The notes under the pieces were generated by a model. It was not told the origin of the DNA. It ran no database searches and saw nothing but the letters and a program-made list of their open reading frames with translations. DNA of 64,000 nucleotides from Nitrospira sp. ND1 (lineage in GTDB: Bacteria; Nitrospirota; Nitrospiria; Nitrospirales; Nitrospiraceae), in NCBI RefSeq assembly GCF_900170025.1, contig NZ_FWEX01000005.1, positions 605,073-669,072 of the forward strand, written 5' to 3'. Within the stretch, counting starts at the first letter, position 1, and every line of letters begins with the position of its first letter. A program made the translations under genes and the position numbers. Below, one piece after another: positions 1-64,000 of the stretch.

Positions 1-1
1 T

Positions 2-1882
2 CCGCGCTGGCCGAACTTTCTGCCCGTGGCGGGGTGGTTGATGGCGCTGCATCTGTTCTTTGGCTACTTCAAGCTCGACGTGCGCAAGAAGGCCTCCGAA
101 GCTGTCCGGAAGCTGCTGTCGTTGCAACCACCGAAAGCCCGGGTTCGTCGAGGCGAGCAGTTCATCGAAGCGCTCACCAGTGACGTGACGGCCGGCGAGA
201 TCGTGGAGGTCCGGCCAGGGGAACGGATTCCGCTCGATGGTGAGGTCATCGAGGGGATGGCTAGTGTCGATGAATCCAGCTTCACCGGGGAATCGATCCC
301 CTCCGCCAAGGAGATTGGGACGAAGGTGATCGGGGGGACGCTGAATTTGGATGGGCGGCTCATCGTGCGAGTGACCAAAGTCGGCAGTGAGACCTTCCTG
401 AGCCAGATTGTCCGGCTCATGACCCAAATAGCCGAGCGCAAGCCGCCGATTGAACTGTTGGCCGATCGGTTGATGAACTACTACGGGCCCGTCGTCTTTC
501 TCATCGCCGGCCTGGCCTTTGCGGTCTGGGCCTTCGGAACCGGTGATTACACCCAGGCCACCCTCGTGCTGCTGACGACGGTCATTATGGGCTATCCCTG
601 TGCCTTGGGGATCACGACGCCCATGCTGGCCGCGATTGCCGGCGGCAAGGGCATTGCGATCGGGCTGTTGGTCAAGGCCAGCGAGGTCTTCCATGGACTG
701 TCGATCGTGAATACGGTGGTCTTCGACAAGACGGGGACGCTTACCTACGGTCGGCCAACGGTTACGGATCTGGTCCCGATGGGCACGGACCGTGTGGAAT
801 TGTTGAAGGTGGCGGGGGCGGTGGAGGCCTCCTCCGAACATCCCCTGGGTCAGGCCATCCACTTCTTTGCGGAACGGGAGGATGTCCACACCGCTGCGAT
901 CGAGCAATTCCGGGCTTGGCCAGGCAAAGGGGTGTCAGGCATGGTTCAAGGTGTAGAGGTGTTTGCTGGCAAGCCGTCATTTATCGAGGAGCGCGGCGTA
1001 AAGCTCGCTCAGGACGTCCGCACTCAGATTGACCGGCTCCATGGAGCAGGGAAAACGGTGGTGGTGATCGTTCGCGGAGGCACACTGCTGGGACTCGTGG
1101 GCCTGCAAGATACGCCTCGGCCCGGCACGAAACGGCTGATCGAGAAGCTCCGTGAGCGCGGATTGAAGACGGTGATGTTGACCGGGGATGCCTGCCGCGT
1201 GGCAGAAGCCATCGGCCAGACGCTCATGATGGATGAGGTCCGAGCGGAATTGCTCCCGCGAGAGAAGGTCGAGGCCATTGAAGCGCTGCAACGCGAGGGG
1301 CGGAAGGTCGCGATGGTGGGAGACGGCATTAACGACGCCCCCGCCCTGGCGCAAGCAGATGTCGGTATCGCAATCGGGGCCGGAACGGATGTCGCGATTG
1401 AATCGGCCGGCGTCATTCTGGTCGGCGACCGACCAGATGACGTCCTGAACGCCTTGACGTTGGGCAAGGCGAGTTACCGCACGTTGACCGGCAACGTGGT
1501 CGTGGCCGTCTTCTTCAACATCGTGGGGATGCTCTTCGCCGCGTTCGGGTATGTCACCCCCCTGTTTGCGGTCGTCTTTATGGTCGTGAGTATCTTTGCC
1601 ATCCTCCTCAACACGCTCAGGATCCGTTGGATGAAACTAGAGCGCGAGGCGGTGCCGGAGCACGCCCCACTGGCAGAGCGGGAATTCCTGATCCCCAACA
1701 TGGTCTGCGAGGGCTGCGCCACGAAGATTCAGCAGAGCCTGCAAGCAGTCCCTGGAGTCCGCGAGGTGAAACCCAAAGTGGCCCAGAAACATGTCCAGGT
1801 CACCTATGAGCCCGCAAAGGTCCAGGCAGAACGTCTGAAGGAAGTCATTGGGCAGGCGGGGTTTACAGCGCTCGAAGCGTAA
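2..1882 (+). CDS. Heavy-metal P1B-type ATPase, 5' partial, with C-terminal HMA domain
   Basis: The reading frame is open to the left edge, so the start lies outside the window; 626 residues are present. Family knowledge: P1B ATPases export soft metals from the cytoplasm using ATP. Visible motifs are TGES in the actuator domain, DKTGTLT (phosphorylated Asp), SSEHPLG (HP motif) and GDGINDAP. The membrane motif that is normally CPC reads GYPCALG, so the first metal-binding Cys is a Tyr. The last ~65 residues form a heavy-metal-associated domain (NMVCEGC), unusual because HMA domains normally sit at the N terminus. The last membrane helices read FFNIVGM and FMVVSIF, not the usual Cu(I) signature. 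Export of a soft metal is likely; which metal is open. Confidence 0.93.
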   Translation, partial: PRWPNFLPVAGWLMALHLFFGYFKLDVRKKASEAVRKLLSLQPPKARVRRGEQFIEALTSDVTAGEIVEVRPGERIPLDGEVIEGMASVDESSFTGESIPSAKEIGTKVIGGTLNLDGRLIVRVTKVGSETFLSQIVRLMTQIAERKPPIELLADRLMNYYGPVVFLIAGLAFAVWAFGTGDYTQATLVLLTTVIMGYPCALGITTPMLAAIAGGKGIAIGLLVKASEVFHGLSIVNTVVFDKTGTLTYGRPTVTDLVPMGTDRVELLKVAGAVEASSEHPLGQAIHFFAEREDVHTAAIEQFRAWPGKGVSGMVQGVEVFAGKPSFIEERGVKLAQDVRTQIDRLHGAGKTVVVIVRGGTLLGLVGLQDTPRPGTKRLIEKLRERGLKTVMLTGDACRVAEAIGQTLMMDEVRAELLPREKVEAIEALQREGRKVAMVGDGINDAPALAQADVGIAIGAGTDVAIESAGVILVGDRPDDVLNALTLGKASYRTLTGNVVVAVFFNIVGMLFAAFGYVTPLFAVVFMVVSIFAILLNTLRIRWMKLEREAVPEHAPLAEREFLIPNMVCEGCATKIQQSLQAVPGVREVKPKVAQKHVQVTYEPAKVQAERLKEVIGQAGFTALEA

Positions 1883-1896
1883 AGGCGGTGATCGCC

Positions 1897-1983
1897 ATGT
1901 GTCCATGGGTCGACACGCTCGGCTTCTGCCCGTATGAGGTGGCATCCCGCGTCTGGCAGTGGGTGCAAGGCCTCTTTGCGTAA
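1897..1983 (+). CDS. Small ORF, 28 aa, tryptophan/cysteine-containing
   Basis: A 28-codon frame starts 15 bases after the ATPase stop, with a good ribosome binding site (aaaggcgg, 8 bases upstream of ATG). The peptide starts MCPWVDTLGFCPYEV and ends WQWVQGLFA, giving two Cys and an amphipathic, Trp-rich tail. It could be a small membrane-associated partner of the ATPase. No family is recognised, and a chance ORF cannot be excluded. Confidence 0.35.
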   Translation: MCPWVDTLGFCPYEVASRVWQWVQGLFA

Positions 1984-1993
1984 TCAGAAAAGG

Positions 1994-2042
1994 GCAATAA
2001 ACGGGCGACCGGTCTACTGTGCGCCGGTCGCCAATTTATTGC
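1994..2042 (+). terminator. Long imperfect hairpin after the P1B ATPase
   Basis: About 20 bases beginning gcaataaa and including ggcgaccgg pair with their inverted copy ending aatttattgc, around a 9-10 base loop with two mismatches. It separates the ATPase from the MerR gene. There is no clear T-tract, so it may be a terminator or an RNA-stabilising hairpin. Confidence 0.5.
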
Positions 2043-2093
2043 GTCAGTCATGAGCAAGTTTGATCCTATCCAAGTCGGCGCGTCCTAAATCCC

Positions 2094-2125
2094 TTGACTC
2101 GGTACTATGGTACAGGGGGTATTGT
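2094..2125 (+). promoter_or_regulatory. MerR-type promoter/operator
   Basis: A TTGACT -35 box and a TATTGT -10 box are separated by 20 bases. The spacer holds the imperfect dyad GGTACTATGGTAC. Over-long spacers with a central dyad are the hallmark of promoters untwisted by MerR-family activators. The site lies directly upstream of the MerR gene on the same strand, which suggests autoregulation together with the AhpD-like gene. Confidence 0.75.
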
Positions 2126-2143
2126 TCGCAATGGGGTGATGGC

Positions 2144-2584
2144 ATGGCCACTGAACTGACGATCGGACGGCTCGCCAAGCAAGTTGGCGTCAATGTTCAG
2201 ACGGTCCGATACTATGAACGGCGGAAGCTGCTCCCGCCGACCTCCCGCATGCCATCAGGCTACCGCCTCTACGGCAATGAGGCACTTAGGCGCTTACAGT
2301 TCATTCGAAACGCCCAAGCGCTCGGTTTCACGCTCCGCGAGATCGCTGAGTTGCTCGCCCTCCGGGTTGCCTCAACGGCTCGTTGTGGTGAGGTGCTGGA
2401 GAAAGCTCGGGCGAAACTCGTGCAGGTGGAATCCAAAGTTGACGACTTGCAGGCACTGGCCCGCGCGCTGAAAAGTTTGATCCGGGCTTGCAGAGTTGGC
2501 CGGCCCACCGGTCACTGTCCGATTTTGATGAGCCTCGAAGACGAAACACAAGCCGGTGCGAAGAAAGGAGTGGCAAAAGGATGA
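2144..2584 (+). CDS. MerR-family metal-responsive regulator (Hg-type cysteines)
   Basis: 146 residues. The N terminus is a MerR winged helix (TIGRLAKQVGVNVQTVRYYE), followed by a long dimerisation helix. Three cysteines fall where mercury MerR has its ligands: STARC near residue 83, then C-x8-C in ACRVGRPTGHCPI. This spacing matches Hg(II) MerR, although Zn/Pb/Cd sensors are related. ATG 2144 is preferred over an upstream in-frame start because the family's N terminus begins there and the upstream start lies before the promoter. The stop overlaps the next start (ATGA). No merA or merT is nearby, so the regulon appears to be this two-gene operon. Confidence 0.9.
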   Translation: MATELTIGRLAKQVGVNVQTVRYYERRKLLPPTSRMPSGYRLYGNEALRRLQFIRNAQALGFTLREIAELLALRVASTARCGEVLEKARAKLVQVESKVDDLQALARALKSLIRACRVGRPTGHCPILMSLEDETQAGAKKGVAKG

Positions 2585-2955
2585 CAACAGACCGCGAGAG
2601 TTTGTTCGCGGAATTACGTCGCTTAAGTCCACAGGTCACCGGCGGCTTACTACGCATGCGCCAGGAAACCTATCGGGATGCGGCTGTCGCAGCCAAATAT
2701 AAACTGCTGGCAGCAATGGTCGTCTCCATCACCATTCGTTGCGAACCCTGTATCAGGGCGTATGTGAGGATGGCCTATGATAAGGGTGTCTCACAGGAGG
2801 AACTGATTGAATTCCTCGAAGTGGCCATGACGATGCAAGGCTGTCCGGGGGAAGAGTGGGCGCTCAAGGCCTATCGCGTCTACAAGGAATGTCTGATGGG
2901 TGGGCCCATAGGCACGACCGCGCTGTGTTGCGAGCACGGAGGTTCTGACGCATGA
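2581..2955 (+). CDS. AhpD-like / carboxymuconolactone decarboxylase-fold protein
   Basis: 124 residues, overlapping the MerR stop by 4 bases, so translationally coupled. The all-helical fold contains the AhpD signature CEPCIRAYV, a redox CxxC that acts in peroxide or disulfide chemistry in the family. The C terminus carries extra cysteines (MQGCPGEEW, TALCCEHGG). In this context a metal- or thiol-stress reductase is plausible. A role in organomercurial or Hg detoxification is only inference from the regulator. Confidence 0.85.
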   Translation: MTTDRESLFAELRRLSPQVTGGLLRMRQETYRDAAVAAKYKLLAAMVVSITIRCEPCIRAYVRMAYDKGVSQEELIEFLEVAMTMQGCPGEEWALKAYRVYKECLMGGPIGTTALCCEHGGSDA

Positions 2956-3051
2956 GAGAAGACGACTGGTCTGGCGTGGTATTTCTGAACGTCTAGAATC
3001 TGTTGCGCGACTGTGTGGCGAGACGGTAGGCTACGAATCATGAGGCACTCC

Positions 3052-3669
3052 ATGAATAAGAGGAACCCATCAGAACCACAAGGCGAGGGTTTCTTCACCG
3101 CCTCGAACGCGACTCCGGAGCCTCACCTGAACGACATGATCCAACGGCTTCTAGAGCATGAGTTTGCGTTCCGAGTGTTTTTACGCCGTCGTGTCGGTGA
3201 CGAGACTCTGGCGGAGGACTTATTGCAACAAAGCCTCATCCGAGCCGTTCAAAGTCACCATTCCGTACGAAATGATGAAAGTGTGGTGGCCTGGTTCTAT
3301 AAAATCATTCGCCACACACTCATCGACTATTATCGGTCGAAAGGCGCAGAAGCTCGCCGCAATGAAGCCTTTCTCCAAGAACTGACTCTCTCCGGAGACG
3401 ATAAGGAGCCTCCACTCGATGAGGTAAAGGCCACCGTCTGCACCTGCCTCCAACGTCTGCTTCCAAAGCTGCCTTCGAACTATGCCGCGCTCATCCGGAG
3501 AATCGATCTCGAGGACGAATCTCCGAAATGCGTCGCAGAGGAGTTAAAGATTTCTCAAAACAATCTCACGGTTCGTTTGCACCGAGCCCGTCAAGCCTTG
3601 CGCGCCAGCCTGGAACAGTCCTGCGGCGTCTGCAGCAAGCACGGCTGCCTGAATTGCACCTGCGAATAA
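3052..3669 (+). CDS. ECF sigma factor with C-terminal cysteine-rich domain (CorE-like)
   Basis: 205 residues from ATG 3052, chosen for the gagg six bases upstream; ATG 3040 and GTG 3013 are in-frame alternatives. Region 2 (DETLAEDLLQQSLIRA, AWFYKIIRHTLIDYYR) and region 4 (AEELKISQNNLTVRLHRAR) are clear. The last 14 residues read CGVCSKHGCLNCTC. Family knowledge: CorE-type ECF factors carry a Cys-rich tail that senses Co, Cu or Cd directly and need no anti-sigma factor. No anti-sigma gene is adjacent, and copper genes follow directly, so metal-responsive control of them is likely. Confidence 0.88.
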   Translation: MNKRNPSEPQGEGFFTASNATPEPHLNDMIQRLLEHEFAFRVFLRRRVGDETLAEDLLQQSLIRAVQSHHSVRNDESVVAWFYKIIRHTLIDYYRSKGAEARRNEAFLQELTLSGDDKEPPLDEVKATVCTCLQRLLPKLPSNYAALIRRIDLEDESPKCVAEELKISQNNLTVRLHRARQALRASLEQSCGVCSKHGCLNCTCE

Positions 3670-3787
3670 CCCAGCCTGTCGGCACTATCCGCAACGACGA
3701 GTCCTAGCCTGATCCCCACGCCAGCTCAATTGTATCGACAGACACTGTAATAATTGGCGCCCTCTTCCGTCTGAAGGGGTGAAGGAT

Positions 3788-3813
3788 GCGCGTTTCTTGA
3801 TTGTGAGACGCGC
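3788..3813 (+). other. Hairpin in the leader of the copper chaperone gene
   Basis: gcgcgtttc pairs with gagacgcgc (one mismatch) around an 8-base loop, 28 bases before the HMA gene. It is not followed by a T-tract. It may stabilise the leader or be part of an operator; function unknown. Confidence 0.4.
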
Positions 3814-3840
3814 GAAACCCACTCACTGAGGAGGTTCGCC

Positions 3841-4059
3841 ATGGACGAATTGACCCTGAAGATCACCGGGATGAGCTGCGGGCATTGCGTCGGACAGGTC
3901 ACGAAGGCGCTGACCCGGCTCGACGGCGTGCAGGTGCACAGCGTGAAGGTCGGCGAGGCCATCGTCGTGTATGACCCGAGGGAAATCGTTCCCACGGAGA
4001 TTATCCTGGCTATGAACGAGGCGGGATATGAGGCCCAGTTGGTCAGGAGGGTGGCATGA
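3841..4059 (+). CDS. copZ: CopZ-like heavy-metal-associated chaperone
   Basis: A 72-residue single HMA (ferredoxin-like) domain with the metal motif GMSCGHC at residues ~10-16. Such proteins carry Cu(I) in the cytoplasm and hand it to CopA. A strong gaggagg site precedes the ATG. The stop overlaps the next start by 4 bases, and CopA lies two genes downstream, consistent with one copper operon. Confidence 0.92.
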   Translation: MDELTLKITGMSCGHCVGQVTKALTRLDGVQVHSVKVGEAIVVYDPREIVPTEIILAMNEAGYEAQLVRRVA

Positions 4060-4436
4060 GCATGATGGAATGGATCGTCATCATCGGCGGCATCTCCTCA
4101 ATCGCCTGGATCAATTGGTATTTCTTTCTGGCCCGACAGCCGGTGTCGAACGCCGGGATCGACGGGGAGGGAGTCCAGGAGGTTGCCATTGTGGTTGAAG
4201 GCGGCTATCACCCAGCCGTCGTAAGCGTCAAGAGGGACAGGCCGGTCCGGCTCGTCTTCGACCGCCGAGAACGGTCAGGTTGTTCTGAAGAGATCGTCTT
4301 TCCGGATTTCGGGGTCCGCAAGTTCTTGCCCGCCTTCCGAAAGACCACGCTCGAGCTGACGCCGGCACAGACAGGCAATTTCGAGTTCACCTGCGGGATG
4401 AGCATGCTGCGCGGTCGGCTCATCGTGCAAGACTGA
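4056..4436 (+). CDS. Membrane-anchored cupredoxin-like protein
   Basis: 126 residues: an N-terminal membrane helix (residues ~4-25), then a beta-sandwich cupredoxin-like domain. The ending [14 protein letters not shown] resembles the copper loop of the EfeO/cupredoxin-1 group, with Cys and Met ligands. It overlaps the chaperone stop, and CopA starts 13 bases after it. It probably binds periplasmic copper or passes it on to the efflux systems. Confidence 0.82.
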
Positions 4437-4449
4437 CGAGGAGGAAACC

Positions 4450-6879
4450 ATGCCGACCACGACTCCCTTGGTGCTGATAGAGAAACGGAACCGGACAGAT
4501 ACGGACGAAACCGGAACCAATGCAGCGACCACCCGTGAGAAGGTCACGATTCCCGTGAAGGGCATGACCTGCGCCGCCTGTCAGGCGCGGGTACAACGGG
4601 CGCTACAAGCAAAACCTGGCGTCCTCGACGCCTCAGTGAACCTCATGCTGAAGAGCGCCGTCGTCACGTACGATCCCACGGCGACCTCCCCCATGGTCCT
4701 GGTCGAGGCGATTCGCGAGACCGGGTATGGCGCAGAACTTGCCGCGCAGGATCAGACCGCGTTCGATGAACAGGAGGCCCAGGATCGGGCGCAGGAGGAA
4801 GAGTATCGGGAACTCAGGCACAAGGCGTTAGTGAGTGGAAGTATCGGTGTGTTGGCCATGACACTGTCCATGCCGCTCATGGGGGCTGCCGAGGCGGATG
4901 TCCATGGACCGGTTGCCGATCCGTTCATGCGATGGGCGATGGAATCAATGACCCCCGTCATACGTGCCGGCGCTCCCTGGCTCTATACGTTCACCCCATG
5001 GGTGTTATCCTACGCGCTGCTGACGCTGACCCTGCTCGTCATGGGGTGGGCGGGGCGGCACTTCTACGTGCGCGCCTGGTCCGCCTTCCGACATCACTCG
5101 GCAGACATGAACACACTCATCGCCGTGGGCACAGGGGCAGCCTTCCTCTACTCCGTATTGGCGACTGTGGTGCCGGAGTTCTTCCTGAGTCGAGGCGTGC
5201 TGCCGGACCTCTATTACGAGGCGGTGATCATGATCATTGCGCTGATCCTGACCGGCAATGCGCTGGAGGCGCGGGCCAAACGACAGACTTCTGCGGCCTT
5301 GAGGCGTCTGATGGAACTCCAACCGAACACCGCGCGGGTGGTACGGGCCGGCGCTGAGGTCGACATCCCCGTGAACGAGGTCCAGGGGGATGAAATCGTG
5401 GTCGTGCGACCGGGAGAACGCATTCCTGTAGATGGAGCCATCATTTCGGGGACGAGCGCGGTCGATGAATCGATGGTGACGGGCGAATCATTGCCGGTCG
5501 AGAAACAGCCCGGGGATCGCCTCATTGGTGGCACGATCAATCGGACCGGCGCCTTCCAGTATCGCGCGACGACGCTGGGGGCGGACAGCGTCCTGGCCCA
5601 CATCGTCAAGCTGATGCGTGAGGCTCAGGGTTCACGGGCACCGATCCAGAAGCTCGCCGATCAGGTCAGCGGGATCTTCGTGCCGATCGTGCTGTCACTC
5701 GCGATCGCGACGTTTGTGATCTGGTTTGTTACCGCTGGCCAGGCGCCGGCCGTACGCGCGTTTGCCGCAGCAGTCGCGGTCTTGATCATTGCCTGCCCCT
5801 GCGCGATGGGACTTGCCGTGCCGACTGCCGTCATGGTGGCGACCGGCAAGGGAGCCGAAGGGGGTATTTTGATCAAGGGCGGCGAGGCGTTGCAGCGGGC
5901 CGGCCAGATCAACACCGTCGTGTTGGATAAGACCGGCACGATCACCGAGGGGCGACCGACCGTCACGGACGTGGTACCGGTTTTGGGCACGGAGTGGTCC
6001 GAAAAAGATCTCGTACGGCTTGTCGCCTCGATCGAGACCTCCTCTGAACATCCGCTGGCTGAGGCGATCGTGCGCTATGCAAACGAGCAGTCGCTGCCCC
6101 TGGCGACGGCAGACTCCTTCCAATCGGTCACGGGACGGGGAGCAACTGGCGTGGTAGATGGTGCCGCGCTTGCCGTCGGCAATGAGGCGCTCATGGCCGA
6201 TTACGCGGTGGATCTCATCGCAACGAAAGAGGAGGCGGAACGTCTAGCCGGCGAGGGGAAAACGCCGATGTATATCGCGATCAACGGGAAGTTGGCGGGG
6301 GTGATCGCCGTAGCCGATCCGATCAAGCCCACATCCCGTGAGGCCATTCAAAGGCTGAACCGACTGGGGCTCACGGTGGTGATGCTGACCGGGGATCATC
6401 AACGCACCGCAGAGGCCATCGCACGGCAGGCCGGGATCGACCGCGTGGTCGCTGGGGTATTGCCGGAGGGCAAAGTGGCCGAAGTCCGACGCCGTCAGCA
6501 GGCGGGAGAGGTCGTCGCGATGGTGGGCGATGGCATCAACGATGCTCCAGCCCTGGCGCAGGCCGATGTCGGGTTCGCGATCGGCACCGGCACCGGCACC
6601 GATATCGCCCTAGAAGCGAGCGATGTGACGTTGATGCGGAACGATCTCCACGGCGTCGCGTCGGCTATTCTTCTGGCCAGGCGAACGATGCGGACGATGA
6701 AACAGAATTTGTTCTGGGCATTTGTCTATAACGTCGTCGGCATTCCAGTAGCGGCCGGCATTCTCTACCCGGCCTTCGGTATTCTGCTCAGCCCCATTCT
6801 CGCCAGTGCGGCCATGGCGTTCAGTTCAGTCAGCGTGGTGACGAACAGCCTGCGGCTCCGGCGTGCGCGGGTGGCGTGA
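4450..6879 (+). CDS. copA: Cu(I)-exporting P1B-type ATPase CopA
   Basis: 809 residues, a normal CopA length. An N-terminal HMA domain ([15 protein letters not shown], ~38-52) is followed by eight membrane helices, TGES, CPC (IACPCAMGL), [14 protein letters not shown] and GDGINDAP. The last helices have the Cu(I)-type YN and MAFSS residues. It pumps Cu(I) out of the cytoplasm and is the third gene of the chaperone-cupredoxin operon. One oddity: after [15 protein letters not shown] the sequence reads AIGTGTGTD, where relatives have one GT fewer. The DNA there is three ggcacc units, suggesting a 6-base slippage insertion near the Mg/P-domain loop. Confidence 0.95.
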
Positions 6880-7173
6880 GGAGTTCGGAGAGACGAAAGG
6901 AGAAGTTGTGAGGCGCTTTGCTACGGTATGACATGGACGATTGACCCGAAATGCGTCAAGAGAATCCATCTATGAGGTTCATGGTTTGCGGTGAAGGTTT
7001 GCGTAAGTTGCTAAAAACACATGCAATAACTAAATGCTGCCGTTCTCATTGGCTGGGCACCGCTCATGCTTATCTACAGGCGAGTGAGTCGACAGACTTG
7101 ACGTGATGGCTACAAATTGGCAAAGGCTGTGCACAAAGTCGGGGGAGCCGTGCTCCAGGGAGTGCTTGGTTCA

Positions 7174-7530
7174 ATGATTCCGCGGATGAATAGGCAGTGT
7201 ATCGTGCTGGTACTCGCCTTCGCCCTCTGCCAGGTGATCGGTATGATGTGTGCCGTACCCGATCTGTCGGTCCCGAAAGGAACCGCCATCTTGCTGGAAG
7301 AAGGTGTGACATGCCCGATGGATGGGACAGTCATGTGTCCGCCGTCACTCACTTCGTCTCCCGAACGCCAGATAAAGAACAACATGGTCACAGACATTGA
7401 TCATGCGCCGATCCTACTCAGCGTTGCCGTAGCTCTTAGAAGTTCTTCAGTCCCGACGCCGCGGTTTTGGAGCAGTGTGTTGTCCATTGTTTCCGTCTCC
7501 ATAGGTTCTTCCCCGGTCCTCAGGATCTGA
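7174..7530 (+). CDS. Small exported protein preceding the Cus-type efflux operon
   Basis: 118 residues from ATG 7174 (aggag 11 bases upstream). The N terminus is a hydrophobic signal (CIVLVLAFALCQVIGMMC), followed by a Cys/Met-containing stretch (GVTCPMDGTVMCPP) and a second hydrophobic part. No family is recognised firmly. Similar small Cys-bearing exported proteins sit in front of the clusters at 27 and 30 kb, suggesting a shared metal-binding or sensing role. The preceding ~290 bases hold nothing identifiable. Confidence 0.6.
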   Translation: MIPRMNRQCIVLVLAFALCQVIGMMCAVPDLSVPKGTAILLEEGVTCPMDGTVMCPPSLTSSPERQIKNNMVTDIDHAPILLSVAVALRSSSVPTPRFWSSVLSIVSVSIGSSPVLRI

Positions 7531-7621
7531 TCCCACACCGCCAATTCGTTCACGTACCGCTCAATGTCCAACATTGAGTGGTACGGATTCCATTACTCAA
7601 CGTCCTCCTGGAGGTGCTGTC

Positions 7622-8965
7622 GTGAAACGATCACTCGTTCATAGCCTGTCGTGGGTCTTTTCTGCCCTCACACTCTCCATCTTGGGTCTCACCTCACTGA
7701 GTGTCAGTGGCGCACAAGAGACTGGTGGGGTTATACGCTCGGATAGCGCGGTCCACACGGCACCCGGTGACGACCGGGTTCATCTCCAGAGTCTCATCGA
7801 GGAACTCGCTCGGCAGAACCCGGAGATTCAGGCAGCGCGAGAGCGGTGGGAGGCAGCCAAAGCCGTCGTTCCCCAGGTGCAAACGCTCCCGGATCCCAAG
7901 CTTCAGGTCGGCTATCAACGGATGCCAATGGTGGAGCCGCTTCAAGGGGCCATGTACGGTCTTGCGCAGGAAATTCCATTCCCTGGCAAGCTGCGCCTCC
8001 GAGGCGAAGTCGCCACGAGAGAGGCGGAGCGGTTCGAGCAGGAGTATCTTGCGACGCGGCTCCGGTTGATCGCCCGGCTGAAGCAGGCTTATTTCGATCT
8101 CCATTTCATCCACAAAGGGATTGAGATCGTCGAGCGAAACAAGCAACTGCTGCTGCAGTTCGAGAAGACGGCCAAAGCCCGCTACAGTGTGGGGCAAGCA
8201 GCCCAGCAGGACATCTTTCGTGCCCAGGTAGAGATTTCCCGTGTCCTCGACCGTCTCGCCGTGCTCGAACAGCAAAAAGAAAGTCTGCACGCGGAGATCA
8301 ATCGTCTCTTGAATCGTCCGCCTGCTGGGCCCCTCGGTACTCCCGAGGAGATCCATGTCACACTCCTGACTGTGCCGTTGCCGGACCTGAGTCAACGGGC
8401 CGAGGACTTCTCGCCTATCCTGAGAGCCTCCGTAAAGGGCGTGGAACGGGGCGAGCAAGCAGTTTCGCTCGCGCGGCGACAGTACTTTCCTGATTTTGAC
8501 ATCAATGCATTAGGACTGCGGAACGATCGCATTAACGACAACGGTTACCAGGTGATGCTCGGAATTAAGATTCCTCTCTGGTACGAAACGAAGCAGCGTC
8601 AAGGTGTGAGGGAGGCGGCTGCCGGTTTAAACAGTGCGCGCGAAGAGTTTACGGCCACGCGTCAGGAGGTCCTGTTCCAAGTGAAGGATTCATTCGTCCA
8701 GGCCCAGCGGGCGGAGCGGCTCGTGATGATCCTGCGTGATGCCATCATTCCACAGGCCGCCCTTGCTTTGCGAGCTGCGCAATCGAGCTATGCAGTCGGT
8801 AAAGTAGATTTCCTCACGCTCTTAAATAGTCTCTTGACGTTACAGGACAGTGAACTCGAGCTCCATGGTGAGATGGTCTCACATGAGAAAGCCTTTGCGA
8901 GGTTGGAAGCCATAACCGGTGGACCTTTGACTGGGGGAGTCCAGGAGGGAACTCAGGGCCAATGA
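7622..8965 (+). CDS. Outer-membrane efflux protein (CusC/CzcC, TolC family)
   Basis: About 447 residues from GTG 7622, chosen because ggaggt lies six bases upstream and a signal peptide follows directly; an upstream TTG (7574) is in frame but has no site. Two TolC-type repeats with long coiled helices are visible (LIEELARQNPEIQAARERWE, QAALALRAAQSSYAVGKVDF). It forms the outer-membrane channel of a tripartite RND pump. The stop overlaps the adaptor start (ATGA), so the three genes form an operon. Confidence 0.93.
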   Translation: MKRSLVHSLSWVFSALTLSILGLTSLSVSGAQETGGVIRSDSAVHTAPGDDRVHLQSLIEELARQNPEIQAARERWEAAKAVVPQVQTLPDPKLQVGYQRMPMVEPLQGAMYGLAQEIPFPGKLRLRGEVATREAERFEQEYLATRLRLIARLKQAYFDLHFIHKGIEIVERNKQLLLQFEKTAKARYSVGQAAQQDIFRAQVEISRVLDRLAVLEQQKESLHAEINRLLNRPPAGPLGTPEEIHVTLLTVPLPDLSQRAEDFSPILRASVKGVERGEQAVSLARRQYFPDFDINALGLRNDRINDNGYQVMLGIKIPLWYETKQRQGVREAAAGLNSAREEFTATRQEVLFQVKDSFVQAQRAERLVMILRDAIIPQAALALRAAQSSYAVGKVDFLTLLNSLLTLQDSELELHGEMVSHEKAFARLEAITGGPLTGGVQEGTQGQ

Positions 8966-10218
8966 GTCGTCGGCCACTATATATCGGCCTGGCGCTGCTG
9001 CTGACTGTGTGGCTTGCTATTACGTGGTGGTGGACCACCCGGGATTCCCTGCCGGCCCCTCCCAAGACGCAACCTGAGGCCGTGCCGACCCATGAGGCCA
9101 TGCCTGGTATGGAACATCCAGGGGACAAGCCGGCGTCGAAAGCACAGGGGGGAGAGGACCTGCTCTCGCAGTCACCGGATCTGACGTCACGCCCCGTGAC
9201 GATTGCCCCTGAGCGGTTACAGACGATCGGCGTAAAATTTGAGGAGGCCGCACGGCGCCCGCTCGAAACAATCATTCGCACCGTCGGCCGGGTAGAGATC
9301 GATGAGCGGCGCCTCGCACGTGTGAACCTTAAATTCGCCGGCTGGATCGACGAACTCTTCGTGAGCGCTATCGGGGACCACGTGAAGAAGGGGCAGAGCC
9401 TCTTTACCATCTACAGCCCGGATATCGTCGCCACCCAAGAGGAGTATCTGTTGGCCCTGCAGAGCATCAAGGAGCTCGGTCAAAGCGAGTTCCCTGAAGT
9501 GTCCCGCGGAGCCAAAGATCTGCTCGAAGCGACGCGGCGGCGGTTCCAATTGTGGGACATCACGCCGGATCATATCCGGGACCTCGAGCAAACGGGAAAA
9601 GTTCTCCGAACCCTGCCGATGCATTCTCCGATTACGGGGACGGTCATTCGCATGGAAGCTCGAAAGGGCACCTACGTCAGTCCCGGAACAGAGTTGTATA
9701 TGATTGCCGATCTCACTCACATCTGGATCTTAGGCGACATCTATGAGTACGAGCTGCCCTTCATCACCATCGGCCAGGGAGCTACGGTCACGCTCTCCTA
9801 CGATCCCCGCACCAAACTCCATGGCCGTGTGGAATTCATCTATCCGACGCTCGATCCCAAGACGCGAACGGCCAAGGTTCGATTCGAATTGGAGAATCCC
9901 GGTGAAAAGCTCAAGCCCGACATGTACGCCAACGTGGAGTTGAAGGTCCCGCTGGGGACACGCCTGGCGGTCCCACGCGACGCGGTCATTGAATCGGGGG
10001 AGCGCGAGCTGATTTTCATCCATCACGGAGGCGGCAAACTGGAATGGCGGTCCGTCAAGCTGGGCGTGAGTGCCGGGGACTGGGTGGAGGTGGTGGAGGG
10101 ACTCAAGGAAGGCGACCACATCATCACGTCGGCGAACTTTCTGATCGACTCGGAGAGCCAGTTGAAAGCGGCTGTCGGCGGGATGGCGGGAATGCCGGGC
10201 ATGAAGATGAAGGATTGA
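8962..10218 (+). CDS. cusB: RND periplasmic adaptor, CusB-like
   Basis: 418 residues. An N-terminal membrane anchor is followed by a periplasmic region with Met/His (THEAMPGMEHPG), a barrel-sandwich hybrid (TVGRVEIDERRLARVNLKF, GTVIRMEARKGTYVSPG) and a C-terminal membrane-proximal domain. The tail is Met-rich (GGMAGMPGMKMKD), fitting Cu(I)/Ag(I) binding as in CusB. It links the inner-membrane pump with the outer-membrane channel and may load metal. It sits 6 bases before the pump gene. Confidence 0.92.
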   Translation: MSRRPLYIGLALLLTVWLAITWWWTTRDSLPAPPKTQPEAVPTHEAMPGMEHPGDKPASKAQGGEDLLSQSPDLTSRPVTIAPERLQTIGVKFEEAARRPLETIIRTVGRVEIDERRLARVNLKFAGWIDELFVSAIGDHVKKGQSLFTIYSPDIVATQEEYLLALQSIKELGQSEFPEVSRGAKDLLEATRRRFQLWDITPDHIRDLEQTGKVLRTLPMHSPITGTVIRMEARKGTYVSPGTELYMIADLTHIWILGDIYEYELPFITIGQGATVTLSYDPRTKLHGRVEFIYPTLDPKTRTAKVRFELENPGEKLKPDMYANVELKVPLGTRLAVPRDAVIESGERELIFIHHGGGKLEWRSVKLGVSAGDWVEVVEGLKEGDHIITSANFLIDSESQLKAAVGGMAGMPGMKMKD

Positions 10219-10224
10219 ACGCCC

Positions 10225-13200
10225 ATGGTTGCACAGATCATCGAGTTCAGCGCGAGAAACCGCTTCATTGTCTTTCTGCTGGTCTCTGCATTCTCAGTGG
10301 TCGGACTCTGGGCGATGTGGCAAACACCGATCGATGCGTTGCCGGATATTTCCGACACGCAAGTCATCGTTTATACCACCTGGCCGGGGCGCTCGCCCGA
10401 TCTCGTGGAAGATCAAATCACCTATCCGATCGTCACGGCGCTGCTGTCCACGCCCAAAGTCACCGTCGTCCGGGGCTTCTCGGATTTCGGCTATTCCTAC
10501 GTCTACATTCTGTTCAAAGACGGCACGGATATTTATTGGGCCAGGTCGCGCATCCTCGAACGGTTGAGCCAACTCTCTGGCCGCATGCCGGAGGGGGTCA
10601 CGCCGCAGCTCGGCCCAGACGCGACGGGCGTGGGATGGGTCTTTCAGTACGCCCTAGTCGATGAGACCGGCCAGCATGATCTCGCCGCCCTGCGCAGTTT
10701 CCAGGATTGGTATTTGCGGTACTGGATACGCGCCGTGGAAGGCGTGGCCGAGGTGGCCAGTATCGGCGGCTTTGTCCGGCAGTACCAAGTGAATCTCGAT
10801 CCGACCAAAGTCTTGGCCTATCGCCTTTCTCTTCCTTCTATTGTCGAAACGATTCGACAAAGCAACAACGACGTGGGCGGCCGCGTCGTGGAGTTCTCCG
10901 GAATTGAATACTTGGTCCGTGGGAGAGGTTATATCAAGAAAGTCGAGGACATTGAGAAGATCGCTGTGGGGGTCAACGAAAACGGCACACCAATTCTGTT
11001 GCGCGACGTCGCGACGGTGCGACTAGGCCCCGACATGCGACGAGGACTGGCGGAGCTCAACGGCCAAGGCGAGGTCGCGGGCGGCATCGTCGTCATGCGG
11101 TTTGGCGAGAACGCCCTCACGGTGATCGAACGAGTCAAGGCGAAGCTCAAGGAGATCGAACCCTCCATGCCGAAAGGCATGAAGGTCGTCACGGTCTATG
11201 ACCGGAGCGACTTGATCCATGAATCGATCGCCACGGCCAACGAAAGCCTGCTGGAAGAACTGATTGTGACCGGCGTGTTCATTATCGCCTTCTTGCTGCA
11301 TGTCCGCTCCGCGATCGTGCCCATTCTCACCCTGCCGCTTGCGGTGCTGATCGCGTTCATTCCCATGTATCTACTGGAGATCGGCATCAACATCATGTCA
11401 CTGGGCGGCATCATCGTCGCGATCGGCGACATGGTGGATGCCGCGATCGTGATGGTGGATAACGCACACAAGCGTTTAGAGGACTGGGAGCGAGACGGAC
11501 GCAAGGGCGAGCGGCTCCAGGTCCTGATTGATTCGGCCAAGGAAGTGGGACCGCCGATTTTTGCCTCCGTCCTCGTCATTGCCATTTCGTTCATCCCGAT
11601 CTTTGCCCTCGAAGCCCAGGAAGGGCGCATGTTCAAGCCCCTGGCCTGGACGAATAATCTCGCGATCGCCATGTGCGCGGTGCTGGCCATTACCCTGGTG
11701 CCCGCCTGCCTGCCGACCTTCATTCGTGGAAAGATCTTTCCGGAACAGAAGCACCCGGTGAGCAGGAGCCTCCAGCGCCTCTATGCGCCGCTGTTGCGAT
11801 GGACACTGGTGCATCGCGGAACCGTGGTGGCCCTCGCCATCGGACTCCTGCTGAGTATCGTCCCGGTCTATCAGCGTATGGGCTCCGAGTTCATGCCGCC
11901 TCTGTACGAAGGTACGATCCTCTATATGCCCACGACGCTGCCAGGGCTCTCGGTCACGGAGGCCAGTCGGCTGCTCCAGATGATGGACCAGAAGCTTCGT
12001 TCGTTCCCCGAGGTCGAGCATGTCTTCGGCAAAGCGGGACGGGCGGAGACCTCCACCGACCCGGCGCCCTTCAGCATGATGGAAGTGGTCGTCGAGCTGA
12101 AATCGAAGGAGCAGTGGCGACCAGGGGTGAGCTATGAGGGACTCGTGGATGAGATGGACCGGGCACTTCAAATTCCGGGAGTGACGAATGCCTGGACCAT
12201 GCCAATCAAGGCGCGGATCGACATGTTGACCACCGGCGTCCGTACGCCGGTGGGGATCAAAATCTTCGGTCCCGACCTCAAACAGATCGAACAGATCGGC
12301 GAACATCTAGAGATGGTGCTCAAAGAGGTCCCAGGCACACGCAGTGTGTATGCAGAGCGGGTGTCCGGCGGCTACTTCCTCGATTTCGATATCAACCGTG
12401 ACGAGATCGCGCGCTATGGGCTGAAGCTGATGGATGTCGGCAAGATCATCGAAACGGCCATCGGGGGTGAAAATATCGCCACCACGATCGAGGGCCGTGA
12501 GCGCTATCCCATCAACGTCCGTTATCTCCGTGAGTTGCGGGATGATCCTGAAAAGCTGAAGCGCGTGCTCGTGGATACGCCGACCGGTGCGCAAGTGCCG
12601 CTCGCGCAACTCGCGACGCTCCAATTCCTCAAAGGCCCACCCATGGTCCGGGATGAAAACGGCATGTTGGCTGGCTACGTCTTTCTCGACATGACGGGGC
12701 GTGATGTCGGCGGATATGTGGAGGATCTCAAACGGGTTGTGGCGGCAAAAGTCGAACTGCCGCCGGGTTATACGATTGCCTGGTCCGGCCAATATGAGTT
12801 CATGGAGCGGGCGAAAGCTCGGTTGAAGTTCGTCGTGCCGTTGACGCTCATCATCATCTTCGTCATCTTCTATTTCACGTTCCAATCGGTAGCAGAAACC
12901 TGCATGGTGATGGTGGGGGTGCCGCTCTCGCTGGTGGGCGCCGTTTGGTACCTGTCGATTCTGGGCTACAACATGAGCATTGCGGTGTGGGTGGGACTCA
13001 TCACGGTCGTGGGCACGGCCGCGGAGACCAGCGCCGTGATGTTGGCCTATCTCGACGAGGCCTGTAAGCGGCGAAAAGAGGCCGGGGGACTCCGAACACT
13101 TCACGACCTCATCGAGACCGTCCATCGTGGGGCGGTGGAACGCATACGACCCATGGCCATGATCGGCCTAGTCGATGTGATTGGGCTCTTCCCAGTGATG

Positions 13201-13803
13201 TGGGCCACCGGCACTGGCGCCGATGTGATGAAACGAATTGCGGCTCCACAAGTCGGCGGGGTGTTCTCCGCCATGATCCTCACGCTGTTTGTCATTCCGC
13301 CCGTCTATGTCATGTGGCGGTGGTGGAAGGAACGGACAGTGACTCAGATGAGTGATGCGGCATTACCAAGAACGGAGGAGAAGGAAATGACAGGAAGAGG
13401 AGTGATCACGGTCGTGGTGCTGGTAGGAGCGATGGTGGGTCTTGGGTGTCAGGCGACACCGAAGCAGACGGTCTTGGCTGCGCCAGCCGGCACGAATGCC
13501 GCTGCGACGCGTCACAATGACGAAGGGCTCCAGGCTTATCAACAGCAACAGTGGGAGAGTGCGAAACAACATTTCGACGCGGCGATCGCCGCGTCTCCGG
13601 AGTTCGCCGAAGCCCATTACAACTTAGGCATGACCTTATATCGACTGAAGGCGATGCAAGAGGGTGACGCGCATTTCATCAAGGCAGCGAATCTAGCGCC
13701 GGGGAACAAAGTAATTTGGGATGCGCCGCCTCTCAGAGGCGTGAAGGTTCCGGACAAGGAAGTTCCGGGAATGTCGTCGGATGGACATATGCACAGCCAC
13801 TAG
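10225..13803 (+). CDS. cusA: CusA-like RND heavy-metal pump fused in frame to a TPR lipoprotein
   Basis: 1192 residues. Residues 1 to ~1040 are a complete HME-RND pump. The fourth-helix motif AIGDMVDAAIVMVDNAHK matches the monovalent (Cu/Ag) HME4/CusA group, not the DFG..VDG motif of divalent pumps. The drug/metal proton antiporter would export Cu(I)/Ag(I) with the upstream CusB and CusC homologues. Oddly, no stop follows the last membrane helix. The frame runs through a short polar linker into a complete lipoprotein (from residue 1055) with its own ribosome site and signal peptide, described separately. Either a stop codon was lost or both products are made. Confidence 0.93.
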   Translation: MVAQIIEFSARNRFIVFLLVSAFSVVGLWAMWQTPIDALPDISDTQVIVYTTWPGRSPDLVEDQITYPIVTALLSTPKVTVVRGFSDFGYSYVYILFKDGTDIYWARSRILERLSQLSGRMPEGVTPQLGPDATGVGWVFQYALVDETGQHDLAALRSFQDWYLRYWIRAVEGVAEVASIGGFVRQYQVNLDPTKVLAYRLSLPSIVETIRQSNNDVGGRVVEFSGIEYLVRGRGYIKKVEDIEKIAVGVNENGTPILLRDVATVRLGPDMRRGLAELNGQGEVAGGIVVMRFGENALTVIERVKAKLKEIEPSMPKGMKVVTVYDRSDLIHESIATANESLLEELIVTGVFIIAFLLHVRSAIVPILTLPLAVLIAFIPMYLLEIGINIMSLGGIIVAIGDMVDAAIVMVDNAHKRLEDWERDGRKGERLQVLIDSAKEVGPPIFASVLVIAISFIPIFALEAQEGRMFKPLAWTNNLAIAMCAVLAITLVPACLPTFIRGKIFPEQKHPVSRSLQRLYAPLLRWTLVHRGTVVALAIGLLLSIVPVYQRMGSEFMPPLYEGTILYMPTTLPGLSVTEASRLLQMMDQKLRSFPEVEHVFGKAGRAETSTDPAPFSMMEVVVELKSKEQWRPGVSYEGLVDEMDRALQIPGVTNAWTMPIKARIDMLTTGVRTPVGIKIFGPDLKQIEQIGEHLEMVLKEVPGTRSVYAERVSGGYFLDFDINRDEIARYGLKLMDVGKIIETAIGGENIATTIEGRERYPINVRYLRELRDDPEKLKRVLVDTPTGAQVPLAQLATLQFLKGPPMVRDENGMLAGYVFLDMTGRDVGGYVEDLKRVVAAKVELPPGYTIAWSGQYEFMERAKARLKFVVPLTLIIIFVIFYFTFQSVAETCMVMVGVPLSLVGAVWYLSILGYNMSIAVWVGLITVVGTAAETSAVMLAYLDEACKRRKEAGGLRTLHDLIETVHRGAVERIRPMAMIGLVDVIGLFPVMWATGTGADVMKRIAAPQVGGVFSAMILTLFVIPPVYVMWRWWKERTVTQMSDAALPRTEEKEMTGRGVITVVVLVGAMVGLGCQATPKQTVLAAPAGTNAAATRHNDEGLQAYQQQQWESAKQHFDAAIAASPEFAEAHYNLGMTLYRLKAMQEGDAHFIKAANLAPGNKVIWDAPPLRGVKVPDKEVPGMSSDGHMHSH
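13387..13803 (+). CDS. TPR lipoprotein nested in frame at the 3' end of the RND pump
   Basis: An in-frame internal ATG is preceded by ggaggagaagga and encodes a 138-residue protein. It has a signal peptide, the lipobox VGLGC, two TPR-like helical repeats (NDEGLQAYQQQQWESAKQ, EAHYNLGMTLYRLKAM) and a His-ending tail (DGHMHSH). Homologous copies at 29209 (free-standing) and 39500 (decayed) start at the equivalent position, so this start is probably used. It is likely an exported, periplasmic TPR adaptor linked to metal efflux. Confidence 0.75.
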   Translation: MTGRGVITVVVLVGAMVGLGCQATPKQTVLAAPAGTNAAATRHNDEGLQAYQQQQWESAKQHFDAAIAASPEFAEAHYNLGMTLYRLKAMQEGDAHFIKAANLAPGNKVIWDAPPLRGVKVPDKEVPGMSSDGHMHSH

Positions 13804-13899
13804 GCCGGAAGGGTATGCGTTCGCGAAGCACGCGAGTACAGCGTCACGACTACTTACCCACATAGCGAATTGGTTCACTGCCAACAAGGGAGGGTTGTC

Positions 13900-14244
13900 A
13901 TGTTAAACGGTCGATGGGTGTTCATGGTTGTCGCGGCTGGCTTGGTAGTGGTTCTTAACGGCTGTGCGGAGACATCTGCTCAGCGGATGATCAATGCAAA
14001 CGATCATGTGGGTCTGGCCAATTACTATGCTCAGCAGGCACAGGAGCTGAGGGAAAAGGCGAAGGCGTGGGAGATGACAGCCGAATTTTATGAGAAGCAT
14101 TCGGAGCCGCACGGGAAGACAGAACCCAAGCAACATGCCGCGCATTGCCGGACCATTGCGCAAAACTACATGAAAGCGGCGGACGAAGCGGATGCGCTGG
14201 CCCAAGAACACCGCGCGATGCGTCCGCACGGCATGATTCAGTAA
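13900..14244 (+). CDS. Small alpha-helical lipoprotein
   Basis: 114 residues from ATG 13900, preceded by aagggaggg. It has a signal peptide with lipobox VVLNGC, then an alanine/glutamate-rich helical domain with several His (NYYAQQAQELREKAKAWE, MKAADEADALAQEHR). No named family is recognised. It may coat or bind metal in the periplasm next to the Cus system. Confidence 0.75.
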   Translation: MLNGRWVFMVVAAGLVVVLNGCAETSAQRMINANDHVGLANYYAQQAQELREKAKAWEMTAEFYEKHSEPHGKTEPKQHAAHCRTIAQNYMKAADEADALAQEHRAMRPHGMIQ

Positions 14245-14291
14245 ATGACTCCGCAAAGCCGTTTTATGGGATCTGGCCCAAGGAGGACAGC

Positions 14292-14636
14292 ATGCGGTGC
14301 CTGACGAGATGGCTAGGGATTGGTGTAGCGCTCGGACTCTCGGCCTGTGCGCATACGATACCGGTGGATGCGCCGGTGGTGGATCGGGTCCTGGTGGATC
14401 AAGCCTTGCGAGAGCAACTGGTGGCACGAGGCACGCAGGACGAGCACTTTGTGCACGAGGTGCTCCATCAACTCGGACAAGGACCTGACGGGGATCGGAA
14501 GCTCGCTCGGCTCCTGGCCGAACATCTCCGCCACCACCCGACGCTCGAGCGAGCCATGTTCCAGGAACTGGCGACGCACCGCGAGTTTCAGGAGTGGCTC
14601 ATCGAGCGACTGCGGACGCAGACGCAGGAGCCATAG
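14292..14636 (+). CDS. Small lipoprotein, His-rich helical
   Basis: 114 residues from ATG 14292 with aaggaggac nine bases upstream. Signal peptide and lipobox GLSAC are clear. The remainder is charged, helical and His-containing (DEHFVHEVLHQLGQ, LAEHLRHHPTLERAMF). The start follows the preceding lipoprotein by 47 bases, so the two are probably cotranscribed. Function unknown. Confidence 0.72.
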   Translation: MRCLTRWLGIGVALGLSACAHTIPVDAPVVDRVLVDQALREQLVARGTQDEHFVHEVLHQLGQGPDGDRKLARLLAEHLRHHPTLERAMFQELATHREFQEWLIERLRTQTQEP

Positions 14637-14699
14637 CGGTGCAGTGCTCAGGTAACGTGCTGCGCGTGGAGAAAGGCCTCGCAGGCGACAAGGGGTGAC

Positions 14700-14930
14700 A
14701 TGAATGGCATGATGGGTGGCAACATGGAGACGTGGCTTCTGTTGAAGATGGTCGCCTCGTTTCTTTTCATCCTGGCGCTGGTGCTGGTCATCGCTTGGGG
14801 GGTCCAGTGGGCGGTGAGGGGTGGGCTTGGCAGAACGGAGGACGCGGCCCTTGAAATTCTTAAGAAGCGGTACGCCAGGGGCGAACTCAGCAAGGAAGAG
14901 TTTGAGGAAAAGAAACGTGACATCGCGTAG
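14700..14930 (+). CDS. Single-helix membrane protein with SHOCT domain
   Basis: 76 residues: a Met-rich start (MNGMMGG), one membrane helix (~15-37) and a C-terminal SHOCT motif (ALEILKKRYARGELSKEEFE). SHOCT domains are short oligomerisation segments common in small membrane proteins of metal islands. The 3' end overlaps the next gene by 14 bases. Confidence 0.85.
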   Translation: MNGMMGGNMETWLLLKMVASFLFILALVLVIAWGVQWAVRGGLGRTEDAALEILKKRYARGELSKEEFEEKKRDIA

Positions 14931-15378
14931 CCCGAGCGTGACACGATCGGCGAGGACACCAGAACCGCTGTATTTTTGCATCGGCGATTATCTCGCCGGT
15001 CTCTTCACCGGTCTTCTCACGGCCTTCGCGGTGCGTGCGATCGTTGGCCCTCAGTGGGATATGGTGCTGGCCATGCTCGTCGGTATGGCGGTAGGCATGC
15101 TCCTTCACCTGACGCTGCTGCTTCTGGTCATTCCGTTCCTTGGCACCTTTGAGGCGATGATGCCCAGCGCAGTCATCGGGATGTACGGGGGCATGCTGTT
15201 CGGCATGCGAGATTCGATGCAACAGGCATATGTCTCCCGTGATATGGCACTGGCGGTAGGGGCGCTCTTTGGGTTGGTGGTCGTGTTTGGGATTCGTTGG
15301 TGGGATCGACAGCTCAAAGGAGTGGTGTTTGCGAAGCCTGAGAGCGTACTTCCTCCTGAGGAACGCCGATGCCTTTGA
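14917..15378 (+). CDS. Four-helix integral membrane protein of unknown function
   Basis: About 153 residues from GTG 14917, which has aggaaaag upstream and overlaps the SHOCT gene; GTG 14938 is an alternative. At least four hydrophobic segments are visible (DYLAGLFTGLLTAFAVRAIV, MVLAMLVGMAVGML, LTLLLLVIPFLGTF, ALAVGALFGLVVVFGI), with Met-rich turns. No family is recognised. It overlaps the methyltransferase start, so all belong to one transcription unit. Confidence 0.7.
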   Translation: MTSRSPSVTRSARTPEPLYFCIGDYLAGLFTGLLTAFAVRAIVGPQWDMVLAMLVGMAVGMLLHLTLLLLVIPFLGTFEAMMPSAVIGMYGGMLFGMRDSMQQAYVSRDMALAVGALFGLVVVFGIRWWDRQLKGVVFAKPESVLPPEERRCL

Positions 15379-16010
15379 CGGCCAGAGAAAAATGGGATTG
15401 GCTCAGCCTGACGTATGACTGGATGACGTTCGGGGAGGACCGGCGGCAGGGCGCGGAGAAGCGGCGACTGTTTGCGAAGATCCAAGGCAGAACACTCCTA
15501 GTGGCCATCGGTACGGGTAACGATCTCAAGTACCTGCCCTCGGACTGCAACCTGATCGCGATCGACATCAGCCCGCGGATGATCCAGAGGGGGCGCACGA
15601 AAGCTCGTCGTGAGGGTGGCAATATCAGGATGGTGCTCACCGATGCCCAGCGATTGGCGTTTGGAGATCAGACGTTTGATACGGTCCTCACGGTCTGCAC
15701 CTTCTGTTCGATCCCTGATCCGGTACAAGGCCTTCAGGAAGTGTATCGCGTCCTGAAGCCTGCTGGACAGTTGCTCATGTTCGAGCATGTCCGCAGCAAG
15801 ATCAGCCCGTTCGCGCTCATCCTGGATGTCATGACGTTCCTCACACGCAAGTTTGGTCCAGACTTGAATCGTGACACGGTCGGCAACGTCCTCCAAGCTG
15901 GGTTTCGGTTGGAGCGCGAGGAGAATGTCTATCTGGATATTGTGAAAATAATCGAGGCGGTGAAGTACCAAACCCCGTCAGAGGCTCGTGAAGGTATGAG
16001 AGAGGCATAG
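15369..16010 (+). CDS. Class I SAM-dependent methyltransferase (UbiE-like)
   Basis: 213 residues with a Rossmann methyltransferase fold. Motif I is degenerate (LLVAIGTGNDLKYLP), followed by IAIDISPRMIQRGR (motif II acidic residue), FDTVLTVCTFCSI and LKPAGQLLMFEHVRS. It resembles UbiE/COQ5-like and phosphatidylethanolamine methyltransferases. The substrate cannot be told; a lipid or a metal/metalloid is possible from the neighbours. It overlaps the upstream membrane gene by 10 bases. Confidence 0.85.
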   Translation: MPLTAREKWDWLSLTYDWMTFGEDRRQGAEKRRLFAKIQGRTLLVAIGTGNDLKYLPSDCNLIAIDISPRMIQRGRTKARREGGNIRMVLTDAQRLAFGDQTFDTVLTVCTFCSIPDPVQGLQEVYRVLKPAGQLLMFEHVRSKISPFALILDVMTFLTRKFGPDLNRDTVGNVLQAGFRLEREENVYLDIVKIIEAVKYQTPSEAREGMREA

Positions 16011-16029
16011 TCGAGTAATAATCGTTGTC

Positions 16030-16137
16030 TTGCTATCTGCGCTGGGCTTCTCATTTGGCTGCATGCTGCTGATGATGATGGGGATGCACAGTGCGCACCA
16101 GGAAGAGGACGGGAAAACTACTGTGGAGAAGCACTAA
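16030..16137 (+). CDS. Possible 35-aa Met/His-rich membrane peptide
   Basis: A short frame encodes a hydrophobic segment (SALGFSFGCMLLMMMGMH) and a charged tail. It resembles the small Met/His-rich membrane peptides common in metal islands. The only start covering the helix is a TTG at 16030 with no evident ribosome site; ATG 16063 would cut the helix. Possibly a decayed gene. Confidence 0.3.
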   Translation: MLSALGFSFGCMLLMMMGMHSAHQEEDGKTTVEKH

Positions 16138-16207
16138 GTCGAGGTAGCGTGATGTTCAATGTCGTGACTAATCGAGAACAGCGGGGAGTGTCCTGGGTGG
16201 GTCAGCG

Positions 16208-18061
16208 ATGAGCACCATAAAAGATCCAGTCTGCGGAATGATGGTTCCAGTCGGGGAAGGACTCTCTGTCGTCTATCAGGGACAAGAGTTCCGGTTCTGC
16301 TCTGATCTCTGCAAACGAACCTTCCTGGCTACCCCGGAACGCTACGCGACTGGATCGACAGGGTTGGCCCCCGGCACTCTAGGCGTGACCAGGCGCATCG
16401 CCTATTTTTCAATGGAAGTCGCGGCAGACCCGGGCATGCCGACCTACAGCGGCGGTCTGGGCGTCCTGGCCGGTGATACGTTGCGATCCTGCGCCGATCT
16501 CAAGATCCCCATTGTGGGCGTCAGTCTTCTCTATAGGCGCGGCTATTTCGAGCAACACCTGGATGAATGGGGCAATCAGCATGAACGACCCGTGCAGTGG
16601 GATCCCTCGAGGCTCGCCCGGCTGCTCCCAACGACAGTCCGCATGTCCATTGAAGGCCGCCCCGTCGTTGTCCGGGCCTGGCAGCACGACATCACCGGCC
16701 TCACGGGCTATGTGGTGCCCTTGCTGCTCTTAGATACCAATGTCGAGGAGAACGCAGCCGTCGATCGGGAGCTGACCAGTGACCTCTACGGTGGCGATGA
16801 ACGGTACCGTCTGGCTCAGGAAATCGTGCTGGGCATCGGCGGTGTCAGAATGCTCCGAGCTCTGGGCTACACCCAGGTTGAACGGCTCCACATGAATGAA
16901 GGCCATGCAGCCTTACTCGCCATTGAGCTCCTGCGCGAGCGCAAAGAGCGAGAGTCGCCGGCGTGGGATTTTGATGAAGTGAGGCGGGCTTGCATCTTCA
17001 CCACCCACACCCCTGTGCCGGCCGGCCATGATCAGTTTTCATATGAGCTGGTGAAGCAGATGCTCGGCGATGCCGCGCCGCTAGAAGTTCTGCAGATGCT
17101 GGGGGGCAGAGACCGACTGAACATGACACTCCTGGCCTTGAATATGAGCACCTATGTCAACGGTGTCGCCAAGCGCCACGGGGAGGTCTCGCAGGAAATG
17201 TTCCCGGGGTATGCCATCGACTCCATTACAAACGGGATTCATTCGGCCACCTGGACCTCGCCAAGCTTCCAGCAGCTCTTTGACCGGCATATTCCTGGCT
17301 GGCGGGCTGATTCCTTTGCCCTACGCCATGCCATCAGCATCCCCGTTCAGGACATCTGGGCGGCGCATGCCCAGGCGAAGGCACGATTGTTTGAGGAGGT
17401 CCGGAAACGAACGTCGTTGTCCTTTCGCGATGACGCGCTGACCATTGGATTCGCACGCCGGGCCACCCAGTATAAGCGGGCGGAGCTGGTCTTTTCGGAG
17501 CCGAGCCAGTTGCTCGACATGGCCCGCACGGTGGGCCCGATCCAATTCATTTTTGCGGGGAAGGCCCATCCCAAGGACGAGCCTGGGAAGGAGATCATTC
17601 GGCGCATCATCCACATCGCCGGGCAGCTCAACCCGGAGATCCCGATCGCGTACCTGGAGAACTACGACCTCCTCTTGGCCAAGCTCCTCACCTCCGGCGT
17701 CGATCTCTGGTTGAACACACCCCTGCGCCCGCTGGAGGCCTCTGGGACATCCGGGATGAAGGCCGCGCACAACGGCGTGCCCAGCTTGAGCGTCCTCGAC
17801 GGCTGGTGGGTGGAAGGCTGTATCGAGGGCGTGACGGGGTGGGCTATTGGGCGCGGGTCCTCTGATGCCGCCTCACAGGAAGGGAGCGGAGCCCGGGATG
17901 CCCGCGAGTTGTACGACAAGCTGCGCGGGGTGATTGCGCCCTTGTTCTATCAGGACCGAGAGCGATGGAGCGGGATCATGCGGTCGACCATTGCCTTCAA
18001 TGCCTCGTTCTTCAACACGCACCGCATGGTGCAACAGTATACGGCGAATGCCTATGTCTGA
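16208..18061 (+). CDS. glgP: Alpha-glucan phosphorylase with N-terminal YHS metal-binding domain
   Basis: 617 residues. Residues ~5-45 are a YHS domain (DPVCGMMVPV, FCSDLCKRTF), normally found in copper ATPases and metallochaperones. From ~60 on it is a GT35-type alpha-glucan phosphorylase (IAYFSMEVAADPGMPTYSGG, MNEGHAALLAIE, GFARRATQYKR, and EASGTSGMKAAHNG for the pyridoxal-phosphate/phosphate region). It releases glucose-1-phosphate from glycogen-like glucans. The metal domain suggests metal sensing or tethering to the surrounding copper system, which is inference. The stop overlaps the DUF2933 gene start by 8 bases. Confidence 0.92.
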   Translation: MSTIKDPVCGMMVPVGEGLSVVYQGQEFRFCSDLCKRTFLATPERYATGSTGLAPGTLGVTRRIAYFSMEVAADPGMPTYSGGLGVLAGDTLRSCADLKIPIVGVSLLYRRGYFEQHLDEWGNQHERPVQWDPSRLARLLPTTVRMSIEGRPVVVRAWQHDITGLTGYVVPLLLLDTNVEENAAVDRELTSDLYGGDERYRLAQEIVLGIGGVRMLRALGYTQVERLHMNEGHAALLAIELLRERKERESPAWDFDEVRRACIFTTHTPVPAGHDQFSYELVKQMLGDAAPLEVLQMLGGRDRLNMTLLALNMSTYVNGVAKRHGEVSQEMFPGYAIDSITNGIHSATWTSPSFQQLFDRHIPGWRADSFALRHAISIPVQDIWAAHAQAKARLFEEVRKRTSLSFRDDALTIGFARRATQYKRAELVFSEPSQLLDMARTVGPIQFIFAGKAHPKDEPGKEIIRRIIHIAGQLNPEIPIAYLENYDLLLAKLLTSGVDLWLNTPLRPLEASGTSGMKAAHNGVPSLSVLDGWWVEGCIEGVTGWAIGRGSSDAASQEGSGARDARELYDKLRGVIAPLFYQDRERWSGIMRSTIAFNASFFNTHRMVQQYTANAYV

Positions 18062-18308
18062 TCGTCGATCGAGCCTGCTAACTCGTTCCTGGATCGCGCT
18101 CTGCGCCTTTCTGGCGATTGCTGGGTTTTTCCTGCTGACCGAACATCGGGCCCATCTCTTTGGCCTGCTGCCGTATCTGTTGCTGCTCGCATGCCCGCTG
18201 CTCCATCTCTTCTTACATGGCAGGCATCGTCCCCATGAAGCACCGAGCCGACCGGGCTCAGAGCCGGTCCATCACGCTGACCATGCGGGAGGACACAGAG
18301 ATGACTAG
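18054..18308 (+). CDS. DUF2933-type small membrane protein
   Basis: 84 residues: two closely spaced membrane helices (ALCAFLAIAGFFLLTEHRAH, LPYLLLLACPLLHLFLHG) then a His-rich tail (HRPHEAP, VHHADHAGGH). The EHRAH...ACPLLHLFLH pattern is the DUF2933 signature found in metal-resistance islands. It overlaps the phosphorylase upstream and the methyltransferase-like gene downstream, so it lies inside an operon. Probable metal-binding membrane component. Confidence 0.85.
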   Translation: MSDRRSSLLTRSWIALCAFLAIAGFFLLTEHRAHLFGLLPYLLLLACPLLHLFLHGRHRPHEAPSRPGSEPVHHADHAGGHRDD

Positions 18309-18975
18309 CGAATCCGCCTACGGCCTGTGGTCGTTGGTCCTCATCAATTCCTTGGTCTTCATCATCTTCGCGTTCAGTTTCACCAGGCCGCGTACGGCGC
18401 GTGATTGGCGGTCGCTGGGCGCCTTCGCCGCCTTTATCGTGGCGCTGTTCACCGAGATGTACGGGTTCCCATTGACGGTGTATTTGCTGTCCGGTTGGCT
18501 GCTCAGCCGGCATCCGGGGCTTGATGTCTTTTCTCACGAAGCCGGCCATCTGTGGCCGACGCTGCTCGGCATCAAGGCCCACTCCCATTTTGATCTGTTC
18601 CATCTCCTGAGCAGCGCCCTCATTGTCGGCGGCTTTGCGCTCCTGGCTTCGGCCTGGAGAGTGCTACATGAAGCCCAGCGCACTCACGCGCTCGCTATGA
18701 CAGGCCCATACGCGCGCATCCGTCACCCGCAGTATGCGGGGTTTATCCTGATCATGCTCGGCTTCTTGGTCCAGTGGCCCACACTCCCGACGCTGCTGAT
18801 GTTTCCCGTGCTCGTGAGGATGTATGTCCGGTTGGCCCAGACCGAGGAGCGGACAATGCGGCAAGAGTTCGGGGAGGCGTACGGCCGCTATGCGGCGGTG
18901 ACTCCCGGCTTCCTGTCTGCCCGCCGCCGCCAGCCGCATGCGCCTGAGGAAGGAGAAAAACCGGTCGCGCCTTGA
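18301..18975 (+). CDS. Isoprenylcysteine carboxyl methyltransferase (ICMT)-family membrane protein
   Basis: 224 residues, start ATG 18301 with gggagg ten bases upstream. Several membrane helices are followed by the ICMT signature (ALAMTGPYARIRHPQYAGFI and TEERTMRQEFGEAYGRYAAV). The family transfers methyl groups from SAM at the membrane. In bacterial metal islands such proteins are common next to DUF2933, but the substrate is unknown. Confidence 0.85.
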   Translation: MTSESAYGLWSLVLINSLVFIIFAFSFTRPRTARDWRSLGAFAAFIVALFTEMYGFPLTVYLLSGWLLSRHPGLDVFSHEAGHLWPTLLGIKAHSHFDLFHLLSSALIVGGFALLASAWRVLHEAQRTHALAMTGPYARIRHPQYAGFILIMLGFLVQWPTLPTLLMFPVLVRMYVRLAQTEERTMRQEFGEAYGRYAAVTPGFLSARRRQPHAPEEGEKPVAP

Positions 18976-18990
18976 CCGAGGCGCCTCGGT
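18975..18990. other. Perfect 16-base palindrome
   Basis: accgaggcgcctcggt is its own reverse complement and overlaps the stop of the ICMT gene, 15 bases before the GH57 start. It could form a tight hairpin or be a protein site. It may reduce readthrough into the glycosidase gene. Confidence 0.4.
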
Positions 18991-19004
18991 AAGAGGCCAA
19001 CAGG

Positions 19005-21839
19005 ATGACGATGGTTATCTGGCATCTCACACCTGACACCCCGCGCTTCCCATTCTTCGTGAGTGCGGGGCAGAACGTCAATCTCCAGGTCGGCACTTGG
19101 CCGATTGAGGCTGGTCAGCGGATCTGGATCGACTATCGAGTCGAGCACCCGGACAGGACCGAAGATGCGGGGCACGTCGAAGGAACCTGGAATGTCAATC
19201 GGAAGGCCAACAGCTACTGGTTTCTGAACTTCGGCACGTTTGCCGACGGGGATCGCGTGGAGTACCGGCTGCGGGGAAGCTCTCCGGCTGGGGCCAGCGA
19301 CGGGGGGACTTTCTCATTTCTCGTAGCCCCGAAGATTCACCTCGCGATCCTCTGGCACCAGCACCAGCCGGTCTACAAAGATCTGCAGGCCAAGCGGCCA
19401 CAGGGGTCGTATCGGTTCCCCTGGGTGCGACTGCACGCTATTCGCGATTACTACGCCATGGCTGCGCTCCTGGAGCAGCATCCCGAGGTGCATCTTACGA
19501 TCAATCTCACGCCCGTCCTTCTCCAACAGCTCGAGGACTATGCCGAGCGCGGCGCCACAGACCGCGCCCTGGAATTAACCCTGACCCCGGCGGCCCGTCT
19601 CTCCGCCGCCCAACGAGAGGAACTCCTCGCCACGTTCTACGAAGCCGAATGGCACACGCAGATCTTCCCCTGGCCCCGGTATCGCGCCTTGTTCGAGCAG
19701 CGCCAGAACAGTCGCTCGTTCACGGTCCAGGATCTCGCGGATCTCCAGATGTGGTTCAACCTGTCCTGGTTCGGCCCGGAGTTCCAGGAGGGGCCCGTGG
19801 CACTCCCGGACGGGGAGGTGGCCTCCGTGGCGAGCTTCGTGACGCAAGGCAGCGAATACAGCTCGGACCAAATCGCCCAGATGGTCGGCGAACAACTCAA
19901 GATCATGCGCAACGTGGTCGCGATTCATCGCCGGCTTCAGGATCGCGGCCAAATCGAGATCTCCACCACACCCTTTTACCATCCAATCCTGCCCCTGCTC
20001 GTGGACACCGATCAGGCCACGATCGACCGAGAAGGCGCCACGCATCCCAGGCGCTTCCACCGCCCGGAGGATGCGAAGGCTCAGGTGCAGCAGGCCGTCA
20101 CCTTCTACGAGGAACGGTTCGGCCATCCGCCAGCGGGGATGTGGCCCGCCGAGGGCGCGGTCGGTCAGTCGGTGGTCTCGCTGTTTGCCGAGGCCGGCCT
20201 TCACTGGATCGCCACGGATCGGGGCGTGCTGGAGCGGTCAGGGCGGTACGGGTACAACATCCAGGACCCGAACGTGCTCTGTCGGGCCTACCGGGCGGAA
20301 GATGAAGCCGGCCGTGCGGTGGCGATCTTCTTCCGGGACACCGTCCTGTCGGACAAGATCGGGTTTCACTACCAGTACAATTCGGACCCTCGCCAGGTCG
20401 CGGAAGAGTTTGTGCGGGAAGTCAAAGTGCGCTTTGCCTGGCAGGTCAAGGATCCGCCGAATCGCATCGTCTCGGTGATTCTGGATGGCGAAAACGCCTG
20501 GGGCGCCTATCCGCACCAGGCCCGCCCGTTCCTGCATGCCTTGTATACGGCGCTTGCCGCTGATCCGGAGATTCGCACGGTCACGTTTCGCGAGTACTTG
20601 GAAGGCCGTGCTGCTCGGCGAGTGCCGCCGCATCCGCTCCCAGAGCTGACCAAAGTCCATGAGTTGTTTCGCGCGAGCTGGATCGACGAGAGCGGCTCGA
20701 AGCCCGGCAATGATCTTGGCACCTGGATCGGTGAGGCCGAGGAAAATCAGGCCTGGGACTTGTTGCGGGAGACCCGTGATCTCGTGGACCGCGTGAAGGC
20801 CAACCCCGAGCGTCATCGCAAGGCCTTTGACGCACTCTACGCAGCCGAGGGCAGCGACTGGTTCTGGTGGTTTGGCGAGGACCAGGCTTCCGACTCCGAT
20901 GCGGAGTTCGATGACCTGTTTCGCGATCATCTGAAGACGGTCTACCGTGCCATTGGCCGGAATCCACCGGTGACACTCGATCAATCAATCGTGCCCCATA
21001 CGCTGATCTGGACCTTCGTGCGACCGCTCACCTCGATCCGGCCCGAGGACCGGCTGACCATCCGGACCAATTGTCCGGGCCGGGTGAGCTGGAGAACCGA
21101 GCCCGATGACCAATGGCGAACGCTCGAGATGATTCCGGCTGGCGGGGTAATGGCCGCGATCCATCGCTACGGGGTGACGCTGGGGCCGTTTGCTCCGGCG
21201 ACGCGCCAGATCGAGTTCCGATTCCAATGCGCACATCCGGCCTGCTGCGGGACCGATCCGTGCTGCCGATTCGAACTTCGGCGGATCGAGGTCACCGGGG
21301 CGCAGGCGCCGAGAGGGCGCTCGGGAAGATCTGGCGGACGCGCGCGTCAGTCTGCCTCGACTGCGGAATGGCCTGTAAGTAAGGTCTTGGAGAAAAACAG
21401 CGAGAGGCAACCTGTGCCGCAAGATGAGCAGCAAAGAGAGCAGGCAACCGGGACGGCCGCCATGGCGGGGCTTAACGCGTTCGTGCGTGAACACCGTGTG
21501 TGCTGGGAGGTGTTACCGGAACTACTTCCGGTTTCGGAGACACAGCCGCTGCAGATCGGCTTCAATCTGGAGCTCTACGGCGCCCATGCGCACGGAACCG
21601 AACCGCCGCGACCCGGCTGCGGACAATGCCGAACCATTCTGGGTCATCTGCGCGAGATCGCAGAGTGGATCCTGCCGAAGGCGGGACGGCCCTCGCGGTA
21701 CGACCTGTCCGTCTCGGACAATGTCATTCTCTATGACCCCGTCCGACGCAATCGGTCGGAGGACGGTCACGATCAAGATTCTCCATCGAGCCCAACTGGA
21801 TGCCCCAGTGGATGCCTGCGAAGTCTTCTGCCTCCATGA
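19005..21839 (+). CDS. GH57 glycoside hydrolase with extended, fused C terminus
   Basis: 944 residues. An N-terminal beta domain (~1-108) precedes the GH57 barrel. Visible family blocks are HQHQPVYKD, GMWPAEGAV (likely nucleophile Glu), FRDTVLSDKIGF (likely acid/base Asp) and VILDGENAWGAYP. The family includes amylopullulanases and glucanotransferases, fitting glucan turnover with the phosphorylase. Homology-like sequence seems to end near residue 770 at a Cys-rich stretch (AHPACCGTDPCCRFELRR). After it comes a low-complexity linker and then an unrelated domain, as if a stop codon had been lost. Confidence 0.9.
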   Translation: MTMVIWHLTPDTPRFPFFVSAGQNVNLQVGTWPIEAGQRIWIDYRVEHPDRTEDAGHVEGTWNVNRKANSYWFLNFGTFADGDRVEYRLRGSSPAGASDGGTFSFLVAPKIHLAILWHQHQPVYKDLQAKRPQGSYRFPWVRLHAIRDYYAMAALLEQHPEVHLTINLTPVLLQQLEDYAERGATDRALELTLTPAARLSAAQREELLATFYEAEWHTQIFPWPRYRALFEQRQNSRSFTVQDLADLQMWFNLSWFGPEFQEGPVALPDGEVASVASFVTQGSEYSSDQIAQMVGEQLKIMRNVVAIHRRLQDRGQIEISTTPFYHPILPLLVDTDQATIDREGATHPRRFHRPEDAKAQVQQAVTFYEERFGHPPAGMWPAEGAVGQSVVSLFAEAGLHWIATDRGVLERSGRYGYNIQDPNVLCRAYRAEDEAGRAVAIFFRDTVLSDKIGFHYQYNSDPRQVAEEFVREVKVRFAWQVKDPPNRIVSVILDGENAWGAYPHQARPFLHALYTALAADPEIRTVTFREYLEGRAARRVPPHPLPELTKVHELFRASWIDESGSKPGNDLGTWIGEAEENQAWDLLRETRDLVDRVKANPERHRKAFDALYAAEGSDWFWWFGEDQASDSDAEFDDLFRDHLKTVYRAIGRNPPVTLDQSIVPHTLIWTFVRPLTSIRPEDRLTIRTNCPGRVSWRTEPDDQWRTLEMIPAGGVMAAIHRYGVTLGPFAPATRQIEFRFQCAHPACCGTDPCCRFELRRIEVTGAQAPRGRSGRSGGRARQSASTAEWPVSKVLEKNSERQPVPQDEQQREQATGTAAMAGLNAFVREHRVCWEVLPELLPVSETQPLQIGFNLELYGAHAHGTEPPRPGCGQCRTILGHLREIAEWILPKAGRPSRYDLSVSDNVILYDPVRRNRSEDGHDQDSPSSPTGCPSGCLRSLLPP

Positions 21840-21897
21840 GATGGAAGGCAAGCTCAAAGAGATCGGCGCTCGATATCGGAACTGGGAAGAGACCTAG
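21414..21897 (+). pseudogene. Frameshifted unknown gene fused to the GH57 3' end
   Basis: A possible independent start (GTG 21414, gagagg upstream) opens a domain in the GH57 frame (FVREHRVCWEVLPELLPV, GCGQCRTILGHLREIAEWIL, NVILYDPVRRNR). Near 21765 the natural continuation moves to another frame (TVTIKILHRAQLDAPVDACE, MEGKLKEIGARYRNW) that ends at 21897. The two halves read as one ~160-residue protein with a CGQC motif, broken by one frameshift. Family not recognised. Confidence 0.5.
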
Positions 21898-21976
21898 AGA
21901 AAGTAGAGTGGTTCTTCAGAGCTCGACCCTGTGCCGGTCCGCGGCGCGCCGTCAATAACCGAAGATCAGGAGGGCC

Positions 21977-22153
21977 ATGACACACCAAAAAGAAATGGAT
22001 CGCGCGTGCGGGATGTGGATCGAGAAGGAAACGGCTCCCTTCCGCAGCACCTGGCAAGGGCAGACGTATTATTTCTGCTCGAAGCCCTGCAAAGAGCAAT
22101 TCGACCAGAATCCCGAGCGGTACATGAAGGGATTTGAAGGTCGCAAACCCTGA
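21977..22153 (+). CDS. Free-standing YHS domain protein
   Basis: 58 residues from ATG 21977 with aggaggg five bases upstream. It is a single YHS domain (CGMWIEKETAPFRSTWQGQ, YYFCSKPCKEQFDQNPERYM) with three cysteines, like the one fused to the phosphorylase at 16208. YHS domains bind copper or zinc in metal resistance systems. It is too short for many gene finders. Confidence 0.85.
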   Translation: MTHQKEMDRACGMWIEKETAPFRSTWQGQTYYFCSKPCKEQFDQNPERYMKGFEGRKP

Positions 22154-22156
22154 GGG

Positions 22157-22175
22157 AGGCGCCTTAGGAGCGCCT
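22157..22175 (+). terminator. Hairpin terminator candidate after the YHS gene
   Basis: aggcgc and gcgcct form a 6-base-pair GC stem with a 7-base loop, starting 4 bases after the YHS stop. The following tgtctctt is only moderately T-rich. The next ~250 bases before the ATPase show nothing further. Confidence 0.5.
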
Positions 22176-22424
22176 TGTCTCTTGTGAGGGATGCCGGCTG
22201 ACTTCTTGTTAACGAGCCAACGGCCGGGCACTACAGATCGGGAGAAACTACGACACTGCAATCCATCGCCGTTTGCGGAGCGAATGTAAGCATGCTGTCC
22301 TCAAGGGAGAGTAGCATCTGGATGATTGCTCAAGGTTTAGTGAAACTCCCGCTCCGTCTTACCGTGGGCCAGTAACTGGGCGCGTGGTAAAGGGAACTGC
22401 CGTTCGGAACGATCGGATTTCAAC

Positions 22425-23687
22425 ATGGACCCTATGACACATAAAGATCACGGACAGATGTCTCACCCACATGCTGGTCACAAGATGTCGCACGACCATC
22501 GGAGCCACGATCGCCACGCGGGCCATTCCGTGGCGATGTTTCGCGACAGATTCTGGTTGAGTTTTGCCCTCACACTTCCCACGGTCTTCTTGTCGCCCGA
22601 AGTCCAACACTGGCTTGGTTACACGGCGCCCTCCTTCCCTGGCTCCACATTGATTCCGGCCATTCTCGGAACCGCCGTCTTCCTATACGGCGGCCTCGTG
22701 TTCCTGCGGGGGGCGCAGAGTGAGCTTGCCGACCGTAAGCCAGGCACGCTGACTCGCGGTGCGCCCGCAGTATCTGGAATTGCGGCTGTGCCTGGCACGT
22801 CGGAATCAGAATTGCTTGCGCTTGCCGCTGCAGTTGAAGCCAACTCCGAACATCCGCTGGCAAGGGCCATCGTCGGAGAGGCCACACGCCAAGGCGTGCG
22901 CCAAGTGCACGCGGCCAATTTTGAGGCCCTCGCAGGACGAGGGGCGCGCGCCCTCGTGGAGGGCAAGAACATTGCCGTCGGCGGACCGCGTTTATTGGCC
23001 GAGAGCAAGACGGCGGTGCCTCCGGAGCTTGAAAAAGTAATGAGCAGCTGGGCGTCGGAAGGACGGACCGTGCTGTCTGTCGTGACCGAAGGACGATTGC
23101 TTGGAGCGCTTGCTGTAGAAGACGAGATCCGCCCCGAATCCCGTGAAGCCGTCACCGACCTGCATCGGTTGGGTATCCGAGTCGCGATGATCACGGGAGA
23201 TTCGAAAACCGTGGCGGACTCCGTCGCGCGGCGCCTCGGGATCGATGAGGTCGCCGCGGAGGTGCTCCCAGGCGACAAGGCTGCAGCCGTCAAGCGGTTT
23301 CAAGCGGGTGGCAAGCGAGTTGCCATGGTGGGAGACGGAGTGAACGATGCGCCGGCATTGGCCACGGCCGATGTCGGCATTGCGATTGGCGCGGGCACTG
23401 ATGTGGCCATCGAATCCGCGGGCATCGTGCTTGTGCATAGTGATCCGCGTGACGTGGTCGGAGCCATTGAGCTCTCTCATGCAACCTATCGGAAGATGAT
23501 TCAAAACCTTGTGTGGGCGACCGCCTACAACCTTGTTGCGATCCCCGTCGCCGGGGGACTGTTCGTCCGCTGGGGCTTCGATCTCCCGATGAGTGTGGGG
23601 GCCGTCGCGATGAGCGCGTCCACGATCATTGTGGCAGTCAATGCGCAGTTGCTGCGTCACCTGAAACTGCGGCGCGATGTCCTTTGA
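22425..23687 (+). pseudogene. CopB-like P1B ATPase with large in-frame internal deletion
   Basis: A His/Met-rich N terminus (HPHAGHKMSHDHRSHDRHAG) and the first two membrane helices are joined at ELADRKPG directly to TLTRGAP. In full-length CopB these segments are ~300 residues apart. Missing are middle membrane helices, the actuator domain, the CPH motif and the phosphorylated Asp of DKTGT. The rest of the P/N domain ([15 protein letters not shown]) and the last helices (MSASTIIVAVNAQLLR) are intact and open for 420 codons. It cannot work as a pump; a residual metal- or nucleotide-binding role is possible but unproven. Confidence 0.85.
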
Positions 23688-23787
23688 TGAACTGCACGGG
23701 GATAATCGGGGCGAACGGCTCAGAACGGCTCAGAACGGCTTGCCAGTGGAGAGGCTGACTGGTGACGCTCTTCATACCGGAGGCGAC

Positions 23788-26493
23788 ATGAACTCGCGTG
23801 ATTGGCATACCCACACGCCGGATGAACTTGAGACGACCTTACAGTCCAATCTGGACGGAGGATTGTCTGAGCGGGAGGCCCAGCAGCGTCTGGCTGAGCA
23901 CGGCCCGAATGAACTGCCTGCGGCCCCTCCAGTCTCGGCCCTGACTCTCCTCATCGGACAGTTCACAAGCGTCATCATCTGGGTGCTGATCGGTGCCGCC
24001 GTCGTATCCGGCCTCCTGCAGGAGTGGGTGGATGCAGCCGCGATCCTCGCCATCGTGCTGCTCAACGCGTTCCTGGGCTTTGTGCAGGAGTATCGGGCCG
24101 AGCGGTCGATCGCGGCGTTGAAAAAGCTCTCGATCACCATGGCGCGCGTGATCCGAGATGGGGTGATCCGGTCAATTCCCGCGCGTGAGCTCGTGCCAGG
24201 CGATCTCATTCAGGTCGAAGCGGGCGATCGTGTTCCGGCGGACAGCCGCTTGGTCTATGCCACGGGGCTCCAGACCCAGGAAGCCTCGCTGACTGGCGAA
24301 TCGACCCCAGTCGCCAAATCAGCCGAGCCGATTCTCCACACAGAGGTGCCCTTGGGTGACCGCCATAACATGTTCTTCATGGGGACCATTGTCGTCTCCG
24401 GCAAAGGGCGCGCGCTGGTGACGGCCACCGGAGCCCAGACGGAACTCGGAAAGATTGCCGCGCTGATTCACCGAGAAACCCAGGCCGAGCAAGAGGAAAC
24501 GCCGCTTCAGCGTCGTCTGGAGCACCTCGGCCACACATTACTCTGGCTCTCGCTGGGCATCGTGGTGGTGGTGTTTCTGCTCGGGGCCTTGCGCGGCATT
24601 CCGCTGGTGACGATGTTTCTCACGGCCGTGAGCCTGGCCGTGGCGGCGATCCCTGAGGGGCTGCCCGCCGTGGTCACCATCACGCTCGCTCTTGGCGTCA
24701 CAAGGATGGTGAGACGGCATGCGTTAATCCGCCGCCTTCCCGCCGTCGAAACCTTGGGCTCGACAACCGTGATTTGCTCCGACAAGACGGGGACGCTCAC
24801 GAAGAACGAGATGACAGTGACGATCCTGTACCAAGGTGGAGAGATCTTCACCGTGACCGGTGAAGGGTATGCGCCAGACGGGGAAATCCGGTCGGACAGT
24901 GAGCCCACGACACCGGCTCTGAAACCAGGACTCATGACGCTTTTGCGCGCCTCGGTCTTATGTAATGGAGCTGAGCTGCGGCTGGAGAACTTTCTCTGGC
25001 AAATCGTGGGTGATCCGACGGAGGGCGCCTTGCTGGTCGCGGCGGCCAAGGGCGGACTGACAAAGAATGACCTGGAACAGGAAAACCCCTGGCTGGGCGA
25101 AGTGCCGTTTGACTCAGAGCGAAAGAAGATGACCGTGGTGCGCCGCACGGCATCCGGGCCTGCGGCCTTTGTTAAAGGCGCCCCGGATGTCTTGCTGCGC
25201 GACTGCCACGCCTGGCTCACGCGAGGCGGCGACATCCAGCCGCTCACGGATGCGCTCCGCCAGGAGATCACGGCTACCAACCAACGCCTTGCGTCACACG
25301 CGCTCAGGGTCCTCGGGGTGGCCATGCGTCCGCTGGACCAGATCTCGGACGTCTATGACGCTAAGAATCTGGAGTGCGATCTTGTCTTCTTAGGATTGGT
25401 CGGCATGAAAGATCCGATCAGGCCGGAAGCGAAGGCGGCGGTTCAGGCCTGCCAGACGGCCGGAATCCGGACCGTCATGATCACCGGAGATCATAAGGAC
25501 ACGGCGGTCGCCATTGCGAAAGAGCTAGGGATCATGGAGCCGGGCAAGCAAGCCATCTCAGGGGCGGAGCTGAACCAACTCTCGGATGAGGAGTTGCGTG
25601 ATCGAGTGAAGGCAGCGGCGGTCTATGCGCGGGTAACAGCAGAACACAAACTACGAGTCGTCCACGCGTGGAAGCAACAGGGGGCCGTCGTGGCGATGAC
25701 GGGCGATGGCGTGAACGACGCGCCGGCTCTGAAGGCGGCGGACATCGGGGTGGCGATGGGCATTAGCGGCACGGACGTGACGAAAGAAGCCGCCGACATG
25801 GTGGTGACCGATGATAACTTCGCCTCCATTGCGGCGGCCGTCGAGGAAGGCCGGGCAATTTATGACAACATTCGTAAAAGTGTTTACTATCTGCTCTCCT
25901 GCAACATCAGCGAAATCCTATTGATGTTGCTGGCGACGCTGTTTGGTCTCCCACTCCCACTGCTTCCGGTGCAAATCCTTTGGATCAACCTGGTTACGGA
26001 TGGTCTGCCTGCCTTGGCCTTAGCGGTTGACCCGGCGGACGAGGGTCTCATGAGACGGCCCCCTCGCCCGCCGCAGGAGCCGTTCCTCACACGGGCACGC
26101 CTGCTGAGACTGTTTGTTCAGGGAACATTCATCGCTATGATCACGCTCCTGGCTTTCTTGTATTGCCTTTACGGCATGGACCTCAGTCTGGACCGAGCCC
26201 GCACCCTCACGTTTACGGTAATGGTTACGGCGCAGCTCTTCCATGCCCTGAATAACCGGAGCGAGGACCGATCGATCTTTGCTCTCGGCCTCTGGACGAA
26301 CAAGCCATTGCTGGCCACAGTGGGGCTGTCCGCGCTGTTGCAGGTCGGCATTGTGTCGTGGCCTCCAATTCAAGGTATCTTTAAAGTCGTCCCCTTCGAT
26401 CCCGAACATTGGGTTCTGGCAATTGGCATAGGGACACTGCCGCTCGTCGCCATGGAAATCTGGAAGCGAGCAAAAAAGAACGCTGACAGATAG
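23788..26493 (+). CDS. P2-type cation-transporting ATPase (calcium/PMA-like)
   Basis: 901 residues from ATG 23788, preceded by ggagg. Cation-ATPase N domain, TGES, PEGLPA in helix 4, [30 protein letters not shown] and the C-terminal helices ([20 protein letters not shown]) are all present. PEGLPA and NLVTDGLPA point to the P2A group, usually Ca2+ or Mn2+ export, though some members have other cations. Partial copies of this gene occur at 29.9 and 43.2 kb. Just upstream (23706-23740) is a 10-base unit repeated almost three times. Confidence 0.93.
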
Positions 26494-26543
26494 AGCCGGA
26501 CAGACATCGAGGTCATTCCGTTCGGATTGAGAGCGTGGAAGAC

Positions 26544-26634
26544 CATGATCATCTGGCATCTTACGCCTGACGCCCTGCGTTTTCCGTGCTTCGTGAGTGC
26601 AGGGCAGCAGGTCAATCTTCCGTTTGGCACGTCG
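26544..26634 (+). pseudogene. 5' fragment of a GH57-like gene
   Basis: The first ~30 codons (IIWHLTPDALRFPCFVSAGQ then QVNLPFGT) match the N terminus of the GH57 enzyme at 19005 (VIWHLTPDTPRFPFFVSAGQ, NVNLQVGT). The match stops abruptly and frames break. It is a truncated duplicate left after rearrangement. Confidence 0.75.
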
Positions 26635-27006
26635 AGGGGCGCCAACGGACTTTGATCAATGATCTGATCCGGCACCAAGGCGGTGTGGGAATGCAGGTCA
26701 GCGCAGAAGCACATTCAAGCAGCCGACAAGTCGAATCGAATTGTCAGCTTGAACGACTCGGATATCGGCTAACCATGTTGAAACGGGGGCTCATCGGCCG
26801 TCATTGAGGGCATCAGGTCTTGTCGAACGCAATATTCAGATCGCAAGTGGTTCCGTAACCATGGAATCGGTTAGGTGGTGACATTTGTCCACACAATAGG
26901 CCAAAACGGCGTGCTCTTGTGTGCAGGTGAAACCCAGCGGATCGTCGTGCTGCAATGATGATTTCAGATCTGGGAAGGCTCACGCTCTGAGGCGGGCGCC
27001 GTTCAT
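26635..27006. other. No recognisable gene
   Basis: Between the GH57 fragment and the promoter at 27007 no credible coding frame was found. Short open stretches lack starts and ribosome sites. It is probably remnant DNA from the rearrangement. Confidence 0.5.
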
Positions 27007-27035
27007 TTGACCAAGCACGCGGGCTGATGTACTAT
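27007..27035 (+). promoter_or_regulatory. Sigma-70-type promoter, near-leaderless transcript
   Basis: TTGACC and TACTAT are separated by exactly 17 bases. The -10 ends 10 bases before the ATG at 27046, so the transcript would have almost no leader. It would drive the 27-29.6 kb cluster. Confidence 0.55.
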
Positions 27036-27045
27036 CAGAAACGTT

Positions 27046-27300
27046 ATGACTAAACTCTTCCTTCTCCTTCTGCTGTGCCTGTCCGTGTTGTGCATGACCC
27101 CGCTCATGGAGAGCCATCACCTGGCCTCAGACCATCTGCACCATGATGCGTCCACCTCCTGCTCGACCTGCATGGGCTCGGCAGCCATGAGTACGGGCGG
27201 GATGCTCTTCATCGTACTGGGCCTTTTGAGTCTCATCGTTTCCGCTGCACCTCCTCTCACACTGGTTGCGGATCAGTTCCATCCTCCTCGAACGCGCTGA
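27046..27300 (+). CDS. Small exported Cys/His protein (DUF2946-like)
   Basis: 84 residues: signal segment (LFLLLLLCLSVLCMTPLM), a His/Cys-rich middle (SHHLASDHLHHDAS, CSTCMGS), one membrane helix and the ending FHPPR. The layout (CxxC, helix, terminal PPR) resembles DUF2946 proteins, which often sit beside metal efflux genes. Assignment is by pattern only. It heads a four-gene plus-strand cluster. Confidence 0.7.
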   Translation: MTKLFLLLLLCLSVLCMTPLMESHHLASDHLHHDASTSCSTCMGSAAMSTGGMLFIVLGLLSLIVSAAPPLTLVADQFHPPRTR

Positions 27301-27413
27301 CGCGCCGTTTCCTTTTCCAGACAGTGTGATCAGAGCACCACCTGACAGGTTCGCTTGTCTGCTCCGTTGTGTGTGAACAGCGGATCTATACAGGCGTTCA
27401 GAGGAGCACACCC

Positions 27414-28424
27414 ATGCGTATGCAACAGCTAGTTGCTTTGTTTGGCGCCACGATTCTCATCGTCGGCTTCACGGAGGCCTGTGCCCAGATCGAGCAACGG
27501 GATAAGCGGTTCTATTACCGAGCGCTCTGGAACTTTGCGCTACGGGAAAATTTACAAGCGCTCGACATCGAATTCAACGGGGTCGACTTTGGACATTCCA
27601 ATCTCTATGAAAACCTGCTGCTTACCGGCGCCAAGGATGTCCCTGCGATCGAGGACCGGGCTCGAAAGGAGACGCTCCGGTTTATTGACTCTCGACCAGT
27701 TCTCAATCCGAACGAGGAAGCGATCGCGCCGACCTATATGAAATTGGCCTGGAAGGCACAGAACACCTTTGATGAAGCGCATGCCTTGCATCGGGCCACC
27801 TACGACATCTACAGCTCTGACCTGGTGGACAAAGAGACCGCTATCCGTAAAGTGCTGGCGTTTTATCGAGACAGCACGTATGCGATTACGGCCAAGCGGC
27901 TGGATCATCAGCGTCTGGATACCTTTCCCTATTCAAAATCGTTTCGCCGAACGTTCCCGCTCTTCAATGCGACGATCTGGGCCTATCACTACCTGCAAGT
28001 GGCGGTGTATGACCCGCTGGACGCAGCGCCGAGTTTGGATGCCAAACAGAAGGTCGTGGAACCGATCCTGCGCACCTATCACGGCTACCTCGACAAGCCA
28101 CCGGTGGAATGGACCTTCATGCCCATGACGGAGGAATTGAGCCCGAAGTTCGCCGCGGAGTATCCCGAGATTGCGAACATCTTCGATAACCTCCACATGA
28201 TGCATGACAACATCAGTGACATCCTGACCACCGATCTCCTCCCGACCTGGGAGGAAAAGCGTCAGGAAATCTATCGCGTGACCCAGGCGTACTACTGGGC
28301 CAGTGCGGATCCCACGAATCCTTTCATTGTGCGTGACGGACAACTCCACCACTCGGACTCGGGGCCAACTGTAGAACCTGGAGCGCCAGGCGAACAGTCC
28401 GGGCACTCAGGAGGTCACCAGTGA
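27414..28424 (+). CDS. Conserved-looking periplasmic protein, probable lipoprotein, unknown function
   Basis: 336 residues from ATG 27414, preceded by gaggag. A signal peptide (LVALFGATILIVGFTEAC) ends with a possible lipobox Cys. The mature part is helical with His-containing segments (ANIFDNLHMMHDNISDIL, NATIWAYHYLQ) and a His-ending tail (HSDSGP, SGHSGGHQ). No family is recognised. Its stop overlaps the next GTG by 4 bases, so it works with the outer-membrane protein downstream. Confidence 0.8.
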   Translation: MRMQQLVALFGATILIVGFTEACAQIEQRDKRFYYRALWNFALRENLQALDIEFNGVDFGHSNLYENLLLTGAKDVPAIEDRARKETLRFIDSRPVLNPNEEAIAPTYMKLAWKAQNTFDEAHALHRATYDIYSSDLVDKETAIRKVLAFYRDSTYAITAKRLDHQRLDTFPYSKSFRRTFPLFNATIWAYHYLQVAVYDPLDAAPSLDAKQKVVEPILRTYHGYLDKPPVEWTFMPMTEELSPKFAAEYPEIANIFDNLHMMHDNISDILTTDLLPTWEEKRQEIYRVTQAYYWASADPTNPFIVRDGQLHHSDSGPTVEPGAPGEQSGHSGGHQ

Positions 28425-29194
28425 CAAGGAAGACTTCCAGGGTTGTCGTACTGTTCCTGCTGATAGTGCCGACCGTCGTCTGGGCGTTGGACCACGACAA
28501 TCTGGACCCCAACCGTCCCATTGCCATTGAAGATGCCTATGTGGTGCCGAAAGGCGAGATCGGGGTCGAGGGAGGCATCCTGTTTAGTGACCGTAAGCGA
28601 GGGGACAGCCGGCTTGTGTTCCAGCCACAGTTGATCATCGGGGCATTTAACAATACCCAATTGGAGTTGAGTAGCGATGTGTCGACGGACCCGAGGTCGG
28701 TCGTGGGGGATGATAAATCCGGCAATCTCACGGTCGGCGCGCTGTATAACTTCAATACCGAGACCCTGAGCCTGCCGGCCTTTGCAGCCCGCGTGCAACT
28801 AGGGTTTCCCACCGGTGTGAATGCGAAGGGCGTGGATACCGCGGTGACCGGGGTCATGACGCGCTCGTTCGGGCAATGGCGAACCCATCTCAATGTGGGA
28901 TATACGTTTCTAGGATCACCGCAGGGCCAGGAACGGACTGGAACGTACCGGGTTGTGGCGGCGGTGAGTTATCCCCTTGGGTATCCGACCAGTTTTCGCG
29001 ATACCATCATTGCCAACGTCTTTACCCGTCAATCTGATCTGATGGGCCAACGGAATCCGACAGGGATCGGGATCGGTCTTCGGCATCAAGTCAGTTCGCG
29101 AATCGTCGCCGATATAGGCATCGGGAGTGAGTTATTCGGACCGGCGGATCGATCGGTGTTTTTCAGCACCATTGGCCTGTCGGTTGGATTCTGA
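28421..29194 (+). CDS. Outer-membrane beta-barrel protein
   Basis: 257 residues starting at GTG 28421 within GTGA of the upstream stop. A signal peptide (VVVLFLLIVPTVVWA) is followed by alternating beta strands (VGALYNFNTETLSLPAFAAR, HLNVGYTFLGS, TGIGIGLRHQVSSR) and ends in an aromatic residue (SVGF), the usual barrel-assembly signal. It resembles porin-like proteins near metal resistance genes. Substrate unknown. Confidence 0.82.
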   Translation: MTRKTSRVVVLFLLIVPTVVWALDHDNLDPNRPIAIEDAYVVPKGEIGVEGGILFSDRKRGDSRLVFQPQLIIGAFNNTQLELSSDVSTDPRSVVGDDKSGNLTVGALYNFNTETLSLPAFAARVQLGFPTGVNAKGVDTAVTGVMTRSFGQWRTHLNVGYTFLGSPQGQERTGTYRVVAAVSYPLGYPTSFRDTIIANVFTRQSDLMGQRNPTGIGIGLRHQVSSRIVADIGIGSELFGPADRSVFFSTIGLSVGF

Positions 29195-29208
29195 AAAAGG
29201 AGAAGTCT

Positions 29209-29637
29209 ATGGCATTCAACATGTTCAGGCTCCGAATCGCCCTGGTCGCGGTGGCCCTGTTGGGAAGCGCGGGCTGCCAGTCCTCGCCAAAAATACAGCA
29301 GACCGTGTTACCTGCACCAGTCGGGACGAATGTTGCTGCGGTCCACCACAATGACGAAGGCCTTCTCGCCTATCAGCAGGGACAGTGGGAGAGCGCGAGG
29401 CAACATTTCGAAGCGGCAATCACGGCATCCCCGGAATTGGCCGAAGCCCACTACAACCTCGGGATGGTGCTGTATCGGCTTGGTGCATTGAGTGAGGGGG
29501 CTGCGCATTTCATCAAGGCGGCGAACTTGGCGCCGGGGGACAAAATCATCTGGAATTCACCCCCTCTCGCTGGCGTATCAGTTCCGGAAAAAGAGAGCAA
29601 AATGCCAGGTCACGGAGGAGGCGGGCATAGTCACTGA
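29209..29637 (+). CDS. TPR lipoprotein, intact free-standing copy
   Basis: 142 residues with signal peptide and lipobox GSAGC, two TPR-like units (NDEGLLAYQQGQWESARQ, EAHYNLGMVLYRLGAL) and a His-rich end (GHGGGGHSH). It is clearly homologous to the domain fused to the CusA-like pump (13387) and to remnants at 36.6 and 39.5 kb. Aggagaag precedes the ATG. It is the only copy that is both complete and separate from a pump, and probably acts as a periplasmic adaptor for the OMP cluster. Confidence 0.88.
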   Translation: MAFNMFRLRIALVAVALLGSAGCQSSPKIQQTVLPAPVGTNVAAVHHNDEGLLAYQQGQWESARQHFEAAITASPELAEAHYNLGMVLYRLGALSEGAAHFIKAANLAPGDKIIWNSPPLAGVSVPEKESKMPGHGGGGHSH

Positions 29638-29907
29638 CGAGGTTTTGGCGAGAAGGGCAGAAGTCTATCGAGTTTCACGAGCGTCCGCGTCACGAGAGAC
29701 ACGTTGGGGAGCATCCCTTCAGTCAGATGGGTATGGACAATTATCCGAAGCATATGCGGATCACCAGCACGCACTGAAGGAAGACGCGGAAGGGTGTGCA
29801 CGTGTCACGGTGTAGAGGCAGATGTTCTCGCGTGAGACTGAGTCTGAGCCTCTTGCTTCACAATGGAAAGAATGGATGTTGCGATGACACTACGAAAGTC
29901 AGGCACT
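29638..29907. other. Remnant DNA with a His-rich open stretch
   Basis: From 29667 to 29777 one frame reads a His-rich peptide (EFHERPRHERHVGEH, MGMDNYPKHMR) without a usable start. It may be the tail of a lost metal-binding gene. The rest shows no credible frame. Confidence 0.4.
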
Positions 29908-30200
29908 CACGGGCGCGCACGTTGGCTTTTACCATTATGGCCATAGTTCAGCATGGCCATACGCTCACCTGTCGACATGAGCGGCGCTCGGTGTTCACCA
30001 TCGGGGTGTGGACCAACAAGCCGTTGTTATGGGTGAGGAAGGATTGGCACGTCTTCAGGCTGCCATAGTGCCGACCCTGCTGCTACAGCCGATCTTTCAG
30101 GGTCGCTTCATTTGATCCAGAACGCTGGCTGCAGGTGTTTGGGATCGGCATCCAACCCTGCTGGCCATGGAAGGCTGGAAACGACTGCACCTGGTACCTC
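29908..30200 (+). pseudogene. 3' fragment of a P2-type cation ATPase
   Basis: Pieces in shifting frames match the C terminus of the ATPase at 23788: RARTLAFTIMAIV and GVWTNKPLL (against [22 protein letters not shown]), then FDPERWLQVFGIG ([13 protein letters not shown]) and LLAMEGWKRL ([10 protein letters not shown]). At least two frameshifts and an internal loss are present. The ~140 bases after it hold no gene. Confidence 0.8.
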
Positions 30201-30343
30201 ATCCGGACAGCATTGACAAGCACTGGCCTTTCGAACTGAGCCTGGCAGAGTCGGAGGTTCCTGACGATAGTGAGAGGGGCGAAGAATGTGTAGCTTTGGG
30301 GAGGGGCTATGTTATATATGGGTTACACTCAGAGGCATAGCTG

Positions 30344-30658
30344 GTGTTGAAAGGGCGAACAGAAAATGTGCTCCTGGTCGTACTGGTTCTCCTCCTCGGA
30401 GTCCAATTGACTGGTTTTACCTGTCTTGGTGAGTGGCAAGTCGGGTCAGCCGTGGGTCTCGTCGAAGCCGTGGATATTTCCCCATCTCCCGATGGGGCCG
30501 TGACAGATGACGGGTGCCCCTGCCATTTTGTGTTCCAGTCCGTGTCCCTTCCTGCTCCTGAAATTATCTCTCCATTCGCAGATGATGTCGTCTTGACTTC
30601 TACATTGTTTGCGCCGACCTTTGTCGTGGTCCTCTTCCATCCTCCCCTGAGCCTCTGA
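30344..30658 (+). CDS. Small exported protein preceding the Czc-type operon
   Basis: 104 residues beginning at GTG 30344. A signal-type hydrophobic segment (NVLLVVLVLLLGVQLTGF) is followed by a Cys pair (DGCPCHFVF) and a hydrophobic C-terminal part ending FHPPLSL, like the FHPPR ending at 27 kb. No named family. Its position before czcCBA mirrors the small gene before the Cus operon. Confidence 0.62.
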   Translation: MLKGRTENVLLVVLVLLLGVQLTGFTCLGEWQVGSAVGLVEAVDISPSPDGAVTDDGCPCHFVFQSVSLPAPEIISPFADDVVLTSTLFAPTFVVVLFHPPLSL

Positions 30659-30737
30659 CTCTTCGCAACTAGCCGTTCTCACAATTGATCAGCAGGCGAA
30701 GCGTTGCCCTGTCATGCGGGCAATGGGGAGGACTCTT

Positions 30738-31991
30738 GTGCAATACAAAACCGTGTGTCTTATTGGCATTATCTCGCTACTAGGCAGCATCTGGTGCGGG
30801 GAGTCATCGCCCGCCAGCGCTAATACAGGTGTATTCAAGCTCGAGGAAGTCATTGAGCTTGCGTTGAATCGGAACCCGGCAATGGCCGGCGCGGCAGCCG
30901 CTGTCAAGCAGAGTCGGGGAGAGCGAACCGCGGCTGGTGCATATATGAACCCGTCGATTAGTGGGACAGCGGGACGTGGGGCGATCACGGATCCAAGAAC
31001 GGGCGTCGTCATTCTTGAGCATCAAGTGACCATTGAACAACCCGTGGAGTTGCCGGGGAAGCGTCGGGCCCGCCAAGGGGCCGCTGACGCGGGTCTGGCG
31101 GCGGCCCAGGCGGGAGTCGAGCATACACGACTGACGGTGCTGTCCGATGTCAAAGTGGCCTTCTATCAGCTGTTGCTGGCGCAACGAGACGTCGAACTGA
31201 CGATCCAAAACCTGGCGACGATGCAAGAGATCTTTCAAATGATCAAAGCTCGGGTCGATGCGGGCCAAGCGAGGCCGTTTGAAGCCGTGAAAGCGAGCGT
31301 CGAATTGCAGAAAGCCGAAAAAGATCTGAGCCGGAGCCAAAATGGGTTGATCGTCGCACGGGTCCGAGTCGACGTGTTGACAGCCGGGGCGCTGGGGAAA
31401 AACTTTGTGGTGGGCGGGGACTTCTTGTCGTTCCCCCAGGAACTCGCGTTAGATGAACTGACGGCGCGTTCGCTGGAATCGCATCCGATGCTCCGGAGAC
31501 TCTCCAAGCGGATCGAACAAGCTGAGCACAGCATTGTGCAGGAACGGGAGTCTCGCCTTCCCTACATCGCGCTCTCGGGTACGTACATCCGGGAAGCTGG
31601 CAATCAAGATTTCCTCATGGGGTTGAGGATTCCTCTTCCACTTTGGTACCGGCGGCAGGGGGAAATCGAAGCCGCCTTGGGGGCAAGGGAGCGTACCGAA
31701 GCGGAGCGAATGTCGGCGCAGAATGAGCTGGTGAGGAACGTGACTGAGCAGGTCCAGGGAGCGCAAACGGCGCGGCAGCAGCTCGACGTGTTTGAAAAGG
31801 GATTGTTGAAGCAAGCGGAGGAGGCGCTCAGGATCGCCAGGATCAGTTTCAAGCAGGGCGCGACCAGCTTGTTAGATGTGATTGACGCACAACGCGTCTC
31901 CCGCCAAATGCTGCTGGAGTATGCCCAGGCGCGGGCCGATCTGTCTGTCGCTCTGGCGAGGCTAGAACGCTGGACGGGAGAGCTTCGATGA
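30738..31991 (+). CDS. czcC: Outer-membrane efflux protein CzcC (TolC family)
   Basis: 417 residues from GTG 30738, chosen because ggggagga lies five bases upstream and a signal peptide follows; ATG 30714 is in frame but has no site. TolC/OEP repeats are visible (EEVIELALNRNPAMAGAAAA, QAEEALRIARISFKQGATSL). It makes the outer-membrane duct of the CzcCBA pump. The stop overlaps an in-frame ATG of the next gene. Confidence 0.92.
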   Translation: MQYKTVCLIGIISLLGSIWCGESSPASANTGVFKLEEVIELALNRNPAMAGAAAAVKQSRGERTAAGAYMNPSISGTAGRGAITDPRTGVVILEHQVTIEQPVELPGKRRARQGAADAGLAAAQAGVEHTRLTVLSDVKVAFYQLLLAQRDVELTIQNLATMQEIFQMIKARVDAGQARPFEAVKASVELQKAEKDLSRSQNGLIVARVRVDVLTAGALGKNFVVGGDFLSFPQELALDELTARSLESHPMLRRLSKRIEQAEHSIVQERESRLPYIALSGTYIREAGNQDFLMGLRIPLPLWYRRQGEIEAALGARERTEAERMSAQNELVRNVTEQVQGAQTARQQLDVFEKGLLKQAEEALRIARISFKQGATSLLDVIDAQRVSRQMLLEYAQARADLSVALARLERWTGELR

Positions 31992-32089
31992 GCGGGTTGA
32001 GTGATTTCTTAAGCGCAGGCGCGGAAACCAGGCTCACCCTGGCAGACCCCTCACGCCACGCCGGTGGTCTTTCAACCAGGAAGTCTCCC

Positions 32090-33325
32090 ATGAGCCAGAA
32101 TATGTTCGTTCTAGTGGTGTCTTCCCTTATCTCTGTTGTCGTAGGTTGTAGCGAGCGCAAGATCGAGCCACCGCCGCCGAAGGCAACGGCCGAGCAGGAG
32201 CCAGGCAAGGCTGCTCATCAGAAGGGCAATACTCCACAAACTGAGACCAGTGCGCCACACCAACTGACAGTCCCACCTCAGGCACTCGAAGGACAAACGT
32301 TCCAGACCGCCGTCGTTGAACGTCGAGTCTTCCGGGATGAAATTCAAGCCACTGCGAGCATCAAGCCGAACGAATATCGGCTGTTCCATCTCAGTCCCCG
32401 AATCGAAGGCCGAGTGCTTGATGTCATGGCAGAGCTCGGTGATCAAGTTAAAGAGGGGCAGCCGTTGGCGTTGTTCGACAGCATTGAGCTAGGACAGAAA
32501 AAAGCAACATTTCTCCAAGGTGTGACCAATCGCGATGTGGACTATCGCAACTATATCCGAGAAAAAGGCTTGTTCGAGCAACGCATTTCCTCGGAGAAGG
32601 AATATCTGGAAGCCAAGGGTACCTACGAGAAAAGCATGGCGTCCTATCGGGCCGCCTACGAAGCCCTGCGGCTCGTGGGCCTTTCGGACGATGAAATCAA
32701 GAAGATCGGCTGGAGTGAGAAGGGGAAGGCTCTCTCCTCCTTCGCGTTGGTGGCTCCACAAGCAGGGACGGTGATCGAGCGGAACATCACTCGTGGTGAA
32801 CTGCTTACACCGAAGGACAATGCCTTCACCATCGCGGATCTTTCCACCGTCTGGATCCTCCTCGATATCTATGAACAGCATCTGGCGACTGTCCAAGTCG
32901 GGAGCGAGGTGGAGATCACCGTGGACGCATATCCGAAGGAGCGATTTCGCGGGAAGATCGCCTATCTCGGTTACGTGCTGAATTCGGATACACGAACCGT
33001 CGACGCACGGGTCGAGATTGCAAACCACGACCGCCGTCTGCGACCCGGCATGTTTGCCCGAGCGGCCCTCATTCTTCCCAGCACGCAAGAAGACCAAAAG
33101 GTCTTGGTCATCCCCCAGGACGCCATTCAACAGGTCGATGAGAAGTCGGTGGCATTTGTGGAGGAGCGCCCGGGCGCCTATACGGTCCGGCCGGTTCTTG
33201 TCGGCCGTAAGTCAGGAAACGACGCGGAGGTGCATTCCGGCGTAGCTGAAGGCGAGCGGGTTGTCACTCAAGGATCCTTCGATCTCAAGTCCATTCTGTT
33301 GAAGGAACGGATCGCGGGAGACTAG
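32090..33325 (+). CDS. czcB: RND periplasmic adaptor CzcB, lipoprotein type
   Basis: 411 residues from ATG 32090, chosen for the aggaag site and the lipoprotein signal (FVLVVSSLISVVVGC) right after it. ATG 31988 overlaps the czcC stop and would add 34 polar residues. The adaptor has a barrel-sandwich domain (RIEGRVLDVMAELGDQVKEG, PQAGTVIERNITRGELLTP) and a beta barrel (VWILLDIYEQHLATVQVGSE). It couples the inner-membrane pump and CzcC. Confidence 0.9.
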   Translation: MSQNMFVLVVSSLISVVVGCSERKIEPPPPKATAEQEPGKAAHQKGNTPQTETSAPHQLTVPPQALEGQTFQTAVVERRVFRDEIQATASIKPNEYRLFHLSPRIEGRVLDVMAELGDQVKEGQPLALFDSIELGQKKATFLQGVTNRDVDYRNYIREKGLFEQRISSEKEYLEAKGTYEKSMASYRAAYEALRLVGLSDDEIKKIGWSEKGKALSSFALVAPQAGTVIERNITRGELLTPKDNAFTIADLSTVWILLDIYEQHLATVQVGSEVEITVDAYPKERFRGKIAYLGYVLNSDTRTVDARVEIANHDRRLRPGMFARAALILPSTQEDQKVLVIPQDAIQQVDEKSVAFVEERPGAYTVRPVLVGRKSGNDAEVHSGVAEGERVVTQGSFDLKSILLKERIAGD

Positions 33326-33351
33326 CCAGAGAATCGTCAGAGGAGCCACTC

Positions 33352-36300
33352 ATGTTGAACTCACTCTTTGAATTTTCGTTGCGCAACCGATTTCTCGTGC
33401 TGGTGTTTGTGGGCCTCATTATTGCTGCCGGCGTCTATGCTATGCGGAAGTTGCCGATCGATGCCGTGCCCGACGTGACGCCGAATCAGGTGCAAATCCT
33501 CACCGACTCGCCCGGCTTGGGTCCCGTTGAGGTCGAGAAGTTCATTACCTTTCCAGTTGAAACGGCGCTGTCAGGGCTGCCAGGCATCACCCTGATCCGC
33601 TCGGTGTCCCGTTTTGGGCTGTCCGCCGTCACCGTGTACTTCGAGGAAAGGATGGACATTTATTTCTGCCGGCGACTTGTCATGGAACGGCTACCGCGGG
33701 CGCGGCAGGCAATTCCACCGGGATTCGGCAATCCCGAGATGGGCCCGATTTCGACGGGATTGGGGGAGGTCTTCCAGTTCGAGGTCAAGGGCCAAGGCTT
33801 TTCCCTCATGCAGCTACGCACGATTCTTGATTGGGACATCGCCTTGAAGTTGCGGTCCGTTCCGGGTGTCGTCGAGGTGAACAGCTACGGAGGGGAGCTC
33901 CAAACGTACGAAGTGGTGCTCGATGCGAGCAAATTGGTGGCGTACAAGATTCCGATGGGCCGAGTCTTCGAGGCAATCGAACGCAATAACGCCAACGCCG
34001 GCGGCGGATACATCGTGCACGCGCAAGAGCAATATCTGATCCGCGGCGAGGGGTTGGTGCAAACGTTAGAGGACCTTAACAATATCGTCGTGGCGACGGG
34101 ACACGATGGGACACCGATCACGATTCGCAACATCGCGCAGACACGCTTTGAACCACTGATACGGCAGGGAGCGGTCACCCGGGACGAGGGCGGTGAAGTC
34201 GTGACGGGCGTGGCCCTCATGCTCATCGGAGAAAATTCGCGGGTCGTCGTCAACCGTATCAAAGCGAAACTCACGGAAATCCAGAAGTCGCTCCCGCCCG
34301 GCGTGACGGTCGACCCCTTCTATGACCGAACCGACCTGGTGCGCAATACCATTCAAACGGTCGCTACAAATCTCACCGAAGGCGCCCTCCTCGTGATCGC
34401 CGTCCTGTTTCTCCTACTGGGCAACCTTCGGGCCGGCCTCATCGTGGCCTCGGTGATCCCGCTCTCGATGTTGGTCGCGCTCACCGGCATGCTGGCCGCC
34501 GGCATTTCGGGTAACCTCATGAGCCTTGGGGCGATCGATTTCGGCCTTATTGTGGATGGGTCGGTCGTGATGATTGAAAACATCATGCGGCATTTGGCTG
34601 CGCGGCAGAAAGAACTGCGACGCCGGCCGAGCCCCGACGAGATCCGGCAAGTGATTTTACAATCCGGGCGGGAAGTGCTCCGCCCGATCTTCTTTGCCGT
34701 CGGCATCATCATCATCGTTTACCTGCCGATTTTGACGCTGCAAGGCGTCGAAGGAAAGATGTTTCGACCGATGGCGCTGACGGTCATCTTTGCGCTCGTG
34801 GCTGCGCTCGTCCTCGCGTTCACGGTGGCCCCGGTCTTCGTGAGCCTCTTCCTCCGCAGAGAAGTCAGTGACCAAGAAACGTGGGTGGTGCGCTGGACCA
34901 AACGAATGTACCAGCCGCTCCTATCACAGACCCTCCGGCATCCGGCGATCACCGCTGCCGCTGCCGCCGTCATCTTTGCCGGCAGCCTGGCGCTCGCGTC
35001 GTTGCTGGGAGCGGAATTTATTCCCAAGTTGGATGAAGGAGCGATCGCGCTGCAAGCCTGGCGGTTTCCGAGTGTTGCCTTAGAGGAATCAGTCAAGAGT
35101 ACGAACCGGATTGGGCAAATTTTGGGGCAGTTTCCGGAGGTCGCCACCGTTGTCCCACGAACCGGTCGTCCAGAGATTGCCACCGATCCAATGGGGGTCG
35201 AGGTCAGTGACGTCTACATAATCTTGAAGCCCAAGTCGGAGTGGAAGACGGCTCAGACGAAAGCGGAGCTGATTGAGGCCTTCGATCGGGCGCTCAAGGC
35301 GGCGGTGCCCGGCACCATCTTCAGTTACTCTCAGCCCATTGAGTTGCGGGTGCAGGAGCTGATTGCCGGGGTGCGTTCCGATATTGCCATCACGATTTTC
35401 GGCGAAGATATGGACACGCTTAAACGCCTGGGCGATCAAGTGGTGCAAGTGGTCTCTGGGGTTCAGGGGGCCGCCGACACCAAGGCCGAACAAGTTGCGG
35501 GCATGCCGTACCTGCGAGTCATCATCAACCGCGAGGCGATCGCTCGATATGGCATCAATGCCTCGGAGATTCTCGGGACCGTCGAAGCCATCGGTGGACG
35601 TGTTGCGGGGCAGGTCGTCAAAGGCAATCAACGCTTCTTCATTCAGGTCCGCTTTCGGCCAGAAGATCGGAGCAATTTCGATCGGATCAAGGACATCCGA
35701 GTCGCCGATCCTTCAGGTCGGCAGATACCACTCAGTCAGCTCACGGACATTCGGACGGAGACCGGTTTGGCGCAGATCAGCCGGGAAAATATTCACCGGC
35801 GCCTGGCGGTGGAAACCAATGTCCGAAGCCGGGATTTAGCGAGTTTCGTGGCCGAGGCGCAGCGAGCCGTGGAAGCTCAGATCCCCTTACCAAAAGGGTA
35901 TTGGATCGAGTGGGGAGGACAGTTCCAACAATTGCAGGAGGCATCCACGCGGCTGGCGATCGTCGTCCCGATCGCATTGTTTCTCATCTTCGTGCTGCTC
36001 TATTCGACCTTCAACGCGGTTGGGCCGGCGATGCTGATTTTTCTGAATGTGCCACTGGCGGCCACCGGCGGCATCATCGCCCTGGCGCTCCGCGGCATGC
36101 CCTTTTCGATTTCGGCCGCGGTCGGGTTTATTGCGCTGTTCGGAGTCGCGGTCCTCAACGGCGTCGTACTGATGGCCTACATCCTTGATTTGCAGAAACA
36201 GGGCCTGTCTCGTGCGGAAGCCGCTTCTCAAGGAGCCATGATTCGTCTGCGTCCGGTGCTGATGACGGCATTGGTGGCCAGCCTCGGTTTTGTGCCGATG

Positions 36301-36498
36301 GCCCTCTCGACCTCCGCGGGGGCGGAAGTGCAGCAGCCGTTAGCCACCGTGGTCATCGGTGGACTCGTGACCTCCACCGCCTTGACCCTCCTGGTGCTGC
36401 CAACCCTGTATGTTTGGGAAGAGCGGCTGCGAGAAGCGTGGGCCCAACGGAGAGGGAAGGCTGAAGAAGTGTCAGTGCCTTACGGGCAGGAAGTGTAG
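33352..36498 (+). CDS. czcA: CzcA-like RND pump for divalent heavy metals
   Basis: 1048 residues, full length. The fourth-helix motif AIDFGLIVDGSVVMIEN is the divalent-cation type (Co/Zn/Cd/Ni; HME1/HME3), in contrast to the CusA-type pump at 10225. Twelve membrane helices and two large periplasmic loops are visible. It is the proton-driven pump of the CzcCBA operon. A remnant of the TPR lipoprotein follows at once, as with the other pumps in this window. Confidence 0.94.
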   Translation: MLNSLFEFSLRNRFLVLVFVGLIIAAGVYAMRKLPIDAVPDVTPNQVQILTDSPGLGPVEVEKFITFPVETALSGLPGITLIRSVSRFGLSAVTVYFEERMDIYFCRRLVMERLPRARQAIPPGFGNPEMGPISTGLGEVFQFEVKGQGFSLMQLRTILDWDIALKLRSVPGVVEVNSYGGELQTYEVVLDASKLVAYKIPMGRVFEAIERNNANAGGGYIVHAQEQYLIRGEGLVQTLEDLNNIVVATGHDGTPITIRNIAQTRFEPLIRQGAVTRDEGGEVVTGVALMLIGENSRVVVNRIKAKLTEIQKSLPPGVTVDPFYDRTDLVRNTIQTVATNLTEGALLVIAVLFLLLGNLRAGLIVASVIPLSMLVALTGMLAAGISGNLMSLGAIDFGLIVDGSVVMIENIMRHLAARQKELRRRPSPDEIRQVILQSGREVLRPIFFAVGIIIIVYLPILTLQGVEGKMFRPMALTVIFALVAALVLAFTVAPVFVSLFLRREVSDQETWVVRWTKRMYQPLLSQTLRHPAITAAAAAVIFAGSLALASLLGAEFIPKLDEGAIALQAWRFPSVALEESVKSTNRIGQILGQFPEVATVVPRTGRPEIATDPMGVEVSDVYIILKPKSEWKTAQTKAELIEAFDRALKAAVPGTIFSYSQPIELRVQELIAGVRSDIAITIFGEDMDTLKRLGDQVVQVVSGVQGAADTKAEQVAGMPYLRVIINREAIARYGINASEILGTVEAIGGRVAGQVVKGNQRFFIQVRFRPEDRSNFDRIKDIRVADPSGRQIPLSQLTDIRTETGLAQISRENIHRRLAVETNVRSRDLASFVAEAQRAVEAQIPLPKGYWIEWGGQFQQLQEASTRLAIVVPIALFLIFVLLYSTFNAVGPAMLIFLNVPLAATGGIIALALRGMPFSISAAVGFIALFGVAVLNGVVLMAYILDLQKQGLSRAEAASQGAMIRLRPVLMTALVASLGFVPMALSTSAGAEVQQPLATVVIGGLVTSTALTLLVLPTLYVWEERLREAWAQRRGKAEEVSVPYGQEV

Positions 36499-36523
36499 GA
36501 CCTCAACATGTTCGAGGCCGGAG

Positions 36524-36715
36524 ATGAGTAGAATAGGTGATTCAAAACCAAAGAAGGGAGGCGGTCATGAGAGGAAGGAAAGACTACCTCCTGGAAATGA
36601 CGTGATTTGGAGTTCCCTTACGCTCAATGGAATGGAGGTCTCCAGCAAGACTTTCCCTGGTCTTCCGGCGTCTGATGAGCATGGACATAGCCACTCACCG
36701 ATGCGAGATCCGTGA
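36524..36715 (+). pseudogene. C-terminal remnant of a TPR lipoprotein
   Basis: From 36587 the frame reads PPGNDVIWSSLTLNG then FPGLPASDEHGHSHS, matching the tails of the lipoprotein copies (APGNKVIWDAPPLRG, DGHMHSH). The TPR part and signal are lost. A short ORF from ATG 36524 runs into it by chance. It lies 25 bases after czcA. Confidence 0.75.
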
Positions 36716-36798
36716 TCCTCATGGCATCGTGCGAAGGTAAAGGGGCTCCGGTCGTGATCTCATGTCTGCTCGCACTACAACGCAGAGGGTGAGTAAGA

Positions 36799-37161
36799 GT
36801 GAAAGCCATTCTGGTGGTCGACGATGATCCGGATATCCTACTCCTCTGTCGAGATCGGTTTGAGGGCTGGGGCTATGTCGTTCACAGCGCGGCCAGTGGG
36901 GAGCAGGCCTTAGCCTTGCTCTCTACGCTTGAGATTCATGCCATGCTTCTCGATCTACATCTCCCAGGGCTGGAAGGAGCCGAGGTGCTCCGACTGATCA
37001 GAGAGCAGGGCCTCGGGTTACCGATTCTGTTGATCAGCGCTGCTCACTCCGGACAGCCGAACAAGTTGGTGGGGCCGAATGGTGCCCAAGGCTTTCTGCC
37101 CAAGCCCTTCGACATTGTCGAGCTCGAGCATTGGGTCAGGCAATGGGTGGGTGCTCCCTAG
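36799..37161 (+). CDS. Stand-alone response-regulator receiver domain
   Basis: 120 residues starting with GTG. The acidic pair (VVDDDPD), phospho-acceptor Asp (MLLDLHLPG), the Ser of LLISAAH and the Lys of FLPKPFD are all present. There is no output domain and no histidine kinase nearby. It could be a CheY-like partner of a distant kinase. Confidence 0.88.
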   Translation: MKAILVVDDDPDILLLCRDRFEGWGYVVHSAASGEQALALLSTLEIHAMLLDLHLPGLEGAEVLRLIREQGLGLPILLISAAHSGQPNKLVGPNGAQGFLPKPFDIVELEHWVRQWVGAP

Positions 37162-37178
37162 GTCGAAGCGAAAAAGAC

Positions 37179-37586
37179 ATGGACTCAACAGCTAAGTCAC
37201 GATACGCAATGAGGCTTTTGGAAGTGGGGGCTGGATTCGCCGCGCTGTTACTTCTCGGCTGCACAACCGCTCCCCAAGAAGCTCACGTGTCTCCTGCCCA
37301 AGCACTGATCGGTAAATCGAAACAGGACCTTCTTGGCTGTGCCGGGAGTCCCCTTCGAGAAATCCCGACAAGTGGGGGGATTGTGTTGAAATACTATAAA
37401 GAGGCGCCGATGTTTGAAGAGTCGTTCATGGGCTCGAAAGGGAGCAGATCGGGGACTCATCATGGATGTTGGGCGAGTATCAGCATGAGTGAAGATCGGG
37501 TCATAGGGGTCGAATACAAGTCCGTTCCGACTCGTGGTACCGCCAACGACCATTGCGACGAGATCTTCAAAAATTGTGCATACTAA
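37179..37586 (+). CDS. Lipoprotein, BamE/SmpA-like pattern, unknown function
   Basis: 135 residues; a signal peptide (VGAGFAALLLLGC) gives a lipoprotein Cys. The mature part holds LIGKSKQDLLGCAGSPLREI, reminiscent of the SmpA/OmlA (BamE) loop, and several further Cys (GCWASIS, DHCDEIFKNCAY). ATG 37209 is an alternative start closer to the signal. No close family assigned. Confidence 0.72.
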   Translation: MDSTAKSRYAMRLLEVGAGFAALLLLGCTTAPQEAHVSPAQALIGKSKQDLLGCAGSPLREIPTSGGIVLKYYKEAPMFEESFMGSKGSRSGTHHGCWASISMSEDRVIGVEYKSVPTRGTANDHCDEIFKNCAY

Positions 37587-37683
37587 CTTTTTAAGGAATC
37601 TTGAGCACGCTTGCACAGCTAGGGCAAAACATGACGGTGTCCGAAAAAACATTTGATTCTTCAAGGCCTCTTGCTAAAGAAGC

Positions 37684-38355
37684 ATGACAACAATGAATAG
37701 AAAGGAAGCCTCTGTTGCCGATTCAGTCGCCCCAAATCTCTGGACCAATTCTGAGCGTCGCCGCGCCGTCGCACGCGGCCGCAAATTGGAATACATCACG
37801 ATCGGCTATAACAGCCTTGAAGGCTTGATTGCGGTCGTCGCTGGCTTTATCGCGGGCAGTATTGCGCTGGTCGGCTTTGGATTCGACAGTCTGATCGAAG
37901 TGACCTCCGGCGCAGCCTTGTTGTGGCGGCTGCACGCTGATGTGGACGAATGCCGTCGCGAGAGGGTAGAAGCCATTGCGCTGCGCATCGTTGGCCTCTG
38001 CTTCTTAGTGCTTGCCGTCTACGTCAGCTATGACTCGCTTAGTTCACTCCTCCACCGAGAGCCTCCCGATCCCAGCCTGGCCGGCATCATTCTCGCTGTG
38101 CTTTCGCTGATCGTGATGCCGCTTCTCGTCCGAGCGAAGCGGAAAGTCGCCACTGTTCTTGGTAGTGCAGCCATGAGCGCTGATGCCAAGCAAACGGAAC
38201 TCTGCACATATCTTTCAGCAATTCTCTTGGGTGGGCTACTTCTGAACGCCCTATTCGGCTGGTGGTGGGCCGATCCCATCGCCGCTCTCGTCATGGTGCC
38301 TATTATTGCGAAAGAGGGGATCGAAGCAGTCCGAGGCGAAACGTGTTGTGACTAG
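37684..38355 (+). CDS. Short cation-diffusion-facilitator-like transporter (TMEM163-like)
   Basis: 223 residues with six membrane segments but no cytoplasmic C-terminal CDF domain. Motifs YNSLEG in helix 1, GFGFDSLIE in helix 2 and SADAKQTELC in helix 5 give the paired Asp ligands of short CDF proteins. It ends with a Cys pair (GETCCD). Likely a Zn2+ or other divalent exporter, with specificity unknown. Confidence 0.85.
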   Translation: MTTMNRKEASVADSVAPNLWTNSERRRAVARGRKLEYITIGYNSLEGLIAVVAGFIAGSIALVGFGFDSLIEVTSGAALLWRLHADVDECRRERVEAIALRIVGLCFLVLAVYVSYDSLSSLLHREPPDPSLAGIILAVLSLIVMPLLVRAKRKVATVLGSAAMSADAKQTELCTYLSAILLGGLLLNALFGWWWADPIAALVMVPIIAKEGIEAVRGETCCD

Positions 38356-38385
38356 GTACAGTTCGCGATGTCTCCTCCATGATCG

Positions 38386-39332
38386 ATCAATGTGGCTGAG
38401 GTGACAGAGGTCATCGAAGTCGCCGGCGGGGGAATTGCCGCTGGAGAGGTCTTTGAAGGACAGTGGCGGTTTCCGATCATGGTGCGCTTTCCAGATGATC
38501 GGCGCGCTGATGCCGCGGCGATTGCGGCCCTGTGGGTGACTGCGCCCGATGGCTCACGCATTCCGCTACGAGATTTGGCTGACGTTCGAATTGTCGACGG
38601 GCCAGCACAAATTAGTCGTGAGCATGCGAGCCGTCGGATTGTGATCGAAGCCAAGGTGCTCGGGCGCGACCTGGTCGGCGCGGTCGAAGAGGCCCAAGCC
38701 GGAGTGGGTCGGCTGGTGAAGCTTCCCCCCGGTTATTATGTGACCTGGGGAGGTCAATTCGAAAACCAGCAACAGGCGATGGCGCGCTAGCCATTGTCGT
38801 GCCTCTGGTCGTTGGACTGATCTTCCTGCTGCTCTTTTTCACCTTAGGAAACGTGAGGCAAGCGGCGCTCATTCTCCTTGCGATTCCGTTTGCGATGGTC
38901 GGCGGCCTGCTGGCGCTGCTGCTGGGCGGGCTATATCTCTCGGTTCCTGCCTCCGTCGGATTTATTGCCCTGTTCGGTGTGGCGGTGCTCAATGGAGTGG
39001 TGAAAATCGCCTACATCAACCAGCTGCGGGAAGAGGGAATGTCACTGGACGAGGCAGTGCTGACCGGCATGGTCTTGCGTTTGCGTCCTGTCCTGATGAC
39101 CGCGGTTGTCGCGATGATGGCGCTCATTCCCCTGCTGCTGGCCAGCGGCCCCGGCTCCGAGATACAACGGCCGCTTGGCACGGTCGTGATCGGGGGGTTG
39201 TTTTCGTCAACGGCCTTGCCCCTCGTGATCTTGCCCGTGCTCTATCGGTGGATGGAACGAAAAGTTCTTCAACGGCGTGAAGCGGTCACCTCAACGCTTG
39301 CCTCAGGGGCTGCCACGGAAGCGACAACATGA
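38386..39332 (+). pseudogene. 3' third of a CzcA-like RND pump, frameshifted
   Basis: The sequence begins abruptly inside the second periplasmic loop (NVAEVTEVIEVAGGGIAAGE), matching positions after residue ~730 of the CzcA at 33352. Near 38788 a stop follows QQQAMAR and the frame resumes at once as LAIVVPLVVGLIFLLLFF. The last helices (VGFIALFGVAVLNGVV) are intact to 39332. The first two thirds are missing and no start is present, so it is not functional. Confidence 0.88.
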
Positions 39333-39499
39333 AGTACGAGGAGGTGATGTATGGGTCAATCTTGCCGGAGACGGCCATGGGAGTGTCAACAGCCGGCACG
39401 CTTCCGGGGAAAGGGCAACGAAGCATTGAAGAAGCAGTCAGGGCCTAGAGCAAGGGCGAGAGAGATCGCAATTGCCAACTGCAGAAGGAGTCAGCCTCT

Positions 39500-39916
39500 A
39501 TGAACTGTGGGATACAGACTATCAGACTATTGACGGGAGCCGTCATCGTCGCAGGGTGTGTGGCGGCAACCAAACCAGCGAGCACAGTGTTGCCTGCGCC
39601 AGGCAGTACGAATCCAGCCGCTGTCCGGCATAACGAGGAGGGCATCCAGGCGTATAGCCAGAAACAATAGGATAACGCGAAGCGACACTTCGAGGCCGCC
39701 GTTGAGGCCTCACCTGCACTTGCTGAGGCGCATTATAACCTCGGCATGGTTTTGTACCAGGTTGAAGCATTGCGGGAAGGAGATGCACATTTTATGAAGG
39801 CTGCCGATTTGGCTCCAGGGAACACAGTCATTTGGGATTCACCACCGCTACGAAATGCGACCGTTCCGGAAAAAGCATCGATAATCCCGGGGGCGTCTGA
39901 TGGGCATCGCCATTAG
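39500..39916 (+). pseudogene. TPR lipoprotein interrupted by a TAG codon
   Basis: A complete 138-residue homologue of the lipoproteins at 13387 and 29209: signal with lipobox IVAGC, NEEGIQAYSQKQ, EAHYNLGMVLYQVEAL and DGHRH. Codon 57 (39668-39670) is TAG where the homologues have Trp (QQQW, QGQW), a single G-to-A change of TGG. Its ribosome site (agaaggag) is intact. It follows the decayed RND pump, keeping the pump-lipoprotein order. Confidence 0.85.
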
Positions 39917-39972
39917 AAATCGAACGTCTTGGTGCGATCCGGCGGTGCGCTTCAGGATGAGCATCGCACTGA

Positions 39973-40914
39973 ATGAAGTCGGCCGACCACAACGAAGGAG
40001 CTCACGTGCATAGCAACACAGAAAGCAGATCTCGACAGCAAAAGAATCTGCGACGCATCTTGCTGCTCACCGGGGTATTTATGGTCGTCGAAGTGATCGC
40101 CGGCCTCTTCACGGGAAGTTTGGCGTTGTTGGCTGACGCCGGTCACATGCTGACGGATGTGGCGGCACTGAGCCTGAGTGCATTTGCCATGTGGATGGCT
40201 GGGAAACCATCGACTCCGGAGAACACCTATGGCTACCATCGCGCGGAGATTCTTGCCGCGGTTGTCAATGCCGTGGTGCTGCTGTTCCTTGCGATATGGA
40301 TTCTCTACGAGGCCTATGACCGCTTTAGGGAGCCAACCCAGGTGCTTGGTCTTCCGATGTTACTGGTTGGACTAGTTGGATTGGCGGTGAACCTTGCGAG
40401 TATGAAACTTCTCGACGGCCATGTTGACGAGAGTCTGAATGTGCGCAGCGCCTATCTTGAAGTGGTGAGTGATGCGATCAGTTCCATCGGCGTCATTCTC
40501 GGTGGCGCGATTGTGTGGATGACCGGATGGGTGCCCATCGATCCACTCCTCAGCGTGGGGATCAGCCTCTTCATTGTCTGGCGCACATGGGAGCTCCTTT
40601 CCCAAGCCGTTCATGTCCTCATGGAAGGAGTTCCAACTGGTGTGGATGCACGGGAGGTCGGGCGGGCGATGGCTGACGTACCGGGCGTGAAGGGGATACA
40701 CGACCTTCACATCTGGACCATCACGTCCGGTCTGGATGCACTCAGTTCCCATGTTGTGGTCCCGGTTGGGGAAGATCGAGATGCGGTCCTGCAACACCTG
40801 CAACAACTGTTGGCAGAGCAGTTTGGGATTGAACATGTCACGTTGCAGATTGTGGAGCAAGGTTCGGATCGGATTCGTATCGATTCTCAGTCTTCTCGCA
40901 ATGTGATTGAATGA
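39973..40914 (+). CDS. czcD: CzcD-type cation diffusion facilitator
   Basis: 313 residues: a His-containing N terminus (DHNEGAHVHS), six membrane helices with the helix-2 motif LLADAGHMLTD and helix-5 motif LEVVSDAISS, the GYHRAEILAA loop, and a C-terminal cytoplasmic domain (GVKGIHDLHIWTITSG). It exports Zn2+/Co2+/Cd2+ by proton exchange. Helix 5 has Glu in place of the common His, as in some CzcD lineages. It is intact although its upstream neighbours are decayed. Confidence 0.92.
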   Translation: MKSADHNEGAHVHSNTESRSRQQKNLRRILLLTGVFMVVEVIAGLFTGSLALLADAGHMLTDVAALSLSAFAMWMAGKPSTPENTYGYHRAEILAAVVNAVVLLFLAIWILYEAYDRFREPTQVLGLPMLLVGLVGLAVNLASMKLLDGHVDESLNVRSAYLEVVSDAISSIGVILGGAIVWMTGWVPIDPLLSVGISLFIVWRTWELLSQAVHVLMEGVPTGVDAREVGRAMADVPGVKGIHDLHIWTITSGLDALSSHVVVPVGEDRDAVLQHLQQLLAEQFGIEHVTLQIVEQGSDRIRIDSQSSRNVIE

Positions 40915-41021
40915 ATCCAGCTCTCAGGCATAACTGGGTCGACACGGATAACTCGTCATTGTTCTGAGGACCTCCAGCGTCCTCATCCTGTGACAATCAT
41001 TCCAACTATGAGGACATCGCG

Positions 41022-41351
41022 ATGTCTCTGCTCGCTTCGATAGGACTGTTCATACTTGCTGGGCTTTGTGAAATTGGCGGCGGTTACCTGGTGTGGTTAT
41101 GGCTCCGTGAGGGGAAGCCGATCGGCTACGCACTCGCCGGTGCTCTTATCTTAGTACTCTATGCAATCATTCCAACTTTGCAGACGGCCCACTTTAGTCG
41201 AGTCTATGCGGCATACGGAGGGATGTTCATCGTATTGTCGCTGCTCTGGGGATGGGGCTTCGATGGCACGCGACCGGACAGATTCGACGCGATTGGTTGT
41301 CTCATCTGCCTGATTGGCATGACGGTTATCATGTATGTGCCACGGACCTGA
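41022..41351 (+). CDS. YnfA / UPF0060 family small membrane protein
   Basis: 109 residues with four membrane helices and the family signatures [37 protein letters not shown] and [12 protein letters not shown]. YnfA proteins resemble small multidrug resistance transporters. The gene is intact; its substrate here is unknown. Confidence 0.93.
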
Positions 41352-41511
41352 GCGAGAGAGGTCTGACAGAAAGAAATACGTCGATTCATCGTATCGGTGA
41401 CGCTGCACTCATTGATACGGCGCGGCTATGTGAAGCCGTGAACCAGCGCACGCAGCGAATCTGAACGGCGAGGCGCGGTGGAGGACTGTATAAGCGGGCC
41501 GATTGGTCCTG

Positions 41512-42066
41512 TTGTATCCCCGCGCGCTGATCGACATTGTCCGAACGGTCGGGCACCTGCAACGTATCTACGCCGAGAAGGGCCATCCCAATGAAGACAC
41601 AGGGAAAAGACATCATCCGAGGTATCGTGCAGGCCGCCAAACAACTCGATCATGACGTGACTTTCGTGCATCTCGAAGATTATGACATGACGCTCGCTCA
41701 ACTCATGGCCGTTGGTGTGGATCTGTGGCTCAACACGCCGCAACGGCTGCTCAAGACCTCAGGGACCTCGGCGATGAAAGCCCCACCTAACGGGGTCTCG
41801 AGTCTCAGTTTCCTGGATGCCTGGTGGCTGGAAGGTCATATCAAGGGCGTGACGGAATGGTCGATTGGTCACGAACGGCCGGGCGAGAAGTGAATTCGGC
41901 CAAAGAAGCATGTGAACTCTATCAGAAACTGCGCCGGACCAGCGTGCCCATGTATTATCAGTCGCGGGACCGTTGGATTGATGTGATGCGGTATACAATG
42001 GTCTTCACCGCATCGCTCTTCGATACCCATCGGAAAGTACAACAGTATGCCGCGAACGTCTATGTG
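41512..42066 (+). pseudogene. 3' fragment of an alpha-glucan phosphorylase gene
   Basis: Matches the C terminus of the phosphorylase at 16208 in at least three frames: LIDIVRTVGHLQ and EKGHPNEDTGK; then GVDLWLNTPQRLLKTSGTSA and LDAWWLEGHIKGVTEWSIG; then ELYQKLRRTSVPMYYQSRDR to NVYV. Frameshifts lie near 41603 and 41890. The first ~370 residues are missing. Bases 41352-41511 hold nothing recognisable. Confidence 0.88.
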
Positions 42067-42083
42067 GGACATGGAGGGCATGG

Positions 42084-43178
42084 TTGCCGAGTGATGTGCG
42101 CCTGAACTTCTTTGTGCGATCGAATCAGAGACGGGGTGCTGCATGCGGGTTAGCGGCAGCGGCTCTCTTTGGAATGAGTCCTCCGCTCGCCAAGCTCCTG
42201 CTTCCCGAGGCTGGACCCCTTCTCATCGCGGGTTTGCTCTATCTTGGAGCCGGAATGGGACTCCTTGTCTTTGAGAGGGTGTTCTACCGTGGATCTGAAA
42301 CCTCACGGCGCGAGACACAAGTTGGGCCTTCCGATCGATGGTTATTGGCGGGCATCGTCTTCACAGGCGGCATCCTAGGACCTGTCTTCATGCTGTGGGG
42401 GTTACAACGCGTGACGGGAGTGTTCGGCTCGCTGCTGCTGAACTTGGAAGCGCCCTTCACGATTGTGTTGGCCCTGCTGCTCTTTCGAGAACACCTCGGG
42501 CGGGTCGAGGGAGTTGGCGCCGTGCTGATCATCATCGCGGCTGCGCTCCTTCAGTACCGATCGGGGGATCTGCGTCCTGATGTGTGGGGATTCTTCGCCA
42601 TCGCCGGCGCCTGCCTCGCGTGGGCGCTAGATAACAATTTGAGTCAGCGATTATCCTTTCGCGATCCAATCGTCGTGACGCGGATCAAGACATTAAGCGC
42701 GGGGGTCTGTACGCTGAGTCTCGCTGTCGTGGTCGATCACAGCTTGCCTCGGCCACTGATCCTCATCGCCGCCTTGCTGCTGGGGGTTCTCAGCTATGGT
42801 GTGAGTCTCGTGTTGGATATGCAGGCGCTCCGTCTGTTAGGAGCCGCACGGGAAGCCGGATTCTTTGCGACCGCGCCGTTTATAGGTGCCCTGGCCGCTG
42901 TGCCTCTTTTAGGTGAACGCTGGGGATCACATGAAATCGTCGCCACGGTTGTGATGGTGCTGGGAGTGGGACTGCTGCTCAGCGCCCGTCATCACCACAT
43001 CCACGTCCATGCGGAGGTTCTGCATGACCATACCCATGTGCACGAGGACCACCACGACCATGAGCATGAGGGAGAGCATCCGATTGAGGAGCCACATGCA
43101 CATCTGCATGGGCATCTTCCCCTGATGCATGACCATCCGCATGTCTCCGATCTCCATCACCGCCATGAACATGGGTAG
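42084..43178 (+). CDS. EamA/DMT-family transporter with histidine-rich C-terminal tail
   Basis: 364 residues, probably from TTG 42084 (ggaggg six bases upstream); GTG 42096 and 42111 are alternatives. Ten membrane helices in two EamA repeats (AALFGMSPPLAKLLLPEAGP, EAPFTIVLALLLFREHLGRV, LLGAAREAGFFATAPFIGAL). The last ~65 residues are extremely His-rich (HHHIHVHAEVLHDHTHVHED to HHRHEHG), a likely metal-binding tail. Substrate unknown; metal or metal-complex export is plausible from the tail and the setting. Confidence 0.87.
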   Translation: MPSDVRLNFFVRSNQRRGAACGLAAAALFGMSPPLAKLLLPEAGPLLIAGLLYLGAGMGLLVFERVFYRGSETSRRETQVGPSDRWLLAGIVFTGGILGPVFMLWGLQRVTGVFGSLLLNLEAPFTIVLALLLFREHLGRVEGVGAVLIIIAAALLQYRSGDLRPDVWGFFAIAGACLAWALDNNLSQRLSFRDPIVVTRIKTLSAGVCTLSLAVVVDHSLPRPLILIAALLLGVLSYGVSLVLDMQALRLLGAAREAGFFATAPFIGALAAVPLLGERWGSHEIVATVVMVLGVGLLLSARHHHIHVHAEVLHDHTHVHEDHHDHEHEGEHPIEEPHAHLHGHLPLMHDHPHVSDLHHRHEHG

Positions 43179-43245
43179 CTTCGTGATGGACAGCTTGGTG
43201 ATGCATGGATGGTATCTGTGAGGCCATATGAGGAGGTGGCATGGA

Positions 43246-43735
43246 ATGATGTCCGAACCGCTGGAACTTGAACGGCGCTTGGACCATGAGGAGTGGATCA
43301 TTGAGCGAGAAGTCAATATTCGGCTTGTTGCTGCTGGTATCAATGAACTGTCTGAGGCTCTTCCTCCCTCTCCTCTCAAGATTTTCCTGGCTCAATTCTC
43401 CAGTCTCATCGTCTGGGTCCTCGTCGGCGCGGCAATCGTGTCCGGCCTGCCACAGGAATGGGTCGAGACTGCGGCGATCCTCACCATCGTGGCCTTGAAT
43501 GCCATCCCGGGGTTTGTCCAGGGATTTCGAGCTGAGCGGTCGCTGTCAGCCCTGAAACAACTCTCAGGAGGGGAGCGCGATCTAGGCTTCTTAAGATTGA
43601 GTGGTCTATGAAAGATCCGATCAGACTGGAAGCGAAGATGGCTGGGGAGGCTTGTCGTACCGCTGGGATTCACACCGCCAGATCATAAAGACACAGCAGT
43701 CGCCGTTGCGAATGAGTTCGGCTTTATGAAGCGGG
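43246..43735 (+). pseudogene. P2-type cation ATPase with internal deletion
   Basis: The first ~105 codons match the N terminus of the ATPase at 23788 (ALPPSPLKIFLAQFSSLIVW, GAAIVSGLPQEWVETAAILT, FRAERSLSALKQLS). They join at GERDLGFLRL to a piece matching its P domain ~450 residues later (KDPIRLEAKMAGEACRTAGI, then [17 protein letters not shown]). Frameshifts separate these parts. It is a dead copy from which the middle and 3' end were lost. Confidence 0.85.
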
Positions 43736-43770
43736 GACACGAGCGGCATCACAATCAGGAGAGGTGGACG

Positions 43771-44496
43771 ATGAGCCCTGATGTTCTAATCCGGTTGTCG
43801 GCCTTTACCGGGGTGCTGGGTCTGATGGCTTTGTGGGAAATATTTGTCCCGAGGCGCCAGTTGAATACACCGAAGATGCGACGCTGGATCGCCAACCTCT
43901 CGGTGGTGGTGTTAGATTCGGCCATCGTCCGCCTGCTGTTCTCTGCGGGCGCGGTCGGCACCGCGCTACTGGCTGCCGAACGGAATTGGGGTGTCTTGAA
44001 CCACGTGAGCTGGCCGCTCTGGATCGAGATGGTGGTGGCGGTTGTCGCGCTAGATTTCGTGCTCTATCTGCAACATGTGCTGTTCCACGCCGTACCCCTC
44101 TTCTGGCGGTTCCATATGATGCATCACGCGGATCTGGATTGTGATGTCACCACCGGGCTCCGGTTCCATCCGGTAGAAGTGGTCCTTTCAATGGTCATTA
44201 AAGTGGCAGCTGTGGTCGTCCTCGGGGCGGCGCCGTTGGCCGTCCTTTGCTTTGAAGTACTGCTGAACGCCACGTCCATGTTTAACCACAGCAACGTATG
44301 GATGCCCGCCGCGGTGGATCGAGTCCTTCGATGGATACTCGTGACTCCCGATATGCACCGCATCCACCATTCGATCAGGCATCGGGAAACGAACTCGAAC
44401 TTTGGGTTTAATCTGCCGTGGTGGGATCGCTTGCTGGGTACCTATCGCGTAGAACCCATCTCTGGGCATATAGGTATGACGCTCGGGCTTGAGTAG
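43771..44496 (+). CDS. Sterol desaturase / fatty-acid hydroxylase family protein, probably truncated by TAG
   Basis: 241 residues from ATG 43771 (aggagaggtgg upstream). Di-iron His clusters HVLFH, HMMHH and HRIHH with four membrane helices identify the family, which hydroxylates or desaturates lipids. The stop TAG at 44494 seems premature: the same frame continues to 44601 with a family-like C terminus (FRDPSQLTLAGILALPFVGK). The His clusters are all upstream, so partial function is possible. Confidence 0.87.
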   Translation: MSPDVLIRLSAFTGVLGLMALWEIFVPRRQLNTPKMRRWIANLSVVVLDSAIVRLLFSAGAVGTALLAAERNWGVLNHVSWPLWIEMVVAVVALDFVLYLQHVLFHAVPLFWRFHMMHHADLDCDVTTGLRFHPVEVVLSMVIKVAAVVVLGAAPLAVLCFEVLLNATSMFNHSNVWMPAAVDRVLRWILVTPDMHRIHHSIRHRETNSNFGFNLPWWDRLLGTYRVEPISGHIGMTLGLE

Positions 44497-44601
44497 TTTC
44501 GAGATCCTTCTCAGTTGACCCTGGCCGGTATTCTTGCCCTTCCGTTTGTCGGGAAACCGGGCGAGTATCCACTCAGTCGAGAGGACTCAAGAGGGTCGTG
44601 A

Positions 44602-44778
44602 TCGAAGTGACCATTTGACGACTATCCTTGGGAGTACAACCATATGGTTCGTCAGTTGCTTTGTCGAATCGGGGGGACGAAGGTAAGGGGGAGTAAGACA
44701 GAGGGAGCAAGGACGGAGCCGACCTGTGCAAAAGCGGAACCAATAGTGGCATATAGAAGGGATGAGATGACCAAGCGG
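44602..44778. other. Intergenic, no feature seen
   Basis: Between the in-frame extension of the desaturase-like gene and the convergent arsC stop no coding frame, repeat or clear terminator was recognised. Confidence 0.4.
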
Positions 44779-45201
44779 TCATTTCGTTAACTCTTCGACA
44801 CGCTTCCTGAGCAGACAAAAAGCCTCGTCAAAGGCCGACTCGATTTCGGCGTCAGATCCAATCGCTTTGGCTGGGTCAGGCGTGCTCCAATGCAGCTTTG
44901 TTGGCTTCCCCGGAAATAGCGGACAACTTTCACCAGCGGCTTGATCGCACACCGTAATCACGAGATCAAAAGTGTGATTTGCCAACTCGCTCCAGGACTT
45001 ACTGCGCGGGTGACCTGGATCAATGCCATGTCGCGTGAGCGTTTTAATGGACTTAGGGTGCACAGAGCCCGTCGGATGGCTCCCTGCGCTCCAGGCCTGA
45101 TATAGGCCATGGCCAAGCGCATTGATCAACGCTTCCGCCATCACCGACCGACACGAATTGCCCGTGCAGAGCACCAATACTTTGGTAACTTTGGGGTTCA
45201 T
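44779..45201 (-). CDS. arsC: Arsenate reductase ArsC (thioredoxin-coupled, LMW-PTP fold)
   Basis: 140 residues from ATG 45201, whose first bases overlap the arsI stop (ATGA). The phosphate/arsenate loop VLVLCTGNSCRS and the later Cys (ITVCDQAAGESCPLFPG) are the catalytic cysteines of the thioredoxin-linked family. It reduces As(V) to As(III) for export by Acr3. It is the last gene of the minus-strand ars operon. Confidence 0.93.
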   Translation of the reverse strand: MNPKVTKVLVLCTGNSCRSVMAEALINALGHGLYQAWSAGSHPTGSVHPKSIKTLTRHGIDPGHPRSKSWSELANHTFDLVITVCDQAAGESCPLFPGKPTKLHWSTPDPAKAIGSDAEIESAFDEAFCLLRKRVEELTK

Positions 45202-45671
45202 GAGCCGCAGCACCCGGCCGTTTGATCAGACGGCTCACAGCAGTTGGGCTGCCCCATCGTCGCAGGCGTGCAGCAGGCACGGTCCGTCGATTCGGCTTGT
45301 CCTGAGAAGAGTTGAACATCTTCCATCGTCCGATACGTTTCCCATGCGACCCCCGCGGGATCTTGCACCCACGATTTTTCCGACCGGGCGTAACAGCAGA
45401 CTGTTTCCCCTTCATCGGCCAATGTAACATCGTTCGCCTTGAGACGATCCCGGACTTCTGCCAATTCCGTGTCCTCCTCAACCTGAATGCCCAAGTGATC
45501 GATGCCTTTCTTGGCGCGTGTCGAGATCGCAAAGTTCACGCGAGGGTCCTCCAACAACCATTTGGCATAATCAGGTTTCGTTTTGATTGGAGGGACCCCA
45601 AAGAGTGCTGTGTAGAAGTTGATACCTTCGCTAAGGTTCTCTACCCCAATGTGCAGATGTAATCGTTTCAT
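45198..45671 (-). CDS. arsI: ArsI/CadI-family vicinal-oxygen-chelate protein
   Basis: 157 residues, ggag before the ATG. Glyoxalase-type fold with metal ligands (LHLHIGVENL, IDHLGIQVE, WETYR) and the arsenic-binding Cys pair ETVCCYARSEKSWVQDPAG typical of ArsI C-As lyase and CadI. The C-terminal tail adds CC pairs (RACCTPA, NCCEPS, GCCGS), a possible extra As(III) site. Family role: cleaving methyl-As bonds or binding As/Cd. Confidence 0.9.
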   Translation of the reverse strand: MKRLHLHIGVENLSEGINFYTALFGVPPIKTKPDYAKWLLEDPRVNFAISTRAKKGIDHLGIQVEEDTELAEVRDRLKANDVTLADEGETVCCYARSEKSWVQDPAGVAWETYRTMEDVQLFSGQAESTDRACCTPATMGQPNCCEPSDQTAGCCGS

Positions 45672-45734
45672 GATGGTTCTCCTTTCGTGGCTATCCGGCG
45701 GTCAGCCCGGCGACCAATTGCGTGATCGCATCCG

Positions 45735-45950
45735 TTAACAACTAATTGAACAAGCGAGTCTGAGACTTCCCTTCAATACAATGAGTAGGCCAACAAACAG
45801 TGCCATATAGAGCAACCAATCTCGGAATACGTGGAGGAGGGTGACCGGCTTGCTCAAACCGGGCCATATCGGCTTCGATGACTTTTCGAAGACGTACACA
45901 CATATCAGTATGGCCGAGGACATAATGCCAACCAGGCTCAGCCATTCCAT
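45735..45950 (-). CDS. Small two-helix membrane protein in the ars operon
   Basis: 71 residues from an ATG with ggggg nearby. Two hydrophobic helices (WLSLVGIMSSAILICVYVF, WLLYMALFVGLLIVL) are separated by a polar loop (EKSSKPIWPGLSKP). It lies between acr3 and arsI. It overlaps another ORF in a second frame, and one may be the frameshifted half of the other. Function unknown. Confidence 0.5.
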   Translation of the reverse strand: MEWLSLVGIMSSAILICVYVFEKSSKPIWPGLSKPVTLLHVFRDWLLYMALFVGLLIVLKGSLRLACSISC

Positions 45951-46101
45951 GTATGCCCCCACTGTGCGTGGTTCTGGGCCGGTCCTGCGGATCAAAGCTG
46001 GGGTCGGTAACAAGTTTCCCTGTCTTCTGATCGTGTGATTCGACCGCAACCTGGGCCAGACCAGCACCACACACATATTTCCCGTCACTGACACAGGTCA
46101 T
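45742..46101 (-). CDS. Possible 119-aa ORF overlapping the acr3 stop
   Basis: The ATG overlaps the acr3 stop (ATGA). The first ~45 residues look coding (GKYVCGAGLAQVAVESHDQK, TGKLVTDPSFDP); the remainder looks less natural and overlaps the membrane ORF in another frame. A frameshift near 45950 could have separated one original gene. Low certainty. Confidence 0.4.
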   Translation of the reverse strand: MTCVSDGKYVCGAGLAQVAVESHDQKTGKLVTDPSFDPQDRPRTTHSGGIHGMAEPGWHYVLGHTDMCVRLRKVIEADMARFEQAGHPPPRIPRLVALYGTVCWPTHCIEGKSQTRLFN

Positions 46102-47210
46102 GCTGTGACCTCTTTCAAAGGGAACCAGTGCCGGGTTCGATTGCACACATGACACACGGACAGCATGACCGGAACTTCGACTAACACGCCGACGACGGTA
46201 GCCAGCGCGGCCCCGGATTCGGGACCGAACAACGCAATAGCCGTTGCCACGGCGAGTTCAAAGAAGTTGCTCGCTCCGATCAGTGCTCCCGGCGCCGCGA
46301 CGACATAAGGGACCCTCAAGCACTTCATCAAGCCGTAGGCCAAGGAGGCATTGAAATAGACCTGCAGAAGAATCGGGATCGCAATCAGCAGGACGTGGAG
46401 GGGTTTGCCCAGAATATTGTCTGCTTGAAAGGCAAAAATCAGGATTAAGGTCACGAGTAGCGCTATGATCGTGACGGGAGCAAACCGAGGAAGAAGCGTA
46501 TCCTCAAACCAGGTCTTCCCTCGCTGCCTGATGAACCTCTGTCGGATCAGGACTCCCAATACCAACGGAATCACAATAAAGCCTACGACCGAATAGACGA
46601 GCACCGCGAACGGTACAGTGAGCGAGGAAGCGCCACCGACCAGGAAGCCGACGATCGGAGCAAACAGCACGAGCATGATCAGATCGTTCACCGAGACCTG
46701 AACCAAGGTATAGGCCGGATCGCCATCCGTGAGATAGCTCCAGACAAAGACCATCGCGGTACACGGTGCGGCAGCGAGGATGATGGATCCAGCGATGTAT
46801 TGGTCCGCTTCGGCAGGAGTCATCCAGGCTGAGAACATGAATCGAAAAAAGACCCAGGCCAAGAGAGCCATGGAGAACGGTTTCACCACCCAATTGATAA
46901 AGAGAGTGACCAGTAAGCCCTGAGGACGCTGGCCGACCTTCGCCACGGCACGAAAATCAACTTTCATCATCATGGGGGTGATCATCAGCCAGATCAGAAC
47001 GGCCATGGGAAAATTCACATGACTGTCCTGGCCGAACTCCATATCTCGCAACGCCTGAATGACCCCAGGCGCTGATTTTCCCAGCAACACACCCGCGACC
47101 ATACAGAGGCCCACCCAGACGGTTAGATAGCGTTCGAAGAGATTTAGCTTTTTGTCTGTCGGAAGCGTCTGCTGCTCGATGATTGCCACGGTGTCCATGG
47201 GGTATTCCAT
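46098..47210 (-). CDS. acr3: Acr3-type arsenite efflux transporter
   Basis: 370 residues with ten membrane helices. The family signature around the essential Cys (IILAAAPCTAMVFVWSYLTD) and the second unwound region (LIGASNFFELAVATAIALFG) are present. It exports arsenite using the proton gradient. It is preceded by an ArsR-like dyad ending four bases upstream of the start codon. Alternative start: ATG 47198. Confidence 0.95.
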   Translation of the reverse strand: MEYPMDTVAIIEQQTLPTDKKLNLFERYLTVWVGLCMVAGVLLGKSAPGVIQALRDMEFGQDSHVNFPMAVLIWLMITPMMMKVDFRAVAKVGQRPQGLLVTLFINWVVKPFSMALLAWVFFRFMFSAWMTPAEADQYIAGSIILAAAPCTAMVFVWSYLTDGDPAYTLVQVSVNDLIMLVLFAPIVGFLVGGASSLTVPFAVLVYSVVGFIVIPLVLGVLIRQRFIRQRGKTWFEDTLLPRFAPVTIIALLVTLILIFAFQADNILGKPLHVLLIAIPILLQVYFNASLAYGLMKCLRVPYVVAAPGALIGASNFFELAVATAIALFGPESGAALATVVGVLVEVPVMLSVCHVCNRTRHWFPLKEVTA

Positions 47211-47213
47211 AAA

Positions 47214-47229
47214 ATCAATAAATGTTGAT
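47214..47229. promoter_or_regulatory. ArsR-like operator before acr3
   Basis: ATCAA-N6-TTGAT dyad, with the same half-sites and spacing as the dyad in the arsR promoter. It lies just before the acr3 start, suggesting ArsR binds both arsR and acr3 leaders. Confidence 0.6.
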
Positions 47230-47247
47230 GACTGAAGGCAAAAAAAG

Positions 47248-47571
47248 TCAGGGGCAACAACCTTTCTTCGCGGACCGGCCTGAGGGACGGTTAAGGGAGT
47301 TCACCGCCTCCTGCAGTTCTTCAAGTGCGTCTGGATTAAGCGAATAATACACCCATCGTCCTTCAGGTCGATCAAGGACTAGTCCCGCCTCTTTCAACAC
47401 TCGGAGGTGAAACGAAAGCCGTGACTGGCCTGTCTTAAAGGCGTCTGTCAGTTCGCACACACATTGCTCGCCATCTTTCAGTTGTTCCAGGATCAATAAC
47501 CGGGTTTCATCTGACAGGGCCTGGAACACTTTGGCAACGTCCGCTATTGGTTTAGCCATCTTTGTTCTCAT
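47248..47571 (-). CDS. arsR: ArsR-family metalloregulatory repressor
   Basis: 107 residues with a winged-helix domain. The As(III) site is the Cys pair QCVCELTDAF in helix 3, followed by the recognition helix (TGQSRLSFHLRVLKEAGL). The end GCCP adds two Cys. It represses the ars operon until arsenite binds. ATG 47559 is an alternative start. Two matching dyads nearby are the likely operators. Confidence 0.93.
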   Translation of the reverse strand: MRTKMAKPIADVAKVFQALSDETRLLILEQLKDGEQCVCELTDAFKTGQSRLSFHLRVLKEAGLVLDRPEGRWVYYSLNPDALEELQEAVNSLNRPSGRSAKKGCCP

Positions 47572-47578
47572 GAGTTAC

Positions 47579-47606
47579 GTTATATCAACTATTATTGATT
47601 AGTCAA
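47579..47606 (-). promoter_or_regulatory. arsR promoter with operator between -35 and -10
   Basis: On the minus strand TTGACT and TATAAC are 16 bases apart. The dyad ATCAA-N6-TTGAT (47584-47599) fills the spacer, so a bound ArsR dimer would block RNA polymerase. The -10 ends 7 bases from the ATG, giving an almost leaderless transcript. Confidence 0.7.
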
Positions 47607-47705
47607 GGAGTGGCGGTCGGACGATATTTCTGTAGGTTTTTGGAGTGCCCCCCTAGAATGAGACAGAAAAAATTAGCACACTTGTCACAGTAGAGGAGGT
47701 GGCAA

Positions 47706-48056
47706 GTGGCAAAAAAGCGGGTGGGCAAGTTTCCAAAGGCCTTTCGGCAGATGGCCGTGGACCGGCTCAAGCAGTGCGAGAATATTGTGGAGCTTGCCAC
47801 AGAGCTCGGGATCCATCGGCGGCTGTTGTATCGGTGGCGCGATCAACTCGACCCGGCCGAGAGTGAGGACAGTCCACCGCCCGCGAACGCGCGGGAGTCC
47901 ACACTGCGGAAAGAGGTCAGCCAGCTGAAGCGTCTGTTAGCGGATAAAACGGTGGAGATCGATTTTTTCAAAGGTGCCTTGCGAAAAGTCGAGGCTCGAC
48001 GCCAGCGGAGCGGAAACTCTGGCGGGAAGGCATCTATGAGGAGATCCGGGACGTGA
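47706..48056 (+). CDS. IS3-family transposase OrfA
   Basis: 116 residues with an N-terminal helix-turn-helix (FRQMAVDRLKQCENIVELAT, ELGIHRRLLYRWRDQL) and a C-terminal leucine-zipper-like helix (LRKEVSQLKRLLADKTVEID). It binds the element ends. It overlaps orfB by 4 bases; in the family a fused OrfAB can form by frameshifting, but no slippery run was noted here. Confidence 0.9.
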   Translation: MAKKRVGKFPKAFRQMAVDRLKQCENIVELATELGIHRRLLYRWRDQLDPAESEDSPPPANARESTLRKEVSQLKRLLADKTVEIDFFKGALRKVEARRQRSGNSGGKASMRRSGT

Positions 48057-48437
48057 TGCCGACGCAAGGCGCTTTGAGCATCGAGCGGATGTGTCAGTTG
48101 GCCCGGGTGAGCCGGGCGAGCTTTTACCGCTCGCTTGTTGAGCACCACCCGGAGGAAGAGGACATGGCGGTACGCTCTTCGATTCAGCAGATTGCCTTGG
48201 CGCATCGGCGTCGGTACGGCTACCGGCGGATCAGCGCGGAGCTGCGCACGCGAGGCCTGCTTGTGAACCGGAAGCGGGTGTTACGGCTCATGCAGGCAGA
48301 CAACCTGCTGGCCGTGCAGCCGAGAGCCTTCGTGGTCACGACGGAGTCCGACCACCATTTGGACGTCTATCTGAACTTGGCCAGCCGCATGACGCTGACC
48401 GGGATGAATCAGCTTTGGGTGGCGGATATTACCTATA
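48053..48437 (+). CDS. IS3-family transposase OrfB, upstream exon
   Basis: First 128 codons plus one base of orfB. It includes the HTH_21-like region (YGYRRISAELRTRGLLVNRK) and the first catalytic Asp (QLWVADITY). The exon ends in the Ile codon after that motif, where the group II intron begins. Without splicing the frame ends at a stop 38 bases into the intron. Confidence 0.9.
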
Positions 48438-49115
48438 GTACGCCCAGCCAACGAAGCCCGCCTGTCTGGGGCTGAGTTGCTTGAGCATGTCTGGAATGCA
48501 TGACTCGATGGAGCTGCTATAGCAGTCACGAGCATGCCCTCCTTCTGCTACGAGAAGAAGTGAGCCGAAGCGGCGGTGACTTGCCGGACACTGGCAAGGT
48601 GACGAAGTCCGCGGGAAACGGGGCGTGCGGCGAAGCGGTTACGCCAAGATGCGCCTCTAGGCTGAGCACGGGACGGTTGAGGAACACGCACCTATTGACA
48701 CGCATCTGAGGGTTGAAATGTCACCCCTGCCGACACCGCTTCACAGGCAGGACGCGGATCCGTGCCCGTCATACGTATGGACTGGGATGGCGAGTGCTGG
48801 CGAGACATGTACGCTGGCCAGCAGGGAGTCATGGGGAGCGCGTAGCTAGACCATGACGTCCGCGACGACTTGCGGAACGCAAGGAGAAAGACTGCGATAG
48901 GCAACCTCGCCCGTGTGTGGAGTCCAGCATGTGAACTGGGGAAGGCGTGTACCGATGACAAGGGAGTGTGTCCCCCGAGGCGGTACACGTTGACGGAGCC
49001 CTCGTAGTAGTCCGCGGTCGGGAAAGCCGGCCACATGGCGAAGGGGGCAGTTTGAGCGGCATGTGTGGCGGATTACCTGACCACAATGAGGTGAAGACCT
49101 TTGATAATCAGGGAA

Positions 49116-50633
49116 ATGCAACGCAAGCTGGCGACGTGGTCAATGGAGAACCCCGAACGCAAGTTCGATCGACTCCTGAGACTGATTGCGGATCGAACAT
49201 GGCTGGCCGAAGCCGCGCGCATCACGCTCGCATCCAGTGGCGCGCGAACGCCGGGCGTCGATGGGGTCGACAAGGCCCTGATGACGGAAACCCTTCATCA
49301 GGAACGGGCGACGATACGTGCCGAGCTGTTAGCGGGCTGCTACAAGCCGCAACCCGCACGGCGCGTGTACATACCCAAGGCGAACGGCAAGGTGAGGCCC
49401 TTAGGGATTCCCAGTCTGCGGGATCGAGTGGTCCAGCGAGCGATGCTGATGGCCATGGAGCCGATCTGGGAAAGTGATTTCCATCGGGCGTCCTATGGCT
49501 TCAGGCCCGCCCGAAGTGTGCACCATGCGATACGAACGGTCAAATTGCAGCTGCAGGACAGTGATGAGCAAAGAACGGCGGGGCGCTGGGTGATTGAGGG
49601 CGACCTCGCCAGCTACTTTGAGACGGTCCATCACCGCCTGCTACTGAAAGGCGTCCGCAAACGTATTGCCGATCAGCGCTTCCTGGCCCTGCTTTGGACG
49701 TGCATCGAAGCAGGCTGTGTTGATCGGGGGCTCTTTTATGCCGCAAGCGAAGGCGTTCCACAAGGAGGGGTCATCTCTCCGCTGCTATCCAACATCGTGT
49801 TACATGAATTCGATGGCTGGATGGAGGCGAACTACCTGAGCAAGAAGGTGCGCAAGGACCGATGGGCATGGAACTTCGGCATTCTCACACAGCGGCCGAT
49901 TGCTGTGCGAGAGAACCGGCAGTGGAAACCAGGCGTCTCCTACTGCCGCTACGCGGATGATTTCGTCGTGGTCGTCAAAGGAACCAAAACACACGCAGCG
50001 GCAATACGCGAAGCGTGCCGGACGTTTCTGGAAGGTCAGCTCAAACTCACGTTGAAGATGGAGAAGACCCATATCACCCACGTGAATGACGGCTTTGTCT
50101 TCCTCGGCCACCGCATCATTCGCAAGCGGGGACCGCGAGGTCATCTGCGACCGGTCACGACGATCCCATGGGAGAAGTACCGGGGCTTCACGGCCAAGCT
50201 GGTCAAGGAACTATCCGGCAATTACAGCGTGAACCACATGGACCTGATGGAACGCCTGAACCGGACACTCTCGGGGTGGGCGAACTTCTATCGATACACG
50301 GACTATACGGCGACCATCTTTAGCCGAGTGGACCGGACCGTCTTCTGGAAGCTCGGATATTGGCTCGCGCGCAAGTATCGGCGAGGATTCCCGAGCCTGA
50401 TGCGCGAACACGTCCGGGCCCCAGAACTGGGGCGTGCCACCACGTGGGTACTGAAGGGACAGAATAGTCGTGGGTGGTATGGCGAACAGGCGCTTCGGCG
50501 CCTGGTCACCAGCCACAAAGGTCAGTTCAGGTGGCGGACCCCGGAAGGGAACCCGTACCTGATTCGCGACGAGCATCGCGCGTTTCTCGAATCGCGTTAC
50601 GCTGACGTGGCTTTTGCGTTAAGCAACGCTTGA
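49116..50633 (+). CDS. ltrA: Group II intron-encoded reverse transcriptase/maturase
   Basis: 505 residues from ATG 49116; TTG 49101 is an alternative. RT blocks include RRVYIPKANGKVRPLGIPSL, EGDLASYFETVHH, GVPQGGVISPLLSNIVLHEF and the catalytic YADD (CRYADDFVVVV). A GIIM maturase domain follows (SGWANFYRYTDYTA). No HNH endonuclease motif is evident, so it may use the replication fork for target priming. It assists splicing and mobility of the surrounding intron. Confidence 0.93.
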   Translation: MQRKLATWSMENPERKFDRLLRLIADRTWLAEAARITLASSGARTPGVDGVDKALMTETLHQERATIRAELLAGCYKPQPARRVYIPKANGKVRPLGIPSLRDRVVQRAMLMAMEPIWESDFHRASYGFRPARSVHHAIRTVKLQLQDSDEQRTAGRWVIEGDLASYFETVHHRLLLKGVRKRIADQRFLALLWTCIEAGCVDRGLFYAASEGVPQGGVISPLLSNIVLHEFDGWMEANYLSKKVRKDRWAWNFGILTQRPIAVRENRQWKPGVSYCRYADDFVVVVKGTKTHAAAIREACRTFLEGQLKLTLKMEKTHITHVNDGFVFLGHRIIRKRGPRGHLRPVTTIPWEKYRGFTAKLVKELSGNYSVNHMDLMERLNRTLSGWANFYRYTDYTATIFSRVDRTVFWKLGYWLARKYRRGFPSLMREHVRAPELGRATTWVLKGQNSRGWYGEQALRRLVTSHKGQFRWRTPEGNPYLIRDEHRAFLESRYADVAFALSNA

Positions 50634-50638
50634 ATGGA

Positions 50639-50672
50639 GAGCCGGATGCGCTGAGAGGTGCAAGTCCGGTTC
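50639..50672 (+). ncRNA. Group II intron domain V
   Basis: 34 bases with the canonical layout: gagccgg pairs with ccggttc around the bulge and tetraloop-like centre. The AGC catalytic triad lies at positions 2-4. Domain VI follows (gagactggg pairing with cccggtctc). Confidence 0.88.
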
Positions 50673-50723
50673 GGGGAGGAGAGACTGGGAGCTAGTTCGA
50701 CTACGCCCGGTCTCTCACTCCAC

Positions 50724-51217
50724 TTCGCCTGCGCGCCGAGTTCGTCTACTTGGCGGTGATCCTCGATCGGTTCTCGCGCAAGGTGGTGGGCTGGGCGCTG
50801 GGCAAGACGCTGGCGACTCGTTTGCCGCTGGAGGCGTTGCACCACGCGATCACGACTCGTCAGCCGCCGCCGGGCGTGGTCCATCATTCGGATCGGGGCA
50901 TCCAGTATGCCGCCGGGGCCTACGTGCAACTGCTCCGGCAGCATCAGATGCTCCCGAGCATGAGCCGGCCGGCGAACCCCTACGACAATGCCAGTTGCGA
51001 GAGCTTCATGAAGACGCTCAAGCGGGAGGAAATCTACGCGAATGCGTATCGTGATCTTGAGCATATACATAGGAACATGGCAGCCTTCATCGATCAGTAC
51101 TATAACCGCATCCGACTCCACTCGGCGCTGGGCTATCGTCCACCGGAGGAGTTCGAGCACGCGATGGCATCAAGGCACGTGCCTAGGGCGGCCGGGGGCC
51201 TTCGTGGTGGGGCATAG
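50724..51217 (+). CDS. IS3-family transposase OrfB, downstream exon
   Basis: Contains the second and third catalytic residues (HHSDRGIQY and DNASCESFMKTLKREE) of the DDE core and the C terminus (YNRIRLHSALGYRPPEEF). With the upstream exon it makes a 292-residue protein of normal OrfB length. It has no own ribosome site and depends on splicing. Confidence 0.9.
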
Positions 51218-51545
51218 CTGTCCGAGGAAGTAGGACTGGTTACAATTTGTCATTCGCAAGCTATTGACTATGAAACTGATTGATGAGGTAAAGGGCTCTT
51301 CGTTCCTGCACCAACCACGACGTAAACCTGGTGCAGGAGGGTAGCCCGGAGGGAACACCGCTTACAAAGCATCGGATATGATGAAGTATCACCGTGCGAT
51401 TTTGCCTCACCATAAACTTGAAAGAAACCTGCTAGACCTTCTCTGCAATCTCAAGGCGCTATGGCCTTCATTATGTGGCTATTCCAAGCACTGAGGGGAT
51501 TGAACATGCCTAAACTTCTCATCACAATTGAAAAGGAGCATCTCA
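51218..51545. other. Intergenic with a perfect 10-bp hairpin (51304-51338)
   Basis: TCCTGCACCA and TGGTGCAGGA form a perfect stem around a 15-base loop. No T-tract follows. The IS right end should lie in this stretch but was not identified. No gene is seen. Confidence 0.45.
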
Positions 51546-52058
51546 ATGACGATGGGTCCGATGCGAGCGTATCGCCAGGTTGTCAAAAAATATAGCGGCA
51601 TCAAGACGCTCACTGACGAAGCCATGCGACATTTTCTTGATGTCGTGTTGCCCACGTTGCCTCATCGGACGCAGCAAATGTTTGCAGACGAGATCTTTTT
51701 CTTCACGACGGGGTTGCCGCCGATGTATACAGACCTAGAACCCACAACACCTGCGAAGGGTGCAAGAACACCTCGCTCCAAATCAACAAGACCCAGGAGC
51801 AATTGTCAAGCAACTCAGGATGCCTTTGATATTCAGCGGCGGGCCGTTGAGGTGTTCGGAACTGAGGCAAAAGCTCGTGCGTGGCTCACACGTCCGAACA
51901 AGACAGGCAAAAACAAATCCCCGCTTACAATGCTTGGAACCAAGGCCGGGAATGCCCGTGTGGTGGCGATCCTGAACAGGGTCTCTGGAAGGCTACGTGG
52001 AAGCCAATCGCCGAAGGCTCGTTCAGGTGGAAAGAAAAGACGACGGCTTTCACAGTAG
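51546..52058 (+). CDS. Orphan MbcA/ParS/Xre-type antitoxin-domain protein (DUF2384)
   Basis: 170 residues from ATG 51546 with aaaggag seven bases upstream. The C-terminal half carries the toxin-binding domain (AVEVFGTEAKARAWLTRPNK, SPLTMLGTKAGNARVVAILN). The N-terminal half is helical (AMRHFLDVVLPTLPHRTQQM) followed by a basic linker. Such domains pair with RES-type toxins, but no RES gene is adjacent. A second, minimal copy of the domain is at 59426. The end is strongly basic, possibly DNA-binding. Confidence 0.78.
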   Translation: MTMGPMRAYRQVVKKYSGIKTLTDEAMRHFLDVVLPTLPHRTQQMFADEIFFFTTGLPPMYTDLEPTTPAKGARTPRSKSTRPRSNCQATQDAFDIQRRAVEVFGTEAKARAWLTRPNKTGKNKSPLTMLGTKAGNARVVAILNRVSGRLRGSQSPKARSGGKKRRRLSQ

Positions 52059-52414
52059 CACTCTGACCATCATTCATGTCCGCGTCCCCTCCGTGCCCCT
52101 CTCGCCAGAAAGACGCGAACGTACGCGCCCCAAATCCGGGAGATCATGATACACGCGATGCTCCGAACGAGAGGCAACAGATCGATGCTGGGCTTAGCTG
52201 CTTAGCCTTGAACTGACGTGCTACGGATATGGTATAGGACGATCAGCGCGTCGCCGAGCCGCGTTCTGAGTCGGTTGGGTTTCTGATCACACACGGATGG
52301 CCAGATTGGCGAATAGTCTGTCAACGTATACTGGCTTGGCATCACCATTCCCCGATGAGGAAGAGCTTGTGTCTCCGCCATCGCGCGTCGCGCTGAGCGA
52401 CATGCATTCTATGG
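52059..52414. other. Intergenic, no feature recognised
   Basis: No credible frame on either strand and no clear hairpin terminator was seen between the antitoxin-like gene and the convergent minus-strand gene at 52415. Confidence 0.4.
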
Positions 52415-52690
52415 CTACATGGTCGTTACCAGCACCTCGAACACTCGCTCGTCGTCCGACTGCGCCACGTTGAAGCGCAAGAAGCCACTGGCTGTTTGAG
52501 AGAGGCTGAAGGTGTTGCCCATGGCCCGTGAAAGCCGCGCGCGAATGGTCTCCATGTGTTTCCAATAGCTACCGTTCTTCAGGAGTGTCAGCAACAGCTC
52601 GGACGAAAGCCGCCCACTGCCCTCATTGGGCGTACCATCATCTCTTACCCGAAACGCCGCGACGGTGATGTAATGCTTCCTGTTGTCCAT
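52415..52690 (-). CDS. Hypothetical protein, 91 aa
   Basis: A compact alpha/beta-looking protein (HYITVAAFRVRDDGTPNEGS, TASGFLRFNVAQSDDERVFE). No family recognised. It lies 151 bases after the ImmA/IrrE gene on the same strand and may be the last gene of that unit. Coding appearance is fair, with balanced composition and an ATG start. Confidence 0.55.
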   Translation of the reverse strand: MDNRKHYITVAAFRVRDDGTPNEGSGRLSSELLLTLLKNGSYWKHMETIRARLSRAMGNTFSLSQTASGFLRFNVAQSDDERVFEVLVTTM

Positions 52691-52841
52691 CGGTTTACCT
52701 GGTTAGTTTGCCCAGCATCCTTCAAGCATTCGGAAACCAAACGAGCCTGGCCGAAGAGGCACGCAAACATTTGAGTTTGATCATCTACATCGTCTGACCG
52801 ACGCCGGCCAGCTGTCGTACCTCAGTAATGGGTAGAATGAC

Positions 52842-53705
52842 CTAACCAAAGTCGTCGTAGCGTGTTTGGCCCTCACTCTCATCATCCTCTTCATCCGTGA
52901 GATCGAGAACCTGGCGTTCGTCTTTCCACCACAGCAAGGTAAGGACAAGGTTGGGGGTTATTCGCACAGAATCTTCGCAGATCGTGTAGTTGTTGGATCT
53001 TGGATGATTAATCCATTGGGCGGCATTCACGACAGTTGGCCCGGGAGGCATGATCGCCGCGCTTCTATGCAATCCAAAGGCAACCGTGTCTCTGCCCAGG
53101 CTTTCATGCGGCCAGACAGTCCTCGGCACAATGTCGCTTCGCGTAAACCATGTTCGTCCTCGGACGTTGGAGCAGAGGACCATTGATGGGAAAGATCCGT
53201 ATTCCACCAATCGAATAGCGGTGGCCGTCGTACTGGTTTGAAAGGTGTTGGCCAGCTCCTCCACCGTATGGAACGAGATCGGGTGATTCTGGGTTCGAGG
53301 CTGGAACATATGGACGGGCATAAGGAGGTCCGCCGCATAACGATTCGCCCGCTTTTCAGGATTCTCGGAAAACCATTCAGAAGTGAACTGACTGTCTGTG
53401 CAAGCAAGCGCCGCCTTCCCACGATCGTGCATCCAGTGCCCTAACTCGTGCCCACCAGAAAAGCGTCGGCGGGCGGGAGCCGAGGCGCTATCTATGGTGA
53501 TAATGGCGCGATCACCATATCCAAGAATGCAGGCGGCACAACCTTTCAGCGGGGCATAGACAATCGTCGCCCCGCAATGTTGCGCGATGGCTTCCACATC
53601 AATATCGCGGGGATCCTCGATGCCTAATTCATGCAAGAGGTTTGCTGGTGAGATGGGTCTTGTTGGGGACACCGAGCAGTTAGCCTTGCTGGGAGGGGAG
53701 ATCAT
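52842..53705 (-). CDS. ImmA/IrrE-family zinc metallopeptidase, copy 1
   Basis: 287 residues, with ggag seven bases before the ATG. The zinc site is GGHELGHWMHD, with the downstream glutamate-bearing helix region RANRYAADLLMP. A second C-terminal domain follows (TVWPHESLGRDTVAFGLHRS). Family knowledge: ImmA/IrrE peptidases cleave DNA-binding repressors after a stress signal, as in ICEBs1, Deinococcus IrrE-DdrO and CBASS CapP-CapH. The start overlaps the upstream small gene by 26 bases, so the partner is probably encoded there. Confidence 0.92.
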   Translation of the reverse strand: MISPPSKANCSVSPTRPISPANLLHELGIEDPRDIDVEAIAQHCGATIVYAPLKGCAACILGYGDRAIITIDSASAPARRRFSGGHELGHWMHDRGKAALACTDSQFTSEWFSENPEKRANRYAADLLMPVHMFQPRTQNHPISFHTVEELANTFQTSTTATAIRLVEYGSFPSMVLCSNVRGRTWFTRSDIVPRTVWPHESLGRDTVAFGLHRSAAIMPPGPTVVNAAQWINHPRSNNYTICEDSVRITPNLVLTLLWWKDERQVLDLTDEEDDESEGQTRYDDFG

Positions 53706-54123
53706 CTAGAACTCCAAGGTCTTGCAGTTGCTTCAACAGGAGGTCCACATCCTCATCGGTCAATGCGTGGAATTCACGGCCGGCAGCCGTGAGGACACCT
53801 CGCAGGTCTGGTTTCATCGCAAAGACTGTGGTGAGCAACTCGCGCCTCTTCCCGCTGGACTGCGGTAATGGAGATGCCCTTTTCCCCATGGAAAGAATCC
53901 GCGCATCGTACTCAGCCCTGGCGCGACGGAGTTTCCCTTGTTTATGGCGCGTGATCGCACTGGCGATAACCGTTTTGGCTTGGTTCGCCAGAGACTCGAC
54001 ATCAAGCCCCTCCTCACGGCATTCCCTCCACAGGTCCTCTGGAGAGGTTTCCGCTACAGACTCAGCGAGCGCATTCAGGATGGTTCGCCGTTCTCGTTCA
54101 TTATCCTGTGGCATATCAGTCAT
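53680..54123 (-). CDS. Small coupling protein of the sigma-ImmA module, copy 1
   Basis: 147 residues, acidic N-terminal helix (LAESVAETSPEDLWRECREE), basic middle (ITRHKQGKLRRARAEYD) and a C-terminal segment (LTDEDVDLLLKQLQDLGVLD). The same plan, with matching ends, is seen in the gene at 62904. It overlaps both neighbours. By position it is the candidate regulator or peptidase substrate, like the repressors cleaved by ImmA/IrrE. No named family. Confidence 0.8.
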   Translation of the reverse strand: MTDMPQDNERERRTILNALAESVAETSPEDLWRECREEGLDVESLANQAKTVIASAITRHKQGKLRRARAEYDARILSMGKRASPLPQSSGKRRELLTTVFAMKPDLRGVLTAAGREFHALTDEDVDLLLKQLQDLGVLDDLPSQQG

Positions 54124-54760
54124 GAGCCTTTACTTTTGCGAGCGTTCTGACCTTCCGCCTCAAGCGCTTCATTCCCGTTTCATAGTCAGACTTGGTGATG
54201 CCGAGAACCATCTGTATCTCTGGACCTGTCATTTCGGCTCGCATGCCACTGAGAATTTCCGTTACGAGGGAGTCGTCACGAAATGTATCGGTCAGATGCC
54301 GGATCTCGCTATTCCCCATTATGACACGCTCCGGAGAGGGTGTGGTGGATGCGTGCTGCTGAAGTTCGTTCACCTCTCCGCCTTCGGGATGAAGGCGGAT
54401 GAGTTCGCTCTCTGAATACGTCCCAGCTTGCCGTGTAGAGACCTCTTCAGCCCAATGTGACGAAACACTTCGCATCACGCCAATCAAATGCCCCACCAAA
54501 TCCACCGCACGCGTGTTCCAATTGCGCCGGCCCTCGAGGGTGAGCGTGACGGCTTCATTCAGCAGATCCTGCGCATCACGTCCCTCGGCGGATCGCCCGA
54601 TTATCGCGATGCGGCTTGTCGCATATTGTTGCAACTTCAAAAGTTGGGCTTTGTTCTGATACAGGGATTCCAAAGCCGCAATGAGGTCGGTTTCGGTAGA
54701 AACCGCCTCTCTGATGGCCTTAGAGGACGTCGATTGTGAATCCGTCTCCTCCTTGCCCAC
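54116..54760 (-). CDS. Sigma-70-like regulator, copy 1
   Basis: 214 residues from GTG 54760. A longer ORF to 54901 exists, but its first 47 codons run antisense to the ribosome site of the divergent gene and look non-coding. Region 2-like sequence (DLLNEAVTLTLEGRRNWNTR, HLIGVMRSVSSHWAEE) and region 4-like sequence (DSLVTEILSGMRAEMTGPEI, LGITKSDYETGMKRLRRKVR) are visible. It would direct RNA polymerase to specific promoters, perhaps the divergent Ubl operon, or act as a DNA-binding regulator. It overlaps the small gene by 8 bases. Confidence 0.78.
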   Translation of the reverse strand: MGKEETDSQSTSSKAIREAVSTETDLIAALESLYQNKAQLLKLQQYATSRIAIIGRSAEGRDAQDLLNEAVTLTLEGRRNWNTRAVDLVGHLIGVMRSVSSHWAEEVSTRQAGTYSESELIRLHPEGGEVNELQQHASTTPSPERVIMGNSEIRHLTDTFRDDSLVTEILSGMRAEMTGPEIQMVLGITKSDYETGMKRLRRKVRTLAKVKAHD

Positions 54761-54902
54761 ACTCCCTCTACCTTTGTATGCCCGAATGACCTGCAAGGCC
54801 GGACAGGCGAAAAAAACTTTCTGTTTGTCCGAATTTGCCTCGCTGGCGGCATTGTACTGTAGGGAGAGTGGTGAAACAAATCTCAGAACGGGGAGGTCCA
54901 TC
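54761..54902. promoter_or_regulatory. Divergent control region between sigma module and Ubl operon
   Basis: A 142-base gap lies between the two divergent starts and is A/T-rich around aaaaaaactttctgtttg. The plus gene has a strong gggagg site at its right edge. No confident -35/-10 pair was assigned. It is the only place for promoters of both units. Confidence 0.5.
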
Positions 54903-55094
54903 GTGGGAAGAAAGACATATCACGTAACTCCAGCGAGCAACGGCGATTGGAAGGTGACAGGCGTCGGAAACAGCCGAGCTTCAGGTGTGCACGCTAATAA
55001 GGCGGACGCCGTGGCGCAGGCAAAAGAATTGGCGAAATCTCAGGATCTCGGCCAAGTGGTGATTCATAGTCGGGACGGAAAGATTCAAACGTAA
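54903..55094 (+). CDS. DUF2188 protein
   Basis: 63 residues from GTG 54903, with ggggagg six bases upstream. The whole length matches the DUF2188 pattern (KTYHVTPASNGDWKVTG, ADAVAQAKELAKSQDLGQVV, IHSRDGKIQT). Function of the family is unknown. It is the first gene of the plus-strand unit leading to the Ubl gene 160 bases on, so it may be cotranscribed. Confidence 0.82.
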   Translation: MGRKTYHVTPASNGDWKVTGVGNSRASGVHANKADAVAQAKELAKSQDLGQVVIHSRDGKIQT

Positions 55095-55254
55095 CACACC
55101 TACGGCTCCGACCCGCATCCACCCAAAGGATAGCCGGTCGGCAGCTTGGATGTCTTAGTCGTACAGGGATTTGACTTGGCGTAGGAACGTACACGTTGAC
55201 AATGCGTCGCTCGTGCCTTTGAGTTATGTGAAAGACAATCCATCGGAGGAGTGC

Positions 55255-55524
55255 ATGGACGTACAAGAAAGCAAGCAAGAGCACCAAAAAGTCTTCACCA
55301 TAATTGTGAATGGTCGGCAAAAGATGGTGGAGACGAAAGAATTATCATTTAGCCAAATCGTTGGATTGGCATTTGACAATCCGCCCACGGGCGAGAATAC
55401 GGTGTTTACCGTTACATACAGGAAAGGTGAAGGGCATAAGCCCGAGGGCACGTTAGTCGAGGGCGACATGATCAAAATCAAGGACGGGATGATTTTTAAT
55501 GTCACAGCAACTGATAAATCATAG
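55255..55524 (+). CDS. Ubiquitin-like protein (multiubiquitin-domain family)
   Basis: 89 residues from ATG 55255 with ggagga four bases upstream. A single beta-grasp domain with the multi-ubiquitin pattern: VFTIIVNGRQKMVETKELSF, IVGLAFDNPPTGENTVFTVT, GTLVEGDMIKIKDGMIFNV. The C terminus is ATDKS, with no Gly-Gly. It overlaps the E1-like gene by 26 bases, so both are made together. Presumably the modifier adenylated by the next gene's product. Confidence 0.85.
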   Translation: MDVQESKQEHQKVFTIIVNGRQKMVETKELSFSQIVGLAFDNPPTGENTVFTVTYRKGEGHKPEGTLVEGDMIKIKDGMIFNVTATDKS

Positions 55525-56680
55525 CCCCGATCTTAAAAAGTTGCGCGATGAGGGTTATGACGTCGCGGTTCAGTCTAACTATCTCCTCATCAGGCGTGTT
55601 CCTTACGTCAATTCCAACCGAGAGGTCAAACGCGGGATCCTTATTTCGGAATTGAGTTTGGCGGGCGATGTGACGACTGCTCCCAGTACTCATGTCGTCT
55701 ATTTTACGGGCGATCACCCTTGCAACAAGGACGGATCTCTCTTGATCAAGATCAAGCATCAAAGCGAACAACAGCGCCTTGGTCCTGATCTCGTCGCCAA
55801 TCATTCGTTCTCCAGCAAGCCGAGTAGAGGGTATAAGGACTACTACGAGAAGATGTCGACGTACGCGACCATCATTTCAAGCCCTGCCGAGTCCATCGAT
55901 CCACGTGCAACTGCCACGGTGTTTCCGATCATTGAAGCCGAGGCAGACCATTCGGTCTTCAACTATATGGATACAGCCTCGAGCCGGGCTGGGATTCAGA
56001 TCGTGAGCAGGAAGCTGGAACTCGCGAAGGTTGGGATCATAGGTTTGGGTGGGACCGGGTCATATGTGTTAGACCTCGTGGCAAAAACTCCCATTAAAGA
56101 GATTCATCTGTTCGACGGCGATCAATTTCTGCAGCACAACGCCTTTCGGTCGCCAGGAGCGCCATCGCTTGATGAACTGCGAGCGGCTCCAAAGAAGGTC
56201 GTGTACTTCAAGTCTCGATATGCGCACCTGCACAGACACATCGTTGCCAACGATTGCTTTATCGACGCCTCAAATATCGAGCAACTGCGGGGAATGAGCT
56301 TTGTGTTCCTTTGTCTCGACAGCGGCAGCGCAAAAAAGGTGATCGTCGAGAAGCTGGAAGACTGGGCCGTACCCTTTATCGACGTGGGTATGGGAGTCGA
56401 GTTAGTCGATGACGCATTGGGGGGAATCCTCAGAATCACAACCAGCATCCCCAAGACACCTCAGTCTGCGAAATCCAGACAGCGAATCTCCTTCTCTGAG
56501 AGGGGCGAGAACAACGACTATTCGCGAAACATCCAGATTGCTGATCTGAATGCCCTGAATGCTGCGCTTGCGGTCGTCAAATGGAAGAAATTGTGTGGCT
56601 TTTATCGGGATTTGGAAAAGGAGCATACCAGTGTGTACACCATCGATGGCAATATTCTGAATAATGAAGATCAGAGATGA
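55499..56680 (+). CDS. E1-like adenylyltransferase (DUF6791-ThiF)
   Basis: 393 residues. The N-terminal ~150 residues match the DUF6791 pattern (LKKLRDEGYDVAVQSNYLLI, TAPSTHVVYFTGDHPCNKDG, KPSRGYKDYYEKMSTYATII). Then comes a ThiF/E1 Rossmann domain with the nucleotide loop VGIIGLGGTGSYVLDLVAK and acidic strand IHLFDGDQF; a Cys in VFLCLDSGSAKK could serve thioester chemistry. The family activates the C terminus of ubiquitin-like proteins. ATGA overlap with the next gene shows tight coupling. Confidence 0.88.
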   Translation: MSQQLINHSPDLKKLRDEGYDVAVQSNYLLIRRVPYVNSNREVKRGILISELSLAGDVTTAPSTHVVYFTGDHPCNKDGSLLIKIKHQSEQQRLGPDLVANHSFSSKPSRGYKDYYEKMSTYATIISSPAESIDPRATATVFPIIEAEADHSVFNYMDTASSRAGIQIVSRKLELAKVGIIGLGGTGSYVLDLVAKTPIKEIHLFDGDQFLQHNAFRSPGAPSLDELRAAPKKVVYFKSRYAHLHRHIVANDCFIDASNIEQLRGMSFVFLCLDSGSAKKVIVEKLEDWAVPFIDVGMGVELVDDALGGILRITTSIPKTPQSAKSRQRISFSERGENNDYSRNIQIADLNALNAALAVVKWKKLCGFYRDLEKEHTSVYTIDGNILNNEDQR

Positions 56681-57129
56681 AGCGCACAGCTCACCTCATA
56701 CACGAGTTTGTCGACTTCATTCCCTCTCAACTGAAAGACGGAACGGTCTACGTATCCTTGCCTTTCGCCACCGCGGTTCACAAATGTTGCTGTGGCTGCG
56801 GCAATGAGGTGGTGACTCCACTGTCTCCGACAGACTGGACTCTCATCTTTGATGGCGCCTCCATTTCACTTGACCCATCGATCGGGAACTGGAGTTTTTC
56901 CTGTAGATCTCATTATTGGATCACTCGGAATACGGTCATGTGGGCCCGAGACTGGTCCAGCGCAGAAGTGGAGGCTGTTAGGGGCTATGACAAATTCGTG
57001 AAACAACGTCATTTGGATCAGATCCGAGCGCTGCCTCCTATTGATAAGAGGCGCATACATGGGGAAGGCCTACGAGATGAGAAACCACTGGAACGCTTGT
57101 TGCGCAAGGCTAAAAGTTGGTGGGCATAG
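56677..57129 (+). CDS. DUF6527 metal-binding protein of Ubl systems
   Basis: 150 residues with the DUF6527 core: HKCCCGCGNEVVTPLSPTDW, ISLDPSIGNWSFSCRSHYWI. Four or more Cys and a His make a likely zinc site of treble-clef type. Family members travel with multi-ubiquitin and ThiF genes; a ligase-like or target-recognition role has been guessed from context. The C terminus is basic. It overlaps the E1-like stop by 4 bases. Confidence 0.85.
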   Translation: MKRTAHLIHEFVDFIPSQLKDGTVYVSLPFATAVHKCCCGCGNEVVTPLSPTDWTLIFDGASISLDPSIGNWSFSCRSHYWITRNTVMWARDWSSAEVEAVRGYDKFVKQRHLDQIRALPPIDKRRIHGEGLRDEKPLERLLRKAKSWWA

Positions 57130-57674
57130 TCGGTTGCGTCAGGATGATGAGCCTTGTTGCTTCACCGCGACATATCCGGTTTCTTCCAACCCCTTATCAA
57201 GCTAGGCCATGTATGTATTGGACGCGTTACAGGTCGTAATCGTTCGATCGAGTGCCTGTTCGGTGCGCTGCGTACCATCTTTGACGATGGCGAAGAAGTC
57301 GTCCCAGGCGCTGCGGGACGGCGAGATTCGAGCATGGAAAGTATTAAATGCTGTCAGAGCTGAGGAGGGGAATAGGCGCAAACAGCCACGGCGGAGTGGC
57401 TCCTGGTTGACGCCCACCGATCTCCGTGTGAGAATGTCGCAACCCTCTCAAGTAAAGAGATCCAGGATGAATTCTGATGGAGTTGGATCTGGGTAGTCTG
57501 CCAACTCACACACGCAGGCGTTTCTCTGAAGGGTATCCGTGAATCAATACTCGCATGCCGCCTAAAATCGTCAGCATACGCGAAGCCAAGACGCATCCAG
57601 TCTGACCGGCGTGAGGGCCGTTGACCAACTCCTGCCAACATGTGACAATACGGCCAGATTTCGAGGAGGATCCG
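57130..57674. other. No convincing gene; short hairpin agccac-ggcgga-gtggct
   Basis: Open stretches here lack good starts. On the minus strand a C-terminus-like peptide (SAWDDFFAIVKDGTQRTEQA) suggests remnant coding DNA at 57210-57310. A perfect 6-bp hairpin lies near 57383-57400, after the Ubl operon. It may mark the end of the unit. Confidence 0.4.
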
Positions 57675-57917
57675 ATGAACGCTGAATACGAGAGCTGGGC
57701 CGAAACGCTGGATACCCTGTCCGATGCGGACGAGATGGAGGCGATCCGGGCGGGTGAAGCTGATGTCCGCGCTGGCAATGTCGTCTCGTTCGAGGAGGCG
57801 TTTGGCAAGCCGAATGAACCGTCAAAATATAAGCTGTCAGATTTCCTAGGCGAAATAACTGACGAAAACGTGCATAAAGTTGTAGACTTCAAGCCGACCG
57901 GGAAAGAGCTTCTTTGA
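57675..57917 (+). CDS. Mosaic antitoxin-tail protein 1 (Phd-like plus MazE-like tails)
   Basis: 80 residues from ATG 57675 with gaggagg upstream. The first part (ETLDTLSDADEMEAIRAGEA, DVRAGNVVSFEEAFGKP) looks like the tail of Phd/YefM-group antitoxins. The second part (YKLSDFLGEITDENVHKVVD, FKPTGKELL) looks like the toxin-binding tail of MazE. There is no DNA-binding domain and no toxin gene beside it. The first nine residues (MNAEYESWA) are nearly repeated in the next gene. Confidence 0.65.
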   Translation: MNAEYESWAETLDTLSDADEMEAIRAGEADVRAGNVVSFEEAFGKPNEPSKYKLSDFLGEITDENVHKVVDFKPTGKELL

Positions 57918-57974
57918 GAGTAACGTATTATCCTAATCGCGGTGATATCACACACTGATGTGGCGGTGGAAAAG

Positions 57975-58181
57975 ATGAACGCTGAACGCGAAAGCTGGGC
58001 CGATCCGGACGAGAAACGCAGAGCCGACGCACAACTCGAAACGAAATTGTTGCAGGGGCTGAACAGCCCCGAGAGTGAACTGACACCGGCTGTCTGCCGT
58101 GACATTCGCAAAGAGGCGTTGGCTACGCGGCGCGTGCGAGTGCCCCGGCGTGACTTAAGAAGATCGGCCAGCGGCAAGTAA
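57975..58181 (+). CDS. Mosaic antitoxin-tail protein 2 (ParD-like tail)
   Basis: 68 residues from ATG 57975; GTG 57942 is an alternative. It begins MNAERESWA, almost as in the preceding gene, and then differs: KLLQGLNSPESELTPAVCRD and IRKEALATRR resemble the C-terminal toxin-binding part of ParD antitoxins. The ribbon-helix-helix half is absent. The 3' end overlaps the convergent phosphoesterase remnant. Confidence 0.6.
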   Translation: MNAERESWADPDEKRRADAQLETKLLQGLNSPESELTPAVCRDIRKEALATRRVRVPRRDLRRSASGK

Positions 58182-59355
58182 TTCCGTGTTCCGGGTGGTT
58201 GAGCCAGGCCGCTTGCGTCGGCACTTCGAAATCGAAGTTCGACTGATACGCGTATTCGTCGTACCCCTTCAAACTCCCATTCACGATCACTCCCCGGGCC
58301 TTCAGATACGTGTGCCAGTGACCCATGACCATGTAATCATATGGGCACCTCACAGCCATCTGCTGCTTCCGCTTGCGCGCATCACCGATAAACAGTGGCG
58401 ACATCACGCCTGAGATTCCAGACCCGCCGCGGAACTAATCCCCGTGAGTCAGGAGGTAGGACGTGTTGTGCACGGTAAACACCTGATCGGCCCCGTCGGC
58501 GATCCCGAAGCTGATGCTTTTTCCCCCTGCGAAGTGCCGCTTCAACAGCTGATACGCCAACCAGTCGTAGTTGTCGTAGACCCGGTTCTTCGCTCGCGGT
58601 TTTTTGTCGATGCGCCCATGATTCCCAACGACGGCCGGGATATACACCCTCCCGAACGCATTGTGCAGCAATTCAAGCCCGGCGATGAGATGGTCAACGA
58701 GGTGGAGCAGGCTCGCGTGGATCGGCGCCTCGTTCGGCTGAGCAGCTCTTCGTGGATGTCCCCGCTCAACATATCCTCACCCAGGGCGAGCACCGCGTAG
58801 TCGTAGGACGGTTTCGAGAGGTGATTCTTGGTGAGGTCTACGAACGTCCGGAAAAAGCGTCCTGCGCGTTGGACGGCGATCTCGCAATTGTGGGCGTTGA
58901 CATGCTCTACCTGCTCCGGAGTGACAACTCCGTCCCAGTGCCAATCTGAGGCGAGCAGGATGGGGACGCCCGTGGTGTGACCCTTCGTCTGTTTCTTGCG
59001 CCACGATGGCGGCTTAGCAGGCCCATCGACGCATTCGTGGATAATCTCAAGGAGCGCGTGCTGCGATACTTGCTCGCCTGTCATCGTCGTGAGCTGCCCG
59101 CGGAGGTCTTTAACTTGTTGTTCGATCTGCGCGATCTTTCGCAAATGCGCCGGCATGGCGGGCTCCACGAGCTTCACGCGCGCGATGGCTCCGGTCTTGC
59201 CATGCCGAACCTGCACACCGCCGCGTCCAGCTGGACTTCAGCGTGTTGACCGGGATCTTGAGACGGCGCGCCGCTTCCGCTTTGACCCCGCCCGCAGATT
59301 TAAATGCTTTGATTGCTTGTGCTATGTCTTGCTTGGTGAGTCTAGAATGAGCCAT
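58123..59355 (-). pseudogene. HTH-metallophosphoesterase gene, frameshifted and amber-interrupted
   Basis: Read on the minus strand: an HTH start (LTKQDIAQAIKAFKSAGGVK, AEAARRLKIPVNTLKS), a frameshift near 59235, a coiled region (AQIEQQVKDLRGQLTTMTGE), a phosphoesterase core (ILLASDWHWDGVVTPEQV, LALGEDMLSGDIHEEL), a second frameshift near 58740, VYIPAVVGNHGRIDKKPRAK, then TAG at 58435 where Gln is expected (LLTHGD, FRGGSGISG), and MVMGHWHTYLKARG. All calcineurin-type metal motifs (DxH, GD, GNH, GHxH) can be found. Phage-like in character. Confidence 0.78.
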
Positions 59356-59425
59356 GTCCCACAGTATACAGGACAACCACGTATGTGGCGGGGAGAGGTG
59401 GGGACTTCATAACGTTTGGAGGGGG

Positions 59426-59614
59426 CTAGCTGTAGACGCCGTGCTCGATACGGCCGAGGACGGTGAGCACGCGGCGGCTCCCGGTCTTAGTAGAGAGGAG
59501 CGAACGTGGAGTAACGCCGGATAGTGCGCGGTTGGGGCGAAAGAGCCAGACCTTTGCTTTGGCCTTAGATCCAAACACGTCGTTGGCTCGGGCAATGACG
59601 GCGTCAGCATCCAT
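59426..59614 (-). CDS. Minimal MbcA/ParS/Xre antitoxin-domain protein
   Basis: 62 residues consisting only of the DUF2384 toxin-binding domain (IARANDVFGSKAKAKVWLFR, SLLSTKTGSRRVLTVLGRIE). It matches the C-terminal half of the protein at 51546. No helix-turn-helix and no RES toxin are nearby. It may be a remnant or a small neutraliser. Confidence 0.72.
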   Translation of the reverse strand: MDADAVIARANDVFGSKAKAKVWLFRPNRALSGVTPRSLLSTKTGSRRVLTVLGRIEHGVYS

Positions 59615-59646
59615 GCACTATAATACCTCACCTGATGGAGGTTGGT

Positions 59647-59937
59647 ATGGCGAAAAAATCCCCGAGCCTGTCTCAAGTCTTGGATACACTAAACACTGCG
59701 CTGGAACGTGCCATCGATAGCGTAGACGCCGCTCTTGCTTTGTGCGACGCCTCCAACGCACGGATAGATGCGCTCAACAATCTCGAATCCACCCGCACTG
59801 CGCGCAGCGGGCCTTGCACGCCGCGATCATCTTGCCACCGCAGCGGTCGCATACGCCCGCAGGGATCTCGTCTCCTGAGCCTGATTTGTTCGTGGGGGAG
59901 AAATGTTGGGGGTAGCAGTCGAAGATTTTCGTCATGA
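59647..59937 (+). CDS. Hypothetical protein, probably truncated
   Basis: The first ~50 residues from ATG 59647 form an amphipathic helix (LSQVLDTLNTALERAIDSVD, ALALCDASNARIDALNNL). After that the sequence turns into arginine/serine-rich, likely non-coding translation antisense to the gene at 59774. Probably a truncated small coiled-coil protein. Confidence 0.4.
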   Translation: MAKKSPSLSQVLDTLNTALERAIDSVDAALALCDASNARIDALNNLESTRTARSGPCTPRSSCHRSGRIRPQGSRLLSLICSWGRNVGGSSRRFSS

Positions 59938-60007
59938 TTGTGGGGAATATCCTTGCGATGAGGCCAGCGCCGATAATGACGCCAGCTATGACGGCAAATT
60001 CATGCAT
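59774..60007 (-). CDS. Small membrane-anchored zinc-ribbon protein
   Basis: 77 residues from ATG 60007, with agggggg just upstream. An N-terminal hydrophobic helix (FAVIAGVIIGAGLIARIF) is followed by a zinc-ribbon CDRCGGKMIAACKARCAQCG. No named family. It converges on the truncated ORF at 59647. Confidence 0.65.
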   Translation of the reverse strand: MHEFAVIAGVIIGAGLIARIFPTIMTKIFDCYPQHFSPTNKSGSGDEIPAGVCDRCGGKMIAACKARCAQCGWIRDC

Positions 60008-60200
60008 GCGCTCCCCCCTTGGGAGATATTTTAGTGCTCGTGCGAAATTAAAGATAGGTCTGGGGTCTAGGGTACGGGCTTCGATACGGACCACAGCTGC
60101 ATTCGGTCGCCGACAGACTGCTTGATCGCGACGATACTCATCATCCGAGTGTGCACACCATCGCGCACAGGCACCACAACAAGCGCCACCACCACAGTTT

Positions 60201-60884
60201 ATGGTGCTCGATGACGTGACCTCAAGCTTCGATGCAGGGCATCAGTTCGCCTTAATGGACGCATTGCGCACGTTGCTTCAGTACGGCGCGGCTCCTGATG
60301 GCTTGCAGTTCATCATCTTGAGCCACGACACCAGCCTGGAGAAGTATTTCGACAAGCTCAACGGTACCACAGACTGGCATCACCAGAAGCTGCAAGGGAT
60401 GCCGCCGAAGGGGCGCCTGATGGTGTCCGCACAGGAGGCAGATCGTCTCAAGGCCCAAGCGCAGCAGCATCTCCATGCGGGCCAAGTCGACATTGGCGCT
60501 CCGTTTCTGCGTCAATACCTCGAGTACAAGCTCGGGCAGATTATCTCCAAGTTGGAAGTACCGGTGCCGCCCGACTATACCACCCGCGGAGACAGGCGGA
60601 CGCTTTCGACCTATATCGATGCGATCACCGATGCCGTGACGCTGTATCAAGCGGCGGGCCGTTGCGTTATGTCAGCGCAGCAGATCAGTGAGCTTCAGAA
60701 TCATCATGCTCCCTCGATTGTGGGTAACTTCATACGCCACTACGAGACGGGGGCCGGCACGCCTTTCAATGCCTATGCCTTGCTCGGTGTGCTTCAGAGC
60801 ATCAATGATCTTGCCGATTGCTTCACCTATGTCGACCCGGCCAAGGGTCGGAAGCAATATTATCGCCGACTCGATCGACATTAG
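60201..60884 (+). pseudogene. 3' part of an SMC/ABC-type ATPase gene
   Basis: The frame begins at the Walker B motif (MVLDDVTSSFDAGHQFALMD) and includes the H-loop (QFIILSHDTSLEKYF). It then runs 190 more residues of helical sequence to a normal end. The Walker A half, coiled arms and true start are absent upstream. ATG 60201 is inside the motif, so this is a truncated gene of an SMC- or RloC-like anti-phage or repair ATPase. Confidence 0.7.
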
Positions 60885-60897
60885 CAGCCGGGCGTGT

Positions 60898-61152
60898 TTA
60901 GCTCTCGCAAGTAGGCGCGTCGACGAGCTCGAGCATTCCTTCGGAGATCATCCGGTCGACGGCGAAGTGGAGCGCCTCGTTTTCGTGCTCTGTGAATGCT
61001 GCGCCTTCGTAACGGCGAGCGAGATCGAGACGTAGTTCTTCAACCAGGCGAATGGTCATATAGCCATGCAGCGCGTAGGATTTCCGAGCCAGCTCGTCAT
61101 CGGTTTCCGGGAAAGAGCGAGTGAAGTTCGTTGGTCTCGGCAACCCCTCCAT
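60898..61152 (-). CDS. Hypothetical protein, 84 aa
   Basis: Charged helical protein (MTIRLVEELRLDLARRYEGA, HENEALHFAVDRMISEGMLE) starting 9 bases after the stop of the upstream minus-strand gene. Not recognised. Probably the end of the second sigma-ImmA unit. Confidence 0.6.
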   Translation of the reverse strand: MEGLPRPTNFTRSFPETDDELARKSYALHGYMTIRLVEELRLDLARRYEGAAFTEHENEALHFAVDRMISEGMLELVDAPTCES

Positions 61153-61161
61153 TTCACCGTC

Positions 61162-61659
61162 TCACGATGTCACAGTCTGGACGATGTGATGCTGGGAAAC
61201 GTGAGCCGCTGCGGATAGTCCGCCGTAGAGGCGGGGCAACGATTGCTCCAAGACGGCTACATTCGGGGCACCGTTCAACTTTCGCCTATTGGCTCGGACG
61301 GCCTTGAGCTGAGCAAGGATCTCTAGCTCTTGCCCGAGCATCGCATTCGCCTGCAGGTACCGTGCTTCGGCAATCGCTGCTTCACAAGGCTCCAGACCAA
61401 TCACGAAGTCAGCGAAGAGAGCGTCACGCTCGAAGGCCGTTTGATCGGCCTCGGCGATTGCCCCATTGATGCGCAACAGCTCGGCCGCCAGGACCACGGT
61501 TACAAGCATGTGGGCGTCAATCAATCGACCATATGCGGCCATGGCCTTCGCCTTGGCTTGATCGCCGTAGACCTTCTGAATGGCATGCAGCATGGCCGCC
61601 GCCTCGATGAATTTGCGCTTGTGACGCTCGATTGCGTCCTCGTCCAACGTCTTAGCCAC
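61162..61659 (-). CDS. Hypothetical helical protein, 165 aa
   Basis: From GTG 61659 (aaggaa eleven bases upstream); a longer frame to 61797 overlaps the ImmA gene and looks unnatural at its start. It is alanine-rich and all-helical (LIDAHMLVTVVLAAELLRIN, ALFADFVIGLEPCEAAIAEA). No family recognised. It lies directly downstream of ImmA copy 2 and may be an associated component. Confidence 0.6.
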   Translation of the reverse strand: MAKTLDEDAIERHKRKFIEAAAMLHAIQKVYGDQAKAKAMAAYGRLIDAHMLVTVVLAAELLRINGAIAEADQTAFERDALFADFVIGLEPCEAAIAEARYLQANAMLGQELEILAQLKAVRANRRKLNGAPNVAVLEQSLPRLYGGLSAAAHVSQHHIVQTVTS

Positions 61660-61772
61660 GGGCACCGAGTTCCTTGAGTTCAGCCAGGAATACCCGTGCG
61701 CCGACATCGACGGCTCGCTGCGCTCCATCCGCGTCGACGTCCACGCCATTCTGGCGAATGGGCTCGCGATGA

Positions 61773-62531
61773 TTATCTTGCACAAGACGAGGGCCAAACA
61801 ACCAAACTAAGGGCAAGGTGGGCAGTGATTCTCACCGTGTCTTCGACGACATCCCTGATGGAGGCATTGTTTCCACCAAACCAGACCGTGGGGGATACTT
61901 TTCTGGGCCCAATCGGCTCCTCATCACGCTTGAGAATAGCAGCCGCTCCGGATTCAACCGGAAGGGTGCGTCGCGGCCAACATTGCGCCGCTTTGGCACT
62001 GGGACTGAGCTCAAACCACGCTCGACCGTGCGCACTTGCACAAATCAGCGCGGCGGGACGATCTGTCAGCTGGACCAAACGCATGGCGGTCGCGGTGATA
62101 CTGGTTTCAAATTGTTCTGCCAACCCTCGAACCGTTTCTAAGGTGAGAGGCTTATCTTTCAAAAGCGATTGAAACAAATACTGTGGCAGGAGCAATTCAG
62201 CTGCATAGCGATTGGCCACGCTCTCTCTATCACGTCCTTCCCACTTACACATCAGCTGTTCATTATTGCAAACGAGGGCGACTTTGCCGCGATGCTTCAT
62301 CCAATGGCCCAATTCATGAGCGGCAGAGAATCTTTTTCTCGACGTGGTCGCCCGTTGGTCCACTGTGATAATTGCGCGATTGCCGTGGCCGATAATCCGT
62401 CCTTCACACCCAACAAGCCGTTCGTACATCACTGTGGCGCCGCAGTATTGCGCAATGGCTTCGATATCAATGTCACGAGGAGCGGTGACGTGTAATGCTT
62501 TCAGCAACGCTTGTGGATCGTCAGCAATCAT
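61773..62531 (-). CDS. ImmA/IrrE-family zinc metallopeptidase, copy 2
   Basis: 252 residues. The zinc motif AAHELGHWMKH and the second motif region VANRYAAELLLPQ match copy 1 (52842), as does the N terminus (PRDIDIEAIAQYCGATVMY). The C-terminal domain is also shared (VEDTVRITAHLALSLVVW against CEDSVRITPNLVLTLLWW). The two are clear paralogues that have diverged considerably. Its start is 373 bases from the small gene, unlike the overlap in copy 1. Confidence 0.9.
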   Translation of the reverse strand: MIADDPQALLKALHVTAPRDIDIEAIAQYCGATVMYERLVGCEGRIIGHGNRAIITVDQRATTSRKRFSAAHELGHWMKHRGKVALVCNNEQLMCKWEGRDRESVANRYAAELLLPQYLFQSLLKDKPLTLETVRGLAEQFETSITATAMRLVQLTDRPAALICASAHGRAWFELSPSAKAAQCWPRRTLPVESGAAAILKRDEEPIGPRKVSPTVWFGGNNASIRDVVEDTVRITAHLALSLVVWPSSCAR

Positions 62532-62903
62532 ATTTAGCCGTACAGGACAGAAGAGCCTTATGAATACACACCCCTCGCATCACGGAGCAGGAATTCTCCC
62601 GACGATCCAAGTTGGAGAACATGGCAGATTGCATGAATACAGGGGGCAAGTCTCATAGTACTGTACACCCGTCGCGACGGCAAGTTAGCCCCCGATTTTA
62701 GGCATATGGCTCCATACAGAGGGCGAGGACCATGGCAACGTCGACGAAATCGAGCCCATGGAATTTCGACTTTTCTTTCACAAGCGGAAAGTCTGACGTC
62801 GTTCGGGCTTACCACGGAGCGCTATGAATGCGGTGAACACCTGTTTGCCGACGGCTCTCACTCGTGATGTCGTAAACCAGAAGGTTTGCGCGGATTGCCG
62901 CCC
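62532..62903. other. Gap inside the second module, no gene recognised
   Basis: Frames in either strand here look non-coding. The corresponding junction in copy 1 is an overlap, so this is inserted or degenerated DNA. No repeat ends were identified. Confidence 0.4.
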
Positions 62904-63341
62904 CTAGACTTTCTTGAATTTGAGAAGGCCCAAGACATGAAGTTGCCGCAAAAGGCTATCGACATCTGACGGCGCCATATCGCTCAATTTTCGGTGCTGA
63001 CCAGTCAGCACCGCAGGCTTCAAGTACTGATGATGTGCGAGGCAAGCCTTGAGCAATTCCAACTTGTCTTTCATAGTCGTTGGCAAAGAAAGTCGAACAC
63101 GCTTTAGCAAGGTGGCCTCTTTCTGATAGGTCTGACGGGATCGGGCCAATGCTTGCTCATTGTGCCTTCCAAGTGCTTCTGCGACTACTCTTCTCGTCTC
63201 CTCTTCAAGCTCTTGCGGTTCCAGGCCACTCTCCCGGATTTCTTCATCCAATTCTTCTTCGGACAAACTCATAATGGCTTCGGTCTGCAAATCTAACACA
63301 CGCTCATATTGCAAATGGATGCTCTTCGATTTCGTTCTCAT
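62904..63341 (-). CDS. Small coupling protein of the sigma-ImmA module, copy 2
   Basis: 145 residues; ATG overlaps the sigma-like stop (ATGA). An acidic N-terminal helix (SEEELDEEIRESGLEPQELE), basic centre (NEQALARSRQTYQKEATLLK) and C-terminal SDVDSLLRQLHVLGLLKF parallel the protein at 53680. Family unknown. Conservation of position and ends supports a role in the regulator-peptidase pair. Confidence 0.78.
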   Translation of the reverse strand: MRTKSKSIHLQYERVLDLQTEAIMSLSEEELDEEIRESGLEPQELEEETRRVVAEALGRHNEQALARSRQTYQKEATLLKRVRLSLPTTMKDKLELLKACLAHHQYLKPAVLTGQHRKLSDMAPSDVDSLLRQLHVLGLLKFKKV

Positions 63342-63988
63342 AAAGCTCCTTCTTGGATGTGCTTCTTGATCTTTTTAACTGCGCGCACCACTTGCATATT
63401 GTAAGCCATGTATTGACGGTTGGTCAGCTTGAGCTCTCGGCAAATATCTCGGCCGCTTAACCCGTCCAACTTCAACTGAAACACCTGATGGCCCATAGAT
63501 TCATGCCCCAGAACGGCCGACATCTGGCATTTAATGTTGGTCACAATGTGGGCCTGGCGTTTCGCTTCTAATTCTGCTTCCGGATTCGGAAGAGGGGAGG
63601 GGAAATCATCAGCAGTCTTCCCTCTTACTTCATCATCGTCGCCATCTTCATCTTTTGAATTGAGCGCTGAGAGAAGAACCGGCTCTCGATATCGTTGACT
63701 CTTGTGATGCTCCGCATGGTTGCTCACCTCTGACCTGATAGCCCAACAGAGATGCTTATACATCGGATAACTTTTATTCCACGGTCTTCGTCCAGTTAGC
63801 GTAGCCAGCACGGCTTCCTGAACATAATCTGGCGCCTCTCTTCCCCCGACACCGGCAGTAAGCGATCTCACTAACCAGTTCAAACGCCGGTATTCTTTTG
63901 CGGTCAGCGCTTCAATGGCGCGGCGAGTTTCATCATCACTAGCATTCACAATCTTTGAAGCCCCACTTCCAAAGAACTGCTGGCCCAA
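63338..63988 (-). CDS. Sigma-70-like regulator, copy 2 (start uncertain)
   Basis: Up to 216 residues; the frame begins at a TTG near the window edge, and an internal GTG (63949) is a better start. Region 2-like sequence (APDYVQEAVLATLTGRRPWN, LCWAIRSEVSNHAEHH) and region 4-like sequence (VFQLKLDGLSGRDICRELKL, TNRQYMAYNMQVVRAVKKIK) align with copy 1. An acidic insert (KDEDGDDDEVRG) lies between. It may control a unit beyond the right edge. Confidence 0.75.
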   Translation of the reverse strand: MGQQFFGSGASKIVNASDDETRRAIEALTAKEYRRLNWLVRSLTAGVGGREAPDYVQEAVLATLTGRRPWNKSYPMYKHLCWAIRSEVSNHAEHHKSQRYREPVLLSALNSKDEDGDDDEVRGKTADDFPSPLPNPEAELEAKRQAHIVTNIKCQMSAVLGHESMGHQVFQLKLDGLSGRDICRELKLTNRQYMAYNMQVVRAVKKIKKHIQEGAL

Positions 63989-64000
63989 AACATTTTTTTG

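What the first reader, a model, noticed from the sequence alone, without database searches (positions are those of the whole stretch)
52842..57129. Ubiquitin-like conjugation operon divergent from a sigma-factor/ImmA-IrrE module
Seen: plus-strand DUF2188, Ubl, DUF6791-ThiF and DUF6527 genes with overlapping ends, and directly divergent a minus-strand unit of sigma-like regulator, small protein and HELGH metallopeptidase, also with overlapping ends. Known: CBASS operons with E1/E2-like proteins can be controlled by CapH/CapP, a repressor plus an ImmA-like peptidase; IrrE-DdrO works the same way in Deinococcus. Inference: this is a stress- or phage-triggered bacterial ubiquitination-like system in which the regulator is sigma-like, not a classical repressor. 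I know of no described system with this combination.
Basis: partly seen in the sequence, partly recalled or inferred. Interest (0 to 1): 0.86.

Follow-up and report, generated by a model that had tools for sequence, protein, structure and literature searches.

The report
Protease-gated sigma switch for defence operons
A bacterial ubiquitin-like operon sits head to head with a three-gene regulator (a sigma factor, a small protein that appears to be its protease-sensitive brake, and a CapP-type protease); the same three genes recur in at least nine phyla beside different defence operons and Tn7-like transposon genes, which points to an undescribed portable way of switching such systems on.

Summary
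The plus-strand operon is DUF2188, Multi_ubiq, DUF6791-ThiF, DUF6527; the divergent unit is ECF-type sigma, 147-aa small protein, M78/CapP-type peptidase. Of the 38 closest homologues of the peptidase in 84,980 genomes, 36 have sigma-small-peptidase in the same order, against 0 of the 30 most distant, and they span at least nine phyla. Partners vary: Ubl/E1 operons, type II/III CBASS, E2-E1-JAB operons, Tn7-like tnsA/tnsB. The three regulator proteins co-evolve; the E1 protein does not follow them, so this is a portable regulator, not a Ubl component. New here: (1) an outward-facing promoter pair, TGTCC[G/A]-N16-17-GCAT/GCCTA-type, in 23/49 intergenic regions against 14/578 controls, with -10 variants matched within a locus; (2) the small protein carries the C-terminal tail of CapH-type repressors (the F/L-R protease-site region) without the HTH; (3) near-identical Ubl operons elsewhere use CapH+CapP or WYL regulators instead. 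Best reading: the peptidase cleaves the small protein (anti-sigma), freeing a sigma that activates its own operon and the partner operon. Cleavage, sigma binding and the inducing signal are inferred. New variant of CapH/CapP immune control; mechanistically closest to Calp and Csx29-Csx30-sigma.

The parts
52842..53705 (-). ImmA/IrrE/CapP-type (Peptidase_M78) metallopeptidase, HELGH motif, 287 aa
   Evidence: Pfam M78 1.1e-11; PADLOC capP 3e-55; solved CapP 7t5t 1.9e-18 with the family profile
53680..54123 (-). Small all-helical protein, 147 aa: proposed anti-sigma and protease substrate; C-terminal tail shared with CapH-type repressors, no HTH
   Evidence: No own family hit; conserved R116 in tail; AF2 pLDDT 88 with the tail motif in a low-confidence loop; CapH-tail similarity of the family
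54116..54760 (-). ECF-type sigma factor, 214 aa from GTG 54760 (ORF open back to 54901)
   Evidence: Family profile hits SigH/SigE chimera 2.1e-7 and SigH 8.9e-7 in the PDB; AF2 pLDDT 86 with sigma2+sigma4; Foldseek top hits are mostly sigma factors
54776..54805 (-). Predicted sigma-dependent promoter of the regulator operon: TGTCCG (54805-54800), 17 nt, GGCATA (54782-54777)
54826..54853 (+). Predicted sigma-dependent promoter of the effector operon: TGTCCG (54826-54831), 16 nt, GGCATT (54848-54853)
54903..55094 (+). DUF2188 small protein, GTG start
   Evidence: Pfam 8.7e-21; PADLOC candidate PDC-S16 1.5e-18
55255..55524 (+). Single-domain ubiquitin-like protein (Multi_ubiq)
   Evidence: Pfam 1.9e-20
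55499..56680 (+). DUF6791-ThiF E1-like adenylyltransferase
   Evidence: Pfam 4.5e-61 / 1.7e-9; NCBIfam PRK06153 1.5e-179
56677..57129 (+). DUF6527 protein
   Evidence: Pfam 9.2e-25
61773..63988 (-). Second copy of the regulator triad in the window: peptidase 61773-62531, small 62904-63341, sigma 63338-63988, divergent from Tn7-like tnsABC-tniQ beyond the window end

Best explanation
The minus-strand unit is a self-contained, proteolysis-gated sigma switch. The ECF sigma factor recognises the promoter TGTCCG-N16/17-GGCAT and is held inactive by the small protein. The small protein ends in the same F/L-R-containing tail as CapH-type repressors, which the CapP-type peptidase cuts once it is activated (by analogy, by single-stranded DNA from DNA damage or phage attack). 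Cleavage frees the sigma, which fires two back-to-back promoters: its own operon (positive feedback) and the divergent effector operon, here the ubiquitin-like conjugation genes. The module is portable and controls CBASS, E2-E1-JAB operons and Tn7-like transposases in other loci. Shown by computation: ECF sigma homology, triad conservation, matched outward promoter pairs, the CapH-like tail, and swapping with CapH/CapP. Inferred: that the small protein binds the sigma, that the peptidase cuts it, and what the signal is.
For: Triad in fixed order in 36 of the 38 best peptidase hits and 0 of the last 30. Sigma identity. Outward GTCC[G/A] pair in 23/49 loci vs 14/578 control windows, Fisher 3.5e-19; -10 similarity within a locus 6.87/8 vs 5.35 between loci (0 of 20,000 permutations) and 4.57 elsewhere in the same region. 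Regulator proteins co-evolve, Mantel r 0.69-0.78, p 2e-4. A CapH-tail HMM puts 6 small proteins in its top 10 of 3,673 ORF tails (0.1 expected, p 1.7e-10); the curated capH model hits small proteins of three loci, in L017 (55% identical to the window's) only over tail positions 73-100 of 103. In DdrO the cleavage-site region is ELRG and its Arg is required with ssDNA (PMC10904395). The same Ubl operon elsewhere is controlled by capH (8.5e-33) + capP (2.2e-66).
Against: No experiment or complex model shows that the small protein binds the sigma. The window's own small protein does not itself reach the capH model, and the tail HMM scores many family members weakly. The Tn7-associated subfamily in Nitrospira lacks a recognisable TGTCC pair, and 26 of 49 regions have no strict pair. 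The window's own pair is a weak case in the covariation test (5/8). A few loci (Bradyrhizobium L012/L015, Mesorhizobium L011) keep sigma and small gene without the peptidase. Foldseek found no fold match for the small protein, so it is not recognisably a known anti-sigma.
Confidence: 0.72

Rival explanations
1. Repression model: the small protein is a CapH-like DNA-binding repressor in disguise, the sigma-like protein is its partner, and the peptidase derepresses as in classical CapH/CapP.
For: The tail is CapH-like. The Planctomycetes version (L013) has weak XRE HTH hits in its small protein (E 0.04-0.05).
Against: The small proteins tested carry no HTH by Pfam, PADLOC or Foldseek except L013. 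The conserved DNA element is bipartite and directional like a promoter, with locus-matched -10 variants, and the sigma has both DNA-binding domains.
Confidence: 0.13
2. The triad controls only itself and is an independent toxin-antitoxin or selfish module that happens to lie in defence islands; the divergent operon has its own promoter.
For: The E1 tree does not follow the regulator trees, and partners vary widely.
Against: Nearly always divergent from, and adjacent to, the first gene of an effector operon. The effector-facing promoter shares the locus-specific -10 element of the sigma-facing one. The same position is filled by CapH/CapP or WYL regulators in sister operons.
Confidence: 0.07
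3. The peptidase cuts the sigma itself, so the switch turns the operon off under stress.
For: IrrE-type peptidases cut the transcription factor in known systems (PMC10904395, PMC10233336).
Against: The protease-site-like tail is in the small protein, not in the sigma, and in the known relatives (CapP, IrrE, ImmA) cleavage turns the target genes on.
Confidence: 0.05

Closest known systems
CapH/CapP (Lau et al. 2022, cited in PMC13373217; the original paper was not held)
   Same: CapP-type peptidase; cleavable C-terminal tail on its partner; divergent position beside CBASS and Bub operons; portable between immune systems.
   Different: The HTH repressor is replaced by two proteins, an ECF sigma and an HTH-less small protein; the logic becomes activation by a released sigma instead of loss of repression.
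Csx29-Csx30-CASP-sigma, type III-E CRISPR (PMC10028731)
   Same: Three parts: protease, cleavable anti-sigma, ECF sigma controlling defence genes.
   Different: The protease is a CHAT protease activated by target RNA; Csx30 (565 aa) is much larger than the small protein (147 aa) and no similarity was seen here; confined to CRISPR loci.
CalpL-CalpT-CalpS, CRISPR-associated Lon protease (named in PMC12751052; details from own knowledge)
   Same: Protease cuts an anti-sigma to free a sigma during defence.
   Different: Lon protease with SAVED sensor, activated by cA4; different proteins.
CapK/CapS (PMC13373217)
   Same: Two-gene DNA-damage regulator swapped between Bub, CBASS and other operons; also found beside YegP-like genes.
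   Different: Kinase plus STAS-wHTH repressor; no sigma and no protease.
IrrE/PprI-DdrO and ImmA-ImmR (PMC10904395, PMC10233336)
   Same: Same peptidase superfamily; F/L-R cleavage-site region in the partner.
   Different: The partner is an XRE repressor.
Bub operons (Gong 2025, Ye 2026, cited in PMC13373217; not held)
   Same: Ubl + E1-like genes, regulated by divergent immune regulators.
   Different: No E2 was recognisable in the window's operon; membership could not be tested against the papers.

Membership tests
CapH/CapP regulators | CapP-type M78 peptidase | tested here: met
   PADLOC capP 3e-55; solved CapP 7t5t 1.9e-18
CapH/CapP regulators | CapH: HTH repressor partner | tested here: not met
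   Small protein: no capH, HTH or fold match; only the tail is CapH-like in family members
CapH/CapP regulators | ssDNA-activated cleavage of the partner | not testable with these tools
   Needs purified proteins
ECF sigma factors | sigma2 and sigma4 domains, no sigma3 | tested here: met
   hmmsearch SigH/SigE 2.1e-7, SigH 8.9e-7 across both domains; AF2 and Foldseek
ECF sigma factors | Autoregulated bipartite promoter | tested here: met
   Outward promoter pair with matched -10 in 23/49 loci; computational only
Anti-sigma factors | Binds and inhibits the sigma | not testable with these tools
   No complex prediction available; co-evolution with the sigma r 0.69
Csx30/CalpT-type protease-cleaved anti-sigmas | Homology to those proteins | not tested
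   No direct comparison with Csx30 or CalpT was run; profile searches of the PDB with the small-protein family listed neither
Bub operon | Ubl and E1-like genes | tested here: met
Bub operon | E2-like protein | tested here: inconclusive
   No E2 Pfam hit; DUF6791 and DUF6527 do not align with the E2 or JAB profiles built here

The most novel reading that the evidence does not exclude
A mobile, protease-gated ECF sigma/anti-sigma switch, probably derived once from a CapH/CapP module by replacing the repressor's HTH, spread over at least nine phyla and driving both immune operons and Tn7-like transposase genes, most often from paired TGTCCG promoters, so that one damage signal could switch on defence and transposition together.
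Probability: 0.6. Interest if true: 0.88.

Novelty: new variant of a known kind. Interest (0 to 1): 0.8.

Why it matters
Known ImmA/CapP/IrrE peptidases act by destroying a repressor. Here the same peptidase family appears to act through a sigma factor, which means amplification by positive feedback and a promoter that can be recognised in sequence, so regulons of immune islands can be predicted. Because PADLOC calls this peptidase capP, such loci may be counted as CapH/CapP and the sigma missed. The link to Tn7-like transposase genes suggests that some transposons listen to the same signal as their defence cargo.

Tried and rejected
Literature searches for a sigma factor with ImmA/CapP/IrrE at defence loci found none in the held library; the key Corbett-laboratory papers (CapH/CapP, Bub) are not held, so an unread description cannot be excluded. 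DUF6791 or DUF6527 as a hidden E2 or JAB: no profile similarity. Strict promoter search over the whole genome gives 27 hits vs 10 in the reversed-pattern control, so no regulon could be claimed. Left end of the Tn7-like element, to ask whether the Ubl operon is its cargo: not found. A shared promoter in the Tn7-linked Nitrospira copies: not found. A first test of bipartite sharing inside each region with an 8+6 template was weak (mean z 1.1); aligning on GTCC[G/A] made it clear, so the motif was chosen after looking and then tested against control windows. The Mann-Whitney form of the tail test was rejected because sigma proteins also scored above background. The comparison of E1 with the regulator has only 9 loci.
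Full report
What is there. The window lies in a Nitrospira-like genome (4.45 Mb, 6 contigs; the closest named Tn7-linked triad is from Nitrospira defluvii). All seven genes are real. The plus operon is DUF2188, Multi_ubiq, DUF6791-ThiF and DUF6527. The minus unit is sigma-like, small protein, M78 peptidase. The sigma gene most plausibly starts at GTG 54760, which leaves a 142-nt shared promoter region.

Sigma identity. Alone the protein has no Pfam hit, but a profile of 49 relatives hits solved ECF sigma factors SigH/SigE (2.1e-7) and SigH (8.9e-7) across both sigma2 and sigma4. The AlphaFold model (pLDDT 86) has the two four-helix domains and its Foldseek list is dominated by sigma factors, although with weak E-values (best 0.012), probably because the two domains can move relative to each other. 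Some relatives carry weak Sigma70_r2 or ECF Pfam hits.

A conserved triad. A scan of 84,980 species genomes with the peptidase alignment kept 80 loci. Of the 38 best, 36 have sigma, small protein and peptidase in this order; of the two exceptions one contig begins inside the module (L057), the other (L027) had no recognisable sigma. None of the last 30 has a sigma; their upstream gene is commonly an XRE repressor. In a tree of 70 peptidases, sigma-type and XRE-type labels need two changes, one of them due to a single long-branched row, against 18 in shuffled labels. The carriers span Nitrospirota, Acidobacteriota, Pseudomonadota, Planctomycetota, Verrucomicrobiota, Chloroflexota, Bacteroidota, Myxococcota and Thermodesulfobacteriota.

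Portable, not Ubl-specific. The divergent or adjacent partners are Ubl/E1/DUF6527 operons (12 loci with the window), CBASS operons with CD-NTases or a TRIP13 ATPase (about 11), E2-E1-JAB operons often with patatin (5), Tn7-like tnsA/tnsB sets (8) and genes led by DUF2188/DUF3892 or of unknown kind. Sigma, small protein and peptidase distances correlate (Mantel 0.69-0.78, p 2e-4, 41 loci), but E1 distances do not follow them (0.05, 0.01 and 0.23, not significant, 9 loci). Conversely, similar DUF2188-Ubl-ThiF-DUF6527 operons in other genomes of the same genus and on plasmids stand beside XRE repressor plus ImmA, which PADLOC names capH (9e-31, 8.5e-33) and capP (6e-69, 2e-66), or (without DUF2188) beside a WYL regulator. 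[quoted passage not shown]

Promoters. Intergenic regions of 49 loci were compared. TGTCCG is the most enriched hexamer that is not A/T-rich (27/49 vs 32/289 control pieces, p 3.7e-11). In 23 of 49 loci two GTCC[G/A] boxes face outward, one toward the sigma gene and one toward the effector operon, against 14 of 578 control windows (p 3.5e-19). About 16-17 nt downstream of each lies a -10-like box whose form differs between loci (GGCAT, GCCTA, GCAC, GCTTTATA) but is matched between the two sides of a locus: 6.87 of 8 bases within loci, 5.35 between loci (0 of 20,000 permutations) and 4.57 against other places of the same region. That is what one locus-specific sigma reading both promoters would leave. 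In the window the boxes are TGTCCG 54826-54831 / GGCATT 54848-54853 toward DUF2188, and TGTCCG 54805-54800 / GGCATA 54782-54777 toward the sigma gene; by the 8-mer measure the window's own -10 pair is only weakly alike (5/8), though both hold GGCAT.

The small protein. It is all-helical (AF2 pLDDT 88) with no fold match. Its best conserved residue is an arginine (R116) in a T-x-A-x-R motif near the C-terminus, in the model's least certain inner loop. A profile of the C-terminal tails of XRE repressors that precede other ImmA peptidases (FFR-x-Y...) was run over 3,673 ORF tails of the triad loci: six of the ten best are triad small proteins (p 1.7e-10), and a seventh is the small gene of L068 by position. 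The curated capH model hits small proteins of L064 (2.9e-4), L024 (1.7e-3) and L017 (3.2e-3); in L017, the window's closest relative, only over its tail. In DdrO the protease-site region is E-L-R-G and its Arg is needed for ssDNA-stimulated cleavage (PMC10904395). The economical reading is that the small protein keeps the protease-target tail of CapH and has exchanged its DNA-binding half for a different, probably sigma-binding, half.

Mechanism. Taken together, the peptidase would cut the small protein, releasing the sigma to fire both promoters. Mechanistic parallels with cleavage of an anti-sigma exist in CRISPR systems (Csx29-Csx30-sigma, PMC10028731; Calp, named in PMC12751052), but with other proteases. 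What the signal is remains inference from CapP and PprI, which are activated by ssDNA (PMC13373217, PMC10904395).

Novelty. I found no description of a sigma factor with a CapP/ImmA peptidase in the held library, but the main Bub and CapH/CapP papers are not in it. I file it as a new variant of CapH/CapP-type immune control: the defining HTH repressor was tested and is absent, so it is not a CapH/CapP member.

Noticed in passing
window 61773-63988 and L023 7123-14770: A second sigma-small-peptidase triad lies 5 kb away, divergent from Tn7-like tnsA-tnsB-tnsC-tniQ genes; the same arrangement occurs in four other genomes of the family (L018-L021) and, with tnsA/tnsB-like genes, in Acidobacteriota and Bacteroidota (L030, L070). 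In this genome tnsC is interrupted by IS3-type copies around an assembly gap.
   Followed up: partly
L018 272-3702: The Tn7-like locus of a relative carries an E2-E1-JAB fusion and a patatin beside the triad, that is, probable defence cargo next to the transposase genes.
   Followed up: partly
window 54903-55094; L017, L034, L035, L040, L058, L060, L202, L203, L206, L210: DUF2188 is repeatedly the first gene (or among the first) of the controlled operon, under sigma-type and CapH-type regulators alike; YegP-like genes are reported beside CapK/CapS (PMC13373217). Its role is unknown.
   Followed up: no
L012 5965-6812, L015 5737-6731: Bradyrhizobium plasmids carry sigma and a shortened small gene without the peptidase, divergent from an rRNA adenine methyltransferase-like gene; these short proteins seem to lack the CapH-like tail.
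   Followed up: no
G000 C5:523172, C6:729934, C6:1176932, C6:2368772: TGTCCGAAATTTTGTGTGTGAGGCAT is repeated identically at four places in the genome; perhaps the end of an insertion sequence that mimics the promoter.
   Followed up: no
C5 about 677079-677153, just beyond the window: Three TCGGACA repeats behind tniQ look like the right end of the Tn7-like element; the left end was not found.
   Followed up: partly
window 58123-59216: A phage-type gene resembling one largely intact in L019 1-852 is split over several frames, so it looks broken here.
   Followed up: no
L208 1492-2639: A Spirosoma plasmid Ubl/ThiF/DUF6527 operon is divergent from a distant sigma of this family followed by a 181-aa protein and no peptidase.
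   Followed up: partly
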